Positions 1 through 64,000 of a stretch of DNA of 64,000 bases are shown here, one piece after another (position 1 is the first letter of the stretch; every line of letters starts with the position of its first letter). Source of the stretch: Mycobacterium colombiense (GTDB lineage: Bacteria; Actinomycetota; Actinomycetes; Mycobacteriales; Mycobacteriaceae); the NCBI RefSeq assembly GCF_001672755.1, contig NZ_LZKI01000074.1, positions 1-64,000 of the forward strand. Direction: 5' to 3'. The notes beneath the pieces are model-generated. The model ran no database searches and was not told where the DNA came from. It saw nothing but the letters and a program-made list of their open reading frames with translations. The translations under genes and the position numbers were made by a program.

Positions 1-1078
1 CGCCCAGCGACGTCTTACCGACACCGGGAGGGCCGGCCAGCACCATCACCGCGCCGGAGCCGCGGCCGCCGACCACCTGCAGCCCGCGCTGCGCGCGACG
101 CGCACGCACGGCCAGGTATTCGACGATGCGGTCCTTGACGTCGTCCAGCCCGTGGTGGTCGGCATCCAGGATCTCGCGCGCGGCCTTCAGGTCCGTCGAG
201 TCCTCGCTCTTGACGTTCCAGGGCAGGTCGAGCACGGTGTCCAGCCAGGTGCGGATCCAGCCGCTTTCCGGGCTCTGATCGCTGGAGCGTTCCAGCTTGC
301 CGACCTCGCGCAGCGCGGCCTCGCGCACCTTCTCGGGCAGCTCTGCCGCCTCCACGCGGGCGCGGTAGTCGTCCGAACCGTCGGGTTCGCCCTCGCCCAG
401 TTCCTTGCGGATGGCGGCGAGCTGTTGGCGCAGCAGGAACTCCTTCTGCGTCTTCTCCATGCCCTCGCGCACGTCCTCGGCGATCTTGTCGCTGACCTCG
501 ACCTCGGCGAGATGGTCGCTGGTCCAATCGATCAGCACGCGCAACCGCTCGGCGACATCGACGGTCTCCAGCAGCTGCCGCTTCTGCGCGTTGGTCAGGT
601 AGGACGCGTAACCGGAGGTGTCCGCCAGCGCCGACGGATCGGTCAGCCTGTTGACGTAATCGATGATCTCCCAGGCCTCGCGGCGTTGCAGCATGGCCAG
701 CAGTAGCTTCTTGTACTCCGCCGTCATGGCCTTGATCTCGTCGGTCGTCTCGGCCTCGGGGACCTCGGTCACCTCGACCCACAGCGCCGCGCCGGGTCCG
801 GACGCGCCCGCCCCGATCTGGGCCCTGCGCTCGCCGCGCACGACGGCCGCGGTGCCGCCGCCGGCGATGCGTCCGACCTGCAGGATCTTGGCGATCACGC
901 CGTGCGAGGGATACCGGTCCTCGAGCCGGGGGGCGATCAGCAGCTGCCCCGATTCGCTCGCCTGAGCGGCGTCGATCGCCGCGCGGGCGGCGTCGTCCAG
1001 CGCGATCGGCACCACCATTCCGGGCAGCACGATGGTGTCAGTGACAAACAGCACCGGCACCGACTTGGCTTCAGCCAT
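1..1078 (-). CDS. lon: Lon ATP-dependent protease, N-terminal part (runs off window)
   Basis: Reading the minus strand from the ATG at 1076-1078 gives MAEAKSVPVLFVTDTIVLPG, the LAN substrate-binding domain, then a coiled region (KEFLLRQQLAAIRKELGEGE at about residues 210-230) and the start of the AAA+ module. The Walker A motif GPPGVGKTSLG lies at the window edge, so the remaining ATPase and the Ser-Lys protease domain are outside. Lon degrades misfolded and regulatory cytosolic proteins. M. smegmatis has lon while M. tuberculosis and M. leprae lack it, so its presence separates this organism from the tuberculosis complex. The open frame has no internal stop. Identity is confident; completeness cannot be judged. 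Confidence 0.95.
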   Translation of the reverse strand, partial: MAEAKSVPVLFVTDTIVLPGMVVPIALDDAARAAIDAAQASESGQLLIAPRLEDRYPSHGVIAKILQVGRIAGGGTAAVVRGERRAQIGAGASGPGAALWVEVTEVPEAETTDEIKAMTAEYKKLLLAMLQRREAWEIIDYVNRLTDPSALADTSGYASYLTNAQKRQLLETVDVAERLRVLIDWTSDHLAEVEVSDKIAEDVREGMEKTQKEFLLRQQLAAIRKELGEGEPDGSDDYRARVEAAELPEKVREAALREVGKLERSSDQSPESGWIRTWLDTVLDLPWNVKSEDSTDLKAAREILDADHHGLDDVKDRIVEYLAVRARRAQRGLQVVGGRGSGAVMVLAGPPGVGKTSLG

Positions 1079-1248
1079 CGAATCCTCCAAAAGTTGAGTC
1101 TGTTGCGCTTAACCCAGCCGGGCGGCGGTTTGTTCCCGAGAGGGCCGTTCGCGCGTAACGAACGGAGACGACGAGCTGCGTGCTAGGTGACCAGGACAGG
1201 GCTCTGTTGAGAGCTGTCGCCGATGGGCATGCGGTGCGAAAATGAGGC

Positions 1249-2055
1249 ATGCCGAATAGGCGCATGCCGCCACGTCCCGAGGGTGCGCAAACCAACGAAG
1301 AGGAATGGGCGCAATTCTTCGAACTATTCGGCCACGCCAGGATTCGGCGCGGGATTCGGCTCATCTCCAAGCTGCCGTCCGCCCCCCGGTGCGAAGCCTG
1401 CGGCAACCCGTTCGCCGGCGTCGGCGGCTGGCTGATGCGACGGATGGACAAGAGCCCGTCGCGCAAGAATCCGCGGTGGTGCAAGGTGTGCTTCGAGGCT
1501 GCGCCGCAGGGTGGCATGACGCTCACCATCGGCGTGCTCTTCGCCGATATCCGCAACTCAACCGCCCTCGCCGAGACGCTGCCACCGGACGAGATGGCCG
1601 AACGCCTCAATCGCTTCTACTCCGAGCTGACGCAGGTGATCGTCCAGCACGGGATCGTCGACAAGCTCATCGGTGACGAAGTGATGGGCCTCTACCTTCC
1701 GCCCCTCACACGTAACGGCCGCTACGTCGACGCGATGGTGAGCGACGCTCTCGCCATTCTGCGGACGCAAGGTCGCGACTCGTCGAAGGGCGCACGGCTC
1801 GAGGTGGGGATCGGCTTGGACGTCGGCCCCGCGTACGTCGGGATCGTCGGCGAGGGCGAGATCCGCGACTTCACCGCAATTGGCGACGTCGTGAACACCG
1901 CGTCGCGGCTGCAAAGCGTTGCGGCGGGCGGCGAGATCGTCATGCCCGAGACGGTCGCGCGCATCGCTGCCGTCGACGGGGGCGAGGTCGTCACGCTCGC
2001 CCTCAAGGGCAAAGCCGAACCCGTGGCGGCACGCCGGATCAGCGTCGCGAGCTAG
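1249..2055 (+). CDS. Class III adenylate/guanylate cyclase with N-terminal Cys pairs
   Basis: 268 residues. The C-terminal half is a class III nucleotide cyclase homology domain: FADIRNST carries the first metal-binding Asp (about residue 105), VDKLIGDEVMG the Lys/Asp substrate and second-metal region, and GDVVNTASRL the Asn/Arg transition-state residues. The catalytic set therefore looks complete. Ahead of it, about residues 48-85 hold two CxxC pairs (CEACG and CKVCF), which look like a small zinc-ribbon sensor or structural knuckle. No membrane segment is evident, so it is probably soluble. Product would be cAMP (or cGMP). The ATG at 1249 lacks a strong Shine-Dalgarno, so the start is moderately certain. 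Transcribed divergently from lon. Confidence 0.88.
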   Translation: MPNRRMPPRPEGAQTNEEEWAQFFELFGHARIRRGIRLISKLPSAPRCEACGNPFAGVGGWLMRRMDKSPSRKNPRWCKVCFEAAPQGGMTLTIGVLFADIRNSTALAETLPPDEMAERLNRFYSELTQVIVQHGIVDKLIGDEVMGLYLPPLTRNGRYVDAMVSDALAILRTQGRDSSKGARLEVGIGLDVGPAYVGIVGEGEIRDFTAIGDVVNTASRLQSVAAGGEIVMPETVARIAAVDGGEVVTLALKGKAEPVAARRISVAS

Positions 2056-2068
2056 CGCGTCCCGCTCG

Positions 2069-2296
2069 TCATCCCGTGATGGTCGCCACCATCGTGACCA
2101 TGACCATCCCGAGCAAGATCAGGTAAGCGATCGCGTGGACTCGATCGGGGATCGGCCATCGAGCCAGCAGCGGCTTGGCGAGTGCGATCGTCGGCAACGA
2201 CCCCGCCACCAGCGTCGCCACCGCGGCAAGACTGACGTACCCGACTTGGCCGGAGTTGGTCAACACCGGCGCGGCGAGCGAACACGGCGGCCACAC
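2069..2296 (-). pseudogene. Membrane protein remnant (C-terminal fragment)
   Basis: The frame encodes about 75 residues with two hydrophobic segments (YVSLAAVATLVAGSLPTIAL and AIAYLILLGMVMVTMVATI). Its first six codons (GTG start at 2294-2296) lie on DNA that, on the other strand, encodes the tail of an AraC regulator, so the natural N-terminus appears to have been lost at a junction near 2270-2281. I do not recognise the parent family. It could be expressed as a short membrane peptide but is more likely debris. Confidence 0.45.
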
Positions 2297-2379
2297 TGGG
2301 CTACGACAATCCGGCGGGCTTTACCGCGATGTTCGTCAAACACATCGGCAGCACGCCGAAGTCATTTCGTAGCCGCTGA
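2281..2379 (+). pseudogene. AraC-family regulator, 3' remnant
   Basis: In frame with the TGA at 2377-2379 the plus strand reads NTAATLGYDNPAGFTAMFVK followed by HIGSTPKSFRSR. This is the typical second helix-turn-helix and tail of AraC/XylS regulators (pattern A..LGYD.P.AF..MF....G.TP..F). Only about 32 residues survive; upstream codons do not continue the family and instead encode the opposite-strand membrane protein fragment. This is a decayed regulator whose remainder was deleted. Confidence 0.7.
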
Positions 2380-2391
2380 GCCGCGGCGCCG

Positions 2392-3636
2392 TCATCGAGA
2401 CGGGTCGACTGGCCCCAGCCGCTTGAGCTGTGTGACGTGCTGCGGCGTCAGTTCTTCCAGACAGGTGACGCCGAGCAGTGCCATGGTCCGCAGAATCCCG
2501 CTCGCAAGGATCTCGATCGCGCGGCTCACCCCCGCCTCGCCGCCGGCCATCAGGCCGTACAGGTAGGCGCGCCCGACCAGCGTGCAGCGGGCACCCAGCG
2601 CGATCGCGGCGACGATGTCGGCGCCGGACATGATGCCCGTATCGACCAGGATCTCGGTGTGTTTGCCGAGTTCGCGCGCGACCGTGGGCAGCAGGTGAAA
2701 GGGGACCGGGGCCCGGTCCAATTGACGCCCACCATGATTGGACAACACGATGCCGTCGACGCCGCGGTCGACGACGGCGCGCGCATCCTCGAGTGTCTGA
2801 ATCCCTTTCACGACGAGCTTGCCGGGCCACTGCGCCTTGATCCACTCCAGGTCGTCGAAGGTGAGGCTGGGGTCGAACATGGTGCTCAGGTACTCGGCGA
2901 CGGTGCCCGGCCAGCGATCCAGCGACGCGAATGCCAGCGGCTCGGTGGTCAGCAGATCGAACCACCATCTCGGGTGCGGCACCGCGTCCAGCACGGTGCG
3001 CAGCGTCAGGGTGGGCGGGATCGTCATGCCGTTGCGGTTGTCCCGCAGCCGGGCGCCGGAGACGGGAACGTCGACGGTGGCCAGCAGTGTGTCGAATCCC
3101 GCGGCGGCGGCGCGCTTCACCAGCTCCATCGAGCGCTCGCGATCGCGCCACATGTAGAGCTGGAACCACTTTCGGCCCTGCGGGACGGCGGTCACCAGAT
3201 CTTCGATCGCGCAGGTGCCGAGCGTGGACAGCGAGAACGGGATCCCCGCCCGGGCCGCCGCCTGCGCACCGGCGATCTCGCCCTCGGTCTGCATCAATCG
3301 GGTGAAACCGGTGGGCGCGATCGCGAACGGAAATACCACTGGCTGGCCCAGCACGTTCCAGCCGGCGGTGACTTGGGAGACGTCGCGCAGGATTGTGGGG
3401 TGAAACTCGATGTCGCGGAACGCTTGTCGCGCACGTTCGATGGACAACTCGTCTTCGGCGGCGCCGTCGGTGTAGTCGAACGCCGCCTTGGGGGTGCGGC
3501 GTTTGGCGATGGCCCGCAGATCCTCGATGGTGTAGGCGGCGTCGAGGCGGCGCCTGGTCGCGTTGAGCCGAGGCCGCTTGAATTGCAGCAGCGGCGCCAG
3601 GTCGCGCACTTTGGGCACTCGTCGTTGGACCGCCAT
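2392..3636 (-). CDS. lldD2: FMN-dependent L-lactate dehydrogenase LldD2
   Basis: 414 residues from the ATG at 3634-3636 ([17 protein letters not shown]), matching the length of M. tuberculosis Rv1872c. An FMN-dependent alpha-hydroxy-acid oxidase TIM barrel: APTGFTRLM near the flavin, [11 protein letters not shown], and [16 protein letters not shown] containing the catalytic His/Arg, followed by [18 protein letters not shown] for phosphate binding. It oxidises L-lactate to pyruvate, passing electrons to the respiratory chain. The frame stays open upstream by about 126 codons, but that extension has no family similarity and covers the divergent neighbour. Only 18 bases separate it from the next gene, so the divergent promoters must overlap. 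Confidence 0.95.
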
Positions 3637-3654
3637 ATGTGCAACCGTAGTCAC

Positions 3655-4089
3655 ATGGAATCGGCAGGCGACCCCTTCGATCTGAACCGCTTCGTCACGG
3701 CACAGGCTCCGGTCTACGGCCAGGTCGTGGGGGAACTGCGGGACGGGCGGAAGCGCAGCCACTGGATGTGGTTCGTCTTTCCGCAACTGCGCGGCCTGGG
3801 CGGCAGCCCGACCGCCGTGCGTTATGGCATCGTTTCGCTGGACGAGGCCCGCGCCTATCTGAGCCACGACCTGCTCGGGCCGCGATTGCGCGAATGCACC
3901 CAACTGGTCAACGAGATCCAGGGCCGCTCGGTCACGCAGATCTTCGGCTCGCCCGACGACCTCAAGTTGCGTTCGTCGATGACGCTCTTCGCCCTGGCCA
4001 CCGAGGAGGACCACGACTTCGTCGCGCTGCTCGACAAGTACTACGCCGGCGAGCAGGACTCGGTCACGCTGGCGCGGCTGCAGGACTAA
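3655..4089 (+). CDS. DUF1810 protein (Rv1873-like)
   Basis: 144 residues starting [20 protein letters not shown]. The motif [14 protein letters not shown] and the ending [12 protein letters not shown] are typical of DUF1810, whose M. tuberculosis member Rv1873 is structurally characterised as a small helical protein without a known function. Divergent from lldD2 exactly as Rv1872c/Rv1873 in M. tuberculosis. Its stop codon overlaps the stop codon of the convergent glycosidase by three bases (cta/taa at 4086-4089). Confidence 0.9.
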
Positions 4090-5414
4090 ACGGGCTGCAG
4101 GATCCGCCAGCCCCGGGCCTCGACGATGACGGTCTCGACGACGTCGGACGGTGGTGCCGCCGATCCGCCGATCACCTGCGCGCGTGCCGTACCCAGCTTC
4201 GGCAACGACACGCGCAGCGGCTCGTCGTCGATGTTGAGCACCACCAACAGCGCATCGCCGCCGTTGGCGGTCTCGTACACATAGTGCCGGTTTTCCAGCA
4301 ACCGCGCGGTGGTGGACGCCGCGTGCAGCCAGGGGTAGCGGCGACGCAACCCGATCAGATACTGGTGCAACCGCCAGGTATCGACGCCGAAGTCATCCAG
4401 TTGCAGTGGGGGAGAGCCGAACTCGGGGCGTACCGCGTCGTCGCCGCCGTATCGTTCTTCTTTGACACCCCGCAAGCCGAGCTCGTCGCCGGCGTACACG
4501 CTGGGCACGCCGCCGATAGTCAGCAGCAGCACCAGCGCGTGGGCCACGTGCTCGGGGGTGTCCAGCCGGCTGACGATGCGGGTGACGTCGTGGTTGCCGA
4601 TGAACGTCAGCGGCGCGAAGCCGGTCAGAAAGTCGTTGTGGCGCTGCAGCGCCCAATCGAGTTCGAAGAAGTTGCCGTCGTTGAGGCTGCTCCAGATCGC
4701 CTTCCACAGCTCGTATTGGGTTGCCGAGTCGAAGGTGGCGGCTTGCACGACGGCGGCGTAGTCGCCGTGGATGAGCTCGCCGACGAACCAGGCATCCGGG
4801 TAGCGCTCGCGCACCCGCGGCAGTGTCGAGGCCCAGAAGTGTTGCGGCACAGCGTAAGCCGCATCGAGTCGCCAGCCGTCGGCGCCGCGCCCCAACCAGT
4901 GCCCCATCACGTCGACGGTGTAGTCGACGACCTCGGGGTTGTCGTGGTTCAGGGTGATCAGCCCGGAGTGGCCCTCGAAGGTGTGGAAGCGGCCAGGGCG
5001 CCCGCGAAACCAGCGCGCGGCCGCGTCATCGTCGGCCGCCGCGCGATAGCGTGCGAAATCCTCCCCGACGTGATTGAACACGCCGTCGAGCAGCACGCGT
5101 AGGCCGCGGCCATGCGCCTCGGCCACCAGGTGATCGAAGTCGGCGTCATCACCCAGCCGGGGATCGATGCGGTAATGGTCGGTGGTGTCGTAACCGTGTG
5201 TGCGCGAGGCGAAGATGGGTCCCAGCGCGATGCCGGATGCCCCGAGTTCGATGGCATGGTCCAGCCAGTCGACGAGCCGCCGCAGCCGGTGTTCGTCCGG
5301 TTGCGGCGGCTCGTGTGGCTGCGGTGCGGGGAAGGCTCCCACGAACCCCAGCGGGTAGACCTGCCACCAGATGGCGTGCTGGACCCAGGCGGGTCCCGTC
5401 ACGGCACTGGACAC
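4086..5414 (-). CDS. GH13 alpha-amylase-family glycosidase
   Basis: 442 residues from a GTG start. A (beta/alpha)8 glycoside hydrolase: [15 protein letters not shown] opens the barrel, DGVFNHVG is conserved region [10 protein letters not shown] holds the nucleophile Asp, [11 protein letters not shown] the acid/base Glu, and [11 protein letters not shown] the third Asp, so the enzyme looks active. A short beta-sandwich C-domain follows ([19 protein letters not shown]). No signal peptide is seen, so it probably acts on cytosolic alpha-glucans or maltodextrins. It is compact for the family and I cannot fix the substrate. It is not part of the Rv1872c-Rv1876 order in M. tuberculosis. Confidence 0.88.
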
Positions 5415-5424
5415 GGCGGCGCGA

Positions 5425-5961
5425 TCAGCCGGCGGTCGCCAGCGTCTGGGAGGCGATAATCGCTTGTGCCACGCCGGAAATGATCGCCGCGGCCTTCAAC
5501 GCCTCCTGGATGGTTTCCCGGCTGACGCCGGCTTCGCGCAGCGTGTGCTCGTGGGCGGCCACGCAGTCCGGGCATCCGTTGATCGACGACACCGCGAACG
5601 ACCACAGTTCGAAGTTCACCTTCTCCACGCCGGGATTGGCGATGATGTTCATCCGCAATCCCGCACGCAGGTCGTCGTACTTGCCGTCCAGGAAGCCGCG
5701 GCCACGGTAGAACACGTTGTTCATGCCCATGATCGAGGCGGCTCCCAGCGCCGCGTTGTATGCCTCGGCGGACAGGATATCGGCCGCCTCGGCCCCAATC
5801 TCGGTGAGCACCTGCGTGTTCCGGGTCGCTGCGGCGCTAGCCAGCAGCGTGCCCCACAGCTGCTCCTCGTTGAGCTCGGTGGTGCGGGTGATGGAGCCCA
5901 GGTTGAGCTTGAGGTCCTTGGCGTACTCCGGTAGCGCTTCTTTGAGGTTTTCGACGCTCAT
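5425..5961 (-). CDS. ahpD: Alkyl hydroperoxide reductase AhpD
   Basis: 178 residues, all-helical AhpD fold. The catalytic [11 protein letters not shown] motif (Cys pair plus His, about residues 130-137) is intact. AhpD regenerates AhpC using lipoamide, linking peroxide detoxification to dihydrolipoamide dehydrogenase and succinyltransferase in mycobacteria. It lies 40 bases downstream of ahpC on the same strand, so the two are an operon, with oxyR divergent. Confidence 0.97.
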
Positions 5962-6001
5962 CTCGCCTCCTAATCAGGCCTTGTACCCGTCCCGGCGGGA
6001 A

Positions 6002-6589
6002 TTAAGCCGACTGCTTGAGCAGCTCGGTGGCGTCCAGCGTCGGGTCACCCTTGCGCCAGTTGCAGGCGCACAGCTCGTCGGACTGCAGTGCGTCCAGGAC
6101 GCGCAGCACCTCTTCGACGTTGCGGCCCACGGAACCCGCGGTGACCGAAACGAATTGGATCTCGTTGTTGGGGTCGACGAGGAAGGTCGCCCGGTCGGCC
6201 ACGCCCTCGGCGTTGAGCACACCGGTGGCCAGGCTGAGCTCCCGCTTGATGTCCGAGAGCATCGGGAAGGGCAGCTTCTTCAGGTCCTCGTGCTGCGCGC
6301 GCCAGTTGAAGTGCACGAACTCGCTGTCGATCGAGACGCCCAGCACCTGCGCGTCGCGGTCTTCGAACTCGTCGTTGAGCTTGCCGAACGTGGCAATCTC
6401 GGTCGGGCACACGAAGGTGAAGTCCTTCGGCCAGAAGAACACCACGCGCCACTTGCCGGCGTGATCCTCGTTGGTGATGGTGGTGAAGTAGTCCTCGGGC
6501 TGCTGGGCGTCGACCTTGGACAGATCGCCCGCGATCAACGCAGTGAGCTCGTAGGCGGGGAACTGGTCGCCGATGGTCAGCAGAGGCAT
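6002..6589 (-). CDS. ahpC: Alkyl hydroperoxide reductase AhpC (peroxiredoxin)
   Basis: 195 residues. The peroxidatic Cys is in KDFTFVCPTEIATF (about residue 61), and resolving Cys residues are in ELCACNWRKGDPT near residues 174-176, the three-Cys arrangement known for mycobacterial AhpC. It reduces organic peroxides and peroxynitrite and is recycled by AhpD. AAGGAGCGACATG gives a clear ribosome-binding site. Divergent from oxyR across about 100 bases containing a putative OxyR site. Confidence 0.98.
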   Translation of the reverse strand: MPLLTIGDQFPAYELTALIAGDLSKVDAQQPEDYFTTITNEDHAGKWRVVFFWPKDFTFVCPTEIATFGKLNDEFEDRDAQVLGVSIDSEFVHFNWRAQHEDLKKLPFPMLSDIKRELSLATGVLNAEGVADRATFLVDPNNEIQFVSVTAGSVGRNVEEVLRVLDALQSDELCACNWRKGDPTLDATELLKQSA

Positions 6590-6684
6590 GTCGCTCCTTG
6601 TCTGGATTTACTCAAGATTAGCTTTCCTCCACCATGCTGCCGCGTACGCTAGTTGAAGTAAAGGTGATATTTCCCACTAGGCTT

Positions 6685-6699
6685 ATAGGTATGACCGAT
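6685..6699. promoter_or_regulatory. Putative OxyR binding site (ATM-N9-GAT) at the oxyR start
   Basis: The sequence ata-N9-gat fits the LysR T-N11-A rule and the ATC-N9-GAT motif reported for mycobacterial OxyR, with one mismatch in the left half. It sits in the dyad cttat-N11-ataag (6682-6702), which straddles the oxyR ATG at 6691. Placement suits autoregulation of oxyR and control of divergent ahpC. Confidence 0.65.
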
Positions 6700-7626
6700 A
6701 AGAGTTATCAGCCCACTATCGCCGGCTTGCGCGCTTTTGCCGCGGTCGCCGAGAAGCGCCAATTCAGCAGCGCTGCAACGTCTCTCGGCGTTAGCCAGTC
6801 GACGTTGTCGCAGGCGCTGGCGGCGCTGGAAGCGGGCCTGGGCACCCAGCTGGTTGAGCGCTCAACCCGGCGTGTCTTCTTGACAACGGAGGGCGCCCAA
6901 CTGCTGCCGCACGCCCAGGCCGTCGTCGAGGCGGCGGACGCATTCAGCGCCGCGGCCGCGGGCTCGTCGGACCCGCTGCGGGCCGGCATTCGGCTGGGGC
7001 TGATACCCACGGTGGCGCCCTACGTGCTGCCGACCGTGTTGGCCGGCGTCGCCCAGGAGCTGCCGGGGCTGACGCTGCGGGTGACCGAAGACCAAACCGA
7101 GCGGCTGTTGGCGGTGTTGCGGGAGGGTGCATTGGACGCGGCCCTGATCGCCCTGCCCGCCGAGGGCGCCGGCGTCACCGCGATCCCGATCTACGACGAG
7201 GATTTCGTGCTCGCCCTGCCCCCGGACCATCCGCTGGCGGGCAGGCGCCGGGTACCGGCCACCGCACTGGCCGACCTGCCGCTGCTGTTGCTGGATGAGG
7301 GGCACTGCCTGCGCGATCAGGCGCTCGACGTCTGCCACAAGGCGGGTGTGCGCGCGGAGGTGGCCAACACCCGGGCCGCGTCGCTGGCGACCGCCGTGCA
7401 ATGTGTGACCGGCGGCCTGGGCGTCACGCTCATTCCCCAGACCGCGGTGCCGGTGGAGGCGTCCCGAAGCCGCCTGGGTCTCGCGCAGTTCGCCGCACCG
7501 CGCCCGGGCCGGCGGATCGGTCTGGTTTTCCGCTCGTCGAGCGGACGCGACGAGTCCTATCGTTGGCTGGCCGGCCTCATCGGCACGTTGATCAGCAGCC
7601 AGCACCAGGTGCGGCTGGTCAAATAG
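6691..7626 (+). CDS. oxyR: LysR-type peroxide regulator OxyR, intact
   Basis: 311 residues. N-terminal winged HTH ([33 protein letters not shown]) and a LysR substrate domain containing [12 protein letters not shown] near residues 200-215, where the first Cys is the peroxide-sensing position of the family. The frame is uninterrupted, unlike M. tuberculosis oxyR, which is multiply mutated. An in-frame ATG lies further upstream at 6634, but homology begins at [12 protein letters not shown] (6691), the start used here. Divergent from ahpC-ahpD, the classic oxyR/ahpC arrangement. Confidence 0.96.
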
Positions 7627-7652
7627 CCGGCCGGCGACTGTAAGTTCTGCGT

Positions 7653-8354
7653 ATGGAGAAGGTCATCGCCGTCCTGATGCGCGCGGAGCCGGATGACGCC
7701 TGGTGCGCCCGGCAGCGAGGTCACGTCGCCGACGCGCTGCTGCAACTGGGCATCGCCGGGCTGCAGATGAACGTTCGCGACAGCACCGTGCGTGACTCGC
7801 TGATGACGTTGACGACTATGGACCCGCCGGTGGCCGCGGTGGTGAGCATGTGGACCCAGCAGTGCTACGGCGACCAGACGGCGGCGGCACTTAAATTTCT
7901 CGCCCAGGAATGTGAGCAGTTGGCCGCTTACCTGGTGACCGAGTCGGTCCCGTTGATTCCACCCGCCGTCGAACCCGGTTCTCGCACACCGGGTTTGGCT
8001 AACATCGCACTGCTGCGCCGTCCCGCCGACATGGACCAGACAACCTGGCTGAACCGTTGGCAACGCGACCATACTTCGGTGGCCATCGACACGCAGTCGA
8101 CGTTCGGCTACACCCAGAATTGGGTGGTACGGGCGCTGACCGCGAATGCGCCGGGAATCGCGGGCATCGTCGAGGAGTTGTTCCCGATCGAGGCCATCAC
8201 CGACCTCCACGCGTTCTTCGGAGCCGCCGATGACAAGGACCTACAGGACCGGCTGGGCCGGATGGTCGCCAGCACAACCGCATTCGGTGCCAACGAGAAC
8301 ATCGATACGGTGCCGACGAGCCGTTACGTGTTCGAGACACCTTTCCGAGAATGA
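7653..8354 (+). CDS. EthD-domain protein
   Basis: 233 residues. The second half contains ALLRRPADMDQTTWLNRWQR and DHTSVAIDTQSTFGYTQNWV, the pattern of EthD/dimeric alpha-beta barrel proteins (one enzyme-like His in WQRDHT). The first half is a degenerate repeat of the same fold. EthD proteins accompany P450 and lipid-degradation genes but their reactions are mostly undefined. It is followed 9 bases later by an FDOR gene and then a crotonase-fold gene, so the three may be co-transcribed. Confidence 0.75.
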   Translation: MEKVIAVLMRAEPDDAWCARQRGHVADALLQLGIAGLQMNVRDSTVRDSLMTLTTMDPPVAAVVSMWTQQCYGDQTAAALKFLAQECEQLAAYLVTESVPLIPPAVEPGSRTPGLANIALLRRPADMDQTTWLNRWQRDHTSVAIDTQSTFGYTQNWVVRALTANAPGIAGIVEELFPIEAITDLHAFFGAADDKDLQDRLGRMVASTTAFGANENIDTVPTSRYVFETPFRE

Positions 8355-8363
8355 GGACCACCC

Positions 8364-8807
8364 ATGACAACACTCGACGAGGCAGTGGCACTGGCCAAGG
8401 GAGAAAGCGGACTGGCGGTGATCTCCACGGTTCGTGCCGACGGAACAGTGCAGGCCTCGCTGGTCAACGTGGGCCTGTTGCCGCACCCGGCGAATGGCCG
8501 ACAGGTCCTGGGCTTTACCACCTACGGCCGGGTCAAGCTGGCCAACCTGCGCGACCGGCCGCAGCTTGCCGTGACCTTCCGCAACGGGTGGCAGTGGGCA
8601 ACAGTCGAGGGCGGCGCGGAGCTGGTCGGCCCCGACGACTCCCGGCCCTGGCTGACGGACGCGGATCAGTTGCGACTGCTGCTGCGCGACGTGTTCACCG
8701 CTGCGGGCGGCACCCACGACAACTGGGACGAGTACGACCGGGTAATGGCCACCGAGCGCCGCGCCGTGGTGCTCATCGCCCCAACCCGCGTCTACAGCAA
8801 CGGCTAG
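8364..8807 (+). CDS. PPOX-class F420-dependent oxidoreductase (FDOR)
   Basis: 147 residues with a split beta-barrel: GLAVISTVRADGTVQASLVN and VLGFTTYGRVKLANLRDRPQ are the cofactor-binding strands typical of TIGR03618-like FDOR-B or pyridoxamine-phosphate-oxidase-like proteins. Such proteins reduce diverse substrates using reduced F420, a cofactor abundant in mycobacteria. The substrate cannot be read from sequence. Sits between the EthD gene and the crotonase gene on the same strand. Confidence 0.8.
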   Translation: MTTLDEAVALAKGESGLAVISTVRADGTVQASLVNVGLLPHPANGRQVLGFTTYGRVKLANLRDRPQLAVTFRNGWQWATVEGGAELVGPDDSRPWLTDADQLRLLLRDVFTAAGGTHDNWDEYDRVMATERRAVVLIAPTRVYSNG

Positions 8808-8825
8808 CCTCGCTAGGCTGCTCGC

Positions 8826-9575
8826 GTGACGCTGCAGATCGATGACCAGAACCGGGTACGCACCCTCACGCTGAACCGGCCCGAGGCGCTGAACGCGTTC
8901 AACGAAGCCCTCTACGACGCCACTGCCGAGGCGCTGTTGGCCGCCGCCGAAGATCCCGAGGTGGCGGTCGTGCTGCTGACCGGCGCGGGGCGCGGTTTCA
9001 GCGCAGGCACCGACCTGGCCGAGATGCAGGCCCGCATCACCGATCCCGACTTCGCCCCGGGCAAGCACGGCTTCATCGGGCTGATCAATGCGCTCAGCGC
9101 GTTTCCGAAGCCCCTGATCTGCGCGGTGAACGGCGTGGGCGTCGGGATCGGCGCCACCATTCTCGGCTATGCCGATCTGGCGTTCATGTCGTCGACCGCC
9201 CGGCTGAAGTGCCCGTTCACCAGCCTGGGCGTGGCGCCGGAAGCGGCGTCGTCATATCTACTGCCGCAGCTGGTGGGCCGGCAGAACGCGGCCTGGCTGT
9301 TGATGTCATCGGAATGGGTGGGCGCCGACGAGGCGCTGCGGATGGGCCTGGTCTGGCGTGTCTGCGAACCGGACGAGCTGTTGTCACAGGCCCGTCAACA
9401 CGCGGAAGTCCTTGCCTCCCGGCCGATTTCGAGCCTGATGGCTGTCAAGCACACCATGATGGAACCCGTCCGCCCGGAGATCGTGGCGGCCACCGCCCGA
9501 GAAAACGCGCACTTCGCCGAACTTATGGGCGCCCAAGCCAACGCGGCGGCCCTGGCCGACTTCAACAAACGCTAG
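8826..9575 (+). CDS. Enoyl-CoA hydratase/isomerase family protein (isomerase-like)
   Basis: 249 residues from a GTG. Crotonase fold with oxyanion-hole segments GRGFSAGTDLAEM and GVGVGIGATILGYADL. At the catalytic positions the usual first Glu of hydratases (PEIxLG) is replaced by PFTSLG, while a Glu is kept in VAPEAASSYLLPQLVG. That pattern resembles delta3-delta2 enoyl-CoA isomerases (ECI2/PECI type) more than true hydratases. It would handle unsaturated acyl-CoA intermediates. The hydratase annotation should therefore be treated as a family label only. Confidence 0.85.
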   Translation: MTLQIDDQNRVRTLTLNRPEALNAFNEALYDATAEALLAAAEDPEVAVVLLTGAGRGFSAGTDLAEMQARITDPDFAPGKHGFIGLINALSAFPKPLICAVNGVGVGIGATILGYADLAFMSSTARLKCPFTSLGVAPEAASSYLLPQLVGRQNAAWLLMSSEWVGADEALRMGLVWRVCEPDELLSQARQHAEVLASRPISSLMAVKHTMMEPVRPEIVAATARENAHFAELMGAQANAAALADFNKR

Positions 9576-9757
9576 ATCGACGGAGCCGGTTCCAGCTTCG
9601 CCTGGGCGGCGAGGATCGCGCGCAACGTGCGCCGGCAGCGGCCGCAGTCGCCGCCGGCGCCGCACGCGGCGGCGATCTCTTTGGAGGTCGATGCGCCCTG
9701 TGCGACGACGTCGCACACCGTCTGGTTGGTTGCCCCAACACAGAGGCACACGTACAT
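9572..9757 (-). CDS. bfd: Bacterioferritin-associated ferredoxin
   Basis: 61 residues beginning MYVCLCVGATNQTVCDVV. The four [2Fe-2S] ligand cysteines are in CLC (two) and GDCGRCRR (two), as in Bfd. Bfd docks on bacterioferritin and passes electrons to reduce and release stored iron. Divergent from bfrA about 340 bases away, with tandem IdeR boxes between. Its stop overlaps the last codons of the convergent crotonase gene by four bases. Confidence 0.92.
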   Translation of the reverse strand: MYVCLCVGATNQTVCDVVAQGASTSKEIAAACGAGGDCGRCRRTLRAILAAQAKLEPAPSI

Positions 9758-9886
9758 CAGCGCACCTCCTGCACGTCGGAATCCCCTTCGTCGAGAGTTC
9801 TGTCCAGCGTCTGCGATTCGTCCCCGACTCCGGCGTTCCGAGTCATCGGGCACTCTGGCGATGAGGCCGAATGCGCATGCAGCTTA

Positions 9887-9905
9887 TTAGCAGAGTCTAA
9901 CCTAA
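9887..9905. promoter_or_regulatory. IdeR iron box 1
   Basis: TTAGCAGAGTCTAACCTAA fits the 19-bp IdeR consensus TTAGGTTAGSCTWACCTAA, with a near-perfect right half and a degenerate left half. It lies between divergent bfd and bfrA. In M. tuberculosis bfrA is preceded by tandem IdeR boxes and activated by iron-loaded IdeR. Confidence 0.85.
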
Positions 9906-9910
9906 GTTCG

Positions 9911-9929
9911 TAAGCGCAGTCTAACCTAA
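9911..9929. promoter_or_regulatory. IdeR iron box 2
   Basis: TAAGCGCAGTCTAACCTAA repeats box 1 with a 24-bp period; the 11-mer AGTCTAACCTA is identical. Two boxes in tandem match the architecture of the mycobacterial bfrA promoter. Confidence 0.85.
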
Positions 9930-10096
9930 CCAAGGGGCGACTTACTTCACTCTTGACGTCACTGAGTGCAGCCAAACCTTGCTGGAACATTCCAAGCGGC
10001 CGTGGCAAAGTGCAGCTACAGCCCAGGTTTGCGTGCTCCAGCCCAGCGCGCCCGCCACGGCCACACACGCCAGCCGCTCACACCATAGGAGTGACA

Positions 10097-10576
10097 ATGC
10101 AAGGGGATCCGGAAGTTTTGCGTCTGCTCAACGAGCAGTTGACCAGCGAGCTCACCGCGATCAACCAATACTTCCTGCACTCCAAGATGCAGGACAACTG
10201 GGGTTTCACCGAGTTAGCTGAGCACACCCGGGCCGAGTCCTTCGACGAGATGCGACACGCCGAGGCGATCACCGACCGCATTCTGTTGCTCGACGGGTTG
10301 CCGAACTATCAGCGGCTCTTCTCGCTGCGCATCGGCCAGACGCTGCGCGAGCAGTTCGAGGCCGACCTGGCGATCGAACACGAGGTGATGGATCGGCTCA
10401 AGCCGGCGATCATCCTGTGCCGGGAAAAGCAGGACTCCACCACCGCGAACCTCTTCGAGGAGATCGTCGCCGACGAGGAAAAGCACATCGACTACCTCGA
10501 GACCCAACTCGAGTTGATGGACAAACTGGGCGTGGAGCTGTACTCGGCGCAGTGCGTGTCGCGGCCACCCAGCTGA
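10097..10576 (+). CDS. bfrA: Bacterioferritin BfrA
   Basis: 159 residues, same length as M. tuberculosis Rv1876. Four-helix ferritin with ferroxidase ligands Glu18 (LTSELTAINQYF), Glu51 and His54 (SFDEMRHAEA), Glu127 and His130 (IVADEEKHIDYLE) and the haem-binding Met52 in the same helix. It stores iron as a 24-mer. Its upstream region carries two IdeR boxes, implying activation when iron is replete; the divergent bfd would mobilise the store. Confidence 0.97.
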   Translation: MQGDPEVLRLLNEQLTSELTAINQYFLHSKMQDNWGFTELAEHTRAESFDEMRHAEAITDRILLLDGLPNYQRLFSLRIGQTLREQFEADLAIEHEVMDRLKPAIILCREKQDSTTANLFEEIVADEEKHIDYLETQLELMDKLGVELYSAQCVSRPPS

Positions 10577-10665
10577 CTCTCGGGCGCCGCCTGACGCGGA
10601 AGGTTTTGGTTGCCACCGGTTGACCGTGGGCACTCATTACCATCAAACGTCGTGGGAAGGCAGGC

Positions 10666-12738
10666 ATGACGAGGGCGACGCCAGCATCGGCTCCGGCCGG
10701 CCACGCTCCGGATTCGCGACCCGACAATGTCGCGGTCGACGCGCAGCGACGCAATTTCATCTTCGTGGCGATCCTGCTCGGCATGCTGATGGCCGCACTG
10801 GACCAGACGATCGTGGCGACCGCGTTGCCGACCATCGTCGCCAATCTCGGTGGCGCAGGCCATCAATCGTGGGTGGTCACCAGCTACCTCCTCGCGTCGA
10901 CCATCATCACCGCCCTCGTCGGCAAGTTCGGTGACCTGTTCGGCCGCAAGCGGGTGTTCCAGGCGGCCGTCGTGTTCTTCGTCGCCGGATCCGTGCTGTG
11001 CGGGCTCTCGAGTTCGATGGGCATGCTGGTCGCGTCGCGCGCACTGCAGGGCATTGGCGGCGGCGGGCTCATGGTGACCGCCATGGCCCTGATCGGCGAG
11101 GTGATCCCGCTGCGGGACCGGGGCCGCTACCAAGGGGCGATGGGAGCGGTGTTCGGTGTCACCACCGTGATCGGCCCCTTGCTCGGCGGCTACTTCACCG
11201 ACCACTTCACCTGGCGGTGGGCCTTCTGGATCAACGTGCCGATCTCGGTCGTGGTCTTCTTCGTCGCGGCCGCCGCCATCCCGGCGCTGACCGAACGCAC
11301 CAAACCGGTCATCGACTACACCGGGATCCTGTTCGTCGGCGTGGGAGCCGCCGGCCTGACACTGGCCACCAGTTGGGGCGGGACCACCTATCCCTGGGGA
11401 TCGCCGATGATCATCGGCCTGTTCGTCGGCTCGGTGATCGCGTTGTGCCTCTTCGCTTGGGTGGAAAGTCGCGCCGCCGAGCCGATCCTGCCGATCCGGC
11501 TGTTTCGGAGTTCGGTGTTCACGGTCTGCTGTGTGCTGTCTTTCGTGGTCGGGTTCGCGATGCTGGGCGCCCTGACGTTCCTGCCGACGTACATGCAATT
11601 CGTCGACGGGGTCTCGGCCACCACGTCGGGCCTGCGCACGCTGCCGATGGTGCTGGGGATGCTGACCACCTCGATGGGCAGTGGGGTGATCGTCGGGCGC
11701 ACGGGCAGATACAAAGTCTTTCCCATCGCCGGCACCGCCGTCATGGCGGCGGCATTCTTTCTGATGTCGCGGATGGACCCGTCGACATCCGCTGTCGTCC
11801 AATCGTTGTTCCTTGTCATCCTCGGCGCCGGGATCGGGATGTGCATGCAGACCCTGGTCCTGATCGTGCAGAACACTTCGAGCTTCGACGACCTCGGCGT
11901 CGCGACCTCCGGCGTCACCTTCTTCCGCACGATCGGCAGCTCGTTCGGAGCCGCCATCTTCGGTTCGCTGTTCACGAACTTTCTGCACAGCCGGATCGGC
12001 CCGGCGTTGGCGGCCGGCCACGCGCCGGCAGCGGCCGCCGCGTCGCCGGAGGCGCTACACCGGCTGCCCCACCAGGCGGCCGCCCCGATCGTCGCCGCCT
12101 ACGCCGACTCGCTCACCCAGGTTTTCCTCTGGGCGGTCCCGGTGGCACTGGTGGGTTTCGTGCTGGCGTTGTTCCTGCGCGAGGTCCCGCTCCAGGAATT
12201 CCACGACAGCACAGTCGATCTCGGCGATGCGTTCGGAATGCCGACCAGCGAGACGCCCGACCAGATGCTGGAGAATGCGATCGCGCGGATGATGCGCGGC
12301 GAAACCGGAATGCGGTTGCGCAGCATCGCGATGCGACCCGACTGCCGACTCGACGTCGCCGGGCTGTGGGGAGTCCTGCGGATCAATCGGTACACACAGA
12401 TGTACGGGGCCGCCCGGCTCACCGACATGGCCGACTATCTACGGGTGCCGTTCGAGATTCTCGAGCCTACCTTCGCCCGCCTGGTGTCCGGCGGCTACGC
12501 GCAGCGCGACGGCGAGCAGATGTGGCTCACGCCGGCCGGGGGACAACAAGTCGCCTACGTCCAGTCGCTGCTGTTGAGTTGGCTCGTGGACAAGCTCGCC
12601 CGGTCACCGGGTTTCGCGGGGCGCCCGGACCGCCGCGCGGTCGAGGCCGCGCTGGAACGCGTCGCGCATCGCGTTCTGGCCCAACGTGATTGGGATGACG
12701 AGCAGCCCACCATGGCGATCCCCTCAGCCGCTCGTTAG
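10666..12738 (+). CDS. DHA2-type MFS exporter with C-terminal winged-helix-like domain (Rv1877-like)
   Basis: 690 residues. Residues about 30-515 form a 14-TM DHA2 drug:H+ antiporter: LDQTIVATALPTIVANLGG is motif D1, GKFGDLFGRKRVF motif A, and GAVFGVTTVIGPLLGGYF motif C. About 170 residues follow the last membrane span. Within them RLTDMADYLRVPFEILEPTF and ARLVSGGYAQRDGEQMWLTP have the shape of a MarR-like winged helix. Rv1877 in M. tuberculosis has the same length and position after bfrA. Substrate unknown; the fused domain may couple transport to sensing or simply aid assembly. Confidence 0.92.
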   Translation: MTRATPASAPAGHAPDSRPDNVAVDAQRRNFIFVAILLGMLMAALDQTIVATALPTIVANLGGAGHQSWVVTSYLLASTIITALVGKFGDLFGRKRVFQAAVVFFVAGSVLCGLSSSMGMLVASRALQGIGGGGLMVTAMALIGEVIPLRDRGRYQGAMGAVFGVTTVIGPLLGGYFTDHFTWRWAFWINVPISVVVFFVAAAAIPALTERTKPVIDYTGILFVGVGAAGLTLATSWGGTTYPWGSPMIIGLFVGSVIALCLFAWVESRAAEPILPIRLFRSSVFTVCCVLSFVVGFAMLGALTFLPTYMQFVDGVSATTSGLRTLPMVLGMLTTSMGSGVIVGRTGRYKVFPIAGTAVMAAAFFLMSRMDPSTSAVVQSLFLVILGAGIGMCMQTLVLIVQNTSSFDDLGVATSGVTFFRTIGSSFGAAIFGSLFTNFLHSRIGPALAAGHAPAAAAASPEALHRLPHQAAAPIVAAYADSLTQVFLWAVPVALVGFVLALFLREVPLQEFHDSTVDLGDAFGMPTSETPDQMLENAIARMMRGETGMRLRSIAMRPDCRLDVAGLWGVLRINRYTQMYGAARLTDMADYLRVPFEILEPTFARLVSGGYAQRDGEQMWLTPAGGQQVAYVQSLLLSWLVDKLARSPGFAGRPDRRAVEAALERVAHRVLAQRDWDDEQPTMAIPSAAR

Positions 12739-12803
12739 CCGCCACCCATCCGCATTCGCCGACATCCCCGACCGGGGTCCGGACGCGGGCGTACCATCAC
12801 GCC

Positions 12804-13298
12804 ATGAGCCGAATCGGAACATTTGCTGACGACGACCTGGCCGGCTGGTTTGCGAAGTCTCCGGACATCGGCGGCGCCCTGGGCGGCTTCAGCCAGGCGG
12901 TCTACACCAAGAACCGGTTGCCGTTGCGCACCCGCGAACTGGCCCGGGCCGTGATCGCCCACCGCAACGAATGCGTCGTCTGCGTCAACACCCGCGACGA
13001 AGACGGACCCGCCGCCGGCGTCGACGAGGAGTTGTACGACCACGTCCACGAATGGCGCACCTGGCCCGGTTACAGCGACCAGGAGCGGCTGGCCGCCGAG
13101 TTCGCAGACCGCTTCGCCACCGACCACACCGCCCTGCGCGACGACGAAGACTTCTGGAGCCGTTGCGCGGAACACTTCTCCGACGAGTTGCTGGCCGACC
13201 TGGCCCTGTCCTGCGCGTTGTGGGTCGGCATGGGTCGAGTGCTGCGGACCCTCGACATCGGCCAGGCCTGCAAGCTCACCATCCCCAGCCGCGGCTAG
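12804..13298 (+). CDS. AhpD-like / carboxymuconolactone decarboxylase family protein
   Basis: 164 residues, helical CMD fold with a redox-type pair in RNECVVCVNTRDE. The adjacent His of true AhpD is not in its usual place, so a peroxidase-recycling role is not assured. The core ELARAVIAHRNECVVCVN and ATDHTALRDDEDFWSRCAEH are typical of a CMD subgroup common in actinobacteria. Its closest relative in this window is the gene at 48235-48717. Confidence 0.85.
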   Translation: MSRIGTFADDDLAGWFAKSPDIGGALGGFSQAVYTKNRLPLRTRELARAVIAHRNECVVCVNTRDEDGPAAGVDEELYDHVHEWRTWPGYSDQERLAAEFADRFATDHTALRDDEDFWSRCAEHFSDELLADLALSCALWVGMGRVLRTLDIGQACKLTIPSRG

Positions 13299-13404
13299 CG
13301 TTCTGCCGTCTGGGCCGGGCAGCCGGCGATGACGCGCGCCCCGGGCACAAATGACGCCGCAGTGATGTTGCGGTGTGGGTGAGAGAACTCAGCGGGAGGC
13401 GCCG

Positions 13405-14286
13405 ATGAAGATTCGCTTCGGCGTCGGGCTGGGCGCCGACACCGCACCGAACCACCTGGCCGAGATCGTCGATCAACTCGAGGCCGGCGGGGTGGACTCG
13501 CTGTGGTTTTCCGAACTGGTGTATTCGCCGGCGGTCGATCCGGTGGTCGGCATGGCATATGCGCTCGCGCGGACGACCCGGCTGAAGGTGGGCACGTCGG
13601 TTGCCGTGCTGCCGGGACGGCATCCGGTGCTGGTGGCAAAGCAGTTGGCGTCCTTGGCGGCCGTCGCGCCCAAGCGGGTGCTGCCCGTCTTCGGTCTGCG
13701 CTCGGCGATACCGGCCGAACGCGAGGTGTTCGTGGTCCCCGACGGCGAGCGCGCGGCGGTGTTCGACGAGTCGCTGCGGCTGCTGCGGGCGGCGCTGGTC
13801 GAGGAGTCGGCGACGTTCAGCGGCCGGTATTTCAGCGTCACCGACGTGGCCGTCGCCCCGAGACCGGCACCGCCGCTGGACATCTGGGTGGGCGGTTCGG
13901 CGCCGGCGGCGTTTCGGCGCATCGGTGCGCTGGGCGACGGCTGGCTGGGCAGCTTCCTCACCCCGGCAGAGGCGCGGGCCGGGCGCGAGGCGATCGAGCG
14001 GGCCGCCGCGGCCGCCGGCCGCAGCATCGAACCCGACCACTTCGGCATCTCGCTGGCAGTCGCCGACGGGCAATTGCCCGCCGAGCTGGCCGCGGCGGTG
14101 CGCCGGCGGCGCCCGGACCGCGACCCCGGCGAGCTGATCGCCGCGGGGTGGGCTCAGCTGCATCGACAACTCGACGCCTACATCGAGGCGGGATTGACGA
14201 AATTCGTCATCCGCCCGGTGGGCAAGGCGCCGGTGGACGGCTTTATCGATCGATTCGTCACCGAATTGGTCGCCCGGCAGAACTGA
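13405..14286 (+). CDS. F420-dependent LLM-class oxidoreductase
   Basis: 293 residues, luciferase-like TIM barrel. MKIRFGVGLGADTAPNHLAE, TTRLKVGTSVAVLPGRHPVL and PPLDIWVGGSAPAAFRRIGA are the conserved strands of the TIGR03854-type F420 family. It would transfer hydride from reduced F420 to an unknown substrate. It lies 47 bases upstream of glnA3 and may be co-transcribed with it. Confidence 0.87.
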   Translation: MKIRFGVGLGADTAPNHLAEIVDQLEAGGVDSLWFSELVYSPAVDPVVGMAYALARTTRLKVGTSVAVLPGRHPVLVAKQLASLAAVAPKRVLPVFGLRSAIPAEREVFVVPDGERAAVFDESLRLLRAALVEESATFSGRYFSVTDVAVAPRPAPPLDIWVGGSAPAAFRRIGALGDGWLGSFLTPAEARAGREAIERAAAAAGRSIEPDHFGISLAVADGQLPAELAAAVRRRRPDRDPGELIAAGWAQLHRQLDAYIEAGLTKFVIRPVGKAPVDGFIDRFVTELVARQN

Positions 14287-14333
14287 GCGCCGGTTACGCC
14301 CACGGCGAGATCCGAGGTTGGGAGAATGAAGCC

Positions 14334-15686
14334 ATGACCGGCACACCGCTTGCCGCCGCGGCCATCGCCCAACTGGAGGGCGAGGGCGTCGACACGGTCA
14401 TCGGCACCGTGGTGAATCCCGCCGGGCTCACCCTGGCCAAAACTGTGCCGATCAGGCGAACCAACACGTTCGCGGATCCCGGCTTGGGGGCCAGCCCGTC
14501 CTGGCACGCATTCGCCATCGATCAGACCGGCATCGCCTTCACCGCCGATGTGGGCGTGGTGGGGGACCAGCGTCTACGCATCGATCTGTCCGCGTTGCGG
14601 ATCGTCGGCGACGGTCTGGCGTGGGCGCCCGCCGCGTTTTTCTCTCAGGACGGCACGCCGGTTCCGACCTGCAGCCGGGGAACGTTGCGACGTCTGGAGG
14701 CCGCACTCACCGAAGCCGGGATCGAGGCCGCGATCGGGCACGAGATCGAGTTCCTCCTGGTCGGACCGGACGGCGACCGGCTGCCGTCGACGTTGTGGGC
14801 GCAGTACGGCCTGGCCGGCGTGCTGGAGCACGAAGCGTTCGTGCGCGACGTGATCGGGTCGGCGACCGGTGCCGGCATCGCGATCGAACAGTTCCACCCC
14901 GAATACGGCGCCAACCAGTTCGAGATCTCGCTGTCACCACAGACCCCGGTGGCCGCCGCCGATCAGCTGATCCTGATGCGGCTCCTCATCGGCCGCGCGG
15001 CCCGCCGCCACGGGCTGCGCATCAGCCTGTCGCCCGCGCCGTTCGCCGATGGTGTCGGATCCGGTGCCCACCAACACTTTTCGCTGACGACGTCGGAGGG
15101 CCCGCTGTTCTCCGACGGCCGCGAAACCCACGGCATGACGGAGGCGGGGGAGAGCGCGATAGCGGGCGTGGTCCGCGGCCTGCCGGAGGCCCAGGGCGTG
15201 TTGTGCGGGTCCATCGTCTCCGGCCTGCGGCTGCGCCCTGGCAATTGGGCCGGCGCCTACGCGTGCTGGGGCACCGAAAACCGCGAGGCCGCGGTAAGAT
15301 TCGTGGTCGGCGGCTCGGGAAGTCCGCGCGGCGGCAATGTCGAGGTGAAGATCGTCGACCCGTCGGCGAACCCGTACCTCGCCTCGGCCGCCATCCTCGG
15401 CCTGGCCCTGGACGGCATCAAGTGCCAGGTGGCGCTGCCACCGGAGATCACGGTCGACCCGGCCGTCCTGTCCGATTCCGATCGCGAGCGCGACGGCATC
15501 GTACGCCTGACCAGTTCGCAGACCGAAGCGATTGCGGCACTTGATGGTTCAGAGGCGATGCGCCGGGTCCTCGGCGATCCGGCGGTCGACATGGTGGTCG
15601 CGGTTCGCCGCCTGGAACGGGAGCGCTACGGCGACCTGACGCCCGAGCAGCTGGCGGACAAATTCCGCATGGCCTGGAGCCTGTGA
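14334..15686 (+). CDS. glnA3: GlnA3, glutamine-synthetase-like ligase
   Basis: 450 residues, the same length as Rv1878. GS catalytic barrel motifs are present: IEFLLVG and VEVKIVDPSANPYLA, GAHQHFSLT (ATP/glutamate binding), and HPEYGANQFEIS. Divergence from GlnA1 is large. GlnA3-type enzymes in actinobacteria are associated with gamma-glutamylation of polyamines or other amines rather than ammonia. Six bases separate its stop from an amidohydrolase, so the two are translated together. Confidence 0.92.
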   Translation: MTGTPLAAAAIAQLEGEGVDTVIGTVVNPAGLTLAKTVPIRRTNTFADPGLGASPSWHAFAIDQTGIAFTADVGVVGDQRLRIDLSALRIVGDGLAWAPAAFFSQDGTPVPTCSRGTLRRLEAALTEAGIEAAIGHEIEFLLVGPDGDRLPSTLWAQYGLAGVLEHEAFVRDVIGSATGAGIAIEQFHPEYGANQFEISLSPQTPVAAADQLILMRLLIGRAARRHGLRISLSPAPFADGVGSGAHQHFSLTTSEGPLFSDGRETHGMTEAGESAIAGVVRGLPEAQGVLCGSIVSGLRLRPGNWAGAYACWGTENREAAVRFVVGGSGSPRGGNVEVKIVDPSANPYLASAAILGLALDGIKCQVALPPEITVDPAVLSDSDRERDGIVRLTSSQTEAIAALDGSEAMRRVLGDPAVDMVVAVRRLERERYGDLTPEQLADKFRMAWSL

Positions 15687-15692
15687 CTATTT

Positions 15693-16805
15693 ATGGTCTC
15701 CGACACCCGCGCCCTGGCCCAGCAGATCGGCGCAGTGGCGCTGGTCGATCAGCATGTCCACGGTTGCTGGCTGACGCCCGGAGATCGGCAGCGATTCGAG
15801 AACGCGCTCAACGAGGCCAACAGCGATCCCATCAATTACTCGGGCTTCGACTCGCAACTCGGATTCGCGGTGCGCGCGCATTGCGCCCCCGTCCTGGGGC
15901 TGCCCGAACACGCCGATCCGCAGGCCTATTGGGAGCGGCGCAGCCAATTCCAGGAGGAGGAGCTGGCGCGGCTGTTCCTGGCGGCCGCCGGCGTGAGTGA
16001 CTGGCTGGTGGACACCGGGATCGGCAGCGGGGGTATCGCCGGGGTTGCGGACATGGCCCGGCTGTCCGGAGCTCGCGCGCGTGAGGTCGTCCGTCTCGAG
16101 GAGGTGGCCGAGCAGGCCGCGAAGGCGCCGGGTGACTACGTCGCGGCGTTTGAGGAGATCCTGCATCGGCGCGCCGCCGGCGCGGTCGGCACCAAATCGA
16201 TTCTGGCCTACCGCGGCGGGTTTGACGGCGACCTGAGCGACCCGTCGACGGCGGAGGTCGCCGAGGCCGCCGGTCGCTGGCGTGAGCGCGGCGGTACCCG
16301 ATTGCAGGACAGGGTCCTGCTGCGGTTCGGTTTGCACCAGGCGCTGCGACTGGGCAGGCCGCTGCAGTTGCACGTCGGGTTCGGCGACCGTGATTGCGAC
16401 CTACGCAAGGCCAATCCGCTGCTGCTGGTTGACTTTCTGCGCGACACGGCGGACGTCCCGATCGTCCTGCTGCACTGCTATCCCTACGAGCGCGAGGCCG
16501 GCTATCTGGCCCAGGCGTTCAACAACGTGTATCTCGACGGCGGTTTGAGCGTCAACCACCTGGGGGCGCGGTCGCCGGCCTTCCTTGCTCGATTGCTGGA
16601 GATGGCGCCCTTTTCCAAGATCCTCTATTCGTCAGACGGATTCGGCCCGGCAGAACTGCACTTTCTCGGCGCGGTCCTGTGGCGCAGGGGCATTGATCGG
16701 GTGCTACACGAGTTCGTGGAGCGCGGCGACTGGAGCGAGGCGGACGCCATCCGGGTGGTCGATTTGATCGCCCGCGAGAACGCCAGGCGCGTCTACCGCG
16801 TTTGA
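15693..16805 (+). CDS. Amidohydrolase partner of GlnA3 (Rv1879-like)
   Basis: 370 residues. Amidohydrolase-superfamily barrel: ALVDQHVHGCWLTP carries the HxH motif, RPLQLHVGFGD and PIVLLHCYPYEREAG further metal ligands, and ILYSSDGFGPAEL the catalytic Asp. Fungal FluG fuses just such an amidohydrolase to a GS domain; here the two are split but adjacent, as in Rv1878-Rv1879. The likely reaction is hydrolysis of a gamma-glutamyl amide, but that is inference. Confidence 0.88.
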   Translation: MVSDTRALAQQIGAVALVDQHVHGCWLTPGDRQRFENALNEANSDPINYSGFDSQLGFAVRAHCAPVLGLPEHADPQAYWERRSQFQEEELARLFLAAAGVSDWLVDTGIGSGGIAGVADMARLSGARAREVVRLEEVAEQAAKAPGDYVAAFEEILHRRAAGAVGTKSILAYRGGFDGDLSDPSTAEVAEAAGRWRERGGTRLQDRVLLRFGLHQALRLGRPLQLHVGFGDRDCDLRKANPLLLVDFLRDTADVPIVLLHCYPYEREAGYLAQAFNNVYLDGGLSVNHLGARSPAFLARLLEMAPFSKILYSSDGFGPAELHFLGAVLWRRGIDRVLHEFVERGDWSEADAIRVVDLIARENARRVYRV

Positions 16806-16836
16806 CCCCCGGTGACGCCGGGGTATCCCTCCGTCC

Positions 16837-17670
16837 GTGGCGACCGCGAAGGGCGTCTTGGGCTGGGCCCGCGACAAGGTGGTGTCGTGGGTGCCCAAAG
16901 CCGACCTCGACCAGCGGGATCCGGACTACATCCGCGACCAGCTGCCGGGAACCTGGTTGCTGGCGTCGCTCTATTTCAGGGCGGACGTGCGGGGCCTCGA
17001 TCGCATTCCGGCCGAGGGACCGGTGCTGCTGGTGGGCAATCACAGCGGTGGCAACGTGCCGCCCGACACCTTCGTGTTCACGCTCGCCTTCTGCTCCTAT
17101 TTCGGCGTCGAGCGGCCCTTCTACCAGTTGGCCCATGACCTCGTCGTCTCCGCTCCGCCGCTGGGAGGGTTGCGCAAATTCGGCACGGTAGCCGCCAATC
17201 CCGAGAACGCCCGTCTCGCATTGGATTCCGGCGCCGCGCTACTGGTCTACCCCGGGGGGGACTACGAGGTGTTCCGACCCTCGTGGGAGCGCCACAAGGT
17301 CGACTTCGGCGGGCGCATGGGCTACGTAAAGCTGGCCCGCGAGGCCAGGGTGCCGATCGTCCCCGTCGCGAGCATCGGTGGGCAGGAAAGCGCGCTTTTC
17401 CTCAACCGCGGGCAGTGGCTGGCCAAGTTGCTGATGGCCGACAAGTTGCTGCGGCTCAAGAGCATTCCGATATCGCTGGCGCTGCCCTGGGGCCTCAACA
17501 TCAGCGACCTGGCCGGCCACATCCCGCTGCCCACCAAGATCGTGATCGAGGTTCAAGACCCGATCGAGGTGGACGGCGACGATCAAGCGGTGCACGACAA
17601 GGTGATGGCCTCCCTGCAGGCGGGCGTCGACCGACTGGCCGCCGAACGACGATTCCCGGTGATCGGCTGA
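16837..17670 (+). CDS. PlsC-like acyltransferase
   Basis: 277 residues from GTG. LVGNHSGGNVPPDTFVF is a variant of the NHxxxxD acyltransferase motif (His present, Asp shifted to PPD), and LLVYPGGDYEVFRPS is the second conserved block. It belongs to the LPLAT superfamily, possibly acting on diacylglycerol or lysophospholipid at the inner face of the membrane. The SRPBCC gene downstream overlaps it (TGATG), so they form an operon. Resembles the M. tuberculosis protein annotated at Rv1920, but that is from memory. Confidence 0.82.
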   Translation: MATAKGVLGWARDKVVSWVPKADLDQRDPDYIRDQLPGTWLLASLYFRADVRGLDRIPAEGPVLLVGNHSGGNVPPDTFVFTLAFCSYFGVERPFYQLAHDLVVSAPPLGGLRKFGTVAANPENARLALDSGAALLVYPGGDYEVFRPSWERHKVDFGGRMGYVKLAREARVPIVPVASIGGQESALFLNRGQWLAKLLMADKLLRLKSIPISLALPWGLNISDLAGHIPLPTKIVIEVQDPIEVDGDDQAVHDKVMASLQAGVDRLAAERRFPVIG

Positions 17671-18104
17671 TGCGCGTCGAACGCCGTTGCGTCATCAACG
17701 CCGACCGTGCCGCCGTCTGGAAAATCGTCAGCGACCCGGACTGTTACCCCTCTTTCATGGCGAACCTGGAGCGATGGGAGTCGTCGAACGACAAACCATC
17801 CGGCGTCGGGGCGCGGTACACCGTCCACTGGAAGATCGGCTCCGTACCCGTTGGCGGGTTGATCGAGGTGGTCGAGTTCGACGACGGCCGCGACCTCGCC
17901 TGGGTGGGAATCACCGGCGTAACGCTGCGCGGGCGGATACGGTTGCGCGACAGAGGCGACGGCTGCACAAGGGTGACTTTTCGGCTGTCGTATCAGGCGC
18001 CCGGCGGAATACTCGGGTATATCGCCGATCGGATCGCCGTGCGCCAGGTGGGACGCACACTGACGGAAACGTTGAAACGGCTCCGCAGACTGGCCGAGTC
18101 GTAG
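17670..18104 (+). CDS. SRPBCC (START-like) lipid/aromatic-binding protein
   Basis: 144 residues. MRVERRCVINADRAAVWKIV opens the Bet v1/START helix-grip fold (polyketide cyclase/dehydrase group). Its ATG at 17670 overlaps the preceding TGA, indicating translational coupling with the acyltransferase. It may carry or present a lipid substrate. No catalytic residues can be assigned. Confidence 0.8.
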   Translation: MRVERRCVINADRAAVWKIVSDPDCYPSFMANLERWESSNDKPSGVGARYTVHWKIGSVPVGGLIEVVEFDDGRDLAWVGITGVTLRGRIRLRDRGDGCTRVTFRLSYQAPGGILGYIADRIAVRQVGRTLTETLKRLRRLAES

Positions 18105-18119
18105 CCGCGACAAGCGTTG

Positions 18120-18578
18120 TCAGACCAGCGCTGAAGCGTCGAACACCCAGCTCACATCGCCGGTCGCCAAGCCCTCGAAGTGGTTCGGGGGAGCGAAGGC
18201 CACCAGGCTGTTGAAGTCCCAATAGTCTTTCCAGACAGTCACTTTGCCGTCGACGACCTTGTGCACCGTGACGAATCGCAGCACACCCTGCTCGCCGGTG
18301 GCGAACGTCCAAGTCTCGGAGTGCTCGTAGAGCACGTCGGAGCCGTTGGACACCAGGACGCCGGTGTGGTTCTCGTAGCCGGCCAGCTGTTCGAGACCCA
18401 CCCTGAGGCGCTTGACGATGTCCTCCGGACCGCGGGCCGCCAATGCGGGAACCGGCATGTCGACATAGAGGCAGTCGTCGGACAGGAAGGTCTTGATCGC
18501 TTCCCAATCGCGCCGCGACAGGGCCTGCCACAGCCCACGTACGACATCCTCGACCGCGATCATAGATACCTCTGTCAT
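18120..18578 (-). CDS. SnoaL-like / limonene-epoxide-hydrolase-family protein
   Basis: 152 residues with the NTF2-like cone fold: EDVVRGLWQALSRRDWEAIK, DDCLYVDMPVPALAARGPED and GKVTVWKDYWDF. The last block is characteristic of the limonene-1,2-epoxide hydrolase/SnoaL group, but I cannot confirm the Asp-Arg-Asp triad. It converges on the SRPBCC gene with a 15-base gap. Confidence 0.75.
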   Translation of the reverse strand: MTEVSMIAVEDVVRGLWQALSRRDWEAIKTFLSDDCLYVDMPVPALAARGPEDIVKRLRVGLEQLAGYENHTGVLVSNGSDVLYEHSETWTFATGEQGVLRFVTVHKVVDGKVTVWKDYWDFNSLVAFAPPNHFEGLATGDVSWVFDASALV

Positions 18579-18649
18579 AACGGCAAATAGAACCGTGTTG
18601 CCGCGCCGGTGTCAATAAGTCGGCCGGAGGGTCGCGGGGCGGTGGGCCG

Positions 18650-19972
18650 CTAGCCGTCCACCGCGGCCATCGACCGGGCCGGGCCCAGGTTCACCGGCAA
18701 CGACGACCAGCCCCGCAGGACGCGGGTTTCGCGCCTGCTTCCGGCGCCCGCCGCGCGCACCCCGGGGAAGCGATCGAAAAATGTGCGCAGTCCGACTTCT
18801 CCCTCGGCGCGCGCGAGGGCGGCGCCAAGACAGAAGTGCCGGCCACCGGAAAAGGCGAGATGCCTTCCGGCATTCTCCCTTTCGATGTCGAAGCGATGCG
18901 GGTCGGGGAACACGGCGGGATCCCGATTGGCGGCGGCCAGATACACCAGCACCAAATCGCCGCGTTCTAACTGCCGGCCGGCTATCTCGACATCGTTGAG
19001 CGCCAACCGTGCGGTCAGTTGCACCGGTGACTCCAGCCGCAGGATCTCTTCGACTGCGTTGGGCCACAGCTCGGGGCGCCGTCGCAGGGTGTCGAGGTGC
19101 TGGGGCGCATCCATCAGCATGCGGATCCCATTGCCGAGCAGATTCACGGTGGTCTCGAAACCGGCGGCCAACACCAGACCGGCGATCGCCTGTAGCTCTT
19201 TGTCATTGAGATAGGTTTCCGCAGAACCGCTTTCGGCGGTCTGGATCAGCTGACTCATCAGATTGTCGCTGGGGTCCAAGCGCAAGTGCTGCAGGTGCTC
19301 GTCGAGCCAGGAGCTGAAGCCGGCGATGCCTTCCTGCACGCTGCGGTATTGCCGCCACGGCAATCCGATGTCGAGACTCGGCGCGGCCAGTTCACCGAAT
19401 TCCAGCACACGCCGCCGCTCGGCCTCCGGCACGCCGAGGATCTCGCTGATGATCGAAACCGGAAGTTGCGCGCAGTACCGCCGGACGATGTCCACGACAC
19501 CCAACTCGCCGACCAGCCGGTCCAACAACTCGGCGGCGGTCTGCTCCACCCGATCTCGCAGCGCGGCAACCGCTCTGGGGGTGAACACCGCCGATACGGT
19601 CTTGCGATAGCGGGTGTGGTCGGGCGGCTCGACCGCCAGTAACGACGGTGCCCGCAGTGGATGCAGGAGGTCGTCGCGGGTGTGGCGCTCCAGCCATCGC
19701 AGCGGCGCCGGCAGGTTCGATCCGAAGATCAGCACCCGAAAATCATCGGACCGCAGCAGCTCATGGGCGACCGCGTGATCCGCCGTCAGATAGGCGACGC
19801 GGCCCTTTACCAGCTTGCCCCGGGCGCGCACCTCGTCGTAGTAGGGGACCGGGTCGGCGGCCACCGCCGGATCGGCGATCAGCCTGGCCTGGACGTCACC
19901 GCGCCGGGCTCCGAGGGCAGCGACTCCCCGGATGAAGCCATGCATCGCGAACCAGTGCAATCGTTCCTTCAC
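18650..19972 (-). CDS. cyp140: Cytochrome P450, CYP140 family
   Basis: 440 residues. I-helix LAAGFETTVNLLG (AGxxT), EILRLESPVQ (ExxR), and the haem loop FSGGRHFCLGAALARAE with the Cys thiolate. Position next to LppE and the SDR gene mirrors Rv1880c-Rv1882c, so it is called CYP140 by synteny and overall sequence. The substrate of CYP140A1 is not established. A downstream gap of about 70 bases to the SnoaL-like gene allows joint transcription. Confidence 0.92.
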   Translation of the reverse strand: MKERLHWFAMHGFIRGVAALGARRGDVQARLIADPAVAADPVPYYDEVRARGKLVKGRVAYLTADHAVAHELLRSDDFRVLIFGSNLPAPLRWLERHTRDDLLHPLRAPSLLAVEPPDHTRYRKTVSAVFTPRAVAALRDRVEQTAAELLDRLVGELGVVDIVRRYCAQLPVSIISEILGVPEAERRRVLEFGELAAPSLDIGLPWRQYRSVQEGIAGFSSWLDEHLQHLRLDPSDNLMSQLIQTAESGSAETYLNDKELQAIAGLVLAAGFETTVNLLGNGIRMLMDAPQHLDTLRRRPELWPNAVEEILRLESPVQLTARLALNDVEIAGRQLERGDLVLVYLAAANRDPAVFPDPHRFDIERENAGRHLAFSGGRHFCLGAALARAEGEVGLRTFFDRFPGVRAAGAGSRRETRVLRGWSSLPVNLGPARSMAAVDG

Positions 19973-20028
19973 TGGCCCCTCCCTGGTCCGGGTGTCGTTT
20001 CGAGCCTAGGCCCCGACCACCTCGAGAG

Positions 20029-20451
20029 TCAGCACTGCGCGACGATTTTGAAGTCGGTGGTCACCACTTTGTTGGGGTTGCTGCTGTTGATGCCGTACGC
20101 GCTGCCCGTGATGGTGTACGCGTCGTTGGTGAGGTCGACGTGCGCGTCTCCCACCCCGCCTTGCCAGAAGCTGCCGGTGAAGCCGTCGACATTGCGGATC
20201 TTCACCCACTGCGGCATCGCCCGGTAACCGCTGAGCAGCACCACCGCCTCAACCCCGCCATCGTGGTCGCCGATGTTAATGGTCCGATACATCTGATCCT
20301 GCCGGCACGCGGGGGGCCGCGTCGTGTGAGTCGCGCCGTCGATGGTCAGACGGGCGGCCCGGCGAGGTGTCGTCTGGGCCGCGCTGCACCCGGCGACGCT
20401 GACGACGACCGCCGCCAGGACCAAAGCGACTGTGAGCAACCGATTTTGCAC
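20029..20451 (-). CDS. lppE: Lipoprotein LppE (LpqH family)
   Basis: 140 residues. Signal peptide MQNRLLTVALVLAAVVVSVA with lipobox VAGC (Cys about residue 22). The mature part has two further Cys (PPACRQ and the C-terminal QC) and the DGFTGSFWQGGVGDAHVDLT / YTITGSAYG core of the 19-kDa antigen family. It is exported and lipid-anchored on the outer face of the membrane. Function unknown. Same position as Rv1881c. Confidence 0.9.
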   Translation of the reverse strand: MQNRLLTVALVLAAVVVSVAGCSAAQTTPRRAARLTIDGATHTTRPPACRQDQMYRTINIGDHDGGVEAVVLLSGYRAMPQWVKIRNVDGFTGSFWQGGVGDAHVDLTNDAYTITGSAYGINSSNPNKVVTTDFKIVAQC

Positions 20452-20463
20452 CAGCCGACCTCC

Positions 20464-21297
20464 TTATTGTTGCTTCGGCGCCAGCTTAGGTAGGGACTTG
20501 ACGATGCTGCGTCGCACGAATTCCGGACTCAGACCCTTGAAAAAGTCAATCAGGCGAATGCTCTTCGGCACATACCAATGCAAGCGCTTCTGATTGTGGT
20601 AGGCCTGCCACGCCGTCTCGGCCACGCTGCTTGCCGGCATCAACCGAAGCATGCCCTTCTTCGGCGCGGTGGCCCGCAGTTGCTCGGCGGTCATGGGCGC
20701 GCGGCGGACGTCGGAGTGGTTGGTCGTCGTCGTGAGGATGGCGGTGTCGATCAAACCGGGCAGTACGTCGGCGACGCGCACCCCGTGTCGCTGCCATTCC
20801 ACGCTCAAGGCCTCCGTCAGACCTTTGACCGCGTGCTTGGTGGACGAGTAGACGGCCAGGCGCGGCATGCCATAGGTGCCCGAGGACGACGACGTCGAGA
20901 ACATCAGGCTGCCGGGGGTTTGCTTGAGGTACGGCAGCGACGCGTAGGCGCCCGTCAGGACCGCCTTGAAATTCACGTCGACGACGCGCATCGCGGCGTC
21001 ATAGGGAACGTCCTCGAACCAGCCGGATTCGCCGATGCCGGCGTTGTTCCACATCATATCCAGACCGCCACCGGTGTTGCCGGCGCAGAAATCGGCCAAG
21101 GCGCCGTCGAGGGCCGCCTTGTCCGTCACATCGACGGCGCGGGTCCACAGCCGATCCTCACCGAGTTCATCGCTCAGGGTCGCAAGGCCGGCCTCGTTGC
21201 GGTCGACCGCGCCCACCCGCCAACCTTTGGCGTGGAACAGCTTTGCCCCCTCGCGGCCCATGCCGCTGCCCGCGCCGGTGATGAAGACCGATTTCAC
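20464..21297 (-). CDS. Short-chain dehydrogenase/reductase (Rv1882c-like)
   Basis: 277 residues from the GTG at 21295-21297 (VKSVFITGAGSGMGREGAKL); an upstream in-frame extension is rejected because it lies in the neighbouring gene. TGAGSGMG binds NAD(P), NNAG is present (MWNNAGIGESG), and FSTSSSSGTYG with YSSTK gives the catalytic Ser-Tyr-Lys. Substrate unknown. Four bases from the SRPBCC gene upstream, so they are probably co-expressed. Confidence 0.92.
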   Translation of the reverse strand: MKSVFITGAGSGMGREGAKLFHAKGWRVGAVDRNEAGLATLSDELGEDRLWTRAVDVTDKAALDGALADFCAGNTGGGLDMMWNNAGIGESGWFEDVPYDAAMRVVDVNFKAVLTGAYASLPYLKQTPGSLMFSTSSSSGTYGMPRLAVYSSTKHAVKGLTEALSVEWQRHGVRVADVLPGLIDTAILTTTTNHSDVRRAPMTAEQLRATAPKKGMLRLMPASSVAETAWQAYHNQKRLHWYVPKSIRLIDFFKGLSPEFVRRSIVKSLPKLAPKQQ

Positions 21298-21302
21298 GAG
21301 CG

Positions 21303-21770
21303 TCAGGCCGCCTCGGCCACGTCTTTGATGCGGTTCAGCGTCTTGGTCATGTCTCGGATGTTGCGTCGTTTGCGCAGAAAGCCACCGAACAACCAGTACA
21401 CGCCGAGCCATGGCGCCGGGTTGAGCCGAAACGACTCGGTGACGTCGGTCCCGCCGCCGCTGGGCGCCAGGCGGTAGTGCCAGTTGTTGACCGGCCTGTC
21501 ACCGAGCAGCACCGTGAAGCCGAATTCGCGACCCGGTTCGCACGCGGTGACCTTGCACGTCGTCCAGTACACCGGGCCCATCTCGTTGCGCTTGACGTGG
21601 CCGCGGAATTTCGCACCGAGGGCCGGACCGGTCGCGCCGCCCAGCCACTCGGCTTCAAAAACTTCCGGGGAGAACTTTCCGGTGTTGCGGATGTCCGCGA
21701 TGAGATCCCAGATCTTGGCCGCAGGCGCCGCCATATGAACAGTCGCCGAACCTTCCATGGGCTGATCCAA
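21303..21770 (-). CDS. SRPBCC protein (Rv1883c-like)
   Basis: 155 residues, Bet v1-like fold (GSATVHMAAPAAKIWDLIAD, FRLNPAPWLGVYWLFGGFL). A second start four codons in (MEGSATVH) is possible. Members bind hydrophobic ligands; no enzymatic motif is visible. It precedes the SDR gene, suggesting a carrier-plus-dehydrogenase pair. Confidence 0.85.
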   Translation of the reverse strand: MDQPMEGSATVHMAAPAAKIWDLIADIRNTGKFSPEVFEAEWLGGATGPALGAKFRGHVKRNEMGPVYWTTCKVTACEPGREFGFTVLLGDRPVNNWHYRLAPSGGGTDVTESFRLNPAPWLGVYWLFGGFLRKRRNIRDMTKTLNRIKDVAEAA

Positions 21771-21811
21771 ACACAGCTAGGCGCTGGGACATAGACCGCA
21801 GGTGCGTTTCA

Positions 21812-22222
21812 TCAGTGCGGGACGGCGGCCTGGATCAACCCGTTGATGATCTGCTTGATGCCCTGGGCTGGGTGCGAGTACCAGCCGATTGGCAGGCCGG
21901 ACTGCGCGCCGCATTTTGGCCAGGCCTCCACGCCCTCTTCGGCGAAAACCCGGTTGGCCACGGCGATTTGCTGCTCCCTGGATGCGGCAGCGGGGTTACC
22001 GACGCCGCCGTAGCGGGCCCAGGTGCTCGGCTTGAACTGCAGCCCACCGTATTCGCCGTTCCCGGTGTTGGCGTGCCAGTTGCCACCGGACTCGCATTGA
22101 GCGATCGCGTCCCAGTTGGGAGCGGTTTCCGCGCTCACCACACCCGTGGACGAAGCCATCGACGCTGCAACGAACCCGCCGACCGCTACGGACTTGACGA
22201 GAAGCTTGCAGAGATATTTCAT
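21812..22222 (-). CDS. rpfC: Resuscitation-promoting factor RpfC
   Basis: 136 residues from the ATG at 22220-22222 ([20 protein letters not shown]); an alternative ATG at 22249 adds nine residues. A signal peptide is followed by a single lysozyme-like Rpf domain: [20 protein letters not shown] holds the catalytic Glu, then [11 protein letters not shown], and a second Cys in WPKCGAQSG forms the disulfide. It cleaves peptidoglycan outside the cell and helps exit from dormancy. No LysM or other extension, as in M. tuberculosis RpfC. Confidence 0.96.
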
Positions 22223-22354
22223 GCCCAGGATTTCGGCCCGTGTGGCCAAAGCGTTACCTATTCGAAAATGGCGCGAGATATGCCATCTATCTGCGGAAAC
22301 CGGCTTATCGGCGGGCCAAATCGGACCGTTAGAAATCGGTGAGGAAAAATTAAA

Positions 22355-22939
22355 TTATCGCTGGCAATACGACTGCGTCGCTGATGACAGGGCCTTTTGG
22401 TACAGGCTGTCGAGCTGACGATCGCGGATGACGCCGCTTCGTGCGGCGTCGCGTTCCGCGGCGCATTCCGGTGAGTGCAGCAGGTTCCAGTTCGCCGAAA
22501 TCTGGGTCAGCATCGTCCGGTTGAAGGCGTCGATCGCCGACCGCGACGCCGACAGGTCCGGCGAGTCGGGCGGAGCGCTCGCCGGGTTCAGCTTCCAGTC
22601 CGCGAACCGGCTGTATTCGATGGCCTCGGTGGCACCGATCTGGTCCCCGAAAACCCGGGTGACGTAGTCGCGGTCGACGTGTCCGGCGTCGGCGTCGTCG
22701 CCCAGCCGGGCCAGCTCCTGCTCGACGCGGGCCGGGTCCTCGATGGCGCCGTGCTGGTTCCATTTGTAGGCGGCGACGGGCTCGGCAACCTGCAGCCGTT
22801 GCGCGGCGGCGTCGACCAAGGGGGTCAGCGGGCTCGCCGGGTCGGCCCGAACCGGGGCCACAAGCATCGCCAGGCCGCCGATCACGCCGGCCCAGCGCGC
22901 GGCCGCGGCCGGGCGGGGCGGGCGAACGCTGCGCTGCAT
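22355..22939 (-). CDS. Secreted chorismate mutase (AroQ gamma)
   Basis: 194 residues with an N-terminal signal sequence (to about residue 33, ending PVRADP). [20 protein letters not shown] supplies active-site Arg/Lys, [20 protein letters not shown] the second helix, and the C-terminal Cys pairs with SPECAAER. It closely resembles M. tuberculosis Rv1885c, a periplasmic enzyme converting chorismate to prephenate, located between rpfC and fbpB as here. The physiological reason for export is unknown. Confidence 0.95.
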
Positions 22940-23056
22940 GACGATGATTCTGGCGTGTCGGTGGCCCGGCGTCGGCCGGGACGCTCCGACGAGATGCCGT
23001 CACAGTGATCATTTGTCGCCGGACGACGAAACCGCCCGGGCTGGAGCCCCTTGACG

Positions 23057-23094
23057 CACTACTGCGCCTGACGAAGCTGTCAGGCGCAGTAGTG
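23057..23094. terminator. Hairpin terminator after fbpB
   Basis: Perfect 16-bp arms CACTACTGCGCCTGAC and GTCAGGCGCAGTAGTG with a 6-base loop, 21 bases beyond the fbpB stop on the minus strand. No U-tract follows, as is common for mycobacterial I-shaped terminators. It separates fbpB from the downstream chorismate mutase gene. Confidence 0.8.
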
Positions 23095-23114
23095 AACGAG
23101 CCGGGCGTAAGGGG

Positions 23115-24791
<1,677 letters not shown>

Positions 24792-25919
24792 TTGGACACG
24801 GTTCTTGGCCTGTCAGTGACGCCGACCGCCGTTGGTTGGGTCCTCGCCGAAGGACACGGCGCGGATGGCACCATCCTGGATCACCAGGAGCTGGCGCTGC
24901 GCGCCGGCCACGGCGTTCACGCCGTGGGTACCGCAGAGCAAGTGGTAGACGAGGTATTACGGGTCGACACCTCGGCGGCGGCAAGCGATCACCGACTGCG
25001 TGTCATCGGAGTGACCTGGAACGACGAAGCATCCGCGCAGGCCGCGCTGGTGCTGGAGGCGCTGACCGACGCGGGATTCGACAACGTCGTGCCGATCCGG
25101 TTCCTGGACGCCGTCGAGACGTTGGCTCAGGCCATTGCGCCCGTGATCGGTTACGAGCAGACGGCGGTTTGCATTCTCGACAACAACGCGACGACCGTCG
25201 TCATGGTCGACACCCATGATGGGGAGACCCAGACGGCGACCAAGCACGTGCGCGGCGGCTTCGACGGCCTGACGCGCTGGCTGACCGGTATGTTCGAGCG
25301 CAACGGATGGCAGCCGGGCGGCGTTGTGGTCGTCGGCGCCCACGACGACATCGACGGGCTGTCCTGGCAACTCGAAAAGACTTTGCCAATACCGGTTTTC
25401 GTACAGTCGATGGCCCAGGTGACCATCGCGCGCGGCGCCGCGCTGTCCGCGGCCCGCAGCACCGAGTTCACCGACGAACAGTTGGTGGAGGACGTCGGCG
25501 AACCCGTCCCGGCACGCACCCAGAAGCGGCAATTGTCCTACTCCGGGGCCGTGACCGCGCTGGCGGCCGGCGCCATCACGTTCGTCGGCTCGGTGTCACT
25601 CGCGGTGGGGATTCACGTCGGTCCCGCCAGCGCGGCGCCCGCGCCGAAGCACGCGACGCACCCGCCGACGCCGCAGATCGCCGAAGCCGTCACGGCCGTC
25701 GCGCCGCTTCCGGCGGCCCCGCCGACCGAGCAGGCCGCTCCACAGCCCAAGCCGCCTGCCCGGGAACCGGTTTCGGAGCCGAGCGCTCCGGAAGAGCAGC
25801 CCGCCGCCGGCGGCGACCGACAGCCGTACCTGACGCGGGTGCTGGAGCACATTCCCGGCGACACCGGCGAACCGGCGGCTGATTCAGCCCCGCGCGCTGC
25901 GACCGACCCACAGCCCTGA
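24792..25919 (+). CDS. Membrane-anchored protein with actin/Hsp70-like N-terminal domain
   Basis: 375 residues from a TTG (24792). Residues 1-225 read like a degenerate ASKHA fold: DTVLGLSVTPTAVGWVLAEG resembles the phosphate-1 loop, and AVCILDNNATTVVMVDTHDG the phosphate-2 loop, with VVVVGAHDDIDGLSWQLEK near the adenosine loop. One TM helix follows (SGAVTALAAGAITFVGSVSL, about 242-262), then a Pro/Ala-rich extracytoplasmic tail of about 110 residues. The family (DUF7159-like) is found in mycobacteria and has no assigned role. ATP binding is unproven. Confidence 0.7.
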   Translation: MDTVLGLSVTPTAVGWVLAEGHGADGTILDHQELALRAGHGVHAVGTAEQVVDEVLRVDTSAAASDHRLRVIGVTWNDEASAQAALVLEALTDAGFDNVVPIRFLDAVETLAQAIAPVIGYEQTAVCILDNNATTVVMVDTHDGETQTATKHVRGGFDGLTRWLTGMFERNGWQPGGVVVVGAHDDIDGLSWQLEKTLPIPVFVQSMAQVTIARGAALSAARSTEFTDEQLVEDVGEPVPARTQKRQLSYSGAVTALAAGAITFVGSVSLAVGIHVGPASAAPAPKHATHPPTPQIAEAVTAVAPLPAAPPTEQAAPQPKPPAREPVSEPSAPEEQPAAGGDRQPYLTRVLEHIPGDTGEPAADSAPRAATDPQP

Positions 25920-25948
25920 CCCTTCTTCCGGCGCCGCGCCGGCAGCGC

Positions 25949-26509
25949 TCAAATGTTCTGGGCGCGAACCGCGGAGAGAGTCAACGACACCTCGTCTGCG
26001 ACTTGGACCGAACCCATCAGCAGCGAGTAGGGCTTGATGCCGTAGTCGGACTGACGGATGGTGGATTCGACCGACATCCGCCACGAGTCCCCGAGATCCT
26101 CTGTGTGCACCTCGATCACGTGGTCTCGCGACTTTCCCCGGATCCCGAGCGTGCCGGTCAGACGGTACCCGTCGTCGGCCTCCTCGATGGCGTCCGCGAT
26201 GTAGGTAATTTCGGGGAATTGATTGGCGGACAATGACTTCAGCGCGTTCGAACGCGCCAATGCCTTCTCGGTCCCGGACAACCCTTTGACCCCGCCGTCG
26301 CCGCGCAGCACCTCGAGCGAATCGGCCTCGACCACAAGCTCCGCGCTGACGGGTCGAGAATTTGCCCAGTTTACGGTGGCGCGCCAGCGCGTCATCGCGA
26401 TGGTGAGACGATGACCCATCCGTGCCGCCCTACCGGCAACACCGGTGTGCAACAACAATTCACCGTCAGCCGGACCGATCGTCCACACCGGGTTTACGTC
26501 AGAAGTCAC
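25949..26509 (-). CDS. YceI-family lipid-binding protein
   Basis: 186 residues. Lipocalin-like YceI signature: SAELVVEADSLEVLRGDGGV, LKSLSANQFPEITYIADAIE, and YRLTGTLGIRGKSRDHVIEV. YceI proteins bind isoprenoids or fatty amides in a beta barrel. No signal peptide is visible. It lies 12 bases downstream of the alcohol dehydrogenase, so it is likely the third gene of the CYP125-headed operon. Confidence 0.85.
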   Translation of the reverse strand: MTSDVNPVWTIGPADGELLLHTGVAGRAARMGHRLTIAMTRWRATVNWANSRPVSAELVVEADSLEVLRGDGGVKGLSGTEKALARSNALKSLSANQFPEITYIADAIEEADDGYRLTGTLGIRGKSRDHVIEVHTEDLGDSWRMSVESTIRQSDYGIKPYSLLMGSVQVADEVSLTLSAVRAQNI

Positions 26510-26521
26510 GAACCGACTGTG

Positions 26522-27535
26522 TCACATGGTCAAAACGGTGCGGTAGTGCGCCCGACCCTCTTCCAGGGCCGCATAGCCCTCCTTGGCCTGTGACAGCGGA
26601 AGTTCCTCGATCCATGCCCGCACGCCGGACAAGACCGCGAAATGCATCGTGTCTTCGACGTCCTTCGCCGTCCCGGAGGGATGGCCGACGATGCTGACGC
26701 CCGGCGTTATCAGTTGCACCGGGCTGATCGGCAGCGGCTCGGGCGTGACCCCGATGGTCACCAGTTCACCTTGGGGGAGTATGCCGCCGACCGTGGCAGC
26801 CATGGCTTGTGAATTGCCGGCGGTGGCCAGCACAACGCTCGCGCCGCCAAGATCCTTCAGCGCCTCGGCGGGATCGTTGGCGGTGGAGTCGATGTAGTGA
26901 TGGGCGCCCAGCTTCCGGGCATCGTCGGCCTTGCCGGTACCGCGGTTGATCGCGATGGTTTCGAAGCCCATCGCCTGGGCGAACTGCACGCCGAGGTGGC
27001 CCAGTCCGCCGACCCCGAGAATCGCCACCCGATCGCCGGGCAGCGCCTTGGTGTGCCGCAAGGCGTTGTAGGTGGTCACACCCGCACAACCCATCGGGGC
27101 GGCGTCGGCGTCGGAGAGCTCGTCCGGGATGCGGGCCAGCGCGCTCACCGGCGCGGTCACCGACTCCGCGTAGCCACCGGGATACTGCCAACTCGGCACC
27201 TTGCCGTTCTCGCAGTGAATGAACAAGCCCTTACGGCATTGGTTACAGCGGTAACAACAACCGCCGAACCAGCCGACCGCGACACGATCACCGATCCCGA
27301 AATCCTGTACGCCATCGCCGATCTCGGCGATCTTGCCGGCGATTTCATGCCCGGGAGTCAGCGGCCAGGACATGCCGGGGAACCCGCCGTTGACGAAGTG
27401 TGCATCGGTGCCGCAGATGCCGCACGCGGCGACCGTCAGCCGTACCTCGTCGCGACCCGGTGGTTTGGTTTCGGCGTCGACCAGCTCCAAAGCTGCACCT
27501 GCGGACGGGACATGGACGGCTCGATGAGTGGGCAT
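26522..27535 (-). CDS. Zinc-dependent alcohol dehydrogenase
   Basis: 337 residues, MDR superfamily. Catalytic zinc ligands: CGICGTDAH and PGHEIAGKI (Cys, His, Glu). Structural zinc: CCYRCNQCRKGLFIHC, four Cys. NAD(P) Rossmann motif GVGGLGHLGVQFA. It resembles the CAD/AdhA-type group. Located 12 bases after the CYP125-like gene, where it could oxidise the terminal alcohol made by that P450 to an aldehyde; this coupling is inferred from the operon and not shown. Confidence 0.92.
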   Translation of the reverse strand: MPTHRAVHVPSAGAALELVDAETKPPGRDEVRLTVAACGICGTDAHFVNGGFPGMSWPLTPGHEIAGKIAEIGDGVQDFGIGDRVAVGWFGGCCYRCNQCRKGLFIHCENGKVPSWQYPGGYAESVTAPVSALARIPDELSDADAAPMGCAGVTTYNALRHTKALPGDRVAILGVGGLGHLGVQFAQAMGFETIAINRGTGKADDARKLGAHHYIDSTANDPAEALKDLGGASVVLATAGNSQAMAATVGGILPQGELVTIGVTPEPLPISPVQLITPGVSIVGHPSGTAKDVEDTMHFAVLSGVRAWIEELPLSQAKEGYAALEEGRAHYRTVLTM

Positions 27536-27547
27536 GCCCCTAGCTTG

Positions 27548-28858
27548 TCACCCCTGCGACTGATGCGCGACAGGACACTTCTCGGCGCCGTTGGTGTGAT
27601 AGTCGACCTGCCAGTGCTTGATTCCGTTGAGCCAGCCCGACCGCAGTCGCTCGGGCTTGCCCGCCGATTCCAGGTCGGGCATGGCGTCGGCGATCGCATT
27701 GAACATCAGGTCGATCGTCATCCGCGCCAGGTTGGCCCCGAGACAGTAGTGCGCGCCGGTGCCACCGAAGCCCACGTGCGGGTTGGGATCCCGAAGGATG
27801 TTGAAGGTGAACGGGTCGTCGAACACATCCTCGTCGAAATTGGCTGAGCGATAGACCATTACGACCCGCTGGCCCTTCTTGATCTGCACGCCGGAAAGCT
27901 CGTAGTCATCCAGGGCGGTCCGCTGGAATGAGGTGACCGGCGTCGCCCACCGCACGATCTCGTCGGCCGTGGTGACGGGACGCTCGCGCTTGTACAGCTC
28001 CCACTGATCGGGGAAGTCGGTGAAGGCCATCATGCCCTGGGTGATCGAGTTGCGGGTGGTCTCGTTTCCCGCGACGGCCAGCAGGATCACGAAGAAGCCG
28101 AACTCGTCGTCGGAGAGCTTGTGCCCGTCGACGTCGGCCTCGATCAGCTTGGTGACGATGTCGTCCCCGGGGTTCTGCTTACGGTCGGCGGCCATCTGCA
28201 TGGCGTAGGTGATCAGTTCGACCGAGGCGCCCATCGCGTCGTTGCGGGCGAATTCGGGATCCTGATCGCCCACCATTTCGTTCGACCAGTGGAACAGCTT
28301 CATGCGGTCCTCTTGCGGCACCCCCATCAGCCCGGCGATCGCCTGCAGCGGCAGCTCGCAGGACACCTGCTCGACGAAGTCGCCGGAACCCTCGGTCGCC
28401 GCGGCCGCGACGATGCGCCGGGCGCGCTCGTTCAGGTCGTCGCGCAGGAGCTCGACGGCGCGGGGGGTGAATCCGCGGGAGATGATTTTGCGGAGGTGGG
28501 TGTGCTGCGGGGCGTCCATGTTGAGCAACACGAACTTGCCCGTCTCGCGCTGCTCGCGCACCGTGCCCTCTTTGTATCGGGGCAGGGCGGTGTTCTCCAG
28601 GCTGGAGAAGATGTCGCTGCGTCGCGAAATCTCTTTGACGTCCTTGTGCTTGGACACCACCCAGAAGCCGCCGTCATCGAATCCGCCTACCCCGTCCGGC
28701 TGTTCGTTCCACCAGATCGGCGCGGTCCGGCGCAGCTCGGCCAGTTCTTCCACCGGGAGTCGCTCGGCGTGGATGTCCGGGTCGGTGAAGTCGAAGCCGG
28801 GAGGCAGATTGGGGACCGGCTTAACGGTTGGCTCGACGGTTGGCTCGACGGTTGGCAT
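27548..28858 (-). CDS. CYP125-family cytochrome P450 (paralogue or relocated orthologue)
   Basis: 436 residues. LPPGFDFTDPDIHAERLPVE, LLAVAGNETTRNSITQGMMA (I-helix), TADEIVRWATPV (the ExxR region), and FGGTGAHYCLGANLARM (haem Cys) match M. tuberculosis CYP125A1 across the length. CYP125A1 oxidises C26 of cholesterol/cholestenone. The usual cyp125 lies in the large cholesterol cluster (Rv3545c), so a copy beside fbpB is unexpected. A unique N-terminal EPTV repeat (12-bp units at 28820-28855) precedes the core. A KstR box lies about 100 bases upstream. Confidence 0.93.
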   Translation of the reverse strand: MPTVEPTVEPTVKPVPNLPPGFDFTDPDIHAERLPVEELAELRRTAPIWWNEQPDGVGGFDDGGFWVVSKHKDVKEISRRSDIFSSLENTALPRYKEGTVREQRETGKFVLLNMDAPQHTHLRKIISRGFTPRAVELLRDDLNERARRIVAAAATEGSGDFVEQVSCELPLQAIAGLMGVPQEDRMKLFHWSNEMVGDQDPEFARNDAMGASVELITYAMQMAADRKQNPGDDIVTKLIEADVDGHKLSDDEFGFFVILLAVAGNETTRNSITQGMMAFTDFPDQWELYKRERPVTTADEIVRWATPVTSFQRTALDDYELSGVQIKKGQRVVMVYRSANFDEDVFDDPFTFNILRDPNPHVGFGGTGAHYCLGANLARMTIDLMFNAIADAMPDLESAGKPERLRSGWLNGIKHWQVDYHTNGAEKCPVAHQSQG

Positions 28859-28960
28859 TGCCCGCTCCTCGATGACGAAGTGGTCTAGTCGTCCTTGTGC
28901 AAGGAAACCACTGCCGCACCTTGGTTGGGAAGCATTGACGCAAGATCCCCGGGGGCGAAT

Positions 28961-28974
28961 TGGAACGTGTTCTC
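28961..28974. promoter_or_regulatory. KstR box upstream of the CYP125-like operon
   Basis: TGGAACGTGTTCTC fits the KstR consensus TNNAACNNGTTNNA except for the last base. It shares the 18-mer cgaattggaacgtgttct exactly with the site at 31275-31292. KstR represses cholesterol-catabolism genes and is released by a steroid CoA ligand. The box lies between the P450 and the divergent Rv1891-like gene, so it might serve both. Confidence 0.8.
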
Positions 28975-29105
28975 CACCGGCGGTTTTTCACCGAGGAGCG
29001 GGTCCCGGCCGGCGGTCGCGGTCATGCGCCGGAACGGTCTTGTGGCCGGCGGTCCGACCGATATGCTTTGGTGCAGGTCACCGGCGACGACAGGCGGGGT
29101 AGGAC

Positions 29106-29504
29106 ATGATTCGGGAACTGCTCAGCGCCGCTTCGATAGCGGGCATCACGATCGGCTTGGCACCGTGCGCGGCCGCCGGATATGACGGCGACGTACCCGG
29201 GATGAACTATCAGGCTTCGTTGGGCGCTCCGTGCGACAACTACGAGCGCTTCATCTTCGGGCGGGGGCCCAGCGGCCAGGCCGAGGCCTGCCACTTCCCG
29301 CCGCCCAACCAGTTCCCGGCGGCCACCACCGGGTATTGGGTGGCGTCGTATCCGCTGTACGGGGTCCAGCAGACCGGCGCGAAATGCCCGGGCTCGCAGG
29401 CCGCTGCGCAGACTCCGGACGGACTTCCCATGTTGTGCCTGGGGGCTCAGGGGTGGCAGCCCGGATGGTTCACGGGCGCAGGGTTCTTCCCGCCGAGCGG
29501 ATAA
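29106..29504 (+). CDS. Secreted protein (Rv1891-like)
   Basis: 132 residues with an N-terminal signal sequence (MIRELLSAASIAGITIGLAP to CAAA). The mature part is Cys-containing (four Cys: GAPCDNY, EACHF, GAKCPG, MLCLG) and rich in Gly/Pro/aromatic residues. Conserved in mycobacteria but with no function. It begins a plus-strand set matching Rv1891-Rv1893 in order and size. Confidence 0.85.
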   Translation: MIRELLSAASIAGITIGLAPCAAAGYDGDVPGMNYQASLGAPCDNYERFIFGRGPSGQAEACHFPPPNQFPAATTGYWVASYPLYGVQQTGAKCPGSQAAAQTPDGLPMLCLGAQGWQPGWFTGAGFFPPSG

Positions 29505-29516
29505 CGGCTGACGACG

Positions 29517-29807
29517 ATGCGCGACCGCCCGCAGACCCAGAATCCGATTCCCCGCTGGCTGCGTTTCGTGCTGGCCTCCGATCGTGCCGGGTCGGCGTGG
29601 TACATCGGCACGGGGTTTTTCTTCGCGCCGGTGCTCGCCGTGTTCTCGCCGTGGCCCGCGGTCACCGCCGTGCTATGGGGTGTCATCGCACTGGCCGGGC
29701 TGTGGCTGGGACTGCTGGGTATAGCGATGGCCATCGGGCTGGCGCGAATAATGCGCTCCGGCGCCGAAATTCCCGAAGACTACTGGCGTTCGTTGGTGCA
29801 CTACTAG
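29517..29807 (+). CDS. Small membrane protein (Rv1892-like)
   Basis: 96 residues. Two to three hydrophobic spans (WYIGTGFFFAPVLAVFSPWP; AVLWGVIALAGLWLGLLGIA). Twelve bases after the secreted protein, so it is likely co-transcribed. Function unknown. Confidence 0.8.
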   Translation: MRDRPQTQNPIPRWLRFVLASDRAGSAWYIGTGFFFAPVLAVFSPWPAVTAVLWGVIALAGLWLGLLGIAMAIGLARIMRSGAEIPEDYWRSLVHY

Positions 29808-29886
29808 TGCCGCGACACCGACGAGAAATGGTGAGTGGCCCCGTCTAGAGTCAGAGCGACCGCCCTGCAACAAAAGGAGACTCGAG

Positions 29887-30108
29887 ATGGCCTTCAATCC
29901 CAAAGATGCAGTCGACGCGGCGAGGGACATCGCGACCAACGCCGTCGAGAAAGCCTCCGACATCGTCGAACACGCCAGTGACATCATCCGCGGCGACCTC
30001 GCCGGCGGCGCCAGCGGCATCGTTCAGAATTCGATCGACATCGGCACGTACGCGTTTGACCGGACGAAGGAAGTGTTCACCGGCCACGACGAAGTCGACG
30101 ACGTCTAG
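29887..30108 (+). CDS. Small conserved helical protein (Rv1893-like)
   Basis: 73 residues, mostly amphipathic helix with an 11-residue-like periodicity (DAARDIATNAVEKASDIVEH, ASDIIRGDLAGGASGIVQNS), reminiscent of LEA-like or membrane-associating repeats. Preceded by a clear AAAGGAG ribosome-binding site. Acts in an unknown process; same order as Rv1893 before the convergent Rv1894c. Confidence 0.8.
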   Translation: MAFNPKDAVDAARDIATNAVEKASDIVEHASDIIRGDLAGGASGIVQNSIDIGTYAFDRTKEVFTGHDEVDDV

Positions 30109-30123
30109 GCCTGTCGCCTCCGG

Positions 30124-31254
30124 CTATACGGAGGCGGCCTCGTTGAGCTCGTCGAGCCGGTTAGTGGCTTCCAGGTACTCCTGCACCCAGCGCTCGATGA
30201 CGGTCGAGGTCTTCTCCACCTTGGTGAACTGACCGACCACCTGACCGACGGGGTTGAACGCCACGTCGACCGATTCGTTGGGGTACCTGTTGGTGGCGCG
30301 GACGGCCATGCCGGAAACCATGTACTGCAACGGCATTCCGAGCGGCTTCGGGTTGTCCGGTGCCTCCCATGCCTCGGTCCAGTCGTTGCGCAGCATGCGG
30401 GCCGGCTTGCCGGTGAACGAGCGGCTGCGGACGGTGTCGCGGCTGCCTGCCTTGACGTAGGCCTCCTGCTGGACCGGGGTGTTCGAGGACTCCTCGACCA
30501 TCAGCCACTGCGATCCGGTCCACGCGCCCTGCGCGCCGAGCGCCAGCGCGGCCGCGATCTGCTCACCGCTGCCGATGCCGCCCGCGGCCAGCACCGGAAC
30601 CGGGGCGACCTCCTTGACGACCTGCGGCCACAGCACGATCGAGCCCACCTCACCGCAGTGCCCGCCGGCCTCACCGCCCTGGGCGATGATTATGTCGACG
30701 CCTGCGTCGGCGTGCTTGCGAGCCTGCGAAGGGGAGCCGCACAGCGCCGCGACCTTGAGCCCGGCGTCGTGGATGTGCTTGATCATCTCGGCCGGCGGGG
30801 TGCCCAGCGCGTTGGCGATCATCTTCACCTTCGGGTGCTTGAGCGCCACCTCGACCTGCGGCGTGGCCGTCGCCTCGGTCCAGCCGAGGAGCTGCAGGGT
30901 GTCGCCGTCGCTATCCTCGACCGGCACGCCGTGGTCGGCGAGGATCTTCTTGCCGAAGTCCAGGTGCTCCTGCGGCACCATCTTGCGCAGCGTCTCGGCC
31001 AGCTCCTCCGCCGACAGGTGGGAGTCCATGCCCTCGTACTTGTTCGGGATGACGATGTCGACCCCGTACGGGTGGTCGCCGATGTTCTCGTCGATCCACT
31101 TCAACTCGATCTCCAGCTGCTCGGGTGTGAAGCCGACCGCTCCGAGCACGCCGAACCCCCCGGCCTTGCTGACCGCCACGACGACATCGCGGCAGTGGGT
31201 GAAGGCGAAAATCGGGAACTCGATCCCGAGTTCGTCGCAGATAGGGGTGTGCAT
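30124..31254 (-). CDS. Nitronate monooxygenase-family FMN enzyme (Rv1894c-like)
   Basis: 376 residues. 2-nitropropane dioxygenase/NPD TIM barrel: DELGIEFPIFAFTHCRDVVV, ADAGVDIIIAQGGEAGGHCG, VLAAGGIGSGEQIAAALALG (FMN phosphate site). The M. tuberculosis orthologue belongs to the KstR steroid regulon, and a perfect KstR box lies 26 bases upstream here. The true substrate, possibly a steroid-derived intermediate, is unknown. Confidence 0.92.
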   Translation of the reverse strand: MHTPICDELGIEFPIFAFTHCRDVVVAVSKAGGFGVLGAVGFTPEQLEIELKWIDENIGDHPYGVDIVIPNKYEGMDSHLSAEELAETLRKMVPQEHLDFGKKILADHGVPVEDSDGDTLQLLGWTEATATPQVEVALKHPKVKMIANALGTPPAEMIKHIHDAGLKVAALCGSPSQARKHADAGVDIIIAQGGEAGGHCGEVGSIVLWPQVVKEVAPVPVLAAGGIGSGEQIAAALALGAQGAWTGSQWLMVEESSNTPVQQEAYVKAGSRDTVRSRSFTGKPARMLRNDWTEAWEAPDNPKPLGMPLQYMVSGMAVRATNRYPNESVDVAFNPVGQVVGQFTKVEKTSTVIERWVQEYLEATNRLDELNEAASV

Positions 31255-31279
31255 TACAACTCCTGGGAGCTCGCCGAAT

Positions 31280-31293
31280 TGGAACGTGTTCTA
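31280..31293. promoter_or_regulatory. KstR box upstream of the Rv1894c-like gene
   Basis: TGGAACGTGTTCTA is an exact match to TNNAACNNGTTNNA, located 26-39 bases before the ATG. Steroid-induced derepression of the NPD gene is expected. Confidence 0.88.
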
Positions 31294-31366
31294 GTTTAGT
31301 ACGTGGCTCACTGACGTGGCCAGCGGGTCCTGACCTGCGCCTTATTACTACGACTCGTCGTGCACG

Positions 31367-31855
31367 TCAGATCGCAATGCTGGTCGCCAGCCACAGGATG
31401 AGAAACGCGAGCATGCAGGCGGCGGACAGCAGATGGTCTCGGCAGATCGATCGCGCCAGGCGCGTCTGCTCGGACGGGCTGTCCGTGCGGCGCCCGAGTT
31501 GTACCGCATCGGGGACGGTGTGTGTCAACGCCAACATGGTCGGGATGCCGGCAATCGGCGCCGACGTCACCAGCAGCCAGCCTGGGTCGTGCCCGCGCGC
31601 GGCCTGCAGCACGAGCGTTCCCAGCAACATGAGCATGACGAGCGCGATCAGGCGGTTCATCGGCCGCGACGTGGTGGTCGCGCGGTGGTAGTACGCCGCG
31701 ATGGACGCGAGCACGGGCTCGGGCAGTTCGGTCCGGGCCTTCCGGTAGCGAAGGACTTGGACGTCGAAAATCAAGTCCATCCACAAGACGGCGAACAAGA
31801 ACCCGCCGCAGGCCATGAGCAACGGGGCCATGGCTCTCACCCACCTCTGATCCAT
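31367..31855 (-). CDS. Integral membrane protein, four helices
   Basis: 162 residues from the ATG at 31853-31855; a GTG three codons upstream is possible. Hydrophobic spans: APLLMACGGFLFAVLWMDLI, LIALVMLMLLGTLVLQA, GWLLVTSAPIAGIPTMLALT, HLLSAACMLAFLILWLATSI. The loop YYHRATTTSRPMNRL is polar and conserved-looking. I do not recognise the family. Confidence 0.65.
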   Translation of the reverse strand: MDQRWVRAMAPLLMACGGFLFAVLWMDLIFDVQVLRYRKARTELPEPVLASIAAYYHRATTTSRPMNRLIALVMLMLLGTLVLQAARGHDPGWLLVTSAPIAGIPTMLALTHTVPDAVQLGRRTDSPSEQTRLARSICRDHLLSAACMLAFLILWLATSIAI

Positions 31856-31914
31856 CCCGGACACCGCGTCGCAGCGCGGCCGCCACTTGGACCCATTGTT
31901 CTCGGCAGCGCAAG

Positions 31915-32047
31915 GGGCATCGGGGTGTTGGCAAGCCCGGGGTCGCTCGTCGCGGATCTCGATCTCGACGCACTCGTGGGCCTATGCGACCGCACCCTGG
32001 AGGCCGCGCACAAGGACCTGCGCGGCGGATACGGGCTCGACTATTGA
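31915..32047 (+). pseudogene. Possible gene remnant (unidentified C-terminus)
   Basis: The plus strand ending at TGA 32045-32047 reads VLASPGSLVADLDLDALVGL and CDRTLEAAHKDLRGGYGLDY. The composition and ending look like the tail of a carbon-nitrogen hydrolase, but no start or upstream domain is present. It may be debris in the gap between the membrane protein and the methyltransferase. Confidence 0.3.
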
Positions 32048-32137
32048 CGCCGGGAAACGCGCTGGGCTCCGCGATGCCGCTACCGCCCGAATAGTCGGTT
32101 CGAGCATTCGTATCCATCAAATAGCCTGGCGCGCCTG

Positions 32138-33088
32138 CTATTTGGCGGCGGTGTCGGTCTTGTGCAGGACGGCGGTGCAGTAGTAGTTCTCGGCGAACGG
32201 CGCCTCTTGGCCGTCGGGGCCCGCGACGGGTTGCAACGGGAATCCGTTGTCGGCCAGCATCCGGTTCAGCGCCGTGCGGACCACCTGCCAGCCCCGGTCT
32301 TCCAGATAGGTCGCCACGTCATCGCGTTCGCCGGGGATGCCCAGATTCGCAAGCTCGACGTCGAGACCGTTGTCCGCCCAATTCCGAAAGGCCCGGTTCA
32401 ACGCCTCCTGATTGACAGGGGAGTTCAGAAAGACCTCGGCCACCAGCCGACTGCCGTCGGCGCTGAGCGCGGTGATGTTGTCCAGCAATTTGTCCTGGGC
32501 CTCCGGCGGCAGGAACCCGAGCAGGCCCTCCGCCGCCCACGCGGCCGGCCGCTCGGTGTCGAACCCGGCGCGACGCAGCGCCGACGGCCAATCCTGGCGC
32601 AGGTCCACGGGGACCGCGCGGACCTCGGCCGTCGGCTTCGCGCCGAGCTCGCCGATGGTGGCCGACTTGAAGTCGATGATTTGCGGTTGATCGATCTCGA
32701 ACACCGTGGTGCCCGCCGCCCAGGGCAGCCGATACCCGCGCGCGTCGAGACCGGCGGCGAGGATGACCACCTGGCGAATTCCGGCGGTCCCGCCGCCTTG
32801 CTGGGCCTCGGCGAAGAACGCGTCGAAATACCGCGTGCGCGCCGCCACCGCGTTGGTCAGGCGTTGCATCCCCCAGGGGTCGCCGGGGACGTCGACGTCG
32901 TCGGAGTCGAGTTCGCCGGCGGCCCAGCGGATGAAGAAATCGATGCCGACGGCGCGCACCAGGGGCTCGGCGAACCGGTCGTCGATCAGGGCGCCCCGGG
33001 TGGCCCGGGCCCTTGCCGAGGCCACCATGGTGGCGGTGGCGCCCACGCTGGTCGCCAGATCCCAGGTGTCGTCGTCGGTGCGCGCCAT
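32138..33088 (-). CDS. SAM-dependent methyltransferase (TIGR00027/LCMT-like)
   Basis: 316 residues. Class I methyltransferase of the mycobacterial leucine-carboxyl-methyltransferase-like family: VVILAAGLDARGYRLPWAAG (SAM-binding), TTVFEIDQPQIIDFK, and WAAEGLLGFLPPEAQDKLLD. Mycobacteria carry many paralogues, and substrates are largely unknown. Divergent from the BVMO gene across a 10-bp-armed palindrome. Confidence 0.88.
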   Translation of the reverse strand: MARTDDDTWDLATSVGATATMVASARARATRGALIDDRFAEPLVRAVGIDFFIRWAAGELDSDDVDVPGDPWGMQRLTNAVAARTRYFDAFFAEAQQGGGTAGIRQVVILAAGLDARGYRLPWAAGTTVFEIDQPQIIDFKSATIGELGAKPTAEVRAVPVDLRQDWPSALRRAGFDTERPAAWAAEGLLGFLPPEAQDKLLDNITALSADGSRLVAEVFLNSPVNQEALNRAFRNWADNGLDVELANLGIPGERDDVATYLEDRGWQVVRTALNRMLADNGFPLQPVAGPDGQEAPFAENYYCTAVLHKTDTAAK

Positions 33089-33192
33089 CCTGCAGCCCTC
33101 TCGCCGGCCGATCAGACACAGCGTCGCATGGAGATGAGGCCCAGGTGCCGGATCCCTTGATCCCGTGCCGAGCGACCGGGTACCGTAGTGCT

Positions 33193-33225
33193 GCCAATTA
33201 CGAAACTACGCGTAGCGTAATTGGC
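33193..33225. promoter_or_regulatory. Large dyad operator between methyltransferase and BVMO genes
   Basis: Perfect 10-bp arms GCCAATTACG and CGTAATTGGC flank a 13-base centre that itself holds the palindrome CTACGCGTAG (33206-33215). The dyad lies about 28 bases before the BVMO start and about 105 before the methyltransferase start. It looks like a TetR-type operator, but no regulator gene is adjacent. Confidence 0.7.
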
Positions 33226-33252
33226 TTCCAAACCATCGAGAGGATCGGCTTG

Positions 33253-35184
33253 ATGCGCAGCCGCTACGCGGGCGATCCCTTCACCACATCCACGTCCGAG
33301 ATCGCCGCCGCGCTAGGGGATGTCAGCGTCCCCACGCTGTTGCTCTCGCTCGTCCACATCACCGGCGACCCCAGGTTCATCCGCGACTTCAAGCAGATGG
33401 GCATCTTCCTCAACGAGGTCCAGGGGTTCATGTCGGAGGAGGACAAGGCGCGCGCCCGCGCCGAAGCCCTGACGGTGATCACCGAGTACCGGGATCGCGG
33501 TTGCCCCGAACCGCAGCCGCTCAGCCCGGAACTCATCAGGGAGATGCTGGATTGGGCGGCGTGCGAGCACGTTCCGGACGACTACCTGTCGCTGGTCACC
33601 GAGGAACTCGATCTCGGCGGCATCGACCCCCGGCGCCCCGTCGCGTTGCCGGCCGGACGCGCCGCCGAGCTTCCCGTCCTGGTCGTCGGGTGCGGCGAAT
33701 CCGGCATCCTGGCCGGTGTGCGCCTCAAGCAGGCCAACATCCCGTTCACCATCGTGGAGAAGAACGCGGGCCCCGGCGGAACATGGTGGGAAAACAGCTA
33801 TCCCGGCGCCCGGGTGGATGTGGCTAATCATTTCTATTGCTACAGCTTCGAACCCAACAACGACTGGACACATTTCTTCGCCGAGCAGTACGAGCTGCAG
33901 GACTATTTCACCAAGGTCATCGACAAACACGACCTGGGTGAGCACGTGCGGTGGCGGACCGAGGTCCTCGCGGCCGAGTGGAACGACGACGACGGCACGT
34001 GGAGCGTGTCGCTGCGCTCGGCCGACGGCGAGACCACCACCGTGCGGGCACGTGCGCTCATCACCGCGGTGGGCCAGCTGAACCGTCCCAACATTCCGGC
34101 CTTCGATGGAGCGGACGTGTTCCAGGGGCCCGCCTTTCACTCGGCGGCCTGGGATCACTCGGTGGATCTGAAGGGTAAGCGCGTCGCGCTCGTCGGCGCG
34201 GGCGCCAGCGGCTTCCAGATCGCCCCCGCCATCGCCGGGGACGTCGAGCACCTCACCGTGTTCCAGCGGACCGCGCAGTGGATGTTCCCCAACCCGATGT
34301 ATCACGACGAGGTCGGCGACGGGGTGCGCTGGGCGATGCGCCACCTTCCGTTCTACGGCCGGTGGTACCGCTTCCTGGTGCTGTGGCCCGGATCGGACAA
34401 GGGCCTGGATGCCGCCGAAGGCGACCCGGCCTACGCCGACCAGGATCACGCCGTCAGCGACATCAATGCCGCCGCGCACATGATGTTCTCGCAATGGATC
34501 TCCAGCCAGGTCAGCGAGGATTCGGAGTTGTTGGCCAAGGTGATGCCCGACTATCCCGCGTGCGGCAAACGGACCCTGCAGGACAACGGCAGCTGGCTGC
34601 GAACGCTGCAGCGCGACAACGTCGAATTGGTGCGCACCGGCATCGCGGAGATCACGCCGCGCGGCATCGTCACCGATGACGGCGCGACGCACGACGTCGA
34701 TGTCATCGTGTACGCCACCGGGTTTCGGCACACCGATGTGCTGTGGCCGCTGAAGGTCACCGGCCGAAACGGCACCGACCTGCATGAGATGTGGGGGAGC
34801 CGCCCCTATGCCTACCTCGGGATCACCGTCCCGCAATTCCCGAACTTCTTCATCGTCTACGGCCCGGGAACTCACCTGGCCCACGGCGGCAGCCTGATTT
34901 TTCAGTCCGAACTGCAGATGCGCTACGTCGACCAGTGCCTGGCGCGACTGGCCGAGACCGACGTGCACTCCATCGAACCCAAGCAAGAGGCCGCCACCGA
35001 TTGGCACCGGCGGACGCAGACCCAGATCAAGAAGATGGTGTGGTCGCATCCGGCGGTCAAGCATTCGTACTTCAAGAACGCCGACGGAGAGATCCACACC
35101 GTGAGCCCATGGCGGCTCAACGAATACTGGACGGCGGTGCGCGAGCCCGACTGGTCACATTTTTCAGTGCGAACGAAAGATTGA
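33253..35184 (+). CDS. Baeyer-Villiger-type flavin monooxygenase
   Basis: 643 residues from the ATG at 33253 with GAGAGGA upstream. After about 135 N-terminal residues come FAD Rossmann VVGCGESGILAG and GPGGTWWENSYPGARVD, then the BVMO fingerprint VFQGPAFHSAAWDHS (FxGxxxHxxxW with D), and the NADPH motif VGAGASGFQ. The long N-terminal extension and overall pattern resemble 4-hydroxyacetophenone monooxygenase-type BVMOs. It inserts oxygen beside a ketone to form an ester. A zinc dehydrogenase begins 28 bases after it, suggesting alcohol-to-ketone-to-ester chemistry. Confidence 0.9.
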   Translation: MRSRYAGDPFTTSTSEIAAALGDVSVPTLLLSLVHITGDPRFIRDFKQMGIFLNEVQGFMSEEDKARARAEALTVITEYRDRGCPEPQPLSPELIREMLDWAACEHVPDDYLSLVTEELDLGGIDPRRPVALPAGRAAELPVLVVGCGESGILAGVRLKQANIPFTIVEKNAGPGGTWWENSYPGARVDVANHFYCYSFEPNNDWTHFFAEQYELQDYFTKVIDKHDLGEHVRWRTEVLAAEWNDDDGTWSVSLRSADGETTTVRARALITAVGQLNRPNIPAFDGADVFQGPAFHSAAWDHSVDLKGKRVALVGAGASGFQIAPAIAGDVEHLTVFQRTAQWMFPNPMYHDEVGDGVRWAMRHLPFYGRWYRFLVLWPGSDKGLDAAEGDPAYADQDHAVSDINAAAHMMFSQWISSQVSEDSELLAKVMPDYPACGKRTLQDNGSWLRTLQRDNVELVRTGIAEITPRGIVTDDGATHDVDVIVYATGFRHTDVLWPLKVTGRNGTDLHEMWGSRPYAYLGITVPQFPNFFIVYGPGTHLAHGGSLIFQSELQMRYVDQCLARLAETDVHSIEPKQEAATDWHRRTQTQIKKMVWSHPAVKHSYFKNADGEIHTVSPWRLNEYWTAVREPDWSHFSVRTKD

Positions 35185-35212
35185 GCGCGACAAGGAAAGC
35201 GAGCACCTCACC

Positions 35213-36238
35213 ATGCGCACCGTAGTCGTCGACGGGCCCCGCAGTATCCGGGTGGACACCCGGCCCGATCCAACCCTCCCCGGGCCCGACGGGGCGATCG
35301 TCGAGGTGACCGCCGCCGGCATCTGCGGATCCGACCTGCATTTCTACGAGGCCGACTTCCCGATGCCGGACCCGATCGCGCTCGGCCACGAGGCGATCGG
35401 CACCGTGGTGGACGCCGGGCCGGACGTGCGCAACGTCAAGGTCGGCGATCAGGTCCTGGTGTCGTCGGTCACCGGTTGCGGCGCGTGCGCGGGATGCGCC
35501 ACCCACGATCCGGTGATGTGCCACTCCGGCTTTCAGATCTTCGGTGGCGGTGTGCTCGGCGGTGCGCAAGCCGACCTGCTCGCGGTGCCCGCGGCCAATT
35601 TCCAGCTGCTGAAGATGCCCGAGGGGATCAGCACCGAGCAGGCGCTGCTGCTGACCGATAACCTGGCCACCGGCTGGGCCGCGGCGCAGCGAGCCGGCAT
35701 TCCGTTCGGCGGCACGGTGGCGGTCATCGGCCTGGGCGCGGTTGGCCTGTGTTCGCTGCGAAGTGCGCTTTTTCAGGGTGCGGCAACGGTTTTCGCAGTG
35801 GATCAGGTCGATGGCCGACTGGAGCGCGCAGCCCGTTGGGGCGCGACGCCGCTCAAAGTGCCGGCGCTCGAGGCGATCATGGCCGCCACCGGTGGCCGCG
35901 GCGCCGACGCGGTGATCGACGCCGTCGCCACGGACGCCTCCCTGACCGACGCGATCAACGCCGTACGGCCCGGCGGTACTGTCTCGGTCGTCGGTGTGCA
36001 CGACATGAATCCGTTCCCGCTCAACGCCCTGGGCTGCCTGATCCGCAGCACGACGATCCGATTCACCACCGCGCCGGTGCAACGCACCTGGCCGGAATTG
36101 ATCCCGCTGCTGCAGTCGGGCCGGCTCGATGTCGACGGCATCTTCACCACCACGATGCCGTTGGACGACGCGGCCAGGGGCTACGCGACCGCGGAGTCGC
36201 GATCGGGCGACGACGTGAAGATCCTGCTGAAGCCCTAG
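35213..36238 (+). CDS. Zinc-binding dehydrogenase (Rv1895-like)
   Basis: 341 residues. Catalytic zinc site CGSDLHFYEAD and GHEAIGTVV; the structural-zinc loop is CGACAGCATHDPVMC with four Cys. Cofactor motif VIGLGAVGLCSLR. It probably follows the BVMO in one transcript and may supply or remove the ketone. M. tuberculosis Rv1895 is the neighbour of Rv1894c and Rv1896c, matching this position with the methyltransferase and BVMO inserted. Confidence 0.9.
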   Translation: MRTVVVDGPRSIRVDTRPDPTLPGPDGAIVEVTAAGICGSDLHFYEADFPMPDPIALGHEAIGTVVDAGPDVRNVKVGDQVLVSSVTGCGACAGCATHDPVMCHSGFQIFGGGVLGGAQADLLAVPAANFQLLKMPEGISTEQALLLTDNLATGWAAAQRAGIPFGGTVAVIGLGAVGLCSLRSALFQGAATVFAVDQVDGRLERAARWGATPLKVPALEAIMAATGGRGADAVIDAVATDASLTDAINAVRPGGTVSVVGVHDMNPFPLNALGCLIRSTTIRFTTAPVQRTWPELIPLLQSGRLDVDGIFTTTMPLDDAARGYATAESRSGDDVKILLKP

Positions 36239-36828
36239 TCCCTCTCGTGGCGAACGTGATTCGCCAGATGACGCAGCGTCCGCATCGCCTGCGTCGACCC
36301 GACACCAGGCACATCACCGGCCACCCGTGCGCCGCAGCGGCGGCCGCCAGCCCGGGGCGCGGATTCACCGGGCGCGGATATCCCACCAGCGACATCGACG
36401 GTGCGTCCTCGTCGCCGTCCGCGTAGAAGTAACTGCGTTGCACGGCAACGCCATTGGCGGCGCAGAACTGCCGCACGGCATCGGCCTTCTCGCACCCCAC
36501 ACGATGGGTTGGACGATGCCTCCGGTCAGGCGTCCGTGCTCGTCGAGTTCAAATCGGTTGCACTGGACGTCGGCGATACCGAGAAAGCGGGCCCCCGGCA
36601 GGGCCTGAATCGATACCGCAGCGCCGCGTCGAACACCCCGAGCAGCTCACCGATTCCGGCTTGCCGACGCCTGATGCGATCCCCGACGTGCACGGCCGCA
36701 GTGAAGCCGTCGACAAGCGTGCCGTCTAGATCGAAGAAGGCACCGATTGCGGGTCCGGGTGCGCCGGCACGGATCTCCGCGATGGCGTCGGCGGGGGAGA
36801 GCCTGGTGACCTTCGTGGACGTAGCCAT
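36235..36828 (-). pseudogene. HAD-IB family hydrolase, broken by deletion and frameshift
   Basis: The N-terminal part from ATG 36828 reads MATSTKVTRLSPADAIAEIR and then GAFFDLDGTLVDGFT, the HAD nucleophile motif. After FDAALRYR the sequence jumps to ARFLGIADVQCNRFEL in another frame, missing about 90 residues including motif II. A one-base loss near 36490 then shifts WGAKKADAVR to another frame, where RQFCAANGVAVQRSYFYADG continues (motif IV). The C-terminus is garbled. Intact relatives are SerB-like phosphatases, sometimes fused to acyltransferases. Confidence 0.88.
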
Positions 36829-36841
36829 GGTGGCCGCGTCC

Positions 36842-37753
36842 TCACCTGGTCGCCGTGATGTATTGCGACCGCATGAAACTGTCGATCTTCACGTCGACGT
36901 CCGGCGGGGTCATGCCGTACCCGGCTTGCAGATCGAGCGTGTTGCGGACGGGCTCGACGTTCCAGCCGTGGGCGGTGAGCCACTCCGCCGGATCTGACTG
37001 GGGTTCGTAGGTCAGCGCCGAAAAGTCCACATTGCCGGACACATTGACGCCCGGGTGATTGGTCTCCAGAGCGTTGAGCTGGTCGTGGTCCAGTCGTGAT
37101 CCCAGCGCACCGATGGCGATCCGGCTGCCCGGGGCGCTCAGCCCGCTGATCCGGGTGAAGAGCGCGTGCTGCGCCTCGTCGGTCAGGTAGGGCAGTAGCC
37201 CCTCCACCGACCAGGCGCTCGGACTCTCGACGTCAAACCCGGCCGCTTCGAGCGGCCGCGACCAGTCGGTTCGCAGATCGGCGGCGACCTCGATCCGGTG
37301 GGCCTTCGGGGTGGCGCCCTGATCGCCGAGAACCCGGGCCTTGAATTCGAGGACCTTCGGCAGGTCGACCTCGAAGACCCTTGTGCGTTGCGGCCATTCG
37401 AGCCGATACGCCCGCGAATCCAGCCCGGCGGCCACGATCACCGCCTGCCGGATGCCCGCCGCGCCGGCCGCGCCGAAGAAGTCGTCGAAGAACCGGGTCT
37501 GCACGCCGTACAGGCGAGGGAAGGCCATCTCATCGTCGGAGCTACCCGGGTTGGCAAGCACGCCCGCCAAATACGGGTCCCGCGACGCGGCGATGAAGAC
37601 TTTCGCGTATTCGTCGCGTACCAAGGGCCGCGGGCTCGCGGCGTGCAGCGCACGCCATCCCGCCACCAGCAACGCGGTATACCCGACGCTGCTGACGATG
37701 TCCCAGTTGTCATCGTCGGAACGGAGCGACCCGAATTCGGGTGTCGTGCTCAT
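36842..37753 (-). CDS. SAM-dependent methyltransferase (Rv1896c-like)
   Basis: 303 residues of the same LCMT-like family as the gene at 32138-33088: [38 protein letters not shown], and [20 protein letters not shown]. Substrate unknown. The downstream HAD remnant begins 14 bases after its stop and was probably co-transcribed. Confidence 0.9.
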
Positions 37754-37819
37754 GCTTGCCCCTCCCGTCGGCGCCGGCCGAGAAAAGCCGACGTTTCCAC
37801 GGTACCTGCCGAGGCCGTC

Positions 37820-38251
37820 TCAGAGCTCCAAGATCAGCGTTACCGGACCGTCATTCACGAGTTCGACCTGCATGTTCGCGCCGAACACGCCCGTCTGCAC
37901 CTCGGCGCCGAGTTGCCGCAACGCCTCGGCGAACTCGGCGACCAGCGGCTCGGCGACCGCTCCTGGAGCGGCCGCGTTCCAGGACGGGCGGCGGCCCTTG
38001 GCGGTGTCGGCGTACAGCGTGAACTGGCTGACGACCAAGATCGGGGCCTGGACGTCGGCCGCGGAACGCTCGTCCGCGAGAATCCTTAACCGCCATAGCT
38101 TCTCGGCGAGTCGTCGCGCCTTATCGCGGTCGTCGCTGTGGGTGACGCCGACGAATGCCAGCAGGCCCTGGCCATCCGGGCTGATGGTCCCGACCACCGC
38201 GCCCTCCGCCGAGACCGTTGCCGACGAGACCCGTTGCACCAACACCCGCAT
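37820..38251 (-). CDS. dtd: D-aminoacyl-tRNA deacylase Dtd
   Basis: 143 residues. [17 protein letters not shown] and [11 protein letters not shown] (the Gly-cisPro substrate-selecting motif) define DTD. It removes D-amino acids wrongly charged on tRNA. Same place as Rv1897c. Confidence 0.96.
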
Positions 38252-38302
38252 GGGCCTCGATGGTGCCAGATCGGCCTTTCACAGGTTGGGTACGCTCGTG
38301 GG

Positions 38303-38626
38303 GTGTCTGTCCTCGTCGCGTTTTCCGTCACCCCGATGGGAGTGGGCGAGGGTGTCGGCGAGATCGTCGCCGAAGCCGTTCGCGTGGTTCGCGAATCCGG
38401 GCTGCCCAATAAAACGGATTCGATGTTCACCGTCATCGAAGGCGACAGCTGGGCCGAAGTCATGGCGGTGGTGCAGCGCGCGGTCGAGGCGGTGGCCGCC
38501 CGTGCGCCCAGGGTCAGCACGGTGATCAAGGCGGATTGGCGTGCCGGAACCAGCGATGCGATGACGCAGAAGGTCGCCACCGTCGAGCGCTACCTCTCCG
38601 AGGGTCAGCAGCGCACGGCGGACTGA
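38303..38626 (+). CDS. MTH1187-type thiamine-binding protein (Rv1898-like)
   Basis: 107 residues from GTG ([20 protein letters not shown]). DUF77 family ferredoxin-like fold, with some members shown to bind thiamine. Divergent from dtd, as in M. tuberculosis. Its 3' end overlaps the convergent macro-domain gene by 22 bases. Confidence 0.88.
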
Positions 38627-39099
38627 AACGCCCGTTCGGCCGCCTCGCCGTGTACGGCGAACACCACCTTGCGCAGCGAACCCGGTTGGTGCTGCCGCAC
38701 GGCGTCGACCATCAGCCGCGCCGCCTCATCCAGTGGGAAGCCGCCCACACCGGTGCCGAAGGCCACCAACCCGAGCGAGCGGCAACCGAGCTCATCGGCC
38801 TTGCGCAGCGTCGAGGCCGTGGCGGCGGCGATGATTTCGGCCGACGTCGGGCCGCCGAGTTCCATCGTCGCCGCATGGATGACATAGCGCGCCGGCATGT
38901 CGCCGCCCGTGGTCTCGATCGCTTCACCGAGCCCGATCGGCGCCTTCTCGGTCGATTCGCGCTGCACGGCCGGCCCGCCCGCGCGCGAGATGGCCGCGGC
39001 GACGCCACCACCATGCCGCAGCTGCGTATTGGCCGCGTTGGTGATCGCGTCGAGTTCGAGCTTGGTCACGTCGGCCTGAAGCACCTCTAACTCGATCAT
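38605..39099 (-). CDS. Macro-domain ADP-ribose-binding protein
   Basis: 164 residues ([20 protein letters not shown]). Macro domain: [20 protein letters not shown] is the ADP-ribose-binding core and [16 protein letters not shown] the distal loop. Likely removes ADP-ribose or O-acetyl-ADP-ribose. In M. tuberculosis the gene here (Rv1899c, LppD) is longer and annotated as a lipoprotein; this copy has no signal peptide or lipobox at its start. The upstream open frame runs into cinA antisense and is not coding. Confidence 0.9.
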
Positions 39100-39153
39100 G
39101 GGCTCATTGTCCTCGCAATGAACGTCCTCGTACCCATGCGTAGGCTCAGGGCG

Positions 39154-40440
39154 GTGAGCGCACGAGCAGGAATCGTTGTCACCGGAACCGAGGTCCTTAC
39201 CGGACGCGTCCAGGATGCGAACGGCCCGTGGATCGCCGATCGCCTCCTGGAATTGGGCGTCGAGCTGGCGCACATCACCATCTGCGGCGACCGGCCGGCC
39301 GACATCGAGGCGCAGCTTCGATTCCTCGCCGACCAGGGCGTGGACCTGATCGTCACCAGCGGCGGCCTGGGACCGACGGCCGACGATATGACGGTCGAGG
39401 TGGTGGCCCGCTTCTGCGAACGCGAGCTGGTGCTGGACGCGGAGGTCGAAGAGAAGATCGCCAACATTCTCAAGAAGCTGATGGCGCGCAACCCCGCTTT
39501 CCAATCCGCCTTGGATCCCGGCACTTTCGAGTCGCTGCGCGCCGCCAACCGCAAGCAGGCCATGGTGCCCGCGGGGGCGCAGGTGCTCGACCCGGTCGGC
39601 ACCGCGCCCGGTGTCGTCGTGCCCGGCAGCCCGACCGTGATCGTGCTGCCCGGTCCGCCGCGCGAGCTGCAGCCCATGTGGCACGCCGCCATCGAGACTC
39701 CCGCGGCGCAGGCCGCGATCGCCGGCCGAACCGTGTACCGGCAGGAGATGCTGCGCATGTTCGGGCTGCCCGAGTCGGGGCTGGCCGAAACACTGCGCGA
39801 CGCCGAACAGGTCGTCGCCGGTTTCGGCCAGCTCGAGATCACCACCTGTCTGCGGCGCGGGGAGATCGAAATGGTCACCCGCTATGAGCCGGACGCCGCC
39901 GACGCGTACACACAGCTGGTCAAGCTGCTGCGGGAGAGGCACGGACATCAGCTTTACTCCGAGGACGGCTCCCGCGTCGACGATCTGGTCGCGCAACTCC
40001 TGGCCGGCCACCGGATCGCGACGGCGGAGTCCTGCACCGCGGGACTGCTGGCGGCGCGCCTGACCGACCGACCCGGCTCGTCGGATTATGTGGCCGGCGG
40101 TGTGGTGTCCTACTCGAACGAAGCGAAGGCGGAGCTGCTCGGCGTCGACCCGGCGCTGATCGACGCGCATGGGGCGGTGTCCGAGCCGGTGGCGGAGGCG
40201 ATGGCGGCCGGCGCGCTGCAGCGCTTCGGGGCCGACACCGCGGTCGCGATCACCGGAATCGCCGGCCCGGGCGGGGGAACGGAAGAAAAGCCGGTGGGCA
40301 CAGTCTGTTTCAGCGTAACGGCCAACGGCCGCAACGACACCCGCACGCTGCGGCTTCCCGGCAACCGGTCGGATGTCCGGGAGCGCTCGACCACGGTGGC
40401 CATGCACCTGCTGCGGCGCCTACTGGACACCAGCGAATAG
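39154..40440 (+). CDS. cinA: CinA-family competence/damage-inducible protein
   Basis: 428 residues from GTG ([20 protein letters not shown]). The N-terminal MoCF-like domain ([16 protein letters not shown]) is an ADP-ribose/NAD pyrophosphatase-type fold and the C-terminal PncC domain has [20 protein letters not shown] (catalytic Ser), acting as nicotinamide-mononucleotide deamidase. Matches Rv1901 closely. An ATG 12 codons earlier is possible. The lipJ gene that sits between the macro protein and cinA in M. tuberculosis is absent. Confidence 0.95.
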
Positions 40441-40442
40441 CA

Positions 40443-41705
40443 TCACGTCACTTCGCTTGCCAGGAAGGCGCTTTCGGTGGTGCCGAACCGGATTCCGGTG
40501 GCGTCCTTCCCGATCAGCGTGAGCACCGTTACCGTGATCAGCACCGGCACGATCGTCGCCGCCAGAGCAAACGGGTAGCCGTGTGACTCGGCGAGGCGTT
40601 CCTGGATCGGTAAGTTGAACGCCGCCAGCAGGTTTCCGAGCTGGTAGGTCACGCCGGGGTAGAGGCCGCGGATGGCATCCGGGGACATCTCGGTGAGGTG
40701 AGCGGGAATCACCCCCCACGCACCCTGCACGAACAACTGCATCAAGAACGAACCCAGGCACAGCATCGCCGCGCTGCGCGAGTACGCGAACAACTGCACG
40801 ATCGGCAGTGCCAAGACCGCACAGAAGACGACGGTGTAGCGGCGGCTGAACCGCTGCGACAGGGTGCCGAAGACGAGCCCGCCGATGATGGCGCCGACGT
40901 TGTAGACCACCACGATCCACTTGACCGTCGTGCTGGCCAGGTTGGCGCCGTGGTTGGTGTGCGCCCCCAGGAAGGTGGGGTAGACATCCTGCGTGCCGTG
41001 GCTCATCCAGTTGAACGCCGTCATCAGCAACACCAGGTAGATGAACCGACGGATGATCGCGCCGCTGCGCAGCACGTCGCGGATTCGGGTGCTGGTGAGC
41101 TTCATTTGGTCCTGCGCGGCTTCCCACACCTCGGACTCCTCCACGCGGTAGCGGATGACCAGGCTGATCAGGGCGGGAACGATACTCAAACCGAACAGCC
41201 ACCGCCACGACAGCCCGAGCCAGTCGATCACCACCAATGAGGCGACGCTCGCCAGCAGGTAGCCGAACGCGTACCCCTCTTGCAGCAGCCCGGAAAAGAA
41301 CCCGCGTCGCTCGACGGGAACCTTCTCCATGGCGAGCGCGGCGCCCAGCCCCCACTCACCGCCCATGCCGATGCCGTAGAGCAGTCGCAGGATGACCAGC
41401 ACGGTGAAGTTGGGCGCGAACGCGCACAGGAAGCCCACCACGGAATAGAACATGACGTCGACCATCAGCGGCAGCCGCCTGCCTACGCGGTCGGCCCACA
41501 GCCCGAAAAGCAGTGCGCCGACGGGCCGCATGATCAGGGTGGCGGTGGTGACGAACGCGACCTCGGCCTTGCTGTGGTGGAACGTCTTGGCGATGTCGGC
41601 GTAGACGAGCACCACGATGAAGTAGTCGAAGGCGTCCATCGTCCAGCCCAGAAGCGCCGCGATGAAGGAGTTCCGCTGATCGGCGGTCAACCGTTGTGTG
41701 GTCAC
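40443..41705 (-). CDS. nanT: MFS transporter, NanT-like
   Basis: 420 residues from GTG at 41703-41705 ([20 protein letters not shown]). Twelve spans; [20 protein letters not shown] and [16 protein letters not shown] (motif A) with [18 protein letters not shown] fit the sialate:H+ symporter (SHS) family. Same place as Rv1902c. Mycobacteria have no known sialate pathway, so the substrate is open. An ATG at 41753 would add 16 residues. Confidence 0.9.
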
Positions 41706-41781
41706 GTCAGCATCGTGCAGGACGCGGCGCGATAGCGCGACCTGTTCCACCATGCGGACTCCCGGAGTAAGTTCCGGATAC

Positions 41782-42849
41782 ATGCGGATCATCGACGCCG
41801 ACGGGCATGTGGCCGAGAATTCTTCGCTGGCAATCGAAGCGATCAAACGCTGGCCGCAACACGTCAAGTTCAGCACGGACGGGCGGCCCGGGCTGACGCT
41901 CGAAGGCCGCAATTACCCGGAGGACACGGGCCCGGGCGCGGGTTGCCCACCCGAGCATGGGATCAGCAAGGCTCCCGACATCAATTGCCGCTCACCCGAG
42001 GGCGTGCTGGGCGACGCGGACCTCGATCACATCGACACGATGGTGCTGTATCCGAGCATGGGGCTGTGCGCGCCCAGTCTCGAGGATCCGGAATTCGCCG
42101 CCGGCTTCTCCCGCCTGTACAACCAGTGGATCGCGGACTACTGCGCCTCGTCGGGCGGGCGGTTGCGCGGCGTCGCCGTGACACCGATCGAGCACGGCCG
42201 GGCGGCCATCGACGTCATGACGGAGGCCAAAGAGCTTGGGCTGATTGCGACTTTGGTGCCGCCGGCACTCAAGAACCGCAACCTCGACCATCCCGACCTC
42301 GACCCGTTCTACGCCGCCGCCGTCGAACTCGGCATGCCGCTGGGCGTGCACGGCGCCCCGGGAATCCATCTGCCCAAGATCGGCGTCGACCGCTTCACGA
42401 ACTACATCCAGGTGCACTGCATCAGTTTTCCGTTCGACCAGATGACGGCGATGACCGCGATGGTCTCCGGCGGCGTCTTCGAGCGCCACCCGCAGTTGCG
42501 GGTCGCCTTCCTGGAGGCGGGCGCGGGGTGGGTGCCCTTCTTCATGGATCGGCTGCACGAGCACTACGAGAAGCGCGGCGACTGGGTGGAGCGCGGCTGG
42601 CGTCGCGACCCGCACGACTATCTGGCCGCGGGCAATATCTGGGTGACGTGCGAGCCGGAGGAACCGATCCTGCCCGGCGTGATCGATCTGCTGGGCGACG
42701 ATTTCATCATGTTCGCCAGCGACTACCCGCACTGGGACGGCGAGTGGCCGGAGAGCACCAAGCACCTGCGCACGCGAGGCGACATCAGCGAGGGCTCCCG
42801 GGAAAAGATCGGTGGCTTGAACGCGCAGCGCTTCTACAACCTGAACTGA
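41782..42849 (+). CDS. Amidohydrolase family 2 (decarboxylase-like) metalloprotein
   Basis: 355 residues. [15 protein letters not shown] (DxH), [35 protein letters not shown], and [16 protein letters not shown] (catalytic Asp) are the signature of the aminocarboxymuconate/o-pyrocatechuate decarboxylase group. Substrate unidentified. It ends about 140 bases before a cobalamin riboswitch, which reads away from it. Confidence 0.88.
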
Positions 42850-42987
42850 GCGGCGATCCTCAGGGGCGCCTCCGGATCAACTTTGATTCAGCGGATTCTC
42901 AGGCTCGGCCGTCGTTGAGGTAATGTCCTCCGCGCAGCTGGTTTGCCCGGGGGCCCTTGTGTGTCCCTGGCATCGAGTGGGGGGCGC

Positions 42988-43160
42988 TGGTACGGGTCCG
43001 CCGTGAGAGGGAACCCGGTGTGAATCCGGGACTGTCCCGCAGCGGTATGCAGGAACGACCGCCGTCATCGGCACTGGTCCAAGGACTGGGAAGCGACGGC
43101 CATTAGGGGCACCGGTTTCGGTGCGTGCCTGCGAGTCCGAAGACCTGCCAGTTGTGCCGG
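42988..43160 (+). ncRNA. Cobalamin (B12) riboswitch
   Basis: The core gggaacccggtg-tgaatccggg-actgtcccgcagcggtat (43009-43048) matches the Rfam cobalamin element, including the GGGAA, GGTG..AATCC and GTCCCGC blocks. The closing gagtccgaagacctgcca (43133-43150) is its 3' conserved end. It is on the plus strand, upstream of a 30-codon ORF and a PPE gene. Boundaries are estimated from conserved blocks. Confidence 0.93.
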
Positions 43161-43311
43161 GCGCGCCGCGTCCGGCGTGCGCGTCGCCTCGTGGATTGGG
43201 CAGATGGCCGTTGGCAAGACAGCTGTGATGCCGATCTATCGGCGCGCTGATCGCGTCTGCGGCTGAACGTCTTTGGAGCGACGAGCATCCCGTCGCATCC
43301 AAGGACGATTG

Positions 43312-43404
43312 ATGACACCGCAACCCTTCAGAACGACCATGCTTGCCGCGCCCGGCTTTACCGCCCTCCGCGTCGGGACTCACCGAGCGAGCCGTCAGTC
43401 ATGA
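43312..43404 (+). CDS. Short upstream ORF coupled to the PPE gene
   Basis: 30 codons: [20 protein letters not shown] then [10 protein letters not shown]. An AAGGA sits six bases before its ATG, a much better ribosome site than anything in front of the PPE start. Its TGA (43402-43404) overlaps the PPE ATG (43401-43403) as ATGA. Likely a translated leader that lets the riboswitch control PPE translation. The peptide itself has no recognisable function. Confidence 0.6.
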
Positions 43405-44717
43405 CCGCGCTGGTGGATTTTGCCCTGCTGCCGCCCGAAATCAACTCTGGGCGTATGTATTCCGGGGCGGGTTCGGCCCCGCTGCTGGCCGCCGCGGCGG
43501 CCTGGAAAGGGATTGCCGCGGAGCTGCGGTCGATGGCACTGTCGCAGGGCTCGGTGATCGCGGGACTCATTGATCAATGGCACGGTTCCGCGTCGGCGTC
43601 GATGGCCGCCGCATCGGCACCGTATGCGGCGTGGATGAGCGCCACCGCAGCACAGGCCGAGCAGACCGCCGCGCAGGCCACGGCAGCGGCGGCGGCATAT
43701 GAGGCGGCATTCGCGGCGACGGTGCCTCCGCCGGTGATCGCGGCGAACCGCACCCTGTTGTCATCGCTGGTCGCGACCAACTTCTTGGGCCAGAACACCG
43801 CCGCCATCGCGGCCACGGAGGCCCACTACGGCGAAATGTGGGCCCAGGACGCTGCCGCCATGTACGGCTACGCCGGCGATTCGGCGGTCGCCTCGACGAT
43901 GACTCCGTTCATGCCGCCACCGGAGACCACCGACCCAGCCGGACAGGCCACGCAGGCCGGTGCGGTCACTCAGGCCACCGCCAGCTCAACCGTGGCGAAC
44001 ACGCAGACGGCGCTGTCGCAATTGCAGTCCGCGGTGCCGACCGCGCTGCAGAGCCTTGCGACGCCCTCCTCGTCGACGTCGTCGCCCGTGTCGGGATTGA
44101 TCGATTGGTTGGGATTCAGCGGAGCAGATTTCTCCAGCCCGAAGGGAATCCTGAATTTCCTGGCCGGAACGGATGGCTCCCCGATGGGAGCGTTTCTGAA
44201 CAACAACCTGTTGAACACCATATTTTCGTCCGGGTTCTACATGCCGGGTAACTACCTGGGCACCATGACCGACTTCGCCGGTATGGCGAGCTCCGGGGCG
44301 GCCGCGGGCGCCGGTGGGGCCGCGGCCGAAGGTGCGGCCGCAGGAGCGGGGTCGCTCGAAGCGGGGCTCGCGAACGCGGTGGGCCCGCTGGGATCAACGA
44401 GTCTGGGTGGTGCCGTGTCGGCGGGTCTGAACCAGGCCTCCTCGGTCGGGGCCCTCTCCGTTCCGTACGGGTGGACCACCGCCGCTCCGGAGATCACGCT
44501 GGCCGCCCAGGCCTTGCCGAGTGGCGGGCTCAGCGCCGCACCCGCCGTCGCGGCGGGAGCCGAGGGAAGTCTGCTCAACGAATTGGCCCTGGCGGGCTTG
44601 GCGGGACGCGGAGTGAGCGGCATGAGTACGGGTGGACGCTCCATGGGCGTCACCACTCCCCAGAACCGGCCGCTGCCCATCGTGATCGTGAAACCGCCGC
44701 CGTCCGCCACAGAGTGA
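43401..44717 (+). CDS. PPE family protein, SVP subgroup
   Basis: 438 residues. [18 protein letters not shown] is the PPE N-terminus, [19 protein letters not shown] the WxG region, and [15 protein letters not shown] the GxxSVPxxW motif near residue 350. Proteins of this type are exported by type VII secretion, normally as dimers with a PE partner; no PE gene is present upstream here. Expression is predicted to fall when cobalamin is plentiful, as a B12 riboswitch precedes it. M. tuberculosis PPE2 also has a B12 riboswitch but is longer and sits with cob genes. Confidence 0.95.
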
Positions 44718-44933
44718 CTGGACTGGTGACGGCCTGGCCTTCCGGGGCGGTGTCGTGCTTCTCAAGCATGTTGCCCGGCAGAGTTATCCGTGTTGCCGAG
44801 GGGAAGCCGCCGGATTGGGCGCGAGCCGGGTCGGGCCGCGCCGCTCGCCAGTACGGTTCCTCCGACGCCGGTGAACATCGCGCGCGGCTTGACGGCTTAC
44901 TTCACGGCCGGGCGGATGGCAGGATTTCGGGGC

Positions 44934-45329
44934 ATGGGCCCTTTTCTGTTGCGCGCCGCATTGACCGGATTGGCGTTGTGGATCGTCACCCTCTTCGTGC
45001 ACGGCCTGAGCTTCGTGGGTGGCGACACGAAGCTGGAGCGGGTCGGCATCATCTTCGTCGTCGCCGTGATTTTCGGTCTGGTCAACGCCTTCATCAAGCC
45101 GATCGTCCAGATCTTGTCGATACCGCTGTACATCCTGACGCTCGGCCTGTTCCATGTCGTCGTCAATGCGCTGATGCTCTGGATCACAGCGCGGATCACC
45201 GAGCACACCACGCATTGGGGACTGCAGATCGATCACTTCTGGTGGACCGCGATCTGGGCCGCGATCGTGCTCTCGATCGTTAGTTGGTTGCTGTCCTTGG
45301 TGATTCGGCGCACCGGCGCCGGACGCTAG
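44934..45329 (+). CDS. Holin-4-like membrane protein
   Basis: 131 residues, four TM helices (LRAALTGLALWIVTLFVHGL, GIIFVVAVIFGLVNAFIKPI, YILTLGLFHVVVNALMLWIT, AIWAAIVLSIVSWLLSLVIR). Family phage_holin_4_2/YvlD-like, common in non-phage bacterial genomes and probably involved in envelope stress. An in-frame ATG earlier (44790) would add an unconvincing polar stretch. Convergent overlap of four bases with aao. Confidence 0.8.
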   Translation: MGPFLLRAALTGLALWIVTLFVHGLSFVGGDTKLERVGIIFVVAVIFGLVNAFIKPIVQILSIPLYILTLGLFHVVVNALMLWITARITEHTTHWGLQIDHFWWTAIWAAIVLSIVSWLLSLVIRRTGAGR

Positions 45330-46291
45330 CCATCGCTCGCCAGGTTCACCACGTCGCGCGCGCAACCCCAGGACAAGGTGACGCCGTTGCCGCCGTGCCC
45401 GTAATTGTGGATGCAGCGCGCCCGCCCCAGCGGCTCGGCCTCCACTCGCACCGACGGACGGTCGGGACGCAACCCGGTGATCACCTCGATCACCTCGGCG
45501 TCGTTGAGGCGCGGCTCGACGGCGCGGCAGCGCTGCAGGATGCGTTCGGTCAAGTCGGGGTCGGCCGCGGTGTCCCAGCGGCCGGCGATGCTGATGCCGC
45601 CGCAGACCACCCGCCGCGGGTGGGGGAAGTAGCAGGTCCATTCGGGACCGTCGTTGATTTGCACAAACGGTTGCCGCAGACCGGGATTGGTGAGCACCAC
45701 GTGCTGGCCGAATAACGGTCGCACGGTCTCGTCACCGGTCAGCGCGCCCGCAGCGAGCCCGGCGCAGTTGACGACGATTCCGCCGGCGTCGGCGGCCTCG
45801 TCGAGAGATTGCACGGTACGTTCCTCGATTTCGCAGCCGGCCGACGCCAGCCGCCACGTCAGGTAGTCGAGATAGTGCGGCATGTCGATCATCGGCGCGG
45901 TCGCGCGAAATCCGGCGCCGAAGCCGTCGGGGACATCGGCCGGGTCGGCCGGACGCAGGTCGGGGATCAGCGCCGCCGCCGACGACGACATCGCCTGGCT
46001 CGCGCTCAGCTCACCGACGGCCAGCGTCGGCGCCAGCTGCACCCCGGAGTCGGAATCCTGGGCAAGATCGGTGAACACTCGCAGCGAGTGCTCGACCCAG
46101 CCCAGCGTCTCGGCCGCACGCTCGGCGGGTCGTGGGGGAAGCCAGATCGCGCCGGCCACCGCCGACGTCGTCCGTTTCAGCGTCGCGGCCGCCCACACCC
46201 GGACCGGCCAGCCCGCCTCGGCCAGACAGATGGCCGACGTCAATCCGCTGACGCCCGCACCGACGACGACGATCTGCTGCGAATGTGCCAC
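45326..46291 (-). CDS. aao: D-amino-acid oxidase Aao
   Basis: 321 residues. FAD motif VVVGAGVSGLTSAICLAEAG, then NCAGLAAGALTGDETVRPLF and the C-terminal HNYGHGGNGVTLSWGCA, the hallmark of D-amino-acid oxidases. It deaminates D-amino acids to keto acids with H2O2 release. Matches Rv1905c in length and place. Confidence 0.95.
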   Translation of the reverse strand: MAHSQQIVVVGAGVSGLTSAICLAEAGWPVRVWAAATLKRTTSAVAGAIWLPPRPAERAAETLGWVEHSLRVFTDLAQDSDSGVQLAPTLAVGELSASQAMSSSAAALIPDLRPADPADVPDGFGAGFRATAPMIDMPHYLDYLTWRLASAGCEIEERTVQSLDEAADAGGIVVNCAGLAAGALTGDETVRPLFGQHVVLTNPGLRQPFVQINDGPEWTCYFPHPRRVVCGGISIAGRWDTAADPDLTERILQRCRAVEPRLNDAEVIEVITGLRPDRPSVRVEAEPLGRARCIHNYGHGGNGVTLSWGCARDVVNLASDG

Positions 46292-46362
46292 GGCGCCACG
46301 GTAGCGAAAAGAGGCCCATGCGGGGTGGCGCCGGGGTCAGCGTCGAGCGCTCTCGGGACGGG

Positions 46363-47031
46363 TCAGGAATGCGCGGCCTGCGGGGCCGCCGGGGTCGCCG
46401 GGGTCGCCGGCGCGGCGGGTGCCTGCGGGGCCGGGGAGGCCGCCGGAGCCTGGGGAGCCGGGGAGGCGGCCGGCGCCTGCGGGGCCGGCGAGGCCGGCCG
46501 CGCCTGCTGCTGACCGCCCAGCAGGCTGTTGAGGATGCCGAGCGTGCCCTGCACACCCGCGGGCGGCGCGGTAGGCGGCGGAACGGCGCCCGGCGTCAGC
46601 TGCCACGGCTGGCAGCCCGAGGTCTTGAACGCCTTGTCGCCCGGATCGATCTGCACTACCTGCGGCTTCTTCGACATCGCGTTGTCAATCAGGGCGCCGT
46701 CCGGGTTGCCGGTTCGCTTCCAGTAGCAGGTGCCGTTGTCGACGGGCCCCCCGGAGCTGTAGATGCCCGGCGCGATGTCCGTTCCCACCGCGTAGATGCC
46801 GTCCTTGTCGATGGACGTCTTCGGCCCGGCTGGTTCCGGCGGGGCGCCCGGCGACGGCGCCGCTGACGGTTCTGGTGACGCGGCCGGTGCAGGTGACGCC
46901 GACGGCCCCGGCGTCGGCCCCTGTGTCTCTTCCGGATCGGCGCCGGCGACCACGGTGGACGCCGCCCAGCTTGCGACCATCAGGCTCGCAGCAACCAACC
47001 TTGCCGCAGTAGGTACTCCACCCATAGACAT
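46363..47031 (-). CDS. Secreted Pro/Ala-rich protein (Rv1906c-like)
   Basis: 222 residues. Signal peptide (MSMGGVPTAARLVAASLMVA to VVAGA), a Pro/Ala/Ser linker, then a small folded core GIYAVGTDIAPGIYSSGGPV with CYWKRTG and CQPW giving a disulfide. The tail has imperfect repeats of SPAPQAPAA. The core looks like the secreted DUF found in Rv1906c. Function unknown. Confidence 0.85.
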   Translation of the reverse strand: MSMGGVPTAARLVAASLMVASWAASTVVAGADPEETQGPTPGPSASPAPAASPEPSAAPSPGAPPEPAGPKTSIDKDGIYAVGTDIAPGIYSSGGPVDNGTCYWKRTGNPDGALIDNAMSKKPQVVQIDPGDKAFKTSGCQPWQLTPGAVPPPTAPPAGVQGTLGILNSLLGGQQQARPASPAPQAPAASPAPQAPAASPAPQAPAAPATPATPAAPQAAHS

Positions 47032-47093
47032 CGAGGGTACCGGGGTCAGGAACCTAATTCACCGTTGTGACAGCGCCGAGCCGCAAAGAACGC

Positions 47094-47588
47094 CTACGCG
47101 AGCCGCCGCACCTTGCCCGCGTAACCAAGCGCGTGTTCGTAGGTCTCGAGGTTGTCGCGGGAAATCTTCGCGTGCACCGGGCGTTCGAGGAAGAAGCGCA
47201 GCACCGGGTTGTAGGCGTGATAGGTCTCGTGGAACGTCAGCACGGTGCTGCCGTCGGGCTGCTCTTCGAGCCGGTGGTAGCCCTCGGCGCGCGACCACAG
47301 CGGCGCGCCGACGGCCACGTAGCGCGACAGTTTGTTGAGTTCTGCCTCGGTCACCGTTTCCCACGATCGCGCCCGGCCGCCGGTCAGCAGGTATTTGGGC
47401 ACTTCGAAGGTGCAGGTGCGGACCAGGCCCTCACCGGCTTCGTTGCCCTCGTTGAGGATTTCCATGCTGCCGGTCGGCCAGGTGAGCACCCGCGGGCGTG
47501 GCGCGTCAGGTGGCGCCGGCGGATGCAGCACCCGCCAGACCTTCCGCGGCGGAGCGTCGACGTGGAAGCGGACGGTGTAGGACTGCAT
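47094..47588 (-). CDS. SRPBCC protein
   Basis: 164 residues (MQSYTVRFHVDAPPRKVWRV). The helix-grip fold includes GSMEILNEGNEAGEGLVRTC and TVLTFHETYHAYNPVLRFFL. Its ATG overlaps the nitroreductase stop, so they are translated together. A ligand-binding partner for a flavoenzyme is plausible. Third gene of a minus-strand block with the AhpD-like gene. Confidence 0.75.
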   Translation of the reverse strand: MQSYTVRFHVDAPPRKVWRVLHPPAPPDAPRPRVLTWPTGSMEILNEGNEAGEGLVRTCTFEVPKYLLTGGRARSWETVTEAELNKLSRYVAVGAPLWSRAEGYHRLEEQPDGSTVLTFHETYHAYNPVLRFFLERPVHAKISRDNLETYEHALGYAGKVRRLA

Positions 47589-48217
47589 CAGCCGTCTCCC
47601 CAACTGTTCCAGAATGTGATGGTCTCCGCGGGGGGCCGCTGGGCGGGTCGGAAGTCGGTGCCGATCGTGTAGCCGACGGGGAACAGCGCCGCCTGCGTGA
47701 CGGTGGGCGGAATGCCGAGTAGCTCGGCGACCTCCTGCTCCTTGAACAGGTGCATCGTCGTCCATACCGATCCGAGCCCCCGCGAGCGCAGCGCCAGCAG
47801 AAAGCTCCAGCCCGCCGGGATGATCGATGCCCAGGCCGCCGCGGCGATGCCCAATTCGGCGCCGTCGATGCGCTGTTCGATGCACGGAATGACGTGCACC
47901 GGCACGTCGGCCAGCGTGCCGGTCAGGCTCATCGCGCTCTGGTACACGCGCTGCGTCTGGGGGTCCGTCGCGTTGTCGGCCGCGTACGCCAGGTACTGCG
48001 CGCCGATGCTGCGGTAGATCTCGGCGATCGCGGCCCGCTTGTCCGCATCGGTGATCACCAGCCAGCGCCAGTCCTGGGTGTTGCTGGCCGTCGGTGCCTG
48101 CATCGCCAGCTGGATGCACTCCAGGATCACCCCGCGACTGACCGGGCGGGTCAGGTCGAGGCGTTTGCGAACCGACCTGGTGGTGCTCAGCAGTTCGTCG
48201 ACGGTGGCGATGTCCAT
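47588..48217 (-). CDS. Nitroreductase family FMN protein
   Basis: 209 residues. MDIATVDELLSTTRSVRKRL and AMQAPTASNTQDWRWLV bind FMN; RSRGLGSVWTTMHLF and GYTIGTDFRP follow. It reduces quinones, nitro groups or unsaturated carbonyls using NAD(P)H. Coupled with the SRPBCC gene. Its start follows the AhpD-like gene by 17 bases. Confidence 0.88.
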   Translation of the reverse strand: MDIATVDELLSTTRSVRKRLDLTRPVSRGVILECIQLAMQAPTASNTQDWRWLVITDADKRAAIAEIYRSIGAQYLAYAADNATDPQTQRVYQSAMSLTGTLADVPVHVIPCIEQRIDGAELGIAAAAWASIIPAGWSFLLALRSRGLGSVWTTMHLFKEQEVAELLGIPPTVTQAALFPVGYTIGTDFRPAQRPPAETITFWNSWGDG

Positions 48218-48234
48218 GGGTTCCTTCCGGGTCG

Positions 48235-48717
48235 TCAGAGATCGATGGCGCAGGACTGGTCGACGCCCAGCACGCTCAAAGAGCGCCCCAGGCCGAGGAA
48301 GACGGCGACGCACAGCGTGAGATCCAGGATCTCCTCGTCGGAGAACGACTCCCGAAGTCGTTGAAAGAAGGCGTCATCCAGCGAGGCGTGGTCGGTGGCG
48401 AAGCGCTCGGCGTACTCGATGCAAAGGCGTTGGCGCGGCGTGTATCCCGGGTAGCTGGCGTACGCGGCCACGTTGTCGTAGAGCTCGGGCGCGACCCCCG
48501 CGTCCAGCACCGACTGGGCGCGAAAATCCGAGCACGCCACGCAGTCGTTGATCTGCGCGATGCGCATCCGGGCGAGCTCCCGCTCGTCGGCCGCAAGGAT
48601 GCTCTGCTGATAGGCGCCGCGGATCATGTGTTCGACCATGCCACCGAGTTCCGGCCGCAGCGTCCAGATCATGGCGGCTTCGCCGCCGGGGCCATCCGGC
48701 ACGTTGAGACGGGCCAT
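48235..48717 (-). CDS. AhpD-like / CMD-family protein
   Basis: 160 residues with INDCVACSDFRAQSV holding the CxxC pair. YASYPGYTPRQRLCIEYAER and ATDHASLDDAFFQRLRESFS are shared in type with the protein encoded at 12804-13298. First gene of the block CMD-nitroreductase-SRPBCC. Whether it is a thiol-disulfide enzyme is unproven. Confidence 0.83.
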   Translation of the reverse strand: MARLNVPDGPGGEAAMIWTLRPELGGMVEHMIRGAYQQSILAADERELARMRIAQINDCVACSDFRAQSVLDAGVAPELYDNVAAYASYPGYTPRQRLCIEYAERFATDHASLDDAFFQRLRESFSDEEILDLTLCVAVFLGLGRSLSVLGVDQSCAIDL

Positions 48718-48824
48718 CAGCGAACTCCTGCCCGGTGAAGAGAGGTACTGAGCTGAGCAAACCAGATCGTGGTCGTCGAGACCAGGCATAGACCCGACAA
48801 TCGGTTCGGAGTTACCGTCTCGGC

Positions 48825-49118
48825 GTGCTGTTCATGCACGAGGTGCACAAGATGCGCGGCCGCCGCGAAGACGACTTCGAGGCCGCGTTTTGGGACGGCT
48901 GGATGCCCATGCTCGCCGGCGGCGACGACGCACGGCTGCTGTGGTACGCCGACCACGCCCACGACTCCAACAACTACGCGGCGCTGGTCCACCTGCTCAC
49001 CAACGAGATCCCGCCCGAGCACCGGGCGCCGGGCAGCTACATGTTCGACGCCTTGAAGTTCCGCGATCAATGGGAAAGCCGGCTGTTGCGCACCTCGGAC
49101 TGGTCACCTCTCTACTGA
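48825..49118 (+). CDS. Short hypothetical protein, possibly truncated
   Basis: 97 residues from GTG (VLFMHEVHKMRGRREDDFEA). The start and FWDGWMPMLAGGDDARLLWY have the look of a NIPSNAP/dimeric alpha-beta barrel family in mycobacteria whose members I recall as longer. It ends at DWSPLY, and the next gene on the opposite strand stops nine bases beyond. Likely internally shortened or truncated. Confidence 0.6.
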   Translation: MLFMHEVHKMRGRREDDFEAAFWDGWMPMLAGGDDARLLWYADHAHDSNNYAALVHLLTNEIPPEHRAPGSYMFDALKFRDQWESRLLRTSDWSPLY

Positions 49119-49126
49119 GCTGATCC

Positions 49127-50101
49127 TCACGACCGATTCAGGATTCGTGCCGCATCGCCGGCCATCTCGGAGACGATGTCGGCGGCGGGACGGACTTCGC
49201 GTATGCGCCCCACCCCCTCGCCGATCAGGATGCCAGCGGTGTCGAAATCCTCTGCGGTGACGGCTTTTTCGTAAGCGTTGATCGCCTCGGGCAATTGCGC
49301 CGACAGTCCGGCCTCGTTCCCGTGCCAGGTGTCCAGGAAGGTGTTGCTCAGCGCCCGCGCGTTGTATCCGGCGGGCCAATCGAGCCGGCGCACAAGGTCA
49401 TAGACGCGGGTGCGCACCGTGTCGTCGCCGCCGGCCGCCACGGCCCGCTGCTGGGCGCGCTGTGAGACCAGCGCCTCCGGCGTCGCCCAGAACCGGGTTC
49501 CCACGACCGCGCCATCGGCTCCCAGCGCCAGCGCGGCCGCCAACCCGCGACCATCGCTCACGCCGCCCGCGGCCAGCACCAATGTGTCGGGCGAGCGATC
49601 GGCCACGAAATCGACCACCTCGGGCACCAGGGTGAACGTCGACCGCGCGCTCATTCCATGGCCGCCGGCCTCGCCGCCCTGAGCCACGATGACGTCCGCC
49701 CCGGCGTCCAAGGCCTGGCCTGCATGGTCGAGGGTCTGCACCTGCGCGAGCAGTGGGACACCGGCGGCGTGAATGCGGTCGGCGAAAGGCCGCAGGTCGC
49801 CGAACGACAGCATCACGGCCGCCGGCCGCCGCTCCAGCGCTATGTCGAGCACCCCCGGATTGCGGGCCAGGCTCCAGGTGATGAACCCGTATCCGACCCG
49901 GGTGCCGTCGGCGCTGTCGATCTGGGTGCGCAGCCATTCGGCGTCGGCGTAGCCGCCACCGATGAGGCCCAGGCCGCCCGCCTTCGTCACCGCTGCCGCG
50001 AGCCGGCCCCCGGAGGCCAGCGCCATCGGCGCGAGCACGATCGGCTGCTCGACTCCGAACGACTCGGTGAGTCGTGTCGTCAAACCGGTGGTGGCGCTCA
50101 T
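49127..50101 (-). CDS. Nitronate monooxygenase-family protein
   Basis: 324 residues. ESFGVEQPIVLAPMALASGG, AGADVIVAQGGEAGGHGMSA and VLAAGGVSDGRGLAAALALG are NPD FMN motifs. Not closely similar to the copy at 30124-31254. Its start overlaps the tautomerase stop (ATGA), so they form an operon. Confidence 0.9.
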   Translation of the reverse strand: MSATTGLTTRLTESFGVEQPIVLAPMALASGGRLAAAVTKAGGLGLIGGGYADAEWLRTQIDSADGTRVGYGFITWSLARNPGVLDIALERRPAAVMLSFGDLRPFADRIHAAGVPLLAQVQTLDHAGQALDAGADVIVAQGGEAGGHGMSARSTFTLVPEVVDFVADRSPDTLVLAAGGVSDGRGLAAALALGADGAVVGTRFWATPEALVSQRAQQRAVAAGGDDTVRTRVYDLVRRLDWPAGYNARALSNTFLDTWHGNEAGLSAQLPEAINAYEKAVTAEDFDTAGILIGEGVGRIREVRPAADIVSEMAGDAARILNRS

Positions 50102-50490
50102 TCGAGCTCACCGGTGAGGAACTGCGCCCTACCGTGGCCGAAAGACCAGTCCTCGTCGTCGTTTTCGGTGACCGAGACGATCAGGTCGGCGGGGTCGAGC
50201 CCGCAGCGGGCCGCGAGACGCGACGCCAGCAGCTCATAGAACTTCTGCTTGAGCTCGCGCGGACGTCGCCGGCTCACCACGTGCAAGACCACCTGGCGCG
50301 ACGAACGGTCGATGCCTAGCCCGGTATCCAGCGTGACGATCTCGTGGGCCGGGTGGGTGTGCACCACCTGGTAGCGATCCCGCTCCGGGACGCCGAACGC
50401 TTCGACCACCGTCTCGTGGATCGCGTCCAGCAGCGCACGAACCTCCGACGGCGAACGGCCCTCGATGAGGTCGATATACAACAGCGGCAT
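50098..50490 (-). CDS. Tautomerase family protein
   Basis: 130 residues. MPLLYIDLIEGRSPSEVRAL places Pro at the position that becomes the catalytic N-terminus once Met is removed. The beta-alpha-beta fold resembles the 4-oxalocrotonate tautomerase-like group, doubled in length. Translationally coupled to the NPD gene. Divergent from a LysR regulator that probably controls both. Confidence 0.85.
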   Translation of the reverse strand: MPLLYIDLIEGRSPSEVRALLDAIHETVVEAFGVPERDRYQVVHTHPAHEIVTLDTGLGIDRSSRQVVLHVVSRRRPRELKQKFYELLASRLAARCGLDPADLIVSVTENDDEDWSFGHGRAQFLTGELE

Positions 50491-50598
50491 TTTTCCTCCT
50501 GCGGACAACGCGCGGATTGCGCACCCATTGCAACCGACGGTATGCGTGCGGGAATCCCGCGTGAAATGCCTTCTGTAGGCGATCTATGCTCATCAGGC

Positions 50599-51495
50599 AT
50601 GGACGTGGTGCAGGCCGGCCGAGTCGAGTTGCGCCACCTGCGAGCATTCGAAGCGGTGGCGCGCCTCGAATCGTTCACGCGGGCCGCCCAGGAACTCAGC
50701 ATCACCCAACCCGCGCTGAGCAGAACCATCCAGCAGCTCGAGGATGCGCTCGAAGCGACGCTGTTGGACCGGAGTTCGCGACACGTGGCGACCACCCAGG
50801 CCGGGCGGATCTTCCTCGATCATGTCGAACGGGTCCTCGCCGAGTTGGGACGCGGTGTGGACGCCGTCCAGCAACAGGCGAGCATCCGCCTCGGGTTCAG
50901 CTGGCTGCTGCCCGACCCGTGGGCGCAGGACGCCGTCGCGCGATTCGAGCGGGCCGCCCGGACCTCGGTCAACCTGATCCGCACCGACGACGCGCTCGGC
51001 GCGGTCCAGCAGGGGAAGGTCGACGTCGCTCTGGTGCGCGGGCATGTCACGTCGACCTCCGTTCGGATCGTGCACCTGTTCGACGAGCCGCGCGTGGCGG
51101 TGTGTTCGATTCATTCCCCCCTCGCGGAGCGGGCGGAGTTGGACTGGGCCGAGGTGCCACGCTGGCCACTGGTGGTGAACACCGCCAGTGGTACGACCGG
51201 ACCCTGGTCCTGGCCCGCGGGTGTGGGACCCGAAACCGTGGTCGAGACAACGAATTTCGACGAGTGGATCGAATCCGTCGCCGCCGATCGGGGCATCGGG
51301 GTGATTCCCGACGTCGCCGTCAGGCGCAACATCCATCCGGGCGTGCGGTTCGTCGCGCTGCGGGGCGCCCCCGACATTCCCGTCGCGCTGGCGTTTTTGA
51401 AGCGGGCCAACGCCCCCGTGCTGCGCCGCTTCATCGAGGCGGCGGTGGACGCCGCGCCCGACCCGCGACGGAACACGGCAAGGTCAGGCGAGTGA
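50599..51495 (+). CDS. LysR-family transcriptional regulator
   Basis: 298 residues. HTH LRHLRAFEAVARLESFTRAA and ITQPALSRTIQQLEDALEAT, then the substrate-binding domain (IRLGFSWLLPDPWAQDAVAR). The short intergenic region holds the dyad gcgggaatcccgc (50548-50560). Divergent from tautomerase-NPD, the usual LysR-target layout. Its 3' end overlaps the TetR gene by 12 bases. Confidence 0.9.
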   Translation: MDVVQAGRVELRHLRAFEAVARLESFTRAAQELSITQPALSRTIQQLEDALEATLLDRSSRHVATTQAGRIFLDHVERVLAELGRGVDAVQQQASIRLGFSWLLPDPWAQDAVARFERAARTSVNLIRTDDALGAVQQGKVDVALVRGHVTSTSVRIVHLFDEPRVAVCSIHSPLAERAELDWAEVPRWPLVVNTASGTTGPWSWPAGVGPETVVETTNFDEWIESVAADRGIGVIPDVAVRRNIHPGVRFVALRGAPDIPVALAFLKRANAPVLRRFIEAAVDAAPDPRRNTARSGE

Positions 51496-52083
51496 CGCCA
51501 GCCCGGAACGCACCAGATCCAGACTCGCGGTCACGTCCGCGCCGAGGTCGCCGGAACAACCCCCGCGACCCCAATTCTCCACTGCCGCAACGAGTGCCGC
51601 GGCAATCGCGGAACCCGCGACCTCGGCGGCCAGGTCGATGTTGGCCAGATCCGGATTGCGTCCTCTGACGAAGTCGGTGAGCACACGGGCAAACGAGGAC
51701 TGCACGACCCGCAGGTGACCGGCGATCCGCTCGGCGCTGATCAGCTCGGCCCGGGCGGTCGCGGCCTGGCGCACCACTTCGACGTCGTGCGGGAATGCGG
51801 CGACGCTGGCCAGCACCGCCTCGAACAGTGATTCCGATGCCGGTCGCTCGGCAAGCGCTTCGGCCAGCCACTCCAACTGGGTTTCGTAGTCCTGGAAGAG
51901 TACGGCTTCCTTAGTCGGGAAGTGCCGGAAGAAGGTGCGTTCGGTGACACCGGCCTCGCGGGCCAGCTCGGTGACGGTGACGTTCGCAAACCCCTTGTGG
52001 GCGAAGCTCTTCAACGCCGCTTGGCGAAGTGCCTCATGCGTCGATCGTCGTCGTTGTTCATGACGGTTGCCCGGGGCGGTCAT
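51484..52083 (-). CDS. TetR-family regulator
   Basis: 199 residues from ATG 52083 (MTAPGNRHEQRRRSTHEALR). HTH VTVTELAREAGVTERTFFRH FPTKEAVLF. Divergent from the FAD oxidoreductase, with a perfect 16-bp palindrome between. An ATG 17 codons earlier exists but reads across the operator. Confidence 0.9.
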   Translation of the reverse strand: MTAPGNRHEQRRRSTHEALRQAALKSFAHKGFANVTVTELAREAGVTERTFFRHFPTKEAVLFQDYETQLEWLAEALAERPASESLFEAVLASVAAFPHDVEVVRQAATARAELISAERIAGHLRVVQSSFARVLTDFVRGRNPDLANIDLAAEVAGSAIAAALVAAVENWGRGGCSGDLGADVTASLDLVRSGLASLA

Positions 52084-52136
52084 CTCAGGGGCGATGGTAT
52101 CCCAGGCGAGCGGGTCACAACTGACATCTTCCAATC

Positions 52137-52152
52137 ATGTCAGTACTGACAT
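52137..52152. promoter_or_regulatory. TetR operator palindrome
   Basis: ATGTCAGTACTGACAT is a perfect 16-bp palindrome about 43 bases before the FAD oxidoreductase start and 54 before the TetR start. A further half site ctgacat lies at 52121-52127. Likely binding site of the adjacent TetR protein. Confidence 0.8.
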
Positions 52153-52194
52153 ATCCTTGCCAAGCGATCACCGACGGAGGCGAGGGCCGACATC

Positions 52195-53763
52195 ATGACC
52201 AACACCGAGTACGACGCAATCGTGGTGGGCGCCGGGCACAACGGGCTGACCGCCGCGGCGATCCTGCAACGCGCGGGGCTGCGCACTCTGTGCCTGGAGG
52301 CCAACACCTACGCGGGCGGCATGGCCGCGACGGTCGAATTGATCGACGGCTTCCGGTACGAGATCGCCGGTTCGGTGCAGTTCCCCATGGCGAGCCAGCT
52401 CACCAAGGACCTCGGGCTGGACACCCTGCCGGCGGTGGAACCCGACGTGATGTCCATCAACATCGGCGAACACGGCGAAGAGCCGATGATCTTCTACCGC
52501 GACCCGATGCGGCTGATGACGCATCTGAGCGAGAGGCACGGCCTCGAGGCGGTCACCGGCATGGCCGAATTGATCGCCTGGAGTCAGGGGCCGGCGAAGG
52601 CGCTGGGCCGCTTCGACGTCCGCCGGCCGCCCAAGACCCTCGATGAGATGTATGCCTGCGCGACCGACGACGCCGAACGCCGAGCGATTCACGAGATGCT
52701 GTTCGGCTCGGCCATGGACGTGATCGACCGCTACCTGCCCGACAAAGACAAGCACGCGGTCATGCGGGGGATGCTGGCATTCCTGGCCGTCAACTCGACC
52801 TACCGCGGCCCATACACCCCGGGCAGCGCAACGTGTTTGGCCTTCGCCCTCGCGGTACCCGACGACAGCACCGCCATGATGACGAAGCTGAAGGGCGGCA
52901 TCGGCGCGCTCACCGAGCACCTGCGCGAACTCTTCATCGCCCACGGCGGCGAGATCCGGTTCCGCACCAGGGCCGAGGAGATCCTCGTCGACCACAGCAA
53001 AGTGACCGGTGTACGTCTGCGCGACGGATCGACGATCTCGGCACCGATCGTGGTATCCAACCTGTCGCCGGATATCACGCTCACCGAAATGATTTCACCG
53101 GAACACGTTTCGGCACGATTGGTCTCACGCGTCTCCGGCCGCGACCACCGGGCTTCGTTCGTGCAGATCCATTTCGCCCTGGATGGCCTGCCCGAATTCG
53201 CCCCGCCCTATGAGTTCCTCAACGCCGACGGCATGCAACAGTCGGTCGGAATCTTCGGATCGCCCGAATCCCAGCAGCTGCACTGGGAAAACTGCCGGCG
53301 TGGCGTCGTTCCGGACAACCCGTCGATGGGAATGCAGATTCCATCGGTTCACGACCCCGGCATGGCGCCGCCCGGAAAGCACGCGGCGAGCGCGTTCGCC
53401 TACGCGTTCCCGGTCGAGGTCACCCGCGACCAGCACGGGCATCTCAAAAACTTGATGGCGCAACGGGTTATCGACAAGATCACCCGCCTGGCGCCGAACT
53501 TCAAGGACATCCTGATACGCCACATCACGTTCGCGCCCTACCACATGAACACCATGTTCGGCGCGCCCTCGGGCGACTTCTGCCACGGGCTGCTGCACCC
53601 CGACCTGATGGGTCCCAACCGGCCCGGCCCGAAGGGCTTCCTCGATATGCCCATCGGAATCGACGGCCTGTATCTCGCCGGCGCCGGATGCCATGGCGGA
53701 CCGGGCATCACCTTCACCCCCGGTTACAACGCCGCATATCAGGTGCTCGACGACATGGCCTGA
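52195..53763 (+). CDS. FAD-dependent oxidoreductase, phytoene-desaturase/PYROXD2-like
   Basis: 522 residues. AIVVGAGHNGLTAAAILQRA (GxGxxG) and LCLEANTYAGGMAATVEL bind FAD; GLYLAGAGCHGGPGITFTPG is the C-terminal FAD motif of the CrtI-like family. KGGIGALTEHLRELFIAHGG is also typical. Substrate is probably a lipid or polyprenoid, but not carotenoid biosynthesis by context. Under its divergent TetR regulator. Confidence 0.9.
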   Translation: MTNTEYDAIVVGAGHNGLTAAAILQRAGLRTLCLEANTYAGGMAATVELIDGFRYEIAGSVQFPMASQLTKDLGLDTLPAVEPDVMSINIGEHGEEPMIFYRDPMRLMTHLSERHGLEAVTGMAELIAWSQGPAKALGRFDVRRPPKTLDEMYACATDDAERRAIHEMLFGSAMDVIDRYLPDKDKHAVMRGMLAFLAVNSTYRGPYTPGSATCLAFALAVPDDSTAMMTKLKGGIGALTEHLRELFIAHGGEIRFRTRAEEILVDHSKVTGVRLRDGSTISAPIVVSNLSPDITLTEMISPEHVSARLVSRVSGRDHRASFVQIHFALDGLPEFAPPYEFLNADGMQQSVGIFGSPESQQLHWENCRRGVVPDNPSMGMQIPSVHDPGMAPPGKHAASAFAYAFPVEVTRDQHGHLKNLMAQRVIDKITRLAPNFKDILIRHITFAPYHMNTMFGAPSGDFCHGLLHPDLMGPNRPGPKGFLDMPIGIDGLYLAGAGCHGGPGITFTPGYNAAYQVLDDMA

Positions 53764-53767
53764 GTCG

Positions 53768-54622
53768 TCAGGGCTTGCAGGCGGCTTCGAGAGGAAGCTC
53801 GGGGCCACCGGATTGCAGGGACAGCAGGTACAGGTAGGTCGCGAGCGAATGTTCGCATGACACTGTGTAGTTGACCAAAGTCTTCGGGGGCCAGGGAACC
53901 AAGCGGACCGGGATGAGCTCGACCGGGTTGAGCACGTGCTCGTAGTCGAGGGGCGGGGGCAGCGCGGGGACGATGTCCAGCCGGTTCGCGACCCGCCAGG
54001 AGTTTTTGACCACCTGGTCGAATGTGCCCGCAAACAGCGAATCGCCGGTGCGTGGACTGCCGTAGGTGTAAACGGCCGGGTTGGTAAACGTCGTGTTGGC
54101 GGCCACGTCAAGCGCGAGCAGTGTCGCGAGCGCGCCTCCCAGGCTGTGCCCGCAGATCGTCAGCGAGCCGACGGGTTGAGGGAACGCAACCGCCCCGAGC
54201 GCGTTGACCACCGCCGGCGAACCCGACGTGGCTCCGGTCCGCAGGGACTCGTACATTGCGGTGAAGCCGTCTTCGGTGTGGCCTGCGCCGGCCAGGAACG
54301 GGCATGGCACCTGGAGAAACTCGGCGTCGTGAATCCATTCCAGCCATCCCTCGGTGCCGCGGATTGCGATCGCGACGTCCCCCGTCTTGTCCTCCTGGCA
54401 GATCAGCCCGATGGACACTTCGTCGAGGGCACGGGCAGGGTTCATGTCGGTCGCGAGATCGTTGGCGTAGATCGTGGTGACCACCGTGTAGTCGACGCCG
54501 CCGGCGCTCAACGCTTGACCGGCCTTATTCGTCAGGTCGCCGGGCGGCGTCCCATAGGTCGCGTTGACGAGCTGGGCGAATTGTATTGCCTGCGTTACGT
54601 CTAACGTCGGTTGCGATGGCAT
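53768..54622 (-). CDS. Class 3 lipase-family hydrolase
   Basis: 284 residues. LTICGHSLGGALATLLAL holds the nucleophile Ser in GHSLG, NRLDIVPALPP the catalytic Asp and CEHSLATYLYL the His. No signal peptide, so it is probably cytosolic. Lipid or ester hydrolase of unknown substrate; 17 bases from the lppC-like gene upstream. Confidence 0.88.
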   Translation of the reverse strand: MPSQPTLDVTQAIQFAQLVNATYGTPPGDLTNKAGQALSAGGVDYTVVTTIYANDLATDMNPARALDEVSIGLICQEDKTGDVAIAIRGTEGWLEWIHDAEFLQVPCPFLAGAGHTEDGFTAMYESLRTGATSGSPAVVNALGAVAFPQPVGSLTICGHSLGGALATLLALDVAANTTFTNPAVYTYGSPRTGDSLFAGTFDQVVKNSWRVANRLDIVPALPPPLDYEHVLNPVELIPVRLVPWPPKTLVNYTVSCEHSLATYLYLLSLQSGGPELPLEAACKP

Positions 54623-54639
54623 GGCGGGCCCGCTCGGGT

Positions 54640-55248
54640 TCAGCCGCCGAACAATCCGGTGAGCTGCGCCTGTGCGGTCGCGGCGCCGGCGATCGTCTGC
54701 GCCGCCTGAACGCCGGCCAGGCCGCCGGGCAGTCGATAGTCATTGGGCAGCTGGTAGAGCGTGAACCGATAATGATGCGTCCCGGTTCCGCCCGGGGGAC
54801 AGGGACCCTTGTATGCGGGCTGGCCCGCCGTGTTCGGCAGGGCGGTCGCCCCGGCCGGGGTCTGACCGTCGGCGCTGCTGCCCGAACCGGGGGCGATCCC
54901 GACGACGACCCAGTGGATGTACAGGCCGTTGATGGCGTCGGGATCGTCGACGACGAGGGCCGCGCCCAGCGGCGCCGACCAGGCCAGCGGCGGCGCGATA
55001 TCGGCGCCTTTGCAGGTGTACTGCACCGGAATCGGCGCACCGTCGGCGAAGGCCGGGCTGCTGATCGTCAATGGCCCGTCCCCGGGCGCGTTCGGCACCG
55101 TGCGGCCGAGGGTGGTGATCTTCGGCGTCGACGGTGTGGTCTGGTGGCTATGACCTTGGCCGCCGCAGCCGGCCAGCCCCGGCGCGATCGCCAGCGCACC
55201 GATGATCGCCGCGATTCGGTGAAGCGTGCCCGCCGGCGTCGATTCCAT
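54640..55248 (-). CDS. lppC: PEBP-family lipoprotein LppC
   Basis: 202 residues. Lipobox LAGC after a short signal segment ([13 protein letters not shown]), then the PEBP/RKIP fold: [39 protein letters not shown], and [14 protein letters not shown]. Binds small anionic or phospholipid ligands outside the membrane. In M. tuberculosis it lies two genes from furA-katG, which are absent here. Confidence 0.88.
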
Positions 55249-55315
55249 GCATAACAGTCTGACTCGCGCGCCCGCGGTGGGGAAGGACCCGATTTTTCAC
55301 CCGGGCGCGGTGACG

Positions 55316-55762
55316 TTACTTGCCGCGCTTCTCGACTTCGAGCACCCGCTTGCGCAGTCCCTCGGTGGCCGTGTCCATCAGGCTCTTGGCCCCCTTCTTG
55401 ACCAGGAACCCGGGCACGGGCGCCACCAAATCCACCGTCAACTCGAAGCGAACCCGGGTGGAGTCGCCTTCACGGGTGAGCGTGTACCGACCCTCTTGAG
55501 CGCGTTGCTGTTTGGCGCTGATCAGGGTCCATCCCACGCCGTCGTCGTGGACGGTGTACGCCAACTCCTGTTCATCGCTGACACCGACGAGTTTGACGAC
55601 CTGTCTGGATCTGATCGGGTGATTCTGGTCGTCCCGCTCGAGCACTTCGACCTTCTTGTGGACCGACGACCACTCGGTTAACGACTCGATGTCGAACAGC
55701 ACGTCCATGATTTCGTCGGGCGTCGCCTCGATGACGACCTCGCGGGAATCGGTGATAGCCAT
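55316..55762 (-). CDS. SRPBCC protein (cyclase/dehydrase type)
   Basis: 148 residues (MAITDSREVVIEATPDEIMD). SLTEWSSVHKKVEVLERDDQ and VRFELTVDLVAPVPGFLVKK are characteristic of the mycobacterial MxaD/Rv0857-like cyclase family. Likely lipid or polyketide binding. Separate in reading from the AHSA1-like gene upstream by 41 bases. Confidence 0.82.
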   Translation of the reverse strand: MAITDSREVVIEATPDEIMDVLFDIESLTEWSSVHKKVEVLERDDQNHPIRSRQVVKLVGVSDEQELAYTVHDDGVGWTLISAKQQRAQEGRYTLTREGDSTRVRFELTVDLVAPVPGFLVKKGAKSLMDTATEGLRKRVLEVEKRGK

Positions 55763-55803
55763 GCCGGGGAAATAGCCAGCGCGGTGCGCCTCGAAACCGG
55801 GCG

Positions 55804-56220
55804 TCAGGGACCTGGTTGGGCGCAAATCCGAGCGAGCCGGGGGAGGACGACATCGCGCCATCCCGGCCCCATCCGCTTGAAGGCCTGCGCCATGCGATTG
55901 TCGTCGAGGTCAAAGCCGCTGTGTTCCAAGAACACTCGGGTACCGCCGCCTTCGGCTTCCAGCCGCCAGGTCAGCGTCCAGGCGGCGGTGAACGTGTAGA
56001 CGAATAGATGCGGGGGGTCGACCTCGAGCACCGTGCACGGCTGCTCGCCGTAGCCCGGCATGTCGAGAGTGAACTGGTGGCCCACCACCGCGGCCACCTG
56101 GCCCTCGGCCCACCACAGCTTCATCAGCGCGGGTTCGGTCAGCAATCGCCACACCGTGGCCGGTGGCGCCGCCACGAATTGATCAACCCGGACGGTCGCG
56201 AACCGTGCCGTTTCGGTCAT
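55804..56220 (-). CDS. AHSA1/SRPBCC-domain protein
   Basis: 138 residues. RVDQFVAAPPATVWRLLTEP and TWRLEAEGGGTRVFLEHSGF mark the AHA1-type SRPBCC family. Its ATG overlaps the ArsR stop (ATGA), the ubiquitous ArsR-SRPBCC operon in actinobacteria. Confidence 0.85.
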   Translation of the reverse strand: MTETARFATVRVDQFVAAPPATVWRLLTEPALMKLWWAEGQVAAVVGHQFTLDMPGYGEQPCTVLEVDPPHLFVYTFTAAWTLTWRLEAEGGGTRVFLEHSGFDLDDNRMAQAFKRMGPGWRDVVLPRLARICAQPGP

Positions 56221-56540
56221 GTCAACTCCTCTGCTACCTCGGCGAGCTTGGCCAGTCGGGCACGCCAGAACTTCTCGAAGGGGTGCAACCATTCGCCGAG
56301 CTCCGCCAGTGGCTCCGCGGTCAGGCGGTAGATGCGGTGGCGCCCGTGCGGCTGGTCGGCCACCAGCCCCGCCTCACGCAACACCTTGAGGTGCTCGGCG
56401 ACCGCCGGTCGGCTGAGCTCGAACCGTTCGCTGAGTTCCCCCGCCGACAGCGGCTTGTCGAAGAGGATCTCCAGCAGTTCGCGTCGCACCGGGTTGGCCA
56501 AGGCGAGGAAGACGCGATCGACACTGGCCACATCCGCCAA
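56217..56540 (-). CDS. ArsR-family regulator
   Basis: 107 residues from TTG at 56540, or 104 from GTG at 56531. Winged HTH: FLALANPVRRELLEILFDKP, LSAGELSERFELSRPAVAEH, and LREAGLVADQPHGRHRIYRL. No metal-binding Cys pairs are seen, so it belongs to the non-metal SdpR-like group. Divergent from the MBL gene across repeated ATGTCGG half sites. Confidence 0.9.
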   Translation of the reverse strand: MADVASVDRVFLALANPVRRELLEILFDKPLSAGELSERFELSRPAVAEHLKVLREAGLVADQPHGRHRIYRLTAEPLAELGEWLHPFEKFWRARLAKLAEVAEELT

Positions 56541-56541
56541 C

Positions 56542-56583
56542 TTATGTCGGATATTCCCGACATGTCAACTGTTTCCGACATAA
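56542..56583. promoter_or_regulatory. ArsR operator with three ATGTCGG/CCGACAT half sites
   Basis: Half sites ATGTCGG (56544-56550), CCGACAT (56557-56563) and CCGACATAA (56575-56583); the outer pair forms the 9-bp inverted repeat TTATGTCGG/CCGACATAA and the inner pair a 7-bp repeat with a 6-base spacer. The second half site overlaps the likely ATG of the MBL gene. Confidence 0.75.
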
Positions 56584-57350
56584 GGGCGTTGGAAAATGGC
56601 GGTGACCGAAACCCGGCGCGGCTACCTTCGGAGGGTGTGCACCTCGCCTGGGAACGACTGACCGGCGGCGTGCATCGCTGCCGGCTCCCGTTCTGCGACG
56701 TGACCATCGGACTGGTGTGGGGCAGTGACGGGGCGTTGCTCGTCGACACCGGAACCACACTCACCGAGGCGGCCGCGGTCGATGCCGACGTCCGGCTGCT
56801 CGCCGGGCGCCCGGTGAGCCATATTGTCTTGACGCACAAGCACTTCGATCACGTGCTGGGTTCAGCGCTGTTCACCGGGGCACGGGTGCACTGCGCTCCC
56901 GAGGTGGCCGAACACCTTCGCTCGGCAACCGACCAGCTCCGCGAGGACGCCCTGCGGCATGGCGCCGACCCCGCCGAAGTGGACGCGGCGATCGCGGCCC
57001 TGCGGCCCGCGGACAGCGGCGGTTACGACGCCGTCGTCAACCTGGGCGATCGGACGGTGGCGATCGCCCACCTCGGCCGTGGCCACACCGCGACGGACCT
57101 GGTGGTGGTCGCGCCAGGGACCGACGATGGCGACCGGGTCGTGGTGTTCACCGGTGACTTGGTGGAGGAATCCGGCGACCCCGCGGTGGACACCGACTCC
57201 GATGTCGCGGCCTGGCCGGCGACCCTGGACCGGCTGCTGGCGGTCGGTGGCCAGGATGCGATCTACGTCCCGGGCCATGGCGCCGTCGTCGACGCAGCGT
57301 TCGTCCGGCGCCAGCGGGACTGGCTGGCCCGCCGTGCAGCCGCGCCCTGA
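56562..57350 (+). CDS. Metallo-beta-lactamase fold hydrolase
   Basis: 262 residues from ATG 56562. THKHFDHVLG is the HxHxDH zinc motif, GRGHTATDLVV the third His, FTGDLVEESG the bridging Asp and VPGHGAVVD the last His. The metal site is complete. Glyoxalase-II-like group; substrate unknown. A GTG near 56636 would remove about 24 residues and clear the operator. Probably repressed by the divergent ArsR. Confidence 0.85.
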   Translation: MSTVSDIRALENGGDRNPARLPSEGVHLAWERLTGGVHRCRLPFCDVTIGLVWGSDGALLVDTGTTLTEAAAVDADVRLLAGRPVSHIVLTHKHFDHVLGSALFTGARVHCAPEVAEHLRSATDQLREDALRHGADPAEVDAAIAALRPADSGGYDAVVNLGDRTVAIAHLGRGHTATDLVVVAPGTDDGDRVVVFTGDLVEESGDPAVDTDSDVAAWPATLDRLLAVGGQDAIYVPGHGAVVDAAFVRRQRDWLARRAAAP

Positions 57351-57596
57351 TCGATACCGTGCCGAAAAGTATTGTCGCCCAAGGCGTTGACGCCCCGCCG
57401 GGCCGCGGCACCCCGGTCGGCGAGCATCCCGGGCAGCGAACGATCCGCGCCGATCACCGACCCGCCGCCGCAAAGCTCTCGCAAGTACTGGGTGCGGCAA
57501 CAGTTTTGGCTCGAGTCCTTCGACCCCTGATTGAACTGGCGTTCCCGGGGATAGACTCACGTTCAGTGGAATCGTGTGCGAAGAGGAGCGTAAGAC

Positions 57597-59885
57597 ATGG
57601 CGATCATTGACAGGGACACGCAAGTCCGGCCATCGTTCGATGACGAGGTCGCTGCCACGCAGCAATACTTCGACGACCCGCGCTTTTCTCGCATCACGCG
57701 CCTCTTCACGGCCCGCCAGGTAGCCGAGCAGCGCGGCACCATCCCCACCGACTACACCGTCGCCCGCAACGCGGCGGCCGCCTTCTACGAGCGGCTGCGC
57801 GAGCTGTTCGCCGAGAAGAAGAGCATCACCACGTTCGGCCCGTACTCGCCCGGCCAGGCCGTCGCGATGAAGCGCATGGGCATCGAGGGGATCTATCTGG
57901 GTGGTTGGGCGACGTCCGCCAAGGGCTCCACCACCGAGGATCCCGGACCTGACCTCGCCAGCTACCCCCTGAGTCAGGTGCCCGACGACGCCGCGGTGTT
58001 GGTCCGCGCGCTGCTGACCGCCGACCGCAACCAGCAATACCAGCGCCTGAACATGAGCGAGCAGCAGCGGGCCACCGCCACGCAGTACGACTACCGGCCG
58101 TTCATCATCGCCGACGCGGATACCGGCCACGGTGGTGACCCGCACGTGCGCAACCTGATCCGCCGGTTCGTCGAGGTCGGCGTGCCCGGGTACCACATCG
58201 AGGACCAGCGCCCCGGCACCAAGAAGTGTGGCCACCAGGGCGGCAAGGTGCTGGTGCCGTCGGACGAGCAGATCAAACGCCTCAACGCCGCGCGTTTCCA
58301 GCTCGACATCATGAAGGTGCCGGGGATCATCGTCGCCCGCACTGATGCCGAGGCGGCCAACCTGCTCGACAGCCGGGCCGACGAGCGCGACCAGCCGTTC
58401 CTGCTCGGCGCCACCAACCTCAACATCCCGTCGTACAAGTCGTGCTTCCTGGCGATGGTGCGCCGCTTCTACGAGCTCGGTGTCAAAGACCTCAATGGTC
58501 ACTTGCTCTACGCGCTGCCCGAGGGCGAGTACGCCGAGGCCGGCGCCTGGCTCGAGCGGCAGGGCATCCAGGGCGTGATCTCCGACGCCGTCAACGCGTG
58601 GCGCGAGAACGGTCAGAAGTCGATCGACGACCTGTTCGATCAGGTCGAGTCGCGGTTCGTGGCGGCCTGGGAGGATGACGCCGGGCTGATGACCTACGGC
58701 GAGGCCGTGGCCGACGTGCTCGAATTCGATGCCAGCGAGGGCGAGCCGGCCGACATGAGCGCCGACGAGTGGCGCGCGTTCGCGGCGCGTGCGTCCCTGT
58801 ACTCGGCCAAGGCCAAGGCCAAGGCGCTGGGCGTCGACCCCGGTTGGGACTGCGAGCTGTCCAAGACCCCCGAGGGCTACTACCAGATCCGTGGCGGCAT
58901 CCCGTACGCGATCGCCAAATCGCTGGCGGCCGCGCCGTTCGCCGACATCCTCTGGATGGAGACCAAGACCGCCGACCTGGCCGACGCCAAGCAGTTCGCC
59001 GACGCCATCCACGCCGAGTTCCCCGACCAGATGCTGGCCTACAACCTGTCGCCGTCGTTCAACTGGGACACCACCGGCATGACCGACGAGCAGATGAAGC
59101 AGTTCCCCGAGGAACTCGGCAAGATGGGCTTCGTCTTCAACTTCATCACCTACGGCGGGCACCAGATCGACGGCGTCGCGGCCGAGGAGTTCGCCACCTC
59201 GCTGCAACAGGACGGCATGCTGGCACTGGCCCGCCTGCAGCGCAAGATGCGCCTTGTCGAATCGCCTTACCGCACACCGCAAACCCTGGTCGGCGGGCCG
59301 CGCAGCGACGCGGCGCTGACCGCCTCCTCGGGCCGCACCGCGACCACCAAGGCGATGGGCGAGGGCTCGACTCAGCACCAGCACCTGGTGCAGACCGAGG
59401 TGCCGAAGAAGCTGCTCGAGGAGTGGCTGGCGATGTGGAGCGAGAATTACAACCTCGGCGAGAAACTCCGCGTGCAACTGCGGCCCCGGCGGGCCGGCTC
59501 GGACGTGCTCGAGCTGGGCATCTACGGCAACGACGACGAGCAGCTGGCCAACGTCGTCGTCGACCCGATCAAGGACCGGCATGGCCGCAGCATCCTTCAA
59601 GTGCGCGACCAGAACACCTTCGCCGAGAAGCTCCGGCAGAAGCGGCTGATGACGCTGATCCACCTCTGGCTGGTGCACCGCTTCAAGGCCGACGCGGTGA
59701 TCTACGTGACGCCGACCGAGGACAACCAGTACCAGACCGAGAAGATGAAATCCCACGGCATCTTCAGCGAGGTCTACCAAGAGGTCGGCGAGATCATCGT
59801 TGCCGAGGTGAACCGGCCCCGCATCGCCGAGTTGCTGCAGCCCGACCGGGTCGCGCTGCGCAAGCTGATCACCAAAGAAAATTAG
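57597..59885 (+). CDS. aceA: Isocitrate lyase AceA (Icl2 type), unsplit
   Basis: 762 residues, the long mycobacterial ICL2 form. Catalytic [17 protein letters not shown] (Cys nucleophile), substrate loops [18 protein letters not shown] and [12 protein letters not shown]. The C-terminal 150 residues ([20 protein letters not shown]) form the GNAT-like regulatory domain known to bind acetyl- or propionyl-CoA. It functions in the glyoxylate shunt and methylcitrate cycle. In M. tuberculosis H37Rv the gene is split in two (Rv1915/Rv1916); here it is one frame. RBS AGGAG eight bases before ATG. Confidence 0.97.
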
Positions 59886-59897
59886 CCAGCGGGTCGA

Positions 59898-59933
59898 CAG
59901 CGGCCGTTGCGTCGACGAGTGCGGCGGCCGCTG
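59898..59933. terminator. Possible terminator hairpin after aceA
   Basis: Arms CAGCGGCCG and CGGCCGCTG (9 bp, perfect) with an 18-base loop, 13 bases after the aceA stop. No U-tract. Confidence 0.5.
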
Positions 59934-60094
59934 ATCGCTGCTATCGATCCAGGCCGCCACCCTTTTCGCGCAACGTGCGCGCCCCGTCTCAGTCCATCCC
60001 GTCGGGCGCGTGGCCGTGCCGCGTCGTTTCGCCACCGTACCCGAGGCCAAGAATTCACCTTGCGAATAGTTGCCCAAGTGTAGAATTAGCTTGT

Positions 60095-60106
60095 AACAAA
60101 TTTGTT
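60095..60106. promoter_or_regulatory. AT-rich palindrome upstream of a small secreted gene
   Basis: AACAAATTTGTT is a perfect 12-bp palindrome followed by a direct repeat ttaacaaac, in an unusually AT-rich stretch (about 60080-60120). It lies 40 bases before the gene at 60147. It may be a regulator site or part of the promoter. Confidence 0.5.
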
Positions 60107-60146
60107 TTGGATTTAACAAACGCGCCAGAGCAGAAAGGAGCGCCTG

Positions 60147-60365
60147 ATGAGAACCCCAATCAAGAAGGCGATCGCCGTGTTCGGCGGTGCGGCAGCGGTC
60201 GTTCTGACGGTCGGATCCGGTGTCGGCGGTGTTAGCCCGACGAGTAGCGCATCGACCGCGGCAACGCATCCGTCACCGGGTGTCACGACGACGCGGCCCG
60301 GCGCACCCGAGCCAGGCGTGCACATCGCCACCCTCGCCGGTTGCATCCCGGGAGCCAACTGCTAG
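60147..60365 (+). CDS. Tiny secreted protein with C-terminal Cys pair (paralogue A)
   Basis: 72 residues. Signal sequence MRTPIKKAIAVFGGAAAVVL, a Ser/Thr/Pro linker, and the end GCIPGANC. RBS GAAAGGAG. A strong hairpin follows directly. The N-terminus matches the next gene's, so the two are paralogous. Function unknown. Confidence 0.8.
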   Translation: MRTPIKKAIAVFGGAAAVVLTVGSGVGGVSPTSSASTAATHPSPGVTTTRPGAPEPGVHIATLAGCIPGANC

Positions 60366-60380
60366 CCCTTCACCATTCGC

Positions 60381-60412
60381 GATGGCCCATCACACCGGCG
60401 TGATGGGCCATC
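60381..60412. terminator. Strong hairpin terminator
   Basis: Perfect 13-bp arms GATGGCCCATCAC and GTGATGGGCCATC with a 6-base loop, 15 bases beyond the stop at 60365. It separates the two small secreted genes into different transcripts. Confidence 0.85.
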
Positions 60413-60517
60413 TTCGTCTGGTGCGATCTCGGCGCCGAAATCTGTTTGCGCGGCCGCGCCCGGGGGTAAGAAAATGTGGGCGGGGCGAAGTGGCGCAAGT
60501 GAAGATCGGGGGATCTG

Positions 60518-60862
60518 ATGAGATCTGGACCAAGGACGACGGTCGCGCTGTTCGGCGGTGCGGCGATGCTCGTGCTGTCGGTCGCCTGCGGCGGCGGCCA
60601 TAAAGGCGGCCCGAGCAGCACCACCACTCCGACGACCACCCCGTCGTCCAGCGTTGCGCCCACTACAGCACCAGGTGGCGGCGAGCCCGGCGGCCCGAAT
60701 GGCGGCGGCGGCCCCGGCGGTGGCGGCGGCAGTGTGCCCGGCGGCCCGACCGGTGGCGGTGGCCCCGGCGGTGGCGGCGGCAGCATTCCCGGCGTCGGCG
60801 GTGGCGGCGGCGGACCGGGCGGCGGTGGCGGTTGCGTCGGCAACGTCTGCGGCGGCTACTGA
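60518..60862 (+). CDS. Gly-rich secreted or lipid-anchored protein (paralogue B)
   Basis: 114 residues. Signal MRSGPRTTVALFGGAAMLVL with possible lipobox VACG, then a Thr/Ser-rich stretch, about 50 residues almost all Gly with Pro (PGGGGGS-like repeats), and the end CVGNVCGGY with two Cys. Similar signal peptide and Cys-pair end to the gene at 60147. Not a PE_PGRS protein since there is no PE domain. Confidence 0.75.
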   Translation: MRSGPRTTVALFGGAAMLVLSVACGGGHKGGPSSTTTPTTTPSSSVAPTTAPGGGEPGGPNGGGGPGGGGGSVPGGPTGGGGPGGGGGSIPGVGGGGGGPGGGGGCVGNVCGGY

Positions 60863-61029
60863 TCGCCGGGCCGCTCTGAGTCGGCGCTGAAACGCACCAC
60901 GAAGACTTGTTTCCCTAGCCGGTGGGGCCGGGATAACCTGGCCCCATCGGCTGAACCCTTCTCAGAGGCCTAGGGCGAGCCCACGATCCGGGTTATGGTT
61001 CTCCGCAACTCGGATGCAAGGGGACTTCA

Positions 61030-62193
61030 ATGTCGAAGCTCAGGTTCGGATACTTCATCGCCCCGTTCCACCGCGCCGGCACCAACCCGACGCTGGCCTT
61101 GCAGCGGGATCTGGCGTTCGTCGAGCACCTCGACGCCCTCGGCTTCGACGAAGTGTGGTTGGGCGAACATCACTCGGCCGGCAGCGAAATCATCAGCTCC
61201 CCAGAGGTTTTCATCGCCGCCGCCGCCGAACGGGCAAAGCGGATTCGGTTCGGCACCGGGGTCATCTCGTTGTCGTATCACAACCCGCTCTGGGTCGCGG
61301 ATCGGCTGATGCTGCTGGATCACCTGACGCATGGCCGCATCATCGGCGGCGTGGGGCCCGGCTCGCTGCCAAGCGACTCGTCGATGATCGGACTCACGCC
61401 CACCGACACCCGAGAGCTGCTGGAAACCAACCTCGACATCGTGGTGCGATTGCTGGCGGGGGAGACGGTCAGCGCCAAGACCGCAACCCACCAACTCTTC
61501 GATGCCAAGCTGCAGCTTGCTCCCTACTCAGACGGCGGAATTCCGCTGTCCGTCGCCGCCGTCGCGTCGCCGACGGGCGCGCGGCTGGCCGGCAAGCACG
61601 GCATCGGCCTGCTGTCCATCGGGGCGACCCTGACGGTCGAGGGTTTCAATGCGCTGTCCTACCACTGGGGCATCGTCGAGGAGCGCGCCGCCGCCTTCAG
61701 CACGCAGGTAGACCGCAAGAACTGGAGCCTGGTCGGGTTGTTCCACCTCGCCGAGACCGAGAAGCAGGCCCGCGAAGAGGTCAAGTTCGGCATCGAGCCG
61801 TGGTTCCACTACTTCCAAAAGGTGGCCGCTTTCCCGCAGATGACGATGCCCGGCGAGCAGCTCGACGAGATGATCGACGTCATCAACGAGAACGGGGCGG
61901 GCGTCATCGGCACCCCCGAGCGCGCGCGCGAACAGGTGCAGCGGTTGTGGGATCAGTCCAGCGGTTTCGGCTGCATGCTGCAGATGGGCCACGAGTGGGC
62001 CAACCCGGCCGCCACCCGGCGGTCGGCCGAGTTGTTCGCCGCCGAGGTGATGCCCCATTTCCAGGGGCAGGCACAGCCGACGCTGGACGCCGCCGCGCGC
62101 GCCGGCCAGGCCCGGGAGAACCTCGCGCAGTCGCAGTTGGACGCCGTGGCCCACATGACCAAGAAGTACCAGGATGAGGTCGACGCGAAGTAG
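61030..62193 (+). CDS. LLM-class flavin monooxygenase
   Basis: 387 residues. Bacterial luciferase-like TIM barrel: LRFGYFIAPFHRAGTNPTLA, FDEVWLGEHHSAGSEIISSP and RFGTGVISLSYHNPLWVADR, FGIEPWFHYFQ. Belongs to the flavin-using alkanal/limonene monooxygenase-like group (rather than a clear F420 enzyme). Substrate unknown; a partner flavin reductase is not adjacent. Confidence 0.87.
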   Translation: MSKLRFGYFIAPFHRAGTNPTLALQRDLAFVEHLDALGFDEVWLGEHHSAGSEIISSPEVFIAAAAERAKRIRFGTGVISLSYHNPLWVADRLMLLDHLTHGRIIGGVGPGSLPSDSSMIGLTPTDTRELLETNLDIVVRLLAGETVSAKTATHQLFDAKLQLAPYSDGGIPLSVAAVASPTGARLAGKHGIGLLSIGATLTVEGFNALSYHWGIVEERAAAFSTQVDRKNWSLVGLFHLAETEKQAREEVKFGIEPWFHYFQKVAAFPQMTMPGEQLDEMIDVINENGAGVIGTPERAREQVQRLWDQSSGFGCMLQMGHEWANPAATRRSAELFAAEVMPHFQGQAQPTLDAAARAGQARENLAQSQLDAVAHMTKKYQDEVDAK

Positions 62194-62358
62194 CGCTGAG
62201 CATTCGTACCCGCGAATTCCCTTCGCGGTCAACGTCTTTCGCAGGGATCCGGGATGGCTTCCGACGACGGCCGGGACCCGGCGGTCATCGCGCGGCTTCA
62301 TATCCAGGCGACAGCCCGGTCCCAGGGGGCAGCTAGGGACGCGGCGCATACCTGGAGG

Positions 62359-62730
62359 ATGACCACCAACACCCCCGGCCCCACGATCGCCGGCGGATGC
62401 CGCCGGCGCCTACTGCGCCTCACCCTCGCGGGCGCCGCGACCCTGGCCGTCCTGGCCCTCTACGACGCGGCGCAGCCCCAGACACCCGGAACCACGCTGG
62501 GATCCGGATCGGTGCGCCTGACGGACATGGCCTTATCACCCCAGGCGCCGCCAGGCCTCACCGGCGGCGGCCTCGCGGCCGATGACGGCGACGACCAGGC
62601 TCAGCTGCAACAGCAGCTGAATCAGCAGTCCATGCAACAGGCCGAAGAGCAAAACGAGCAGGCCCAGCAGCAGTTCAATCAGGACATGCAGCAGCAACAG
62701 ACCTACGAGAACCAGTTCAACGACCCGTAA
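62359..62730 (+). CDS. Secreted Gln-rich protein
   Basis: 123 residues from ATG 62359 (RBS TGGAGG). One N-terminal hydrophobic segment (LLRLTLAGAATLAVLALYDA), then an Asp/Gln tail with about 50 residues of amphipathic, Gln-rich helix (QLQQQLNQQSMQQAEEQNEQ). Likely exported or anchored; the tail predicts a coiled coil. No known function. Confidence 0.7.
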   Translation: MTTNTPGPTIAGGCRRRLLRLTLAGAATLAVLALYDAAQPQTPGTTLGSGSVRLTDMALSPQAPPGLTGGGLAADDGDDQAQLQQQLNQQSMQQAEEQNEQAQQQFNQDMQQQQTYENQFNDP

Positions 62731-62787
62731 ATCGTAAATCGAAGCGTGGCGGCCGCTGTGCGCGGCCGTCACGCGCCATGCGAGAAC

Positions 62788-63255
62788 CTAGCGGCCGCCG
62801 GTGGATTCGCGATCGGCCGCCTTCACCAGTCGGCCCGCGAAAAACCGGACCGCTCCGCCCATCGCAGCGCGCATCAGCGGGCCCGTCCCGCGAACGCCTT
62901 CGATGAACGAGCCGGTCCAGCGGATATCGGTCCCGCCCGACGCATTCGGCGTGAGGACCACCTCGCCGGCGTAGTCCTTGGCCGGGGTGGCCGGGCCCAC
63001 CAGCTTGTAGGCGTGGCGACGGTCCGGCTCGTACGCGACCGTCTCCTCCTGCACGTAGACCGGCCACATGCCCACCTTGCGGATGGCCCCGACGCCGCCC
63101 GGCGCGGGATCACCCTGGCGAGCCCAACTCGAGTGCATGACAATCGGCTTGGCCCACTGCGACCAGTTGGCGCCGTCGGCTACCAGCCGGAACACCGTCG
63201 CGGGCGGCGCGCTGCTGGTGCGGGTGATTTCGAAGGAAAAGTTCCGGCCCGGCAT
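62788..63255 (-). CDS. SRPBCC protein
   Basis: 155 residues from ATG 63255 (MPGRNFSFEITRTSSAPPAT) with AGGAG six bases upstream; an ATG at 63276 is less likely. The fold includes VVLTPNASGGTDIRWTGSFI. Conserved mycobacterial lipid-binding-type protein of unknown function, divergent from fadD31. Confidence 0.8.
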   Translation of the reverse strand: MPGRNFSFEITRTSSAPPATVFRLVADGANWSQWAKPIVMHSSWARQGDPAPGGVGAIRKVGMWPVYVQEETVAYEPDRRHAYKLVGPATPAKDYAGEVVLTPNASGGTDIRWTGSFIEGVRGTGPLMRAAMGGAVRFFAGRLVKAADRESTGGR

Positions 63256-63472
63256 GACAACTCCTGGTGGTAGCAACGGACGGCCCTGGACGCCGCTCGC
63301 CGTAGGCTACCGCCCACGCCGGGCGTCGGCCGGATCGGGTGGATCGCCGCTGTCAACCCGGTGACCGAACGTCTGCCGGAATCGGCGAATGCGTCGGCCG
63401 CTCTTGATGTTTGCCGATTCACCGCGCCGGGACCATCGCATCGGCTTGCCTAGACTGCAGTCATGGATCGCG

Positions 63473-64000
63473 GTTCCCGGCAGGACGGCACAGGTGTCGG
63501 TGGGCTACTTCGGATCGAGGACTGCCTGGACGCGGCCGGCCGGATCGCGCTGCCGCCCTGGGTCAATCTGATCTCGCTCATCGACCGCAACATCGCGAAC
63601 GTCGGGAACACCGTGGCGTATCGCTACCTCGATTACAGCCGTTCGGCCGACGGCGACGCCGACGAGGTGACGTGGAGCCGGTTCGGCGTCCGGCTGGAGG
63701 CCATCGGCGCGCGCATCCAGCAGGTGGCCGGTCACGGTGAGCGCGTTGCGGTCCTCGCGCCGCAGGGCATCGACTACGTCGCCGGCTTCTACGCGGCGGT
63801 CAAGGCCGGAACCATCGCGGTGCCGTTGTTCGCTCCGGAACTGCCCGGGCACGCCGAACGGCTTGATATCGCGCTGCGCGACTCCGAGCCCACCGTCGTA
63901 CTCACGACGACACCCGCGCGAGACGCGGTGGAGAAGTTTCTGGCCGGCCACCCGCACTTGCGCCGGCCGTGGGTGATCGCCATCGACCAGATACCCGATT
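63473..64000 (+). CDS. fadD31: Fatty-acyl-AMP/CoA ligase FadD31, N-terminal part
   Basis: The frame from ATG 63473 continues to the window end (176 residues): LDAAGRIALPPWVNLISLID, VAYRYLDYSRSADGDADEV, GERVAVLAPQGIDYVAGFYA and AVKAGTIAVPLFAPELPGHA, the start of a long-chain fatty-acyl-AMP ligase. The ATP and AMP motifs are beyond the edge. The position corresponds to Rv1925 (FadD31). Confidence 0.9.

Follow-up and report, generated by a model that had tools for sequence, protein, structure and literature searches.

A metE-type cobalamin riboswitch and a short uORF precede a PPE-SVP gene in Mycobacterium colombiense

In the 64,000-nucleotide stretch of Mycobacterium colombiense DNA analyzed here (the window), a PPE gene of the SVP type lies behind a leader that matches metE in its promoter, its class I-type cobalamin riboswitch, its ribosome site and about its first 15 codons. 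We propose that this leader places the PPE gene under B12 repression with a short upstream open reading frame (uORF) acting as relay, a reading to which we assign a probability of roughly 0.75. At low B12 (probably adenosylcobalamin) the ribosome site of the uORF would be open and the uORF translated, and ribosomes finishing the uORF would reinitiate at the AUG that overlaps its stop, producing the PPE protein. With ample B12 the uORF ribosome site would be masked by an anti-Shine-Dalgarno strand, and both uORF and PPE would be off. The ligand, the OFF direction and the termination-reinitiation step are those expected at this locus by analogy with homologs. In M. tuberculosis both the metE and the ppe2 riboswitch act as OFF switches at the level of translation; for class I (metE-type) riboswitches AdoCbl selectivity together with translational OFF control has been published for M. 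tuberculosis metE only (PMC11260477). The features discussed below are as follows.

41782-42849, + strand: amidohydrolase, left flank of the insertion (Pfam; empty sites in relatives)
42853-44893, no strand assigned, boundaries approximate: inserted unit of promoter, riboswitch, uORF and PPE (flanking genes 5-50 bp apart in relatives)
42921-42926, + strand: probable -10 box, TAATGT
42934-42946, + strand: GCAGCTGGTTTGC motif near the transcript 5' end (leader comparison)
42971-43166, + strand: cobalamin riboswitch aptamer, metE type (RF00174; aptamer tree)
43131-43149, + strand: B12 box, GCGAGTCCGAAGACCTGCC (cmscan alignment)
43268-43277, + strand: predicted anti-Shine-Dalgarno strand, CGTCTTTGGA
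43298-43307, + strand: TCCAAGGACG, containing the uORF Shine-Dalgarno sequence
43312-43404, + strand: uORF of 30 codons, a truncated metE start (codon identity with metE in register; peptide score)
43401-43404, + strand: ATGA overlap of PPE start and uORF stop (sequence; conservation)
43401-44717, + strand: PPE-SVP gene, 438 aa (Pfam; dN/dS)
44934-45329, + strand: 4-TMS holin-family protein, right flank of the insertion (Pfam; empty sites in relatives)

The riboswitch, the PPE-SVP gene and its possible role

The original prediction of a B12 riboswitch ahead of a PPE gene was borne out by Rfam cmscan, which gave a full-length RF00174 match (model positions 1-189) with the B12 box and complete core at 83.4 bits (E 4.6e-19), the gathering score being 31.5 bits. 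The covariance-model scan proposed for finding the exact boundaries confirmed the element at 42971-43166, so that the start first given, 42988, lies 17 nt inside the aptamer. This is the sole cobalamin riboswitch in the window, and 234 nt separate the aptamer from the PPE start. The window genome (5.5 Mb), labeled G000 and set alongside Mycobacterium relatives, has two cobalamin riboswitches over the cut-off, this one and one before metE. Aptamers were called by Rfam, as a simple sequence pattern misses the ppe2-type switches. The -10 box occupies the metE -10 position in an alignment with the genome's own metE (TAAACT there), and TANNNT was found at the same place in the other leaders compared. 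Motifs like GCAGCTGGTTTGC 5' of the aptamer are also common to metE leaders.

Two other Rfam observations were made. A match to the npcTB_6715 'sRNA' (46501-46694, - strand) falls within a gene (46363-47031, - strand) that probably encodes a secreted protein, and thus may reflect coding sequence in the window genome. In several relatives, short cobalamin riboswitches (about 130-145 nt) precede a protein that starts MDISAELAEIASY and has a weak FhuF_C match at loci L268 (357-1577), L259, L267, L269 and L272, that of L272 scoring below the cut-off.

The open reading frame at 43401-44717 matches PF00823 (PPE; E 2e-64, 216.9 bits) and PF12484 (PPE-SVP; 44.4 bits) and thus has the PPE domain and SVP C-terminal region of that subfamily. 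The SVP region stands in place of the PPW region that marks PPE2 orthologs; the PPE2-type proteins checked were all PPE-PPW. The SVP assignment made earlier therefore holds, as do the reported lack of an adjoining cob gene or PE partner (none was found by Pfam analysis of the neighboring open reading frames) and the presence of unrelated genes downstream, which encode the holin-family protein and an FAD oxidoreductase; the amidohydrolase gene lies upstream. The cobQ gene, which has no riboswitch, and cobN are located elsewhere in the genome. The contrast drawn with the PPE2-cob arrangement of M. tuberculosis was correct in that cob genes are missing here, but the switch is by its sequence a copy of that of metE rather than one of ppe2 type. 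Nor is a riboswitch-PPE locus without cob genes unusual: most of the PPE2-type loci examined lack them, and a 2015 review notes variation in whether Rv0256c shares an operon with cob genes (PMC4428469). The dN/dS values of the PPE (0.15-0.36) argue for a working product. An AlphaFold structure model (pLDDT 39) was too poor to use.

The SVP proteins under this switch cluster together (SH-aLRT 92), and sister to them is the PPE of a PE-PPE pair that directly follows iron-uptake genes of EfeUOB type (FTR1, imelysin and Dyp peroxidase; L034, 1177-6317). Another near relative of the window PPE belongs to a PE-PPE pair directly downstream of a NicO nickel transporter gene (L054, 3142-6143). Further near relatives are situated near M-boxes. 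For magnesium, calcium, heme and sugars, PE/PPE proteins are reported to serve as channels in the outer membrane or as uptake factors. Given these neighbors and these reported roles, uptake of B12, corrinoid or cobalt by the PPE protein, as first suggested, is plausible by analogy; that it forms an outer-membrane channel for these compounds is conjecture. We consider it rather doubtful that the protein provides the missing way across the mycomembrane for B12, corrinoids or cobalt and is made at B12 shortage under a metE-kind switch. A specific outer-membrane B12 transporter has been sought in M. marinum and not found (PMC11237697), and a search for a FecCD (BtuC-type) permease in the window genome found none. 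The chances are nearly even that control is as proposed and the protein has another role, either B12-sparing or methionine-related, or in surface or host contact. A copied leader implies co-regulation with metE, and the reported functions of PPE proteins are diverse, but the nearest PPE relatives lie beside transport genes or switches for iron, nickel and magnesium.

Weak cobalamin matches were also seen before cobalt transporter genes. The cbtB-cbtA genes (L159, about 2392-2447; G000:C54:8391-8446) have a sub-threshold match of 25.3 bits and 56 nt at their start, and such matches recur in relatives and may represent a shortened B12 element.

The uORF and the proposed control

The uORF and its overlap with the PPE gene were overlooked in the original prediction. 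Translation would begin at the ATG at 43312, which follows the Shine-Dalgarno sequence AAGGA (43301-43305), and end at TGA 43402-43404, and the PPE start codon (ATG 43401-43403) overlaps that stop to give ATGA. Inspection of the sequence before the PPE start revealed no Shine-Dalgarno sequence. The claim that a surface protein is itself the regulated product is incomplete: the immediate target would be the uORF to which the PPE gene is coupled. In M. tuberculosis the same AUGA overlap joins uPPE2 to PPE2, and uPPE2 translation is essential for PPE2 synthesis, which proceeds mainly by termination-reinitiation (PMC11260477). The window locus has the stop-start overlap of such a relay.

The overlap (as ATGA or TGATG) was present at 25 of 31 riboswitch-PPE loci versus 11 of 112 PPE genes lacking a switch (Fisher p 5e-14, a value that overstates independence because the loci are related). 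Across these 25 loci uORF lengths range from 8 to 58 codons, and the phase between uORF and PPE has been retained despite many length changes. Among the six loci without the overlap, four have a PPE frame that extends upstream, uninterrupted, as far as a further start codon. At L149 a uORF start of metE origin continues in frame into the PPE gene, and at L155 the PPE frame is open upstream into the uORF region; neither has a stop-start overlap. G045 and G200 have neither the overlap nor an upstream-open PPE frame.

The strand CGTCTTTGGA (43268-43277) can pair with TCCAAGGACG (43298-43307), a segment conserved in metE-type and PPE leaders, and does so in the minimum-energy fold, where it covers the uORF ribosome site. 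The duplex was calculated at -21.3 kcal/mol versus -6.1 for shuffled sequences. Pairing of this kind is common among leaders of metE type, with a mean of -11.7 versus -6.6 kcal/mol. In the published metE model, binding of AdoB12 leaves the start region hidden by an alpha-TIR strand (PMC11260477). Several observations count against our explanation: the pairing is weak in some PPW leaders, covariation in the Shine-Dalgarno hairpin was not above that of shuffles, and the folding energy of the whole leader is not unusual (z -0.58). A loop beside the uORF ribosome site was considered as kissing-loop partner and dropped, the published L13 partner being in a separate upstream hairpin (PMC11260477).

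The riboswitch might instead act directly on the PPE gene, or through Rho-dependent termination, with the uORF being incidental. Premature, probably Rho-dependent, termination does accompany the metE and ppe2 switches of M. tuberculosis (PMC11260477), but the missing Shine-Dalgarno sequence at the PPE start and the uORF/PPE phase kept through so many changes in length make this improbable. Termination may nonetheless add to translational control at the PPE leader.

Descent of the leader from metE and insertion of the unit

An alignment of 436 nt, from the -10 box to codon 16, gives 71.6% identity between the window module and the genome's own metE. In it the start codons of uORF and metE coincide, with 391 nt from -10 box to start here and 389 nt in metE. 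When the window leader was used as a DNA query against 396 genomes, the best matches were a few PPE loci followed mostly by metE leaders, the latter with up to 91% identity over about 200 nt. In a tree of 57 aptamers all six SVP switches, together with six PPW switches, fell among the metE switches, and the ppe2-type (class IIb variant) switches formed a separate branch with support of 100/100. Aptamer tree and own-metE alignment thus point to common ancestry with the metE switches, and the tree gives no such ancestry with those of ppe2.

The likeness extends into the coding sequence. Over the first 15 uORF codons, a mean of 24.0 of 45 bases agreed in register with metE codons (28 metE rows), compared with 13.2 +/- 2.15 upon shuffling, and none of 20000 shuffles scored as high; no other register came close. 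The uORF peptide resembles the N-terminus of the genome's own MetE, MTPQAFTATVVGSPRI (peptide score p 2.5e-4), and MetE likeness is also found in the uORF frames of G383, G010 and G271. Counting against our explanation, the PPW uORFs of G104 and G026, which have the same leader type, gave no MetE resemblance. The SVP carriers retain metE with its own switch, and hence the leader arose here by duplication and not by displacement. Judged from its sequence, the window leader is a copy of the metE leader and the uORF a truncated metE start.

A cobalamin riboswitch core was also seen at L163 (2204-3362), where about 270 nt on there is a gene, VPLNTIALELVPPN..., that by eye is methylenetetrahydrofolate reductase-like. 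A switch-bearing metE copy is found in that genome as well.

In G102, G232, G128, G117 and others the amidohydrolase stop codon lies 5-50 bp from the holin start codon. In G000, G246 and G154 riboswitch and PPE lie between these two genes, and G383 has the same order. As the flanking genes are adjacent in close relatives, the riboswitch-uORF-PPE unit (~2 kb in the window) is, on this comparison, an insertion. G010 and G271 carry SVP units of the same kind at different loci, and this leader type also precedes PPE genes in PPW-type units of G104, G026, G160, G015 and G236. The PPW proteins having metE-type leaders are interleaved among those of ppe2 type, which indicates that the metE-type leader was joined to two PPE subfamilies. 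As to whether leader and PPE were joined once or more often, the AU test gave p 0.24 for one clade.

The unit is patchy across the genus and missing from close relatives, as might be expected if the leader were a decaying, functionless duplicate of metE control. This we regard as very unlikely given that the aptamers of the six SVP carriers score 79-88 bits, and given the dN/dS values of the PPE and the retention of both overlap and anti-Shine-Dalgarno strand. Also very unlikely is an M. tuberculosis-kind PPE2-cobQU locus that lost its cob genes while its PPE diverged, which would share the riboswitch-uORF-ATGA-PPE order but is disfavored by an aptamer that groups with metE and not ppe2, by a PPE of SVP and not PPW type and by the presence in G010 of both a metE-type SVP unit and a ppe2-type locus, and is further opposed by insertion of the unit between two unrelated genes.

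Relation to known systems

The metE and ppe2 switches, the uPPE2 relay and the variable cob linkage of ppe2 were already known. No report of a metE-type switch before a PPE gene, of a uORF derived from a metE start or of a B12-controlled SVP PPE was found in the literature searched, which was mostly open-access, and earlier notice is possible. It has been speculated, in the papers on ppe2 and on the M-box locus, that riboswitch operons were invaded by PE/PPE elements (PMC11260477, PMC12810186). The present locus offers a concrete case of PPE genes coming under nutrient riboswitches: here, judging by sequence, the riboswitch leader itself was copied to a PPE gene and metE retained its switch, and what was left of the metE start would have become the coupling uORF. 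The finding of the same riboswitch-uORF-AUGA-PPE design with two riboswitch branches and two PPE subfamilies suggests that the relay has been selected. The locus also provides a specific candidate, a PPE protein putatively controlled by B12, for a B12 route across the mycobacterial outer membrane.

Three systems invite comparison. The class I switch of the metE (Rv1133c) leader is alike in aptamer type, promoter motif, anti-Shine-Dalgarno/Shine-Dalgarno arrangement and start-codon position; the difference is that a PPE gene lies downstream here, with metE cut to a uORF of ~30 codons that overlaps the PPE start. The ppe2 (Rv0256c) relay likewise has a B12 riboswitch, a uORF with an AUGA overlap and a PPE product, but its switch is of the compact class IIb-variant type and belongs to the other branch, PPE2-type proteins are PPW and in M. 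tuberculosis cobQ-cobU follow. In the M-box-uORF-PE20-PPE31-MgtC system a nutrient riboswitch again controls a uORF before PE/PPE genes (PMC12810186), and the near relatives of the window PPE include PPE genes linked to M-boxes. That system differs in its magnesium ligand, its PE partner, the presence of mgtC in the operon and its conserved uORF peptide.
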